From an uncultured Bacteroidota bacterium (GTDB taxonomy: Bacteria > Bacteroidota > Bacteroidia > 2-12-FULL-35-15), in the NCBI GenBank assembly GCA_903881065.1, contig CAIRRW010000262.1, forward strand, positions 1 to 32,367: DNA of 32,367 nucleotides, in the 5' to 3' direction. The stretch's first letter is position 1. The number at the start of each line of letters is the position of its first letter. Below, piece after piece: positions 1 through 32,367 of the stretch. Made by a program: the position numbers and the translations under genes. Below the pieces are notes generated by a model. It did not search any database. It was not told the origin of the DNA and saw nothing but the letters and a program-made list of their open reading frames with translations.

Positions 1-1687
1 AAGTAGAATTAACATGGTCGTGCGAATGACAACTAAGATTACAAGTACCATGTCCCGGTGAAGAATAAGTCCAATTAAGAATACTGCTGCTATTGTTGGA
101 AACAAAGGACTTGTTGAAATTTATTAGATGACTATTATTTAATGTAGTTCCCTGAGTGCTGCTTATTCCATGCGGATCATGACAGGTGTTGCATGAAGTA
201 GAATTACCATGAGGTTCGTGACTTCCGTGATCTATTAAATTATGATTTGCTATAGTTGTAGTTTGATCATGGCATTGATAACACAATTCATAACTGGAAT
301 AGGAAGCGACATAACTCGTAGTGCGGTCGTAGTTATATTTTAATATCTGTGGATAAATAGAACCATGAGGGCCAGCAGGAGAGCCAGATCCATCACTTGC
401 ATGGCAGTCAGTGCAGTAAATCATACTTGATGCAGTTAAAGGAGAAATCAAGCCTGATATAGTAGAGTTCTTACCAATTGCTGCTACAGGATGAAAAGAA
501 GGATTAGTTGGGTCAAACTCTAACCGTTGATCATTCTGAACAATTACTCTTGGTGAAGCTTGTCCTGTAACTGCATTTAATGAGTGACATCTATAACAGA
601 TTTCATATTCATTGGTAACAGGATTTACCACTGCTCCACTCTGGTTAATTCCTACCACTCCATTGTTAGATCCTTTTACTGCGGGTGCCGTAGCTGCTTG
701 TGATTTAGTGGAATGTGGATTATGACAATCAACGCATTCAACATGCTTTGTATTTGGAATTGCTCCTTCAGTTGGATTATGTATCGCATCGTAAGGGTCG
801 TGTATTCCGGTATAACCATACACATTATGTTTATATGTTTTTGTGAAATCAGCTTTTACATTCTTTGATGCAGCATCTCCATTGTGACAATCAAGGCAAT
901 TATCTTCTTCGGTTTGATATTTTAATAAGCGGTAAGTGGAGCCAGCATTATGTGGGTTGTGGCAATTTTCACAAGCATTCTGAGCTACAGTTGTCCAAGG
1001 AGTATAAGGCCAAGGATTTGGAGCTACAGCATTCCAAGTCTTTGTAGATGTATTGTGGCTACTTGTTGTCCAATTATTTTCCTGATGACAAGTAATACAA
1101 ATTGCAGAATTCTGAGATGTAGCAACCAAAAATTTTGTGTACTTGTCAATATGAGGATCATGGCAGGAAGTGCATTGTAATTGATTGTTCTCCAATTTTA
1201 TTGTTGACGGAAGAGTTAAAGGACTTTTTAATTCAGGGTTAGCTGTGGCTAAAGCAACATCATATGCAAATGAAATGGGATGGTCGTTTTGTAAATTAGT
1301 TGTTAAATTAGATGGCCCCACTGGCATATATACTGTACTGGCAAAACTAATTAGAGTTCCTCGACTTAATACTTCACCTAATGCTATTGTACCGTCATGG
1401 CAAGAGAGACATAATATAGAAGATCCACTTGGCTGCCCTGGTGTTGCTCTTAATGTTGAACTGGTATAAGTTGTGTAATTGGCACCAGGGTCATTTCTAT
1501 TCCATAATGGTTTTAAAGGATTTGTGTTATGTGCGGTATGACAGAAAATGCATATTTCATCTTCTGAAGATGCTTTTACAGTACCTGGTCCCCCTGAAGA
1601 CAAATTATGTTTGGTAGTTATTATCGACTGTGCATTAATTACTGCGGGAATCCACAATAATAGTATAATATAGAATAATGGTTTCAT
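1..1687 (-). CDS. Secreted multihaem c-type cytochrome (doubled-CXXCH type), 3' end truncated by the window edge
   Basis: Minus frame opens at ATG 1687-1685 (MKPLFYIILLLWIPAVINAQS..., signal-peptide-like) and has no stop to position 2. I read 11 CXXCH motifs (CIFCH, CLSCH, CTSCH, CITCH, CENCH, CLDCH, CVDCH, CYRCH, CTDCH, CYQCH, CNTCH) plus one CNLSCH (CX3CH). Several are followed by N/D-P-H (CHNPHNAG, CHDPHID, CHNPHSTK, CHDPHGIS). Not in the ORF track, presumably because it runs off the edge. Confidence 0.93.
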   Translation of the reverse strand, partial: MKPLFYIILLLWIPAVINAQSIITTKHNLSSGGPGTVKASSEDEICIFCHTAHNTNPLKPLWNRNDPGANYTTYTSSTLRATPGQPSGSSILCLSCHDGTIALGEVLSRGTLISFASTVYMPVGPSNLTTNLQNDHPISFAYDVALATANPELKSPLTLPSTIKLENNQLQCTSCHDPHIDKYTKFLVATSQNSAICITCHQENNWTTSSHNTSTKTWNAVAPNPWPYTPWTTVAQNACENCHNPHNAGSTYRLLKYQTEEDNCLDCHNGDAASKNVKADFTKTYKHNVYGYTGIHDPYDAIHNPTEGAIPNTKHVECVDCHNPHSTKSQAATAPAVKGSNNGVVGINQSGAVVNPVTNEYEICYRCHSLNAVTGQASPRVIVQNDQRLEFDPTNPSFHPVAAIGKNSTISGLISPLTASSMIYCTDCHASDGSGSPAGPHGSIYPQILKYNYDRTTSYVASYSSYELCYQCHDQTTTIANHNLIDHGSHEPHGNSTSCNTCHDPHGISSTQGTTLNNSHLINFNKSFVSNNSSSILNWTYSSPGHGTCNLSCHSHDHVNST

Positions 1688-2718
1688 TTTTTACCTCCTG
1701 TAATAAGTTGAAATATTTGTATTCTTGAATTGTAGCTGTCTGCTACATATATTTTATCATTCTCATCAATATATAAACCTGATGGCATCCAGAATTTTCC
1801 TTCGCCTTGTCCTTGTGAACCAAATCTATATAGGAAATTACCATAAATATCAAAAACTTGAACAACATGAAACAATGCATCTGCAATATAAATATGTCCG
1901 TAGGAATCAGTTGCAATTCCTTTAGGACTTGCAAAGTATCCTGTTGCATCACCATTTGATCCAAATACAGATATCACTTCTCCTTCTTTATTAAAAACCT
2001 GAACTCTAAAATTCATTGCATCTACTACATAAGCATTTCCTTTCTTATCAATCCAAATATGAGTAGGGTAATTGAATTTCCCTTTTGTGCTGCCTCTTGT
2101 TCCAATCTTTTTTATTATCTCACCCTTCTCATTTAATATCACTATTCTATGCTCATCAGTTTCAAGAACCCAAATTTGTTTAGTTAACTCACAATATGCA
2201 ATTCCAGTAACTTTATTCAATTTTAAAGTATCATTTAAGATGCTAAATTCCTTCTTTAGCGCATCTACCAGGAAAATTTTATTCAAATAGGAATCAGTAA
2301 AGAGTATTTCGTTATTATGAAATTTACAAACACCAACTAAAGAAGCAAGGTCTTTGTTTTTCTTTTCAATGAAACGAGGGCTATTGCCAACATTATTTAT
2401 CACCTGAAAGACAGCCTTGCTTTCCTGATCCAAAACCCATAAGGCATTTTGATTATCAAGAATAATAGATACCGGTCTTACTAAATCTTGTTTCTTTTTG
2501 CCAAGAATAAAATCCTTTATTTGTTGCTTTTTATCCTTCTTTTGATTTTTACTTTCAATTGTTGGCCATTGGCTTAACCACTTCACCTCCCCACTTTCAA
2601 AAGTGTTTAATGGCTTCTTATTTAGTGTATCTTGTGCCTGGCATTTACAAATGTAAAAGAATAATATCGCTATAGAAATGAAAAAGAACTTAAATATATT
2701 CCTAAAGTGAGCAATCAT
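1684..2718 (-). CDS. Secreted NHL-repeat (six-bladed beta-propeller) protein
   Basis: 344 aa, N-terminal signal-like segment. Repeats of the form GxFxxPxGIxxDxxGxIYVADxxxxRIQVF (e.g. GKFNYPTHIWIDKKGNAYVVDAMNFRVQVF, GYFASPKGIATDSYGHIYIADALFHVVQVF, GKFWMPSGLYIDENDKIYVADSYNSRIQIF). Confidence 0.9.
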   Translation of the reverse strand: MIAHFRNIFKFFFISIAILFFYICKCQAQDTLNKKPLNTFESGEVKWLSQWPTIESKNQKKDKKQQIKDFILGKKKQDLVRPVSIILDNQNALWVLDQESKAVFQVINNVGNSPRFIEKKNKDLASLVGVCKFHNNEILFTDSYLNKIFLVDALKKEFSILNDTLKLNKVTGIAYCELTKQIWVLETDEHRIVILNEKGEIIKKIGTRGSTKGKFNYPTHIWIDKKGNAYVVDAMNFRVQVFNKEGEVISVFGSNGDATGYFASPKGIATDSYGHIYIADALFHVVQVFDIYGNFLYRFGSQGQGEGKFWMPSGLYIDENDKIYVADSYNSRIQIFQLITGGKK

Positions 2719-2816
2719 GTAAAGGTGTTTTTTCTTCGAACAAAATTAGTCATAAATAAAGAACGATTTCAGGACAAATGTCATATTTTAAATAAATGCA
2801 ATACTAAAATAATTAC

Positions 2817-3842
2817 CTATCTGTAATTTTTTACTGCTTCCACAAATGCTTTAGCATTTTCTACTGGAATATTAGGTAGAATGCCATGCCCTAAATTAGC
2901 AATGTATCGATCTTTCCCAAAAGCATCAATCATCTCCTTTACTTCTTTTTGGATCTGAGGTATTGGAAGCAATAATTTACAAGGGTCAAAATTCCCTTGC
3001 AATGTTTTTTTATTCTGAGTTAGAGACCTTGCAAGTTCTGGTGTAATACACCAGTCAATTCCAATAGATGATGCTGACGATTTGCTTAATTCTTCCAAAG
3101 CATACCAACTGCCTTTCGGAAAAAGAATAACAGGAACATGAGCACTTAAACTATCCGAAATTTTATTCAAATAAGGGAGCGAAAATTCATTAAAATCATT
3201 TGGACTTAAAAGACCACTCCAACTATCAAAAACCTGCACCGCATCTGCTCCGGACTTAACTTGTTCGTGTAGATAAGAAATAGTTACATCAGTTATTTTA
3301 TTTAATAATTGATGAGCGAGTTTTGGTTGAGAAAAACAAAATTGTTTCGCAACATCAAAGTTCTTACTTCCTTTCCCTTCTACCAAATAACAAAGTATTG
3401 TAAACGGTGCACCTGCAAATCCAATTAACGGAACACGATTATTCAGTTCCTTTTTAATGAGTTTAATTGCTTGTGACACATAATCCAAGGAGCCAATAGC
3501 ATCATCTCCAACAATTAAGTTATTCACATCTTTTTCAGTAGTTATTGTCCTCGGTAAAATAGGTCCCTTGTGTTCTAATAATTGTACTTCAACTCCCATT
3601 GCTTGAGGAATCACTAGAATATCCGAAAACAAAATTGCCGCATCAACCCCAATAATATCTACCGGTTGAATAGTAATTTTACATGCCAACTCAGGGGTTT
3701 GAACACGGGTAAAAAAATCATATTTGTTTCTTAACTCAATATATTCGGGTAAATACCTTCCAGCTTGTCTCATCATCCAAACTGGTGGTCTTTCCACTTT
3801 TTCTCCGTGTAATGCCTTAATAAATAGGTGTTCTTTACTCAT
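2817..3842 (-). CDS. hemE: Uroporphyrinogen decarboxylase
   Basis: 341 aa. [17 protein letters not shown] near the N-terminus, [16 protein letters not shown], and [23 protein letters not shown] at the C-terminus. Confidence 0.97.
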
Positions 3843-3941
3843 ATAGTTTCTTGACTTTTTATATAGAATGTTCTTAGAAGGGAATCTTAGAAATTAACTG
3901 TAATTGGAAAGTGTAGAGTGAATTATTACCGAATAGCAATA

Positions 3942-4868
3942 TTATTCAGTCATTAAACTTTTTAGCTCCATAGCGATCTTATCACCACCATTCTTAAGCA
4001 ATTTTTCGGCAGCTAATCTTCCAGCGTCCTCAAATTTCCCAAGTTCAAATTCCGTTTCTATTTCTACTTTCCTAACACCATCTAAAGAAAGGATATTCCC
4101 CTTAAAATGAATCTTATCTTTTTCTACAGTTGCTAAAGCAGCTATTGGTATAGAACACCCACCTTTTAAATTTCTAAGGAATGACCTTTCTATTCCTGCA
4201 CATATTGCTGTCTCCTGATGATTCAATGTTTTACAAATTAAATCTATTTCCGGATCATCTTCTCTACAAACAACTGCCAATGCTCCTTGAGCTGGTGCAG
4301 GTAACATCCAATCCAATTCCATTTTATTTGGCACTTCCAATTCTATCCTGTTAATCCCTGCTACAGCGAACAGAGCTCCATTCCAGTTTTTTGTATTCTT
4401 AAGTTTATCTAATCTAGTATTAATATTTCCTCTGATTGATTCAATTGTATGATTTGGATATCTGTTCAGCCATTGCGCTTTTCGTCTCAAACTACTTGTT
4501 GCAATAGTAATTCCGGCATCTTCAGTAATTTTAAAAGATGAATCCTGATACACAAGCGCATCTTTTACATTCGCTCTTTTAGGAATAGCGGCTATTTTTA
4601 AATTCTTTGGTAATTGTGTCGGAACATCTTTTAAAGAATGTACTGCTATATCTATCTTGTTAGTCAAAAGTGCAACATCAAGTGTCTTTGTAAATATTCC
4701 CTGAACACCCATTTCGTATAATGGCGATGTAAGATTAATATCTCCTTCACTTTTCACAAGGGTTAATTCAGTTTTTATCCCCTGTTCATTTAGTAATCCT
4801 TCTATGAATTTAGCTTGCCATAATGCAAGACTGCTATCGCGAGACCCTATTCTAATTAGCCGAGGCAT
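3942..4868 (-). CDS. hemC: Hydroxymethylbilane synthase (porphobilinogen deaminase)
   Basis: 308 aa. IRIGSRDSSLALWQAKFI, IAVHSLKDVPTQLP, TSSLRRKAQWLNRYP, RGNINTRLDKL, ERSFLRNLKGGCSIPIAALA (cofactor-binding Cys). Confidence 0.97.
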   Translation of the reverse strand: MPRLIRIGSRDSSLALWQAKFIEGLLNEQGIKTELTLVKSEGDINLTSPLYEMGVQGIFTKTLDVALLTNKIDIAVHSLKDVPTQLPKNLKIAAIPKRANVKDALVYQDSSFKITEDAGITIATSSLRRKAQWLNRYPNHTIESIRGNINTRLDKLKNTKNWNGALFAVAGINRIELEVPNKMELDWMLPAPAQGALAVVCREDDPEIDLICKTLNHQETAICAGIERSFLRNLKGGCSIPIAALATVEKDKIHFKGNILSLDGVRKVEIETEFELGKFEDAGRLAAEKLLKNGGDKIAMELKSLMTE

Positions 4869-6078
4869 GACGCATGAATTTATTTACAATTTCTTCAGGC
4901 TCTAATTGCACTCCATTGTTTTGTTTCAAATCCAAAACAAATGAGGCTACAGTTTTCTTTACTAACTCATCTTTTTTGGCAGAGTCAAGTCTTGCTAAGT
5001 GAGGGCATGAATTACTAGCTTCAATTAACATGTTTTTTAAAACAACTATCTGATTTCTTTGTTCATAAAATTTGTTCCAATCAATGAATGAAGCTATATG
5101 AGTATTAAGAATTCCGTTTGCAATCGGCAAATAGGTTTTTCGATTTTCAAGTGATTTATCCAAAATGGCAGAGATGGAATCAATATCTAATATCTCCACA
5201 TCTTTATTGTACTTACATTGCGGATGTACTGTTTGAGGAATAGATAAGTCAAGTATTAATCGGGTTTGTGAATCCTTTAAGTTTTCGGGAGTTACGATAT
5301 ACTTATCCGATGTTGTACTTAAAACAATTACATCATAATCTTTTATATTATCATTCAAGTCTTCAAACGGTAACAAACTGAATCCATTAGATGTTGCGAT
5401 TTCCAAAGCAGTTGCATATGTCCTATTTGAAACAGTTAAATCAAAATGAGGTAAATAATGTTTAATATTTTTCGCAATATTATTACCGAATTTCCCAGTT
5501 CCCACCAATAAACATTTTGTTGGTTTTTCTTCAATTTTCTCCTTCAATATTTCAATTGCAGCATAAGAAGCTGAAACAGTTCCTTTACTTAAAGCGGTTT
5601 TAGTTTTAATTTCTTTTGAAGCCTGAATACAAATATTAGCCATTCTTTCGAACACAGGTCCAAGTAATCCATTTTCTTTTGAAAACTTACAGGCATTTTT
5701 AAACTGGCCTAAAATTTCATAATCTCCTAATATTTGAGAATCCAAACCTGAAGCCACATGAAATATATGAGATAAAGCTTCTTCCGAGGTTTTCACGAAT
5801 TTATATTCATCCAATAATTCTCTAGGTTGATTACAAACGGTACTTATAATATGTTCAGCGTGCGCAACGCAACCAGCTCCGTATATTTCGGTACGATTGC
5901 AAGTACTCAATACCACAAAATCATTAAAATTATGGCTTCTTGCCATATCATAACATTCTTTTTGTTTTTCTGCAGAAATCGAAAATGCACTTCTAGTAGT
6001 AATATTTGCATTTTTAAATGTGATTCCTATTACAAATGAGTTTTTCATAAATGTTTTGTTTGTTAATAAACTGTTCAT
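4852..6078 (-). CDS. hemA: Glutamyl-tRNA reductase; start may be the internal Met at about 6048 (MKNSFVIGITFKN)
   Basis: VVLSTCNRTEIYG, HIFHVASGLDSQILGDYEILGQFKNA and LLVGTGKFGNNIAKNI are hallmark GluTR motifs. 17-bp overlap with hemC. Confidence 0.95.
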   Translation of the reverse strand: MNSLLTNKTFMKNSFVIGITFKNANITTRSAFSISAEKQKECYDMARSHNFNDFVVLSTCNRTEIYGAGCVAHAEHIISTVCNQPRELLDEYKFVKTSEEALSHIFHVASGLDSQILGDYEILGQFKNACKFSKENGLLGPVFERMANICIQASKEIKTKTALSKGTVSASYAAIEILKEKIEEKPTKCLLVGTGKFGNNIAKNIKHYLPHFDLTVSNRTYATALEIATSNGFSLLPFEDLNDNIKDYDVIVLSTTSDKYIVTPENLKDSQTRLILDLSIPQTVHPQCKYNKDVEILDIDSISAILDKSLENRKTYLPIANGILNTHIASFIDWNKFYEQRNQIVVLKNMLIEASNSCPHLARLDSAKKDELVKKTVASFVLDLKQNNGVQLEPEEIVNKFMRHASAN

Positions 6079-6198
6079 TAGTTTTTACAATACAAATGTC
6101 TGCACTTTAATCCATGGCAATTATGATTGAAATCAGTTGGCATTATGATTTTAGAAAGTTTATAATCTGCGAAAACGCAATAGGAAACAAATAAAATT

Positions 6199-6675
6199 TT
6201 ATAACAAGCCTGAATTTTCCTTTTTTCTTTCCTCTTCGAACCAATGATCGACTTTTAAGTTTCTGCCTAGTGCGGCCTCCACAGCCAACTCGTCACAACG
6301 ATTATTCTCTATATTGGATGCATGTCCTTTAACCCAAACAAATTTAACTTTATGCGTTCTAAAAGAATGGAGGAAGCGAACCCATAAATCCGAATTCTTT
6401 TTATCTTTGAAATGTTTCTTTTCCCAGCCAAAAACCCATTTTTTTTCAACAGAATCAACTACATATTTACTATCAGAATATATAGTAACGGAGGATCCAT
6501 CTTTCTTCAAAGCTTCAAGAGCAACAATTACTGATAATAATTCCATTCTGTTATTAGTAGTTAAGCGGAACCCTTCCGAGATTTCTTTTCGTAAAGCGCC
6601 AAAAATCATCACAACCCCAAAGCCGCCAGGCCCGGGATTGCCTCTTGATGCCCCATCAGTATAAATTGAAATCAT
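6199..6675 (-). CDS. rnhA: Ribonuclease HI
   Basis: 158 aa. IYTDGASRGNPGPGGFG, NNRMELLSVIVALEALK, SDSKYVVDSV, WVKGHASNIENNRCDELA: catalytic D-E-D-D architecture. Confidence 0.96.
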   Translation of the reverse strand: MISIYTDGASRGNPGPGGFGVVMIFGALRKEISEGFRLTTNNRMELLSVIVALEALKKDGSSVTIYSDSKYVVDSVEKKWVFGWEKKHFKDKKNSDLWVRFLHSFRTHKVKFVWVKGHASNIENNRCDELAVEAALGRNLKVDHWFEEERKKENSGLL

Positions 6676-7232
6676 ATTCCTGCGTGAGTTCTGAAGAGTT
6701 TAACGGCTATTGCCAACAGGATAACACCAAATACTTTTCTTAAAATATTAATGCCACCTACTCCTAGTATCTTTTCGAGACGATAGGTATTACGAAGAAC
6801 TAAATAAACAAAAACCAAATTAATAAGGATGGCAATTATGATATTCTCAATTTTATATTCTGCTCTTATTGAGAGAAGTGTAGTAAGTGTTCCTGTTCCA
6901 GCAATAAGAGGGAAAGCTATAGGAACAATGGACGCAGTAGCGGCTGAATCATCTTTATAAAACTTAACCCCTAAAATCATTTCAAGTGCTAAAAAGAATA
7001 TAATGAACGAACCTGCAATTGCAAAAGAACTAACATCTATGCCAATAATATTAAGTATCTGTTCGCCAAGAAACATAAATCCAATCATAATTACTCCAGA
7101 AACCATAGTAGCTTTTCCAGATTGTATTATACCATGTTTACTTTGCAAGTCAAGTAGAACGGGCAATGAGCCGATAACATCTATTACAGCGAATAGAATC
7201 ATGGTGGTGGATAGAATTTCTTTATAATTCAT
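6672..7232 (-). CDS. MarC/UPF0056 family integral membrane protein
   Basis: 186 aa, about six hydrophobic segments. FAVIDVIGSLPVLLDL and PIAFPLIAGTGTLTTLLSI match the MarC family pattern. Overlaps rnhA by 4 bp. Confidence 0.85.
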   Translation of the reverse strand: MNYKEILSTTMILFAVIDVIGSLPVLLDLQSKHGIIQSGKATMVSGVIMIGFMFLGEQILNIIGIDVSSFAIAGSFIIFFLALEMILGVKFYKDDSAATASIVPIAFPLIAGTGTLTTLLSIRAEYKIENIIIAILINLVFVYLVLRNTYRLEKILGVGGINILRKVFGVILLAIAVKLFRTHAGI

Positions 7233-7266
7233 TTTGTATGGACAATTAGTTCTACGAATTTACGAA

Positions 7267-7842
7267 TCATTCTGTCAAAAGTACCTTTTCAATCACTCTT
7301 GGAAAGAATTTATATTCTAGGTGATGAATTTTTGCTGCTAATGTTTCCGCTGTATCATTTTCGGAGACGTAACAACGATGCTGTGATATTATTTTTCCCT
7401 CATCATAATGTTCGTTTACATAATGAATAGAAATGCCGCTCTCTTTTTCCTTTGCTTCTATTACAGCCTGATGAACTTTCATTCCATACATTCCTTTTCC
7501 TCCATAGTTCGGAAGAAGTGCAGGATGAATATTTATAATTTTATTCGGATAGGTTTTTATTAAGTCTTCAGGTATCATCCATAGAAAACCAGCAAGTATG
7601 ATAAAGTCGATATTAAATGATTTTAAATGCTCAATTGTTATATTATTGTCATAAAAATCTACTCTATTAATAACGAGTGACGGAATATTTGCTTGTTTTG
7701 CCCGGTTTAATACATTGGCATTTACTTTATTTGAAACTATTAGTGCTATTTTAATAGTATCTGAAGTTTTGAAATAATCAATAATATTTTGTGCATTTGT
7801 TCCTTCTCCAGAAGCAAAAATGGCAATATTTTTCATTTTCAT
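7267..7842 (-). CDS. purN: Phosphoribosylglycinamide formyltransferase
   Basis: 191 aa. IAIFASGEGTNAQNII, ILAGFLWMIPEDLI, NIHPALLPNYGGKGMYGMKVHQAV, SGISIHYVNEHYDEGKII. Confidence 0.96.
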   Translation of the reverse strand: MKMKNIAIFASGEGTNAQNIIDYFKTSDTIKIALIVSNKVNANVLNRAKQANIPSLVINRVDFYDNNITIEHLKSFNIDFIILAGFLWMIPEDLIKTYPNKIINIHPALLPNYGGKGMYGMKVHQAVIEAKEKESGISIHYVNEHYDEGKIISQHRCYVSENDTAETLAAKIHHLEYKFFPRVIEKVLLTE

Positions 7843-7983
7843 GGGGCAAAATTAACTTTTAATCCTATATAAATTAAATAAATAATCATTCTTAATAACC
7901 TTTAGAACGCTTGTAAAATATTGATTTTTAATAAAAAATATGAGTAGGGTACATAATTATTAATTAATAAATGAACATTTTTT

Positions 7984-8013
7984 TTTGTTATTCTATACAT
8001 AACTCTATCTTTG
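7984..8013 (+). promoter_or_regulatory. Bacteroidota-type promoter upstream of acpP
   Basis: TTTG (7984-7987), 18-nt spacer, TATCTTTG (8006-8013) matching the TAnnTTTG -7 consensus; about 30 nt before the acpP ATG. Confidence 0.7.
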
Positions 8014-8043
8014 CACCCGAATTAATCAAATAAACATTTTAAA

Positions 8044-8280
8044 ATGTCAGACATTGCAACAAAAGTAAAAGCTATTATCGTTGATAAATTAGGAGTAGAC
8101 GAAAAAGAAGTAACCCTAACAGCGAGTTTTACAAATGATTTAGGTGCAGACTCATTAGATACTGTAGAGTTAATAATGGAGTTTGAAAAAGAATTCAATA
8201 TTGCTATTCCAGATGACCAAGCTGAAAAAATCGGTACAGTTGGAGAAGCAATTTCTTACATCGAAGCAAATTCAAAATAA
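8044..8280 (+). CDS. acpP: Acyl carrier protein
   Basis: 78 aa. [42 protein letters not shown] with the DSL phosphopantetheine site. Confidence 0.98.
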
Positions 8281-8298
8281 TTCCAAAAGTTTTATTTA

Positions 8299-9555
8299 AT
8301 GAAGTTAAGACGAGTAGTAGTTACAGGTCTTGGAGCTATAACGCCTCTTGGTAATAATGTTACAGATTACTGGAACAATCTTATTAATGGTGTAAGCGGA
8401 GCTGCGCCTATTACTCGTTTTGATGCTTCAAAGTTTAAAACCCAATTTGCCTGCGAGGTGAAAGGGTTTAATCCAGAAGATTATTTAGACAAAAAAGAAG
8501 CACGTAAACTTGATCCTTTTTCTCAATATGGATTATGTTCTGCTATTCAAGCTGTAAAAGATGCAGGATTGGATGGCGAAAATGCTTTTGATCCGGATAG
8601 AGCAGGAGTAATTTGGGGTTCGGGAATTGGTGGATTACAAACGTTTCAGGACGAGTGTTTTAATTTTGAAAGAGGTGATGGTACTCCTCGTTTCAATCCT
8701 TTTTTCATTCCTAAAATGATTGCTGATATTTGTTCAGGACATATTTCAATTAGATTTGGAATGCGTGGCCCTAACTTTACTACTGTATCAGCGTGTGCAT
8801 CTTCCACTAATGCTTTAATTGATGCTACTACCTATATTAAGTTGGGTAAGGCGGATATTATTGTTGCAGGAGGCTCGGAAGCTGCAGTATGCGAAGCAGG
8901 AGTAGGTGGATTTAATGCAATGCATGCACTTTCTACGCGTAATGATTCCCCTTCAACAGCATCACGTCCTTTCGATTTGGACAGAGATGGATTTGTATTA
9001 GGTGAAGGTGCTGGTTGTTTAATACTTGAAGATTTAGAACATGCCATAAAACGCGGTGCTAAAATATATGCAGAAATAGTAGGCGGAGGTATGACAGCAG
9101 ATGCGAACCATATTACTGCTCCACATCCTGAAGGATTGGGCGCACGTAATGTAATGCGTATAGCTTTGCAGGATGCAGGAATGAATCCTGATGAAATAGA
9201 TTATGTGAATGTACATGGTACTTCTACACCACTTGGTGATGTTGCCGAAACGAAAGCAATTATTTCTGTATTTGGCGAAAGTGCGTATAAATTAAATATC
9301 AGTTCTACTAAATCAATGACAGGGCACTTACTTGGTGCTGCTGGTGCTATTGAAGCGATGGCCGCTATACTTGCTGTAAAAAATGATATTATTCCTCCAA
9401 CAATAAATCATTTTACCGACGACCCTGCGTTGGATAACAAATTAAACTTAACATTTGGAGTTGCCCAAAAACGAGTGGTACGTGCTGCATTAAGCAATAC
9501 TTTTGGTTTTGGCGGACATAACGCCTCAGTGATTGTAAAAAAATACAACGCTTAA
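8299..9555 (+). CDS. fabF: 3-oxoacyl-[acyl-carrier-protein] synthase II
   Basis: 418 aa. VVVTGLGAITPLGNN, TVSACASSTNALIDA (active-site Cys), VNVHGTSTPLGD, STKSMTGHLLGAAGAIEA. Confidence 0.98.
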   Translation: MKLRRVVVTGLGAITPLGNNVTDYWNNLINGVSGAAPITRFDASKFKTQFACEVKGFNPEDYLDKKEARKLDPFSQYGLCSAIQAVKDAGLDGENAFDPDRAGVIWGSGIGGLQTFQDECFNFERGDGTPRFNPFFIPKMIADICSGHISIRFGMRGPNFTTVSACASSTNALIDATTYIKLGKADIIVAGGSEAAVCEAGVGGFNAMHALSTRNDSPSTASRPFDLDRDGFVLGEGAGCLILEDLEHAIKRGAKIYAEIVGGGMTADANHITAPHPEGLGARNVMRIALQDAGMNPDEIDYVNVHGTSTPLGDVAETKAIISVFGESAYKLNISSTKSMTGHLLGAAGAIEAMAAILAVKNDIIPPTINHFTDDPALDNKLNLTFGVAQKRVVRAALSNTFGFGGHNASVIVKKYNA

Positions 9556-9564
9556 AATTTCCGT

Positions 9565-10287
9565 TTGCCAATCTTTTCAAAACCTTTACGAGTACATTTC
9601 TCTCCCGATAAAAAATTACATCAGTCATTACGAAATATTTTAGGATTTTATCCAGGTAATATTGCGTTGTACAAATCAGCTTTTAGGCATAGTTCGGCTG
9701 CTTCCCATATAAAAGATGGTGTGAAAGATAGTAATGAACGGCTGGAATTTCTTGGCGATTCGGTAATTGGAACTGTGGTGGCTGATTATCTTTTCAAAAA
9801 ATTTCCTTTTAAAGATGAAGGTTTCTTAACCAAGATGCGCTCTAAGATGGTGAGTAGAAATCAGCATAATACCATTGCGAATAAATTAGGTTTAAATAAT
9901 TTTATTGAACGTGATACGGACCGACGCGGTATGCCTAGTTCGATAAACGGTGATGCTTACGAAGCATTGATTGGTGCAATTTATCTAGATAAAGGGTTTG
10001 ATTTTGCTCAGCAGTTTTTGCTTACCCGCATCATTAATGTACATATTGATATGGAGGAGGTGGAAACGAAGGAGGTTGATTTTAAAAGTAAATTTATTGA
10101 GTGGGCTCAAAAGGAAAAGAAAGATTGGACGTTTGAAACCGCTGTGGATGGTAACGCTGCCGCTGATAAATTATTTACAATACAATTAATAGTTGAAGAG
10201 AAGGTGATGGGAAGTGCTCAGCATTTTTCTAAAAAACGCGCTGAACAAATGGCTGCCGAAGCAGCTTGTGTCCTGATAGGAATTTGA
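9565..10287 (+). CDS. rnc: Ribonuclease III (TTG start as given in the ORF track)
   Basis: 240 aa. NERLEFLGDSVIGTVVADYLF (RNase III signature), GDAYEALIGAIYLDKGF, C-terminal dsRBD (KSKFIEWAQKEKKDWTFE...SKKRAEQMAAEAACVLI). Follows acpP-fabF as in many Bacteroidota. Confidence 0.95.
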   Translation: MPIFSKPLRVHFSPDKKLHQSLRNILGFYPGNIALYKSAFRHSSAASHIKDGVKDSNERLEFLGDSVIGTVVADYLFKKFPFKDEGFLTKMRSKMVSRNQHNTIANKLGLNNFIERDTDRRGMPSSINGDAYEALIGAIYLDKGFDFAQQFLLTRIINVHIDMEEVETKEVDFKSKFIEWAQKEKKDWTFETAVDGNAAADKLFTIQLIVEEKVMGSAQHFSKKRAEQMAAEAACVLIGI

Positions 10288-10340
10288 TATTGATTATCTC
10301 AAAGTAAAACTCACAAGTAAATTTCTGTTTTTTCAAATTA

Positions 10341-10370
10341 AAAAGTCCCGAAGTGATTCGGGACTTTTTT
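10341..10370 (+). terminator. Rho-independent terminator of the acpP-fabF-rnc operon
   Basis: AAAAGTCCCGAA-GTGA-TTCGGGACTTTT: perfect 12-bp stem, 4-nt loop, followed by further T residues. Confidence 0.92.
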
Positions 10371-10412
10371 GTTTATAAATGGTATTGAAGTGGAAATTCG
10401 GTTCCAAAAGTT

Positions 10413-10685
10413 CAAAACCAGCTATCGGCAATCCAAAATCAGCTACCTCTGATGCAAAACTGGGTACGTGTGATGCAAAACCAGCTATCGGCAATCCAAA
10501 ACCAGCTACCTCTGATTCAAAACTGGGTAAGTGTGATTCAAAATCAGCTATCGGCGATTCAAAACCAGCTACCTCTGATTCAAAACTGGGTAAGTGTGAT
10601 TCAAAATCAGCTATCGGCCATTCAAAACCAGCTACCTCTGATACAAAACTGGGTACGTGTGATTCAAAACCAGCTATCAGCGATT
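10413..10685. repeat. Tandem array: 13 x 21-bp monomers arranged as a 63-bp higher-order repeat (A-B-C)x4 + A
   Basis: Monomers aligned by eye: A = CAAAAYCAGCTATCRGCNATY, B = CAAAAYCAGCTACCTCTGATN, C = CAAAACTGGGTAMGTGTGATK. Each starts with CAAAA every 21 bp. Degenerate flanking copies (CCAAAAGTT at about 10404; CAAGACTATTCC at 10686). Confidence 0.95.
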
Positions 10686-10746
10686 CAAGACTATTCCTCA
10701 TTTATGTACTGCTGACATTGTAGGGAAAATATAACAGGTCGAAATC

Positions 10747-10789
10747 ACATAATTACCTGTTAATTTCATATTTTTATACGTAATTATGT
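10747..10789. repeat. Spaced inverted repeat
   Basis: ACATAATTAC (10747-10756) - 23 nt - GTAATTATGT (10780-10789): perfect 10-bp arms. Confidence 0.75.
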
Positions 10790-10917
10790 TTTTATGAGTT
10801 TTTGTAATGGTTTCAGGAGTTTAGGAAGTGAGAAAATGTATGTTTTTCACTTGAAAAGGAGAAATGAAGGGGTGTTTCTAGGAGTTGTACGTAGAAATGT
10901 GAGGGAAATTTTTTTGT

Positions 10918-10938
10918 GGGGGAGTAGGGAGGGTGGGG
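10918..10938 (+). other. G-quadruplex-forming motif
   Basis: GGGGG-AGTA-GGG-A-GGG-T-GGGG: four G-tracts of at least 3 with loops of 4, 1 and 1 nt. A further GGGG lies at about 10953-10956. Confidence 0.8.
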
Positions 10939-11033
10939 ATTGTGATTTGAGGAGGGGAAAATGTTACCTTATATATAAGATATGAAAATAATTGTTCGGA
11001 CAGCTTTTTCATAAATTAAGAGATGTCGTTTAA

Positions 11034-11066
11034 TTGATAGTTCAAATGAATATAATACTACTTTTG
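11034..11066 (+). promoter_or_regulatory. Putative Bacteroidota-type promoter of the Mrr-like gene
   Basis: TTG (11034-11036), 22-nt spacer, TACTTTTG (11059-11066) matching TAnnTTTG; ATG at 11088. Confidence 0.5.
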
Positions 11067-11087
11067 AGGCATAAAATTGAATAAAGA

Positions 11088-11981
11088 ATGAATTTAGAAA
11101 TACCAAAATTTCATGAAACGTTTAATCCAATACTTGAAATCTTGAGTAATAGCGAAACAATTCATTTTAGGGAATTGCAAAAAAGAGTTATTGAAAAATA
11201 CTTTTCACACTTAACTGTTGAACAACTTTCAGAGAAAACAAAATCTGGAGACAACCTAATTAATAATCGAATTGCTTGGGGGAAATCTTATTTAAAAAAG
11301 GGCGGTTATATTATTTATCCAATAAGAGGAAGCGTAAAGATTACTGAGAAAGGCTTAAAACAAAAGGCTGATTTAAGTTTAAAAAATGTTGTAGAGGATT
11401 CAGGAATTATTGACTTTTATTCCGAAGAATCAACAAAAGGGAATTCTGAAAAGTTAGGGATAAAGGAAATAGTAAATTCATCACCGCAGGATCTTATAGA
11501 TAACGGGTTTTCGCAGATAGAAAAAGAGGTTAAAATTGAATTATTAGAAAAACTTAAAACAATTGATCCTTATTACTTCGAAAAAGTAATTTTAATTTTG
11601 CTGAAAAAAATGGGATATGGTGAGTTTATTGAAACATCAAAATCTGGAGATGGTGGAATTGATGGAATTATCAATGAAGACAAGCTAGGGTTAGATAAAA
11701 TTTACATTCAAGCAAAAAGATTTAACGAAAATAAAGTTAGGGAAAAAGATATCAGAAATTTCATAGGTGCTATGAGTGGAGATACCAATAAAGGTGTTTT
11801 TGTTACAACTTCATTATTCGATATAGGAGCTGTTGAGAAAGCAAAAAATGCACATCATAAAATTATATTAATTGATGGAAATAAATTAGTAGACTTAATG
11901 CACGAATTTAATGTTGGTATTCAATTAAAAGCAACCTATGAAGTAAAACAATTAGATGAAGACTTTTTTGAAGAACAATAA
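11088..11981 (+). CDS. Mrr-like restriction endonuclease (Mrr_N plus Mrr_cat), solitary, probable modification-dependent (type IV-like) nuclease
   Basis: 297 aa. N-terminal winged-helix-like NRIAWGKSYLKKGGYIIYPIRGSVKITEKGL. C-terminal PD-(D/E)XK core ISO-type pattern FEKVILILLKKMGYGEFIETSKSGDGGIDGIINEDKLGLDKIYIQAKRF and GVFVTTSLFDIGAVEKAKNA. No methyltransferase or specificity gene nearby. Confidence 0.9.
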   Translation: MNLEIPKFHETFNPILEILSNSETIHFRELQKRVIEKYFSHLTVEQLSEKTKSGDNLINNRIAWGKSYLKKGGYIIYPIRGSVKITEKGLKQKADLSLKNVVEDSGIIDFYSEESTKGNSEKLGIKEIVNSSPQDLIDNGFSQIEKEVKIELLEKLKTIDPYYFEKVILILLKKMGYGEFIETSKSGDGGIDGIINEDKLGLDKIYIQAKRFNENKVREKDIRNFIGAMSGDTNKGVFVTTSLFDIGAVEKAKNAHHKIILIDGNKLVDLMHEFNVGIQLKATYEVKQLDEDFFEEQ

Positions 11982-12261
11982 TCCTAGTTCAATTTAGCCC
12001 CAGTAAATATGTCCTATGCTGCTAAAATAACACAACAGTAGGCTCGAAGCTGAAGCGTTGAAATGTGCGAAGCGGCTTCTTGATATTTATAATAAGTAAG
12101 TTGTACTTACTATTTCTTAACCTTCATAAATAACTATTCCCTTCCAACTGCGCAGGAATTGTCGTGGAAATCCTTTTTTATTTTTCCTTCAAAAAATAAA
12201 AAAGATTGAAACAAAAGCCGGAAGGAACTTGATGAATGGCAGAATGGTGATTCGCCCAAAT

Positions 12262-12295
12262 AAAACTCTTTAATTAATTTTTAAGGAGTTTTTTA
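12262..12295 (+). terminator. Possible intrinsic terminator between the Mrr-like gene and dnaX
   Basis: AAACTCTTTA ... TAAGGAGTTTTTT: imperfect AT-rich stem with a T-run. Confidence 0.45.
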
Positions 12296-12310
12296 ATTTA
12301 TAAACAAGTC

Positions 12311-12340
12311 TTTGTAGTTATGTATTAATATCTAAATTTG
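12311..12340 (+). promoter_or_regulatory. Putative Bacteroidota-type promoter of dnaX
   Basis: TTTG (12311-12314), 18-nt spacer, TAAATTTG (12333-12340); dnaX ATG at 12370. Confidence 0.6.
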
Positions 12341-12369
12341 TCGCCTTTCAAATAAGGAAAATAAAATAA

Positions 12370-14151
12370 ATGGATAATTTCATAGTATCGGCTCGCAAGT
12401 ATCGTCCGGCAACGTTTAATACGGTTGTTGGTCAGGCGCATATTACGAATACGTTGAAAAATGCCATTAAAACAGGACATCTGGCGCAGGCATTTTTGTT
12501 CTGTGGTCCGCGTGGAGTAGGGAAAACAACGTGTGCAAGGATACTTGCGAAGACCATTAACTGTATGAACCGTACGGAAAATACGGAAGCTTGTGATGAA
12601 TGCGAATCGTGCAAATCGTTTAACAGTGGTGCTTCGCACAATGTATTTGAGCTGGATGCTGCATCGAATAATTCGGTAGATGATATTCGTAATCTGATAG
12701 ATCAGGTAAGATATGCGCCGCAATTGGGAGCATATAAAGTATATGTGATAGATGAGGTGCATATGCTGTCGCAGGCGGCTTTCAATGCGTTTTTGAAAAC
12801 GCTGGAAGAGCCACCTAAACATGCTATTTTTATATTGGCAACTACTGAGAAGCATAAAATAATTCCTACGATACTGTCGCGTTGTCAGATTTTTGATTTC
12901 AATAGAATTCAGATTGAAGATATAGCACATCATTTGGAATTTATTGCAAAGAGTGAACATATAACTGCGGAACCGGAAGCATTACATATAATAGCGCAGA
13001 AAGCTGATGGCGCACTGCGTGATGCTTGTTCGATATTCGACCAGATAGTTAGCTTTGCCGGAAACACGGTTACCTACAAAGCGGTGATTGATAACCTGAA
13101 TATACTTGATTACGATTATTATTTTCAGATTACCGATTCCATCATCAGTGAAGATATTCCACATGCTTTATTAGTGTTCAATGAGATTTTGAATAATGGC
13201 TTCGATGGTCATAATTTTATTGCCGGACTTGGCGACCACTTCCGTAATTTATTGGTGAGTAAGGATGGGGAGACAGTGCAATTGCTTGAAGTAGGGGGCA
13301 ACATAAAAGATAAGTATAAAGAACAATCGGGAAAATGTTCGTTGCCATTTCTGGTGAAAGGATTAACGATACTCAACCGAACGGACATAAATTATAAGAG
13401 TAGCAAAAACCAGCGGCTACAGGTCGAGCTAGCACTGATGCAGCTTTGTTCTATCAACTCCATAGGGACTGATACCGAAAAAAAAAATGACTTAATTAAG
13501 CCACCGAGCAAAAAAACGGAGGTAAAAGCTACAAAAGAAGAACCAAAAGTTGCAGTTCAGCAGCCTGAAATAAGGGCAAAAGAACCAGAGGTAAAAACTA
13601 CTCCTCCAACAACTCCCAGCCAACAATCGGCAACAGTTTCTGCTCCATCATCAACTATTAAGAAGCCATTAATAAAAACTGCTTCGCCATCAATACATCA
13701 GCATTTAAATATTAACAAAACTTCGGAAAACGATGCTGCTAATGGAAAGGAACAGACTGCTGTAAATACAAATCTACCTGCTGAAAAATTTACACAGGAT
13801 GATTTATTAATCAAATGGGACAAGTATGCGAATGATGTGAAAGCAAAGGGCAAGATGAGTTATGCTGTGGCATTATCAGGCAAACGCCCTGTTTTAAAGG
13901 AGGAATCTATCATTGAATTTTCAGTGGTGAGCAAAGCGATGGAGGAAACAATAAATGAAGATAAAATGAATTTGCTTGGTTTCCTTAGAAAAGAACTGAA
14001 TAATTATTCCATTCAAATAAATTTGGTACTGACTGCAGCAGAAGAAAAAACAAATTTATATACCGCAACCGACCGTTACAAATGGCTTGTTGAAAAAAAT
14101 CCGAATCTAAATAAATTTCGCCAGGCTTTTGATTTGGATATTGGATTCTAA
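12370..14151 (+). CDS. dnaX: DNA polymerase III subunit gamma/tau
   Basis: 593 aa. RKYRPATFNTVVGQAHITNTLKNAI, FCGPRGVGKTTCARILAKTINC (Walker A), Zn-binding CDECESC, VYVIDEVHMLSQAAFNAFLKTLEEPP, TTEKHKIIPTILSRCQIFDF. Confidence 0.97.
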   Translation: MDNFIVSARKYRPATFNTVVGQAHITNTLKNAIKTGHLAQAFLFCGPRGVGKTTCARILAKTINCMNRTENTEACDECESCKSFNSGASHNVFELDAASNNSVDDIRNLIDQVRYAPQLGAYKVYVIDEVHMLSQAAFNAFLKTLEEPPKHAIFILATTEKHKIIPTILSRCQIFDFNRIQIEDIAHHLEFIAKSEHITAEPEALHIIAQKADGALRDACSIFDQIVSFAGNTVTYKAVIDNLNILDYDYYFQITDSIISEDIPHALLVFNEILNNGFDGHNFIAGLGDHFRNLLVSKDGETVQLLEVGGNIKDKYKEQSGKCSLPFLVKGLTILNRTDINYKSSKNQRLQVELALMQLCSINSIGTDTEKKNDLIKPPSKKTEVKATKEEPKVAVQQPEIRAKEPEVKTTPPTTPSQQSATVSAPSSTIKKPLIKTASPSIHQHLNINKTSENDAANGKEQTAVNTNLPAEKFTQDDLLIKWDKYANDVKAKGKMSYAVALSGKRPVLKEESIIEFSVVSKAMEETINEDKMNLLGFLRKELNNYSIQINLVLTAAEEKTNLYTATDRYKWLVEKNPNLNKFRQAFDLDIGF

Positions 14152-14178
14152 AGTATAATTCTAGTATATCAAACTTAT

Positions 14179-14694
14179 TTGGTACTTAGCCATATAGTTT
14201 ATAACTTCACATTCTCAAAAATAAGATTAAACTTACATAACAATAATTTAATAATGGAGAAGTATCATATGATTGACATTCTTTTGGTGGAAGATAACCC
14301 GGGAGATGTCCGTCTGACAAGGGAAGTATTAAAAGATGGGAAGATAAATAATTCACTTAATGTGGTGATGGATGGTGAGGAAGCACTAGACTATTTATAT
14401 AAACGTGGTGCCCACGCCACAGCTAAAAGGCCGGATATGATACTGCTTGACCTTAATCTGCCGAAAATTGATGGCAGAGAAGTGTTGGAACAAATAAAGA
14501 ATGACCCGAATTTAAAGCGAATTCCGGTTATCGTACTCACCACCTCCGATGCACAATCTGATATATTAAAAATGTACGACAGTCATGCTAACTGTTACAT
14601 TACAAAGCCTGTTGATTTTGCTCAATTTATTAATGTGGTAAAATCAATTGAGAATTTCTGGTTATCAATTGTTCAGTTACCACCCAAGGACTAA
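14179..14694 (+). CDS. Single-domain response regulator (CheY-like REC, Rcp1-like); likely true start at the internal Met ([15 protein letters not shown]) near 14254
   Basis: [41 protein letters not shown] (phosphoacceptor Asp), [26 protein letters not shown]. No output domain. Confidence 0.93.
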
Positions 14695-14736
14695 ATTCAA
14701 AAAACAACTTAAATATTAAGCAACCGATTTTAAGCC

Positions 14737-15141
14737 GTGATATCACCCCCTGAAAATGTTGAAATAATTAAATTTAAGAAATATATTTTCTGGTTTGATG
14801 CTGATGGAATACTTTGTGCGAAATCACTCACGCGTCATCCTGCGAATTTAAATGAAATAAAAGAAGTTATCGATTATTTTATTGAACGTTTACATGGCAA
14901 AAAGGTTTGCATACTCAATGATTTTTCCAATATTTCGGAAACGAATAAAGAAATAAGAGATTACGTAAATGCGGAGTACCCCAAAATAGCGCTTGCAGTT
15001 GCAATAATTTCAAAATCGCCATTAGGGAAAATGATGGCGAATTTATATTTTAATTTAAAACATCATTCTTTTCCCGCAAGGATTTTTACTAATGAGAAAG
15101 AGGCAAAGGAATGGCTTGAAAAATATTTGAAAGAAGGTTAG
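14737..15141 (+). CDS. Small STAS/SEC14 (SpoIIAA-like) domain protein
   Basis: 134 aa. The pattern WFDADGILCAK...GKKVCILNDFSNIS...AVAIISKSPLGKMMANLYFNLKH...PARIFTNEKEAKEWLEKYL resembles SpoIIAA-like/STAS proteins found beside Bacteroidota kinases. Confidence 0.6.
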   Translation: MISPPENVEIIKFKKYIFWFDADGILCAKSLTRHPANLNEIKEVIDYFIERLHGKKVCILNDFSNISETNKEIRDYVNAEYPKIALAVAIISKSPLGKMMANLYFNLKHHSFPARIFTNEKEAKEWLEKYLKEG

Positions 15142-15183
15142 TAATGATACAGCAAAAATGAAAACACATTTTTTAAAATTTCA

Positions 15184-17880
15184 ATGAAATTACCAAAACG
15201 ATCCTACTCGGTAGCAAATAAAATAATGCTGATGATTGTTGTAGCATCAGTATATTTTTTTGTAGGTCAGGACGGGTTTTGGTTGGCTATAGGTAACGAC
15301 AATGTTATTACTTTAGTTTCCACTTCTGGTATAGCCTTAGCTGCAGTTTTATTATTAGGTAACTTTATATGGCCAGGAATTTTGCTTGGTGCACTCATTT
15401 ATAATTTTGTATTATTCTATTCGGACAATACATTATCACCATCCACTATTTATTTTTCAACCATATTGGTCAGTATTGGCAGTACTTGCCAAGCAGTTTT
15501 GGGAGACTACTTGATAAGGCGGTTCTGTAATGAATTAAATCCATTTGAAAAAACACAAGATGTGTTTCGATTTGTTTTTATTACCTTATTTATTTGTTTA
15601 ACTACAGCAACAATAAATTCGGTAGCAATAAATTTTATTGATATTCAATCTCGAATTTATCATCATAATTTATGGTTTTCAAGTTGGATAAGTGAGGTAT
15701 CAGGAATTTTTCTTTTTGTTCCATTTCTGATAGGATGGGGAAGCAGTTATAAAGAAAAGCCAGATAAAAGGTATTTTATCACATCAAGTTTTTTATACTT
15801 TCTAATAATATTAATAGGTGGAATAATATTTTTAGGATGGTTTCCAACTACTTTACAGTTTCGTAAATCTTACTTTATGTTGCCAATTTTACTTTGGGCA
15901 GCTTTTCGATTTAAAGAAAGAGAAGTATCAACTGCGATATCGATTTCTTCTATACTTGCTTATTTAGGAACTGTGAAAGGTTTAGGGCCTTTCGCCGCTG
16001 AATCCTTAGGCGATTCATTTATTTCATCTCAACTATATGTTACAATAATAAGTATTACAATTTTAGTACTTAGGGCCGCCGTTTCCGAACGTAGTAAATC
16101 GGCAGAGGAATTACAAGTGGCCCATGATGAGTTAAAATTGCTGGCGGAGGAACGTAAAACTAAACTGAATACAACTTTAAAAGAAGTTGAAGATTATCAA
16201 AAAAGAATAGATAATATTTTTAATGTATTATTGAAATATACTGTGTTAAATTTTTCTGAGAAAGCACCAATAAGTGATAGATCGGACGAGATAGATGCAA
16301 TAGCGGCAGGGTTAAATACATTAGGTGAAGAGTTGCAGTTTTCAATCTCGGCAGAAAAGAAATATATTGAAAATCTGGAAATAATAAATAGCTTATTACA
16401 AGATAGTGAACAGCAAATTCAAACGATTTTTGAAAATGCTCCTGAAGCCGTTTTGGTTATGGATTCGGATGGTATTGTTGAAAGATGGAACCCAACCGCA
16501 GAAGAAATATTTGGGTGGTTGTCACATGAAATAATTGGTAAGCCTTTTCAAGATTTTGTTGTGCCTCTAGTTCATCGCGATGCTTATAATAAGGGCATTA
16601 AACATTTCTTAGTTGGTAAAAAGAAACATGTCTTAAATAAACCAATAGAACTTGAAGTAATAAATAGAAAAGGAGAAATGTTTTTTATTTCACTAAATGT
16701 TTCACCTACATTTATTAAAGGTAAGTACTTGTTTATAGCGTTTGCAAGGGATATTACTGAAATAAAAACAGCAGAAAGGGAACTTAAACGTTCTCAGGCT
16801 TTCTTGAACTCTGTGGTTGAAAATATACCCAACATGCTTTTTATTAAAGATGCTGATGAACTAAAATTTGTTAGACTTAATAAAGCAGGGGAAGATTTAT
16901 TAGGGTATACCCGTACAGATTTAGTTGGAAGGAATGATTATGATTTCTTTCCGAAGGAACAGGCTGAATTTTTTATTCAGAAGGATAAGGAAGTTTTGAA
17001 AAGTGGTAGACTGTTTGAAATCCCTGAAGAACAAATACAGACTAAATATAAAGGGATAAGAATATTAGAAACAAAAAAAATTCCACTTTTTGATGAAAAT
17101 GGCAAACCTCAATATTTACTTGGAATATCAAATGATATAACCGAAAGAATAAAGATGGAAGAGGAGTTGAAACAAAAGTCATTGGAACTTATTCGTTCAA
17201 ATACCGAGTTGGAACAATTTGCTTACGTTGCCTCACATGATTTGCAGGAACCATTGAGAATGGTTAATAGTTATGTTCAATTGTTGGCAAAAAGGTATAA
17301 AAACAAATTGGATCAAGATGCTAATGACTTTATTGGATATGCCGTAGATGGTAGCAATCGGATGAAGAAATTAATCCAAAGCTTGTTGGAATACTCCCGA
17401 ATAAACAGAGTTAAACCTTTTGAGCCTGTTGATATATATAGTTTGATAAAAGATGTATTAAAGGATTTGCAGAATAGGATAAATGAGAATAATGCTAAAA
17501 TAATATATGAAGACTTGCCAGTTATTTTTGGTGATTATGTTTTGCTTGGGCAACTTTTCTTGAACTTAATAATAAATGCGATTAAGTTTAAGGGAGTTGA
17601 AGATCCGGAAATAATAATCGCATGGACGAAACAGAAGGATGAATATTTATTCTCAGTAAAGGATAACGGGATAGGAATTCAAAAAGAATACGCAGAAAAA
17701 ATATTTGTCATTTTCCAACAATTACATTCTAAACAAAAATATGAAGGGACAGGAATTGGTCTTGCTGTTTGTAAAAAAATAGTTGAGCGTCATGGCGGAA
17801 GAATTTGGATAGAATCAATTATTGGCGAGGGAACAACTTTTTATTTTACCATTAAGGAAAATCTAAAAAATCCTAATTAG
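15184..17880 (+). CDS. Membrane sensor histidine kinase: MASE1-like sensor, two PAS domains, HisKA, HATPase_c
   Basis: 898 aa. About eight N-terminal hydrophobic helices (MASE1-like). PAS repeats (APEAVLVMDSDGIVERWNPTAEEIFGW..., VENIPNMLFIKDADELKFVRLNKAGEDLLGY...). HisKA FAYVASHDLQEPLRMVNSYVQLL. ATPase motifs NLIINAIKF, VKDNGIGI, GTGIGLAVCKKIVERHGGRIWIES. Confidence 0.93.
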   Translation: MKLPKRSYSVANKIMLMIVVASVYFFVGQDGFWLAIGNDNVITLVSTSGIALAAVLLLGNFIWPGILLGALIYNFVLFYSDNTLSPSTIYFSTILVSIGSTCQAVLGDYLIRRFCNELNPFEKTQDVFRFVFITLFICLTTATINSVAINFIDIQSRIYHHNLWFSSWISEVSGIFLFVPFLIGWGSSYKEKPDKRYFITSSFLYFLIILIGGIIFLGWFPTTLQFRKSYFMLPILLWAAFRFKEREVSTAISISSILAYLGTVKGLGPFAAESLGDSFISSQLYVTIISITILVLRAAVSERSKSAEELQVAHDELKLLAEERKTKLNTTLKEVEDYQKRIDNIFNVLLKYTVLNFSEKAPISDRSDEIDAIAAGLNTLGEELQFSISAEKKYIENLEIINSLLQDSEQQIQTIFENAPEAVLVMDSDGIVERWNPTAEEIFGWLSHEIIGKPFQDFVVPLVHRDAYNKGIKHFLVGKKKHVLNKPIELEVINRKGEMFFISLNVSPTFIKGKYLFIAFARDITEIKTAERELKRSQAFLNSVVENIPNMLFIKDADELKFVRLNKAGEDLLGYTRTDLVGRNDYDFFPKEQAEFFIQKDKEVLKSGRLFEIPEEQIQTKYKGIRILETKKIPLFDENGKPQYLLGISNDITERIKMEEELKQKSLELIRSNTELEQFAYVASHDLQEPLRMVNSYVQLLAKRYKNKLDQDANDFIGYAVDGSNRMKKLIQSLLEYSRINRVKPFEPVDIYSLIKDVLKDLQNRINENNAKIIYEDLPVIFGDYVLLGQLFLNLIINAIKFKGVEDPEIIIAWTKQKDEYLFSVKDNGIGIQKEYAEKIFVIFQQLHSKQKYEGTGIGLAVCKKIVERHGGRIWIESIIGEGTTFYFTIKENLKNPN

Positions 17881-17903
17881 AAACACGAAATTATAGGTAT
17901 AAG

Positions 17904-17940
17904 AAACTCCATTCAAAAATCAATCTGAATGGAGTTTTTT
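17904..17940 (+). terminator. Rho-independent terminator downstream of the histidine kinase gene
   Basis: AAACTCCATTC ... GAATGGAGTTTTTT: 11-bp perfect stem, 12-nt loop, T-run. Confidence 0.85.
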
Positions 17941-17960
17941 ATTAATCGAAAGTGTATTAA

Positions 17961-18164
17961 TTATTTTACTCCTTCGCCCACTTTAGGCTTTGCGGTAGTA
18001 ACTGTATCCATGGCAGCAGAAACGCTTTTACTTGCAGCGTTGAACAAAGAGTCCATTTTTGCTTTTTTAGCGGCTTCGTCTTTTGCTTTTTGTTCAGCAG
18101 ATGGGCCACAAGAAATGATACTTAATGCACCAATAATAAATAAGAAAGAAAATATTTTTTTCAT
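17961..18164 (-). CDS. Small putative lipoprotein
   Basis: 67 aa MKKIFSFLFIIGALSIISCGPSAEQKAKDEAAKKAKMDSLFNAASKSVSAAMDTV...: signal peptide with lipobox-like SIISC followed by an Ala/Lys-rich helical segment. Confidence 0.7.
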   Translation of the reverse strand: MKKIFSFLFIIGALSIISCGPSAEQKAKDEAAKKAKMDSLFNAASKSVSAAMDTVTTAKPKVGEGVK

Positions 18165-18388
18165 TTTGTGATTTTTAGTTAATTAGTTTTAATCTATGAG
18201 GCAAAAGTAATTATAATGCTAAGTAATAATTTTGATATTCAGAATTTTAACTTTTTTTATAGGAAGCAACTGGAGATGAAATTAGATAATATATACATTA
18301 TCTAATTAAAACATTTGATAAAACACTTGTAAAAAATAACTACCTTTGAGAAGAATAAATTAAACAATTAACTTATAAAATAAATATT

Positions 18389-18994
18389 ATGGCTTTTGAA
18401 TTACCTAAATTAAATTATGCATACAATGCATTAGAACCACACATTGATGCTCGCACAATGGAAATACATCATACAAAACATCATCAAGCATATGTAACAA
18501 ATTTGAACAATGCTTTGGCTGGTTCGGATGCTGAGAAATTAAGTATTGAAGATATTTGTAAGAATATTTCTAAATATCCAATGCCAGTTCGTAATAACGG
18601 CGGGGGGCATTTTAATCACTCCATGTTTTGGAACATTATGTCACCAAATGCTGGAGGAGAACCAACAGGAGAATTAGCAGGAGCTATTAATTCAGCATTT
18701 GGAACATTCGCTGAATTCAAGAATCAATTCGCTGCTGCTGCTGCTACACGTTTTGGTTCAGGGTGGGCATGGCTTTTAGTAAAGGATAGTAAATTGGTAG
18801 TGAGTTCTACTCCTAATCAGGATAATCCATTAATGGATGTTGCAGACATAAAAGGTACTCCGATTTTAGGGATTGATGTCTGGGAGCATGCATATTATCT
18901 TCACTATCAGAATAGACGGCCTGATTATGTTGCTGCATTTTGGAATGTTATAAACTGGAATGAAGTTGCAAAACGTTTGAAAGAGGCGAAATAG
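18389..18994 (+). CDS. Superoxide dismutase (Fe/Mn family)
   Basis: 201 aa. [80 protein letters not shown] (DVWEHAYY metal site). Confidence 0.97.
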
Positions 18995-19153
18995 TATTTA
19001 TTTATTGTTACGCGAAAACGCAAGTTCATATAAGGGTTATACAGTAGTATTTCGCTTTTATGGATTTTGCGTTTTTTATTAATTGTATGTAAGATTATTA
19101 AATAATGAAGTTTCAACTTTAAATGGATTTAAATTCATAAAGATTAGTTTTAT

Positions 19154-19729
19154 ATGAAGGTAGGCTTGTTTTTTGGTTCTTTTAATCCAATACATGTCGG
19201 GCATATGGTCATTGCAAATTATATGCTTGAATATACCGATTTGGATAGAATTTGGTTCGTAATTTCTCCTCAGAATCCTTTGAAAGACAAGAAAAGTTTA
19301 CTTGATGAGAAGCAACGTTTGCACATGGTAAATTTGACAATCGGAGATAGCAATAAATACATGGCAAGTAATATCGAATTCAAACTTCCTAAACCATCAT
19401 ACACCATTAATACGTTAGCTCACTTGAATGAGAAATACCCTCAACACGAGTTTGTATTAATAATGGGTGCAGATAATTTAAAGACCTTTCATAAATGGAA
19501 AAATTATGAAGAGATTTTAAATCAGTATGAATTATATGTTTACCCACGGAATTACAGCGATGGAGGTAAGTTGGAAAAATATCCCAAAGTAAAATTGATA
19601 CCTGCCCCATTGATGGAAATATCATCAACGGCAATCAGGCAGGCAATAAAAGAAAAAAAGGATGTTCGTTATTTTATGTCGATTGAAGCATGGCAATATT
19701 TAAAATCAATGCACTTTTATGAAAAATAA
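19154..19729 (+). CDS. nadD: Nicotinate-nucleotide adenylyltransferase
   Basis: 191 aa. VGLFFGSFNPIHVGHMVIANYML, WFVISPQNPLK, FVLIMGADNLKTFHKWKNYEEI, SSTAIRQAIKEKKDVRYFM. Confidence 0.96.
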   Translation: MKVGLFFGSFNPIHVGHMVIANYMLEYTDLDRIWFVISPQNPLKDKKSLLDEKQRLHMVNLTIGDSNKYMASNIEFKLPKPSYTINTLAHLNEKYPQHEFVLIMGADNLKTFHKWKNYEEILNQYELYVYPRNYSDGGKLEKYPKVKLIPAPLMEISSTAIRQAIKEKKDVRYFMSIEAWQYLKSMHFYEK

Positions 19730-19765
19730 TATGTTCACGATTTTTTTTCTTCTTACTTTTGATCG

Positions 19766-20302
19766 ATGAATAATAGAAAATCTACTAACATGAAAATGAA
19801 GTTATTTAGTTGTTGTTTTATTTTGTTTAGCATAATGTTTCCTTTTTCGGAAATTTTTGCTCAGGCAAAATATAGTAAAGGATATATAATAATGCTGAAC
19901 AATGACACTTTGAAAGGGGAGATTAAATCGAATGCTAAAAGAACGTTTGATAATTTCACCAAAATTGCGTATAGAAAAAGTGATGGTAATGAAATTAAAA
20001 CTTTTCTTCCAAAGAAAGTAAAAGGATATTATGTTGATAGTAGTACTTATGTTTCAAAAAAGATTGATGATGAGGTGATGTTTGTAAAGCTGCTTTCATC
20101 CACCACTTCAACGGATAAAATATATGAGGTGCAAACCCAATACGATTCGATGAATGAAACAAAAGTCGCAACAGATTATTATATTGAGAAGGATAATAAG
20201 GATTTTGTCAAAATAAAATCGAAAAAATCAACTAAGTTGATCGAAGATGCAAAGGCGAAAAAGAAAAAAATAGAAGTTGTGGATTTAGAAGTAAAAGATT
20301 AA
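19766..20302 (+). CDS. Secreted hypothetical protein; start may be at the internal MKMKLFSCC (about 19790)
   Basis: 178 aa with signal peptide (LFSCCFILFSIMFPFSEIFAQ) then GYIIMLNNDTLKGEIKSNAKR..., a pattern common in uncharacterised Bacteroidota secreted proteins. Confidence 0.7.
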   Translation: MNNRKSTNMKMKLFSCCFILFSIMFPFSEIFAQAKYSKGYIIMLNNDTLKGEIKSNAKRTFDNFTKIAYRKSDGNEIKTFLPKKVKGYYVDSSTYVSKKIDDEVMFVKLLSSTTSTDKIYEVQTQYDSMNETKVATDYYIEKDNKDFVKIKSKKSTKLIEDAKAKKKKIEVVDLEVKD

Positions 20303-20311
20303 TCTGTTAAA

Positions 20312-20761
20312 TTATCTTTTCTTCAAAAAAAATGTTCTCATTAAAATAGCACATTCATCTTGTAAAATGCCTGATACTATGTCCGTTTTAGGATGAAGTA
20401 CTTTTTTTTCATTCAATAGATTATACCCGCGTTTTGTATCTCTGGCTCCAAAAACTAATTTGCCAAGTTGAGACCATCCAATTGCTCCTGCACACATTAC
20501 ACAAGGTTCAAGGGTAACATAAAGTGTACATTCGTCCAAATATTTCCCTCCTAAATAATTTGCTGCAGCTGTTATCACTTGCATTTCTGCATGTGCTGTT
20601 ACATCAGTTAACCTTTCAGTTAGATTATGAGCACGTGCAATTATTCTGTTATTGCAAACTACAATAGCTCCTATAGGGATCTCTTCCTCATCAAATGCTT
20701 TCTGGGCTTCCTTTAATGCTTCATACATAAAATATTCGTTACTTAAAACAGTTAATTCCAT
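20312..20761 (-). CDS. tadA: tRNA-specific adenosine deaminase
   Basis: 149 aa. AHAEMQVITAA and LEPCVMCAGAIGWSQLGKLVFGARD: zinc-dependent deaminase motifs HAE and PCxxC. Confidence 0.94.
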   Translation of the reverse strand: MELTVLSNEYFMYEALKEAQKAFDEEEIPIGAIVVCNNRIIARAHNLTERLTDVTAHAEMQVITAAANYLGGKYLDECTLYVTLEPCVMCAGAIGWSQLGKLVFGARDTKRGYNLLNEKKVLHPKTDIVSGILQDECAILMRTFFLKKR

Positions 20762-20859
20762 TCGGTAAAGATAAGGCAGAATTATTATCTCTCCATTATC
20801 AACTTATTATTTGATAATAAAATAATTTTAACAACCTTTGACAACTGAAAAAATAAGAG

Positions 20860-23547
20860 ATGAAACATACAAAGCACCTTTTCATTATTGTTATTGCGGT
20901 TATATTTTATTCATGCAATGTTTTTAAGAAATCAAATGAGACTACACAGGCATTACCTGTAATCAATTTAGATACAATCGAGAAGGTAGCAAAGACTCCG
21001 CAGACACAGATATATCAGGCATCCGCCACTCGCTTTACTGATATTATTCATACAAAATTAGATGTGAGTTTTGACTTTACTAAGCAGTTTATGTATGGAA
21101 AAGCTACCATTACTGCTAAGCCTTATTTTTATCCAACCTCCTCGGTGGTTCTTGATGCAAGAGGAATGGAAATTAAAGAAGTTGATTTGGTTTATAATGA
21201 TATTCAGCGAAAAGATTATGTAAAACAAGATTCAAAACGAAAATATGAACCTGCAGAAGAAAAAGTTGTTGTCAAGAAGCCTTTAAAATATACCTATTCC
21301 AATGATATTCTCACTATTCAATTAGATAAAGAATATAGAAACACGGAACAGTATAATGTGTACGTAGATTATATAAGTAAGCCGAATGAATTAAAGAAGG
21401 GTGGTGGAAGTGCTGCTATTACTGATGATAAAGGCTTGTATTTTATTAATCCGGAGGGGAAAGAAAAGGATATACCCACTGAAATTTGGACACAAGGCGA
21501 AACGCAATCCAACTCTGCTTGGTTTCCGACTATTGACCGACCTAATGAACGGATGACTCAGGAAATATTTATAACTGTTGACAAAAAGTTTGTTACATTA
21601 TCTAACGGCGAATTAGTTTCTTCATCTGATAATGGCGATAATACCCGCACTGATTATTGGCGAATGGACTTGCCACATGCGCCTTACCTTGCCATGATGG
21701 CAATTGGCGAGTTTTCAATTGTGAAGGATAATTGGCGGGATAAGGAAGTTAATTATTATGTGGAGAAAGAATATGAACCATACGCAAAAGCCATATTTGG
21801 CGCTACTCCTGATATGATTGAATTCTTCTCTAATAGACTAGGAGTACCTTTTGCATGGAATAAATATTCACAGGTTGTAGTTCGCGATTATGTTTCTGGG
21901 TCAATGGAGAATACAAGCGCTACCTTGCATGGTGAGTTTATGAACCGTACAGACCGCGAATTAATTGACCGTAATAACGAAGAATATATTTCGCATGAAC
22001 TATTTCATCAATGGTTTGGTGATTTGGTTACTTGTGAGTCGTGGAGCAATCTGCCACTTAATGAATCCTTTGCAACTTATGGCGAATATCTTTGGGAAGA
22101 GCATAAACGCGGACGCGATGCTGCTGACTATTTAGATGCCAGATCACGTGAAAAATATTTAAATGAAGCCCAACAAAAACAGGTTCCTCTTATTCGGTTT
22201 CAGTATGATGATAGAGAAGAAATGTTTGATGGACATAGCTATGATAAAGGAGGACAGGTACTTCATATGCTCCGGAAGTATGTAGGTGATGATGCTTTTT
22301 TTGCTTCGTTAAAACTGTATCTTGAAACAAATAAGTTTAATTCGGTGGAGATACATAATCTCCGTTTGGCATTTGAACAAGTAACTGGCGAAGACCTCAA
22401 CTGGTTCTTTAATCAATGGTTCCTTTCGTCTGGACATCCTGATATCATTGTTCATTCAAACTATGATGAAACAAATAAAAAAGAAATGGTGGAGATTAAA
22501 CAAGTGCAGGATTTCTCGAAGACTCCATTGTTTATGCTTCCCATTTATGTTGATATATATGCAAATGGAAAAGTAAAGCGCGAGAGAATAACTGTTACCA
22601 AAGCGGATGATATATTTGAATTTGATACTGACACAAAACCCGATTTAGTTAATGTGGATGCTGAAAAACAATTATTATGCACTAAAAATGAATCTAAATC
22701 GATTACTGAATGGGCATTTCAGTATAAATATGCTCCCCTTTATCTTGATCGATACGAAGCTCTTACCCAATGTATTAAGAATATTAATGATTCTATCTGT
22801 GCAAGTACCGTGTTATTGGCATTGAACGATTCATTTTGGGGACTGCGCCAAGATGCGATTGAAGCATTGAAAGAAATTCCTGCAGGTCATGAAAAAGAAA
22901 TTAAAGAAAAACTTGTTAACCTTGCTAAAACAGATACAAAATCGGATGTGCGAGCAATTGCGATAGAATGTTTATCAATTAAATATACAGATAAAGATTT
23001 GGAAATTATATATGCAGATGCGTTGAAAGATAAATCGTATTATGTGTTGGGTTCCGCTTTATATGCTTATTCAAAGGTCAACCCGGAGGAAGCGATGCCG
23101 TTGGCTAAACAATATGAAAACGAAAAGAGCGTAGAGGTTTTGCGTGCCATTGCCGGTTTGTATGCTGATTATGGCGATGATGAAAACAACGAGTTCTTTA
23201 TAAAGTCAGAAAGGAAATTCAAAGGGTTTTCAGCTATTGGTTTCATTGGTGATTATACTTCATTCTTGAAGAATGGCAAGAAAGATGAAACCGTAAATGT
23301 TGGTGTTGACCTGTTGGCAAATATTATAAAAGATGAAAACACAATAAAGTGGGTGGCTTATTATGCCAAGAAATCAATTTTGGACCTTGCTTCCATGTAC
23401 AAAACAAAAGTGAAAACATTGACAGAAGAATTGAACAACTTAAATTCCGATGGTATCAATCCTTTTTCTAAAGAGTTGAAATATCAAATAAACGTTGCTA
23501 AAGCACAATATCAAAAACTCAGTGAAATTTTTGACAGGTTAAAATAA
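20860..23547 (+). CDS. M1 family metallopeptidase (aminopeptidase N-like), probable lipoprotein with C-terminal HEAT-like region
   Basis: 895 aa. Lipobox-like FYSCN, GSMENTSATLHG (GxMEN-type), HELFHQWFGDLVTCESWSNLPLNESFATYGEYLW (HEXXH-18-E), C-terminal alpha-helical repeats. Confidence 0.93.
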   Translation: MKHTKHLFIIVIAVIFYSCNVFKKSNETTQALPVINLDTIEKVAKTPQTQIYQASATRFTDIIHTKLDVSFDFTKQFMYGKATITAKPYFYPTSSVVLDARGMEIKEVDLVYNDIQRKDYVKQDSKRKYEPAEEKVVVKKPLKYTYSNDILTIQLDKEYRNTEQYNVYVDYISKPNELKKGGGSAAITDDKGLYFINPEGKEKDIPTEIWTQGETQSNSAWFPTIDRPNERMTQEIFITVDKKFVTLSNGELVSSSDNGDNTRTDYWRMDLPHAPYLAMMAIGEFSIVKDNWRDKEVNYYVEKEYEPYAKAIFGATPDMIEFFSNRLGVPFAWNKYSQVVVRDYVSGSMENTSATLHGEFMNRTDRELIDRNNEEYISHELFHQWFGDLVTCESWSNLPLNESFATYGEYLWEEHKRGRDAADYLDARSREKYLNEAQQKQVPLIRFQYDDREEMFDGHSYDKGGQVLHMLRKYVGDDAFFASLKLYLETNKFNSVEIHNLRLAFEQVTGEDLNWFFNQWFLSSGHPDIIVHSNYDETNKKEMVEIKQVQDFSKTPLFMLPIYVDIYANGKVKRERITVTKADDIFEFDTDTKPDLVNVDAEKQLLCTKNESKSITEWAFQYKYAPLYLDRYEALTQCIKNINDSICASTVLLALNDSFWGLRQDAIEALKEIPAGHEKEIKEKLVNLAKTDTKSDVRAIAIECLSIKYTDKDLEIIYADALKDKSYYVLGSALYAYSKVNPEEAMPLAKQYENEKSVEVLRAIAGLYADYGDDENNEFFIKSERKFKGFSAIGFIGDYTSFLKNGKKDETVNVGVDLLANIIKDENTIKWVAYYAKKSILDLASMYKTKVKTLTEELNNLNSDGINPFSKELKYQINVAKAQYQKLSEIFDRLK

Positions 23548-23571
23548 GCAGATAATTTATAGATTATCTGC
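23548..23571. terminator. Hairpin directly after the M1 peptidase stop codon, possible terminator between convergent genes
   Basis: GCAGATAAT-TTATAG-ATTATCTGC: perfect 9-bp stem, 6-nt loop. No clear U-run. Confidence 0.4.
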
Positions 23572-23626
23572 CAACTTTTGAGCAGTTAAGTTAGAATCTA
23601 TAGACTTTAGAGGAAAGTCGAGTGAA

Positions 23627-24616
23627 TTAGGATAATTTATCAGAAAGTATTTTCATTTCTATCATCGGAGAAATCCGCTCGTATAAAATATGATAAACAG
23701 CAGTGGTAATAGGCATATCCACTTTAAATTGTTTATTTATTTCGTGCACACATTTCGTTCCATAATAACCTTCTGCCACCATATTCATTTCCAGCTGAGC
23801 CGATTTTACAGAATAACCTTTTCCTATCATTCCTCCGAAAGTGCGGTTACGACTGAATTGCGAATAAGCAGTAACAAGCAAATCGCCGAGGTAAGCGGAG
23901 CTGTTAATATCTCTGTCAATAGGATGAACCGTATCCACAAAGCGTTTTATCTCCTGTATGCCATTCGAAATAAGTACCGCCTGATAATTATCACCGTATC
24001 CCAAACCATGACAAATACCGCTCGCGATAGCAAATACATTTTTTAATACCGCCGAATATTCCGTGCCGTAAATATCATCCGAAACGGTAGTTTTAATATA
24101 TCTGCAATTTAATTGCGAAGCCACAAAAGTAGCGTTATCCTTGCTTTGCGAAGCAATGGTTAAGTAAGAAAGTTTTTCCATCGCCACTTCTTCTGCATGG
24201 CAAGGACCGGAAATAACGCCAATGTTTTGCATGGGCATTTTATATTCGGTATTAAAAAATTCCCCGACAATTAAATTATGTTCCGGCACAATTCCCTTAA
24301 TCGCCGAAAACACTTGTTTGCCCTTAAAATCGGCTGTTGTAATTCCGGCAAGTGCATCTTTCAAAAAAGCAGAAGGCACAGCAAGTATCAATACATCAGC
24401 TTTGGAAATTACATCTTTCAAATCCGAATTTAAAGCCAGCTTTTCGGTATCAAACTGAACAGAAGTAAGGTAATTAGGATTGTGTTTATATTTTTTGATG
24501 TACTCAATTGTATCCGCATTCCTTATCCACCAATGTACTTCAGTTACATTGTTACACAACATTTTTACAAGCGCTGTTGCCCAACTTCCTCCACCTATTA
24601 CCGCTATTTTTTTCAT
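23627..24616 (-). CDS. gpsA: Glycerol-3-phosphate dehydrogenase [NAD(P)+]
   Basis: 329 aa. IAVIGGGSWATALVKML, VLILAVPSAFLKDAL, FSAIKGIVPE, VISGPCHAEEVAM, GTEYSAVLKNVFAIASGICHGLGYGDN. Confidence 0.96.
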   Translation of the reverse strand: MKKIAVIGGGSWATALVKMLCNNVTEVHWWIRNADTIEYIKKYKHNPNYLTSVQFDTEKLALNSDLKDVISKADVLILAVPSAFLKDALAGITTADFKGKQVFSAIKGIVPEHNLIVGEFFNTEYKMPMQNIGVISGPCHAEEVAMEKLSYLTIASQSKDNATFVASQLNCRYIKTTVSDDIYGTEYSAVLKNVFAIASGICHGLGYGDNYQAVLISNGIQEIKRFVDTVHPIDRDINSSAYLGDLLVTAYSQFSRNRTFGGMIGKGYSVKSAQLEMNMVAEGYYGTKCVHEINKQFKVDMPITTAVYHILYERISPMIEMKILSDKLS

Positions 24617-24625
24617 ATAAATTAT

Positions 24626-26416
24626 TTATTTAACAAAGAAATTTGGACCCTCCCTTTTAATCATTTCTTTTTCTGTAAGCGAAGTTAAAATCTTTTGAAT
24701 CTGCGATTTTGAAAATCCTTCACCAAGAGTTTCACTTATACTGTTAACTGTTGAAGGTACTGTATTTGTTATCACTTCAAGTATTTTTGTTTCTTCGGGT
24801 TTCAAAACAACAGCTGCTTTTTTAATTTCTTCAGGTCGCATTTGCGGAAAAAATAATACATCCTGAATAGAATGAGAATTAGTCATAATCATTGCCAGTC
24901 TGTCAATTCCAATACCAATACCGGATGTCGGCGGCATTCCATATTCCAGCGCACGCAGGAAATCCTGATCAATAAACATTGCTTCATCATCACCGCGTTC
25001 CATAAGCTGTGCCTGCTCTTCAAAACGTTCTCTCTGGTCGAGCGGGTCGTTTAATTCGGAATAAGCATTTGCAAGTTCCTTACCATTTACCATTAATTCA
25101 AATCGTTCAACAAGTCCTTCTTTGCTTCTATGTTTTTTAGTAAGCGGACTCATTTCAATAGGATAATCAGTAATAAAAGTAGGCTGAATATAATTGCCTT
25201 CGCACTTCGCACCAAATATTTCATCTATCAACTTTCCTTTACCCATCGAGTTATCCACAGGAATATTTAATTGTTTACATACATCGCGCAATTGATTTTC
25301 ATCCATTGCACTGATATCAATTCCGGTAAAATCTTTAATGGATTCAAACATAGTAACACGCTTGAAAGGGCGTTTAAAATCAATGGTTTTATCACCGACA
25401 ATCACTTGTGTTGTCCCATTCAAATCCATAGCAATTTTCTCAATCAATTCTTCGGTAACATCCATCATCCAATTGTAATCTTTATAAGCTACATAAAGTT
25501 CCATTACTGTAAATTCAGGATTATGAGTTCTGTCCATCCCTTCATTTCTAAAGTTTCTGGAAAATTCATATACACCATCAAATCCGCCAACAATCAATCT
25601 TTTCAAATATAATTCGTTTGCAATACGCAAGTACATCGGAATATTTAATGTGTTATGATGTGTTGTAAAAGGCCTTGCAGTGGCACCTCCCGGTATAGCC
25701 TGTAGCACTGGAGTATCCACTTCGAGATAACCTTTTGCATTATAAAAATCACGAATGGTATTCACCATTTTAGTTCGTTTCATAAAGGTTTCCTTCACAT
25801 GCGGATTGATTATCAGGTCCACATATCGCTGACGATAACGGAATTCAGGATCAGTAACTTCATCATGAGCAACCCCGTGTTCATCAATCTTTACAACCGG
25901 TAACGGACGTAAAGCTTTACTCAACATTTTAAAAGTTTCAACGTGTATTGATGTTTCACCCATTTTTGTAATAAAAACAAAACCGGTAACACCAATAATA
26001 TCGCCTATATCAGTATATTTTTTGAATAATAAATCATAAGTGGATTTATCCTCTTCCTTGCAAAGGTCATCACGTTTAATATAAAGTTGAATCCTACCTG
26101 TTGCATCCTGAAGACTAACAAAAGCAGCCTTTCCCATATCACGGATGCTCATAATGCGGCCAGCAATACTTATATGATTCAGCATTTCTGCTCTTTGCCC
26201 ACCTGTTGTTTCCAAAACACCTTGGGTCGTTGAAATTTGTTCTTTACTCCAACTATCTAAAATTCCTTTTGAAGTTGCATTTATCTCAAACAAATCCGCT
26301 GGATAAGCATCAATGCCCATTTTGGTAATGTCCGCAAGTTTATTTCTTCTTAATATTTCCTGTTCGTTTAATTCGTTGCTCATTTTATATTTATTGAATT
26401 TTCGGCAAATATACAT
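24626..26416 (-). CDS. lysS: Lysyl-tRNA synthetase (class II) with a C-terminal winged-helix-like extension; likely true start at about 26383 (MSNELNEQE)
   Basis: 596 aa. RYRQRYVDLIINPHVKETFMKRT, PGGATARPFTTHHNTLNIPMYLRIANELYLKRLIVGGFDGVYEFSRNFRNEGMDRTHNPEFTVMELY, PPTSGIGIGIDRLAMIMTNSHSIQDVLFFPQMRPE, then an extra segment of about 70 aa. Confidence 0.97.
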   Translation of the reverse strand: MYICRKFNKYKMSNELNEQEILRRNKLADITKMGIDAYPADLFEINATSKGILDSWSKEQISTTQGVLETTGGQRAEMLNHISIAGRIMSIRDMGKAAFVSLQDATGRIQLYIKRDDLCKEEDKSTYDLLFKKYTDIGDIIGVTGFVFITKMGETSIHVETFKMLSKALRPLPVVKIDEHGVAHDEVTDPEFRYRQRYVDLIINPHVKETFMKRTKMVNTIRDFYNAKGYLEVDTPVLQAIPGGATARPFTTHHNTLNIPMYLRIANELYLKRLIVGGFDGVYEFSRNFRNEGMDRTHNPEFTVMELYVAYKDYNWMMDVTEELIEKIAMDLNGTTQVIVGDKTIDFKRPFKRVTMFESIKDFTGIDISAMDENQLRDVCKQLNIPVDNSMGKGKLIDEIFGAKCEGNYIQPTFITDYPIEMSPLTKKHRSKEGLVERFELMVNGKELANAYSELNDPLDQRERFEEQAQLMERGDDEAMFIDQDFLRALEYGMPPTSGIGIGIDRLAMIMTNSHSIQDVLFFPQMRPEEIKKAAVVLKPEETKILEVITNTVPSTVNSISETLGEGFSKSQIQKILTSLTEKEMIKREGPNFFVK

Positions 26417-26516
26417 GCTCTGGAATAATAAATAATGAATAATGTGTCATTATTGATATTTTGTTGAGACAAAAAATGTACTTTTACATCTCAAAATCAA
26501 TAATAAGAAGAAAAAA

Positions 26517-27500
26517 ATGAAATCATTAGTTGAAAAATTTTCAAAACAATTAGCAGAGGCAATTAATATCGGTAATAATGCAAAATTGACCCAAACGCCA
26601 AACAAAATTTCTAATGTCTTAATATGCGGCCTTGGAGGTTCTGGTATTGGTGGAAGTATTGTTGCGGAATTGGTTGTGGCCAATGCCAATGTTCCGATAA
26701 ATGTTGCCAAAGGATATTTTATTCCTGCTTATGTTAATGAAAACACATTGGTAATTATTTCTTCTTACTCTGGAAATACCGAAGAAACATTGAATTGTTT
26801 TGAATTGGCAATTGCTAAAAAGGCAAAAATTGTGTGCGTTACTTCCGGTGGAAAAGTGGCAGAAGTTTCTCGAGCTAATAATATTGATTTTATCATAGTG
26901 CCTGGTGGAATGCCTCCACGTGCGTGCTTGGGATATTCTCTTACTCAATTATTTTTCATCTTAGGTTTTAATAAAATTATTACAAACGAATATAAAGCTG
27001 AATTGGAAGCTTCAATTAAATTAGTTGATTCAGAAGAAAATAGCATTATTGCGGAAGCAACTGCTGTTGCAAATAAAATACTTGGCAAAATACCCGTAAT
27101 CTATTCTACTACGTATAATGAAGGAATAGCAATTCGTTTCCGTCAGCAATTAAATGAGAACTCAAAAGTATTGTGCTGGCATCAGGTAATTCCGGAAATG
27201 AACCATAATGAACTTGTTGGATGGACTCAGAAAAATGATAATCTTTCTGTTCTTCTTTTTCTTGACAAAGATGAATATTCAAGAAATTTGACTAGAGTTG
27301 AAATAAATAAAGAAGTAATAAAAAAATACACGCCGCATATTACTGAAATATTTTCTAAAGGAAATTCAACAATTGAAAAAGCAATTTACTTTATTCATCT
27401 TGGTGATTGGATTTCTATTATTTTGGGCGAATTAAGAGGAGCCGACTTGATGGAAATTAATGTTATAAATCATTTGAAATCCAAGTTATCTCAAATTTAA
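26517..27500 (+). CDS. Bifunctional phosphoglucose/phosphomannose isomerase-type SIS-domain protein
   Basis: 327 aa. CGLGGSGIGGSIVAELV, VIISSYSGNTEETLNCFELA, GGMPPRACLGYSL, QVIPEMNHNELVGW. Confidence 0.9.
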   Translation: MKSLVEKFSKQLAEAINIGNNAKLTQTPNKISNVLICGLGGSGIGGSIVAELVVANANVPINVAKGYFIPAYVNENTLVIISSYSGNTEETLNCFELAIAKKAKIVCVTSGGKVAEVSRANNIDFIIVPGGMPPRACLGYSLTQLFFILGFNKIITNEYKAELEASIKLVDSEENSIIAEATAVANKILGKIPVIYSTTYNEGIAIRFRQQLNENSKVLCWHQVIPEMNHNELVGWTQKNDNLSVLLFLDKDEYSRNLTRVEINKEVIKKYTPHITEIFSKGNSTIEKAIYFIHLGDWISIILGELRGADLMEINVINHLKSKLSQI

Positions 27501-27502
27501 AT

Positions 27503-28204
27503 ATGCAGCAGGTTAGGTTTATAGATTTAGGATTGATAGACTATAAGCAAGCCTGGGATTTTCAGGAAAAATTATTTGATGGAATAGTTCAAACTAAAAT
27601 ATCAAATAGAAATTTAACTGAAAACCAACAACAACCAACCAATAATTACCTAATATTTTGTGAACATCCGCATGTTTATACGCTTGGTAAAAGTGGAGAT
27701 GAACAAAATTTACTTGTGAATGAAACTCAACTTAAAGAAAAGCAAGCAACTTATTATAAGATAAATCGAGGTGGGGATATTACATACCACGGTCCCGGAC
27801 AAATAGTTGGTTATCCAATCTTAGATTTAGATAATTTCTTTACGGATATTCATAAGTATTTGCGCTATTTGGAAGAAATGGTTATTCTTACTTTAAGGGA
27901 ATACGGAATCGAATCGGGGAGAAGTGAAGGTGAAACTGGGGTTTGGCTCGATACAGGAAATCCATTAAAAGTCCGTAAAATTTGTGCCATGGGAGTACGA
28001 GCAAGCAGGTGGGTAACGATGCATGGCTTTGCATTTAATGTAAATACTGATTTAGATTATTTTAATAATATTATTCCATGTGGTATTGTCGACAAGTCTG
28101 TAACTTCATTGAATAAAGAGCTTGGCTACGAAGTGAATGAGGAAGAAGTAAAAAATAAAATGAAAAATCACTTTGTAAACCTTTTCCAATGCCAACTTAT
28201 TTAA
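27503..28204 (+). CDS. lipB: Octanoyl-[acyl-carrier-protein]:protein N-octanoyltransferase
   Basis: 233 aa. EHPHVYTLGKSGDEQNLL, NRGGDITYHGPGQIVGYPILDL, KICAMGVRASRWVTMHGFAFNV (catalytic Cys/Lys context). Confidence 0.95.
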   Translation: MQQVRFIDLGLIDYKQAWDFQEKLFDGIVQTKISNRNLTENQQQPTNNYLIFCEHPHVYTLGKSGDEQNLLVNETQLKEKQATYYKINRGGDITYHGPGQIVGYPILDLDNFFTDIHKYLRYLEEMVILTLREYGIESGRSEGETGVWLDTGNPLKVRKICAMGVRASRWVTMHGFAFNVNTDLDYFNNIIPCGIVDKSVTSLNKELGYEVNEEEVKNKMKNHFVNLFQCQLI

Positions 28205-28246
28205 ACATTTATTGAGCTGTTGTGTTGTTGAAAGAAATACAAAATA

Positions 28247-29125
28247 ATGATTGGCAAGTTTTCAATAAAAGATTTAGAGAAATTATCTGGGATTAAGGCT
28301 CACACACTGAGAATATGGGAGCAGAGATATGGAATATTAAAACCAAAACGCACCGATACAAATATTCGTTCGTATAATAATGACGAGCTGAAACTACTAC
28401 TTAATATTACTTTATTATATAATAACGGCTATAAAATTTCAAAGATTGCCGCTTATAAAAAAGAAGAAATTACAGACGAAGTTAATAAAATTGTAAGCAC
28501 ACAAATAAACCCTTGTGAACAGATTGATGGACTCATAATCGCAATGGTTGAAATGGATGAACAACGTTTTGAAAAAATCATTTCAACAAATATTTTACAA
28601 AATGGCTTTAACCAAACTATTGAAAATGTAATTTACCCTTTCCTTAAAAAAATAGGTGTGATGTGGCAAACGGGTTGTGTTAATCCTGCGCAGGAACATT
28701 TTATCTCGAACCTAATTCGTCAGAAATTAATAGTTGCAATTGATGGACAAATAGTAAAAGAAAATGCTGAATCAAAAAAGTTTGTTTTGTTTTTACCTGA
28801 GTTGGAATTACACGAACTAAGCTTGTTGTATTTTAATTATTTATTAAAATCAAAAGGACATAAAGTAACTTATTTAGGACAGTCAGTTCCTATGCTTGAC
28901 CTCCAAAAAGTAATTGAAATTATAAGACCTGATTATCTAGTCTCAGTAATAACACAACCACAAGAGTCAACAGAAGAATATTTTAATAGACTTGCAAAAT
29001 GTTTTCCTAAAGGTCGTATACTAATTTCCGGTTGCCAAGTAGTGGAGAAGAGCATTAAAACACCTAAAAATATTTCGATATTTAAGAATTCGGACGATCT
29101 TCTTTCTTTGTTATCTAATCACTAA
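28247..29125 (+). CDS. MerR-family regulator with C-terminal cobalamin-binding-like (CarH/LitR-type) domain
   Basis: 292 aa. N-terminal SIKDLEKLSGIKAHTLRIWEQRYGILKPKRTDTNIRSYNNDELKLL (MerR HTH). C-terminal MWQTGCVNPAQEHFISNLIRQKL (W...EH pattern of the B12-binding helical bundle) and LPELELHELSLLYFNYLLKSKGHKVTYLGQSVPMLDL (His-containing Rossmann-like B12-binding start). Confidence 0.88.
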   Translation: MIGKFSIKDLEKLSGIKAHTLRIWEQRYGILKPKRTDTNIRSYNNDELKLLLNITLLYNNGYKISKIAAYKKEEITDEVNKIVSTQINPCEQIDGLIIAMVEMDEQRFEKIISTNILQNGFNQTIENVIYPFLKKIGVMWQTGCVNPAQEHFISNLIRQKLIVAIDGQIVKENAESKKFVLFLPELELHELSLLYFNYLLKSKGHKVTYLGQSVPMLDLQKVIEIIRPDYLVSVITQPQESTEEYFNRLAKCFPKGRILISGCQVVEKSIKTPKNISIFKNSDDLLSLLSNH

Positions 29126-29143
29126 TTCTAAAATTTCCTTTTC

Positions 29144-29180
29144 AGAACACCTTAAACAACTTCTAAGGTGTTCTTCTTTT
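29144..29180 (+). terminator. Intrinsic terminator after the MerR-type gene
   Basis: AGAACACCTTA-AACAACTTC-TAAGGTGTTCT: 11-bp perfect stem, 9-nt loop, then TCTTTTGT. Confidence 0.75.
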
Positions 29181-29211
29181 GTAAAATTTCTCCCAGATTC
29201 CTTTAAACTCC

Positions 29212-29235
29212 TTTGACAATAGATGTTTTGTCAAA
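29212..29235. promoter_or_regulatory. Inverted repeat upstream of the ECF sigma gene (candidate operator 1)
   Basis: TTTGACA-N10-TGTCAAA, perfect 7-bp arms. Confidence 0.5.
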
Positions 29236-29267
29236 TTGTTTAACGATAATTAAAAATAATTAAACAA
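29236..29267. promoter_or_regulatory. Inverted repeat abutting the -33 element of the ECF sigma gene (candidate operator 2)
   Basis: TTGTTTAA (29236-29243) - N16 - TTAAACAA (29260-29267). Same half-sites and spacer length as the repeat at 29852-29887. Confidence 0.6.
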
Positions 29268-29270
29268 AAA

Positions 29271-29303
29271 TTTGGAGTTTTGTTTAATCTTTGTGTACTT
29301 TTG
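29271..29303 (+). promoter_or_regulatory. Putative Bacteroidota-type promoter of the ECF sigma-photolyase transcript
   Basis: TTTG (29271-29274), 21-nt spacer, TACTTTTG (29296-29303); ATG at 29340. Confidence 0.65.
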
Positions 29304-29339
29304 TTCCACAAATAAATATTAACCTTGTAAATAAGAAAT

Positions 29340-29843
29340 ATGACCGCTATAGAATTTAATCAACAATTGATAAACCAAAGCACGCCTTTAAAAAACTTTG
29401 CATACAGTTTAACACTTAATTCAGAGGAAGCACAAGACCTTGTTCAGGATACATATCTAAAGGCGATAACGTATAAAGATAAATTTGCAGATGCAACCAA
29501 TTTGAAAGCCTGGTTGTATACAATAATGAAGAATACGTTTATTAATACCTATCGTCGCTCTGTTAAAACTCGTCAGGTATTTACACCAACGGAAGATTTG
29601 ACGTTGGTAAAACCAATTGCAGGAACAGGTATGCCTGGTGCAGAATCGCAAATCAATCATAAGCATATTTCCAAAGCGGTAGAAGCATTGGAGGATGACT
29701 ATAAAATTCCATTCACCAGATATTTTGATGGGTATAAGTATAAAGAGATTGCTGATGAACTGGATCTTCCAATTGGGACTGTAAAAAGCAGGATATTTTT
29801 AGCTCGTAAAAGATTAATGAGTGAGTTAAAAGAATTTAACTAA
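29340..29843 (+). CDS. RNA polymerase ECF-type sigma factor
   Basis: 167 aa. Region 2 NSEEAQDLVQDTYLKAITYKDKFADATNLKAWLYTIMKNTFINTYRR. Region 4 YKIPFTRYFDGYKYKEIADELDLPIGTVKSRIFLARKRLMSEL. Confidence 0.95.
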   Translation: MTAIEFNQQLINQSTPLKNFAYSLTLNSEEAQDLVQDTYLKAITYKDKFADATNLKAWLYTIMKNTFINTYRRSVKTRQVFTPTEDLTLVKPIAGTGMPGAESQINHKHISKAVEALEDDYKIPFTRYFDGYKYKEIADELDLPIGTVKSRIFLARKRLMSELKEFN

Positions 29844-29851
29844 AGAAAAAT

Positions 29852-29887
29852 TAATGTTTAATTAATATGTATATATGTTAAACATTA
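29852..29887. promoter_or_regulatory. Inverted repeat between the ECF sigma and photolyase genes (candidate operator)
   Basis: TAATGTTTAA (29852-29861) - N16 - TTAAACATTA (29878-29887), perfect 10-bp arms. Confidence 0.6.
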
Positions 29888-29902
29888 TTTGATTATATAT
29901 TT

Positions 29903-31204
29903 ATGGAAGAAGTAAGTATTTTCTGGTTTCGAAGAGATTTAAGAATTGCTGATAACTCTGGATTATACCATGCTTTGAAAAATAATAAACAGGTGCTGCC
30001 TGTTTTTATTTTTGATACAGAAATATTAAATCAACTGAATAACAAAGAAGATAAACGTGTTGATTTTATTCACTCAGCACTTGCCAAAATAAATAATGAA
30101 TTAATAGAATTTGGAAGTTCATTACTTGTTTTATATGGTACTCCAATGGAAATATTTTCTTCGTTAATAAAAACATATACGGTTAAAAGTGTTTATGCCA
30201 ATCATGATTATGAGCCATATGCCATTTCGAGAGACAAACTAATTTCGAATTTGCTGGCCCAACATTCTATCAAATTTAATACATATAAAGATCAGGTTAT
30301 TTTTGAAAAGGGAGAGGTGACAAAAGATGATGGCTTGCCTTATACTGTTTTTACACCTTATATGAAGAAATGGACGGCATCGTTAACTGATTTTTATTTG
30401 GAGAAATATCCAACCGAGAAATACTATTCTTATTTCTACAAAACAAAACCGTTTGTATTATTATCACTAAAAGATATTGGATTTAAATCTACCGGAATAA
30501 AAATAAAGGGTATAATGGTAGACGAAAATTTGATTCGTAAGTATGATGAAATAAGGAATTTCCCTGCAATGGAAGGCACAAGCAAATTGAGTGTGCACTT
30601 GCGATTTGGAACATTGAGTATTCGAGATCTTGTAAAGAAAGCAAAAGGACTTAACGATCAATGGCTGAATGAATTAATATGGCGCGAATTTTATATGATG
30701 ATATTATTTCATTTTCCACATGTGGTGAAAGGCGCTTTTAAAAAGCAATACGATGCTATCAAATGGATAAACAATGAATCACAGTTTGAACTTTGGTGCA
30801 AAGGTGAAACGGGCTACCCGATTGTGGATGCTGGAATGCGCGAACTTAATACTACAGGATTTATGCATAACCGTGTGAGGATGATAGTAGCAAGTTTTTT
30901 AGTTAAGCACTTATTGATTGATTGGCGTTGGGGAGAGGTCTATTTTGCTGAAAAACTTATTGACTTTGATTTATCTGCAAATAATGGTGGATGGCAATGG
31001 GCGGCTAGTTCGGGATGTGATGCGGCACCATACTTCAGGATTTTTAATCCATATGAACAAACAAAAAGATTTGATCCGGAATTAAAATATATTAGAAAAT
31101 GGGTTCCGGAATTTGAAGAGCTGACTTACCCAAAGCCAATTGTAGAACATAAATTTGCAAGGGAAAGAACACTTGCAACTTATAAAATAGCATTGACAAG
31201 GTAG
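29903..31204 (+). CDS. phrB: Cryptochrome/photolyase family protein, probable class I CPD deoxyribodipyrimidine photolyase
   Basis: 433 aa. SIFWFRRDLRIADNSGLYHAL. FAD-binding GTSKLSVHLRFGTLSIRDL, LNELIWREFYMMILFHFP, GYPIVDAGMRELNTTGFMHNRVRMIVASFLVKHLLIDWRWGEVYFAEKLIDFDLSANNGGWQWAASSGCDAAPYFRIFNP. Confidence 0.96.
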   Translation: MEEVSIFWFRRDLRIADNSGLYHALKNNKQVLPVFIFDTEILNQLNNKEDKRVDFIHSALAKINNELIEFGSSLLVLYGTPMEIFSSLIKTYTVKSVYANHDYEPYAISRDKLISNLLAQHSIKFNTYKDQVIFEKGEVTKDDGLPYTVFTPYMKKWTASLTDFYLEKYPTEKYYSYFYKTKPFVLLSLKDIGFKSTGIKIKGIMVDENLIRKYDEIRNFPAMEGTSKLSVHLRFGTLSIRDLVKKAKGLNDQWLNELIWREFYMMILFHFPHVVKGAFKKQYDAIKWINNESQFELWCKGETGYPIVDAGMRELNTTGFMHNRVRMIVASFLVKHLLIDWRWGEVYFAEKLIDFDLSANNGGWQWAASSGCDAAPYFRIFNPYEQTKRFDPELKYIRKWVPEFEELTYPKPIVEHKFARERTLATYKIALTR

Positions 31205-31343
31205 CAATTAACTCCTTTTTCTTTCTTCTGCCTAAGTCTCTGACTTGCTATACCTCCATTATATAAAAAGCAACGCTATTGAATTCTCTCGAGCTATTTA
31301 TATGTTCAACTTATTCGAGAAATCTCAAAAATCCTTCAGAAAC

Positions 31344-31368
31344 ATTTCAATTTTCCAGAAATTGAAAT
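31344..31368. repeat. Short perfect inverted repeat downstream of the photolyase gene
   Basis: ATTTCAATTT-TCCAG-AAATTGAAAT: 10-bp arms, 5-nt loop. Confidence 0.6.
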
Positions 31369-31531
31369 TAATAATTCAAAAACGACTAGTTACATTTGAA
31401 AAGGCACTAGCTATATCCTGAAAGTGAGTAATATTATACCAGAATCAACTTCTTACTTTTATGGAAATTGTTATGCGAATTGGAACAATTTGTAACCGAC
31501 ATTTTCATGACTAATTTATATTTCCTAGTAT

Positions 31532-32367
31532 TTAATAATTATTGCCAGAACCCCCTCCGCCGAAATCTCCTCCTCCAAAATTATTGGTATCATTTTCGTG
31601 CTGATTGCTCGCCTGCGCCGAAAAACTTTGGGCAAAAATTAATGCTTCGGCATTTCTTTTCAGGAAATTATCTTCATTAATATCCTCCTTAAAAGTGATA
31701 CCGTGTTTGTTGGTTTTCAGATATTTAAAGGAGAAATAAGCAATCAATATCATTATAATTCCGGCACCTGTCAATGTTATTTCGGGATGTTGCAGACTGA
31801 AATAATATTTGAATGTAAGTGCTGATGCAGTGATGAGCAACAGGCTAATCAATAAGATGGTTTTGTTTTTTGTTTTCAAAGCGTAATAAGCATAAAGCAG
31901 AGGTACTGTTGCTGTTAGAAAATAAAACAGAAAAGCAAGCGGAATCTCCTGTCCGTCTTCTAGTTTCATATCGAAAAAAGCAATGCTGCTTTCGCGAATT
32001 ACAAAGTAATTGCAGGCAAGATAAAACAGTATTAATGCCACCGCTTCGCAAACGGAAAGGCAGGATTTCCATAAGAAATAAGCATCATTTTGTTTTTGTT
32101 TTCGGGCAATAAAATAAACAGGAACCGAAAATAACATCAAAGCAAATGGCATTATCAGCTTTGCAACAGCAACGATATTTAACAGCGAAAAAAAGAAAAT
32201 AGCATACAGACAAAGTGCTGCTGCCAGCGTTACAAGCGTGTCCACATAACGGATTGCGGCGAAAATTATAAATGGAAAGAAAAAAACAAGTGAAAATAAT
32301 ATTCTATTGTCTGTAGTATTATCAACCATAATACAGATGCCCGAAAATAGAAACGACAGTGCTGAAT
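31532..32367 (-). CDS. Multi-spanning membrane protein with Gly-rich C-terminal tail (DUF2207/TPM-like tail); the frame stays open to the right edge, so it may be 5'-truncated
   Basis: ORF-track start is at 32329, but the frame continues without a stop to the edge (SALSFLFSGICI-MVDNTTDN...). About 7 hydrophobic segments; C-terminus NNFGGGDFGGGGSGNNY. Confidence 0.7.
   Translation of the reverse strand, partial: SALSFLFSGICIMVDNTTDNRILFSLVFFFPFIIFAAIRYVDTLVTLAAALCLYAIFFFSLLNIVAVAKLIMPFALMLFSVPVYFIARKQKQNDAYFLWKSCLSVCEAVALILFYLACNYFVIRESSIAFFDMKLEDGQEIPLAFLFYFLTATVPLLYAYYALKTKNKTILLISLLLITASALTFKYYFSLQHPEITLTGAGIIMILIAYFSFKYLKTNKHGITFKEDINEDNFLKRNAEALIFAQSFSAQASNQHENDTNNFGGGDFGGGGSGNNY

Follow-up and report, generated by a model that had tools for sequence, protein, structure and literature searches.

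Inverted TnnACA operators at an ECF sigma factor and photolyase locus in Bacteroidota, and their probable control by a CarH-like B12 photoreceptor

Which protein reads the identical inverted repeats that precede an extracytoplasmic function (ECF) sigma factor gene and a photolyase gene in an uncultured Bacteroidota bacterium, and what would its binding do? The DNA concerned (hereafter the window, meaning the whole 32,367-nt stretch analysed; contig CAIRRW010000262.1 of assembly GCA_903881065.1) carries, on its forward strand, a gene for a 292-aa MerR/B12 regulator of the class I CarH/LitR-like type (28247..29125), assigned by Pfam MerR_1 and B12-binding_2, an alignment to Thermus CarH (CarH_Tt), and an AlphaFold model. 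This is followed by genes for an ECF-type sigma factor of 167 aa (29340..29843; Pfam Sigma70_r2 and Sigma70_r4_2) and a DNA photolyase of class I type of 433 aa (29903..31204; Pfam DNA_photolyase and FAD_binding_7), the best NCBIfam model for the latter being TIGR03556, with a score below its cut-off. The sigma factor is 79%–90% identical to orthologues in 14 other genomes of the family. No anti-sigma gene was recognised adjoining the sigma gene, the control of which may be purely transcriptional, via the operators described below. Elsewhere in the window, at 10411-10688, 21/63-bp units are repeated in tandem (copy number 4.4 for the 63-bp unit, 93% match), and both strands of this array contain open frames.

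An earlier note on this DNA described two copies of TGTTTAA-N16-TTAAACA, and both are present with identical half-sites and the same 16-nt spacer. Operator 1 (distal; 29237..29266) lies 5′ of the sigma gene, and operator 3 (29855..29884) is placed between the sigma stop codon, 11 bp before it, and the photolyase ATG, 18 bp after it. In their longer forms, they read TTGTTTAA-N16-TTAAACAA (29236-29267) and TAATGTTTAA-N16-TTAAACATTA (29852-29887), respectively. A further site absent from the note, operator 2 (proximal; TGTTTAA-N16-TTCCACA, 29281..29310), is located 44 bp from operator 1, and the two bases by which its right arm differs from TTAAACA are those at nn in TnnACA. None of the three is assigned a strand. 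The note also called for a genome-wide search with a control: in the 3.67-Mb assembly of 551 contigs, the exact N16 form occurs only as operators 1 and 3, and when every spacing between 1 and 30 is admitted, TGTTTAA/TTAAACA pairs number four, two of them with N16. Allowing up to two mismatches gave 74 matches in this genome versus 85 for the reversed pattern, which is background; the weight therefore rests on exact matches and on conservation, with background gauged by reversed patterns, other spacings, and genomes lacking the MerR/B12 gene.

Transcription of the MerR gene probably ends at 29144..29174 (forward strand), where a T-rich stretch comes after a perfect 11-bp inverted repeat. This candidate terminator has a loop of 9 and went unlisted in the terminator scan, which allowed loops of up to 8. 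With such a terminator in place, the sigma gene would need a promoter of its own. The Bacteroidota −7 consensus is TAnnTTTG, and the −7 element TACTTTTG (29296..29303, forward strand) lies inside operator 2, touching its right arm; counted from where the proximal operator starts, 59 of 75 orthologous loci have TAnnTTTG at offset 14 or 15. The proximal operator thus overlaps an element of the target promoter, as assigned by consensus, and a protein bound at the tandem operators would cover the sigma core promoter. A TTTG had been noticed shortly after each right arm. The first (29271..29274, forward strand), between operators 1 and 2, stands as a plausible −33 element, separated from the −7 box by a 21-nt spacer and weakly conserved, but the second (29888-29891) is only 11 nt from the photolyase ATG and is not kept in relatives. 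For the photolyase gene, no convincing −7 box could be identified. Operator 3 has a counterpart after the sigma gene in 9 of the 14 other family loci, where it precedes the photolyase gene in six and folE in two (L056 and L066).

The conservation of these sites was followed in 80 loci (0.94 Mb in total) gathered with the window's MerR/B12 protein as query, from named genomes (Algoriphagus, Belliella, Roseivirga, Marinoscillum, and others) and metagenome bins. TGTTTAA/TTAAACA pairs at an offset of 23, corresponding to N16, number 69 copies in 51 of the 80 loci, with no other offset exceeding 10 copies and no offset peak for any of three control palindromes. Sites with up to two mismatches are nearly all intergenic and lie around the MerR–sigma–photolyase cassette. 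Of 75 orthologous loci, 64 have a tandem pair of operators, 42–46 bp apart, 5′ of the sigma gene, which identifies the sigma promoter as a two-operator promoter. The comparison of intergenic regions in relatives, which the note had suggested as a check, hence finds motif, spacing, and tandem layout kept, and the sites are almost certainly operators of a shared regulator.

Presence of the motif follows presence of the MerR/B12 gene. N16 accounts for 24 of the 40 palindromes listed (spacers 8–24) for genomes of the family that encode a MerR/B12 homologue, as against 2 of the 35 listed for family genomes without one, where the spacer distribution is flat. Across 295 genomes of the class, with homologues called at E ≤ 1e-30, the exact motif is found in 142 of 184 genomes that have the MerR/B12 gene and in 10 of 111 that do not. 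Its density is 0.432 versus 0.034 per Mb, respectively, compared with 0.040 and 0.020 per Mb for the reversed control. The Fisher value of 1.9e-32 is inflated by the relatedness of the genomes, despite which the contrast is large; 42 of the 184 genomes with the gene have no exact site. In seven family genomes without an orthologue of the sigma factor, the exact motif lies next to MerR/B12, crtI-like, and PTPS/folE-like genes, the MerR/B12 paralogue there being roughly 40% identical and the crtI-like genes belonging to carotenoid clusters. Gene names at these sigma-less loci were read from translated sequences, with Pfam support for equivalents in L236, L237, and L138. What the sigma–photolyase loci and the carotenoid loci examined have in common is the MerR/B12 gene.

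The half-site itself points in the same direction. Over 160 sites, the T, A, C, and A of the right arm are present at 0.99–1.00, and 83 of the 95 right-arm departures from the palindrome affect the nn of TnnACA. The published CarH half-site is TnnACA, within nnnnTnnACAn (PMC9304148), and the present operators carry it. In the CarH operators studied, 11-bp direct repeats stand in tandem and are occupied by tetramers or dimers (PMC9304148); here, inverted half-sites at a 23-bp offset dominate instead, and no exact half-site at a same-strand 11-bp offset was seen in the 80 loci. A single TTAAACA also lies 46 bp 5′ of the MerR gene (28201..28207, forward strand). The note had remarked on this half-site as perhaps due to chance; it is kept in 11 of 15 family loci, at −46 to −58, yet it overlaps the lipB stop codon, and it is possibly a weak autoregulatory site. 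TTGTT is often found about 22 bp further on from this half-site.

The MerR/B12 protein is laid out as a winged-helix DNA-binding domain, a four-helix B12 cap, and a Rossmann-type C terminus. MerR_1 and B12-binding_2 both score over cut-off, giving the order of an N-terminal MerR winged helix and then a B12-binding domain that is expected of CarH and class I LitR photoreceptors. Its cobalamin residues, W140-x9-E150-H151 and H189, correspond by alignment to W131, E141, H142, and H177 of CarH_Tt, which are reported as key residues for adenosylcobalamin (AdoCbl) (PMC11796333), and all four are invariant in 39 homologues. The AlphaFold model (pLDDT 87) has full-length CarH, 5c8d, as its best PDB match (E 1.1e-15), with a large rmsd that stems from domain arrangement and an identity of about 20% in the fold alignment. 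Against the NCBIfam CarH equivalog NF052513, the protein scores 97.7 bits where the cut-off is 400, and it is accordingly termed 'CarH-like' rather than 'CarH'. Very probably, this protein is the regulator of the operators. The note proposed that one regulator binds both sites and named the adjacent MerR/B12 protein as the candidate; this gains support from the class-wide co-occurrence, the near-confinement of the sites to these loci, the paralogue loci without the sigma gene, and the match to TnnACA.

Dark repression and light release of the sigma and photolyase promoters by the MerR/B12 protein, acting as a photoreceptor-repressor of the class I CarH/LitR type, is the likely mode of control; for binding, repression, light and B12 dependence, and oligomeric state, this proposal draws on sequence. 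In the dark, AdoCbl-bound protein would occupy the inverted TnnACA half-sites of TGTTTAA-N16-TTAAACA. Operators 1 and 2, 44 bp apart, would then flank the ECF sigma promoter, with the −7 box hidden, and operator 3, directly 5′ of the photolyase gene, would be occupied too. Light would cleave the Co–C bond of AdoCbl, the protein would leave the DNA, and the sigma factor and photolyase would be expressed. The ECF sigma factor may then extend the light response.

Other readings of the motif have to be weighed against binding by the MerR/B12 protein. AT-rich DNA often contains single half-sites, and degenerate matches here stand at background, so that chance palindromes might be considered, as might RNA hairpins or terminators, given that the photolyase site is able to form a hairpin of 11 bp or so. 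Conservation, the specificity for N16, and co-occurrence with the MerR/B12 gene refute chance, while fold z-scores of just −1.7 and −1.3 and a terminator scan that gave no terminator-like sites speak against hairpins and terminators; taken together, this explanation is scarcely credible. Alternatively, the motif might be the promoter of the ECF sigma factor itself, with TGTTTAA as −35, the N16 spacer, and TTAAACA as −10, leading to autoactivation and activation of the photolyase gene. The spacer and the distance to the start codons fit an ECF promoter, and the motif does lie 5′ of both the sigma and the photolyase gene. The two arms are, however, one sequence inverted, unlike the −35 and −10 elements to be expected, and the proximal site contains a housekeeping TAnnTTTG box in most loci, as counted above. 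Moreover, the motif is not restricted to genomes with the ECF sigma factor: its exact form in the seven family genomes lacking a sigma orthologue (E ≤ 1e-20), where other ECF sigma factors are possible, largely refutes this reading. Since it stands there beside MerR/B12, crtI-like, and PTPS/FolE-like genes, the common element is the MerR/B12 regulator and not the ECF sigma factor, and a sigma promoter is very improbable.

Co-occurrence is also compatible with a co-inherited partner, and the motif could in principle be bound by another conserved dimeric regulator linked to these loci. Against this stand the MerR/B12 gene, as the one gene shared by the sigma–photolyase and carotenoid loci examined, and the agreement of the half-site with the published CarH TnnACA (PMC9304148), which make another regulator improbable. 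A different question is whether the MerR/B12 protein, if bound to these operators, is an activator, or responds to B12 rather than to light. Many MerR proteins are activators, and a MerR-like protein of Vibrio cholerae is reported as a possible suppressor or enhancer (PMC5241685). Here, however, the operator lies on the −7 box and not between −33 and −7 as with MerR activators, the residues holding the light-reactive AdoCbl are conserved, and photolyase, rhodopsin, and carotenoid-type genes are among the neighbours, so that activation or a response to B12 instead of light is unlikely. Repression in the dark by the CarH-like protein is thus retained as the preferred reading.

Several known systems resemble this arrangement in part. 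In Streptomyces coelicolor, the MerR/LitR regulator LitR is encoded beside the ECF sigma factor LitS, and a light-induced cluster contains a photolyase gene; the present locus shares the regulator adjoining an ECF sigma gene and the photolyase in the cluster, the system being actinobacterial and likened by gene layout. Canonical MerR activators such as MerR and BmrR bind a dyad between the promoter elements, with about one helical turn between half-sites. They share the fold of the DNA-binding domain and the palindromic sites with the present system, whereas the operators here lie over the −7 box and span about two turns. CarH of Thermus thermophilus, Bacillus megaterium, and myxobacteria has the same MerR-type winged helix and AdoCbl domain, W-x9-EH, and lower-axial His, together with a TnnACA half-site and an operator that lies across elements of light-induced promoters (PMC8156234, PMC9304148). 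In CarH, the 11-bp direct repeats typically number three or four, whereas the half-sites here face outward, inverted, 23 bp apart, and the operators come in tandem pairs that are mostly 43–46 bp apart. Class II LitR proteins of Pseudomonas (PplR/PmlR2) are comparable by sites that are inverted (TGTnnA...TnnACA), with two per promoter, and by a regulon with photolyase and folE (PMC9758184); PplR-dependent light-inducible genes include those for photolyase and FolE (PMC9758184). The Pseudomonas operator is TGTACA-N12-TGTACA (PMC9758184), as opposed to TGTnnA-N18-TnnACA here, which is six bp wider and in tandem. In the literature searched, from which subscription papers and preprints fell outside, so that an earlier description is possible, neither a Bacteroidota CarH operator nor binding, expression, or light data for any Bacteroidota CarH were found.

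Genes beside the class-wide sites give hints of a wider regulon. Pfam tallies for 58 such genes, which are plain counts and not enrichments against random genes, comprise 25 ECF sigma, four rhodopsin, four PTPS, four MerR/B12, three CrtI-type oxidoreductase, two FolE, seven DUF4397, and one fasciclin gene. The DUF4397 proteins are of a secreted type and are encoded beside the operator in several families (L179, L181, L184, L186, L195, L230, and L241), with the fasciclin gene in L256. Bac_rhodopsin genes lie directly 3′ of the operator in L198, L248, L254, and L260, which suggests rhodopsin under light/B12 control. In the window's own genome, a search run without a positive control returned no rhodopsin match, and the two crtI-like genes carry no such operator, the best candidates having at least three mismatches. 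Genes for GTP cyclohydrolase I and 6-pyruvoyl-tetrahydropterin-synthase-like proteins adjoin the operator at L056:7638, L066:7567, L044:6949, L045:6293, and L049:7104, and products of such pterin-type genes could provide a pterin/folate antenna for photolyase.

With outward-facing TnnACA half-sites that alternate at intervals of 20–23 bp, roughly two helical turns, along some 74 bp of DNA, four half-sites could be reached by one tetramer. The balance tips slightly towards a light regulon spanning the class in Bacteroidota, in which CarH-like B12 photoreceptors would act through this operator layout on ECF sigma, photolyase, carotenoid, pterin, rhodopsin, and secreted DUF4397/fasciclin genes. 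Its inverted, two-turn-spaced, and tandem geometry is absent for CarH-type operators from the literature searched. The searchable motif predicts genes under a B12-based photoreceptor in many Bacteroidota, including rhodopsin and carotenoid genes, and light sensing in Bacteroidota would thereby be linked to the availability of vitamin B12.
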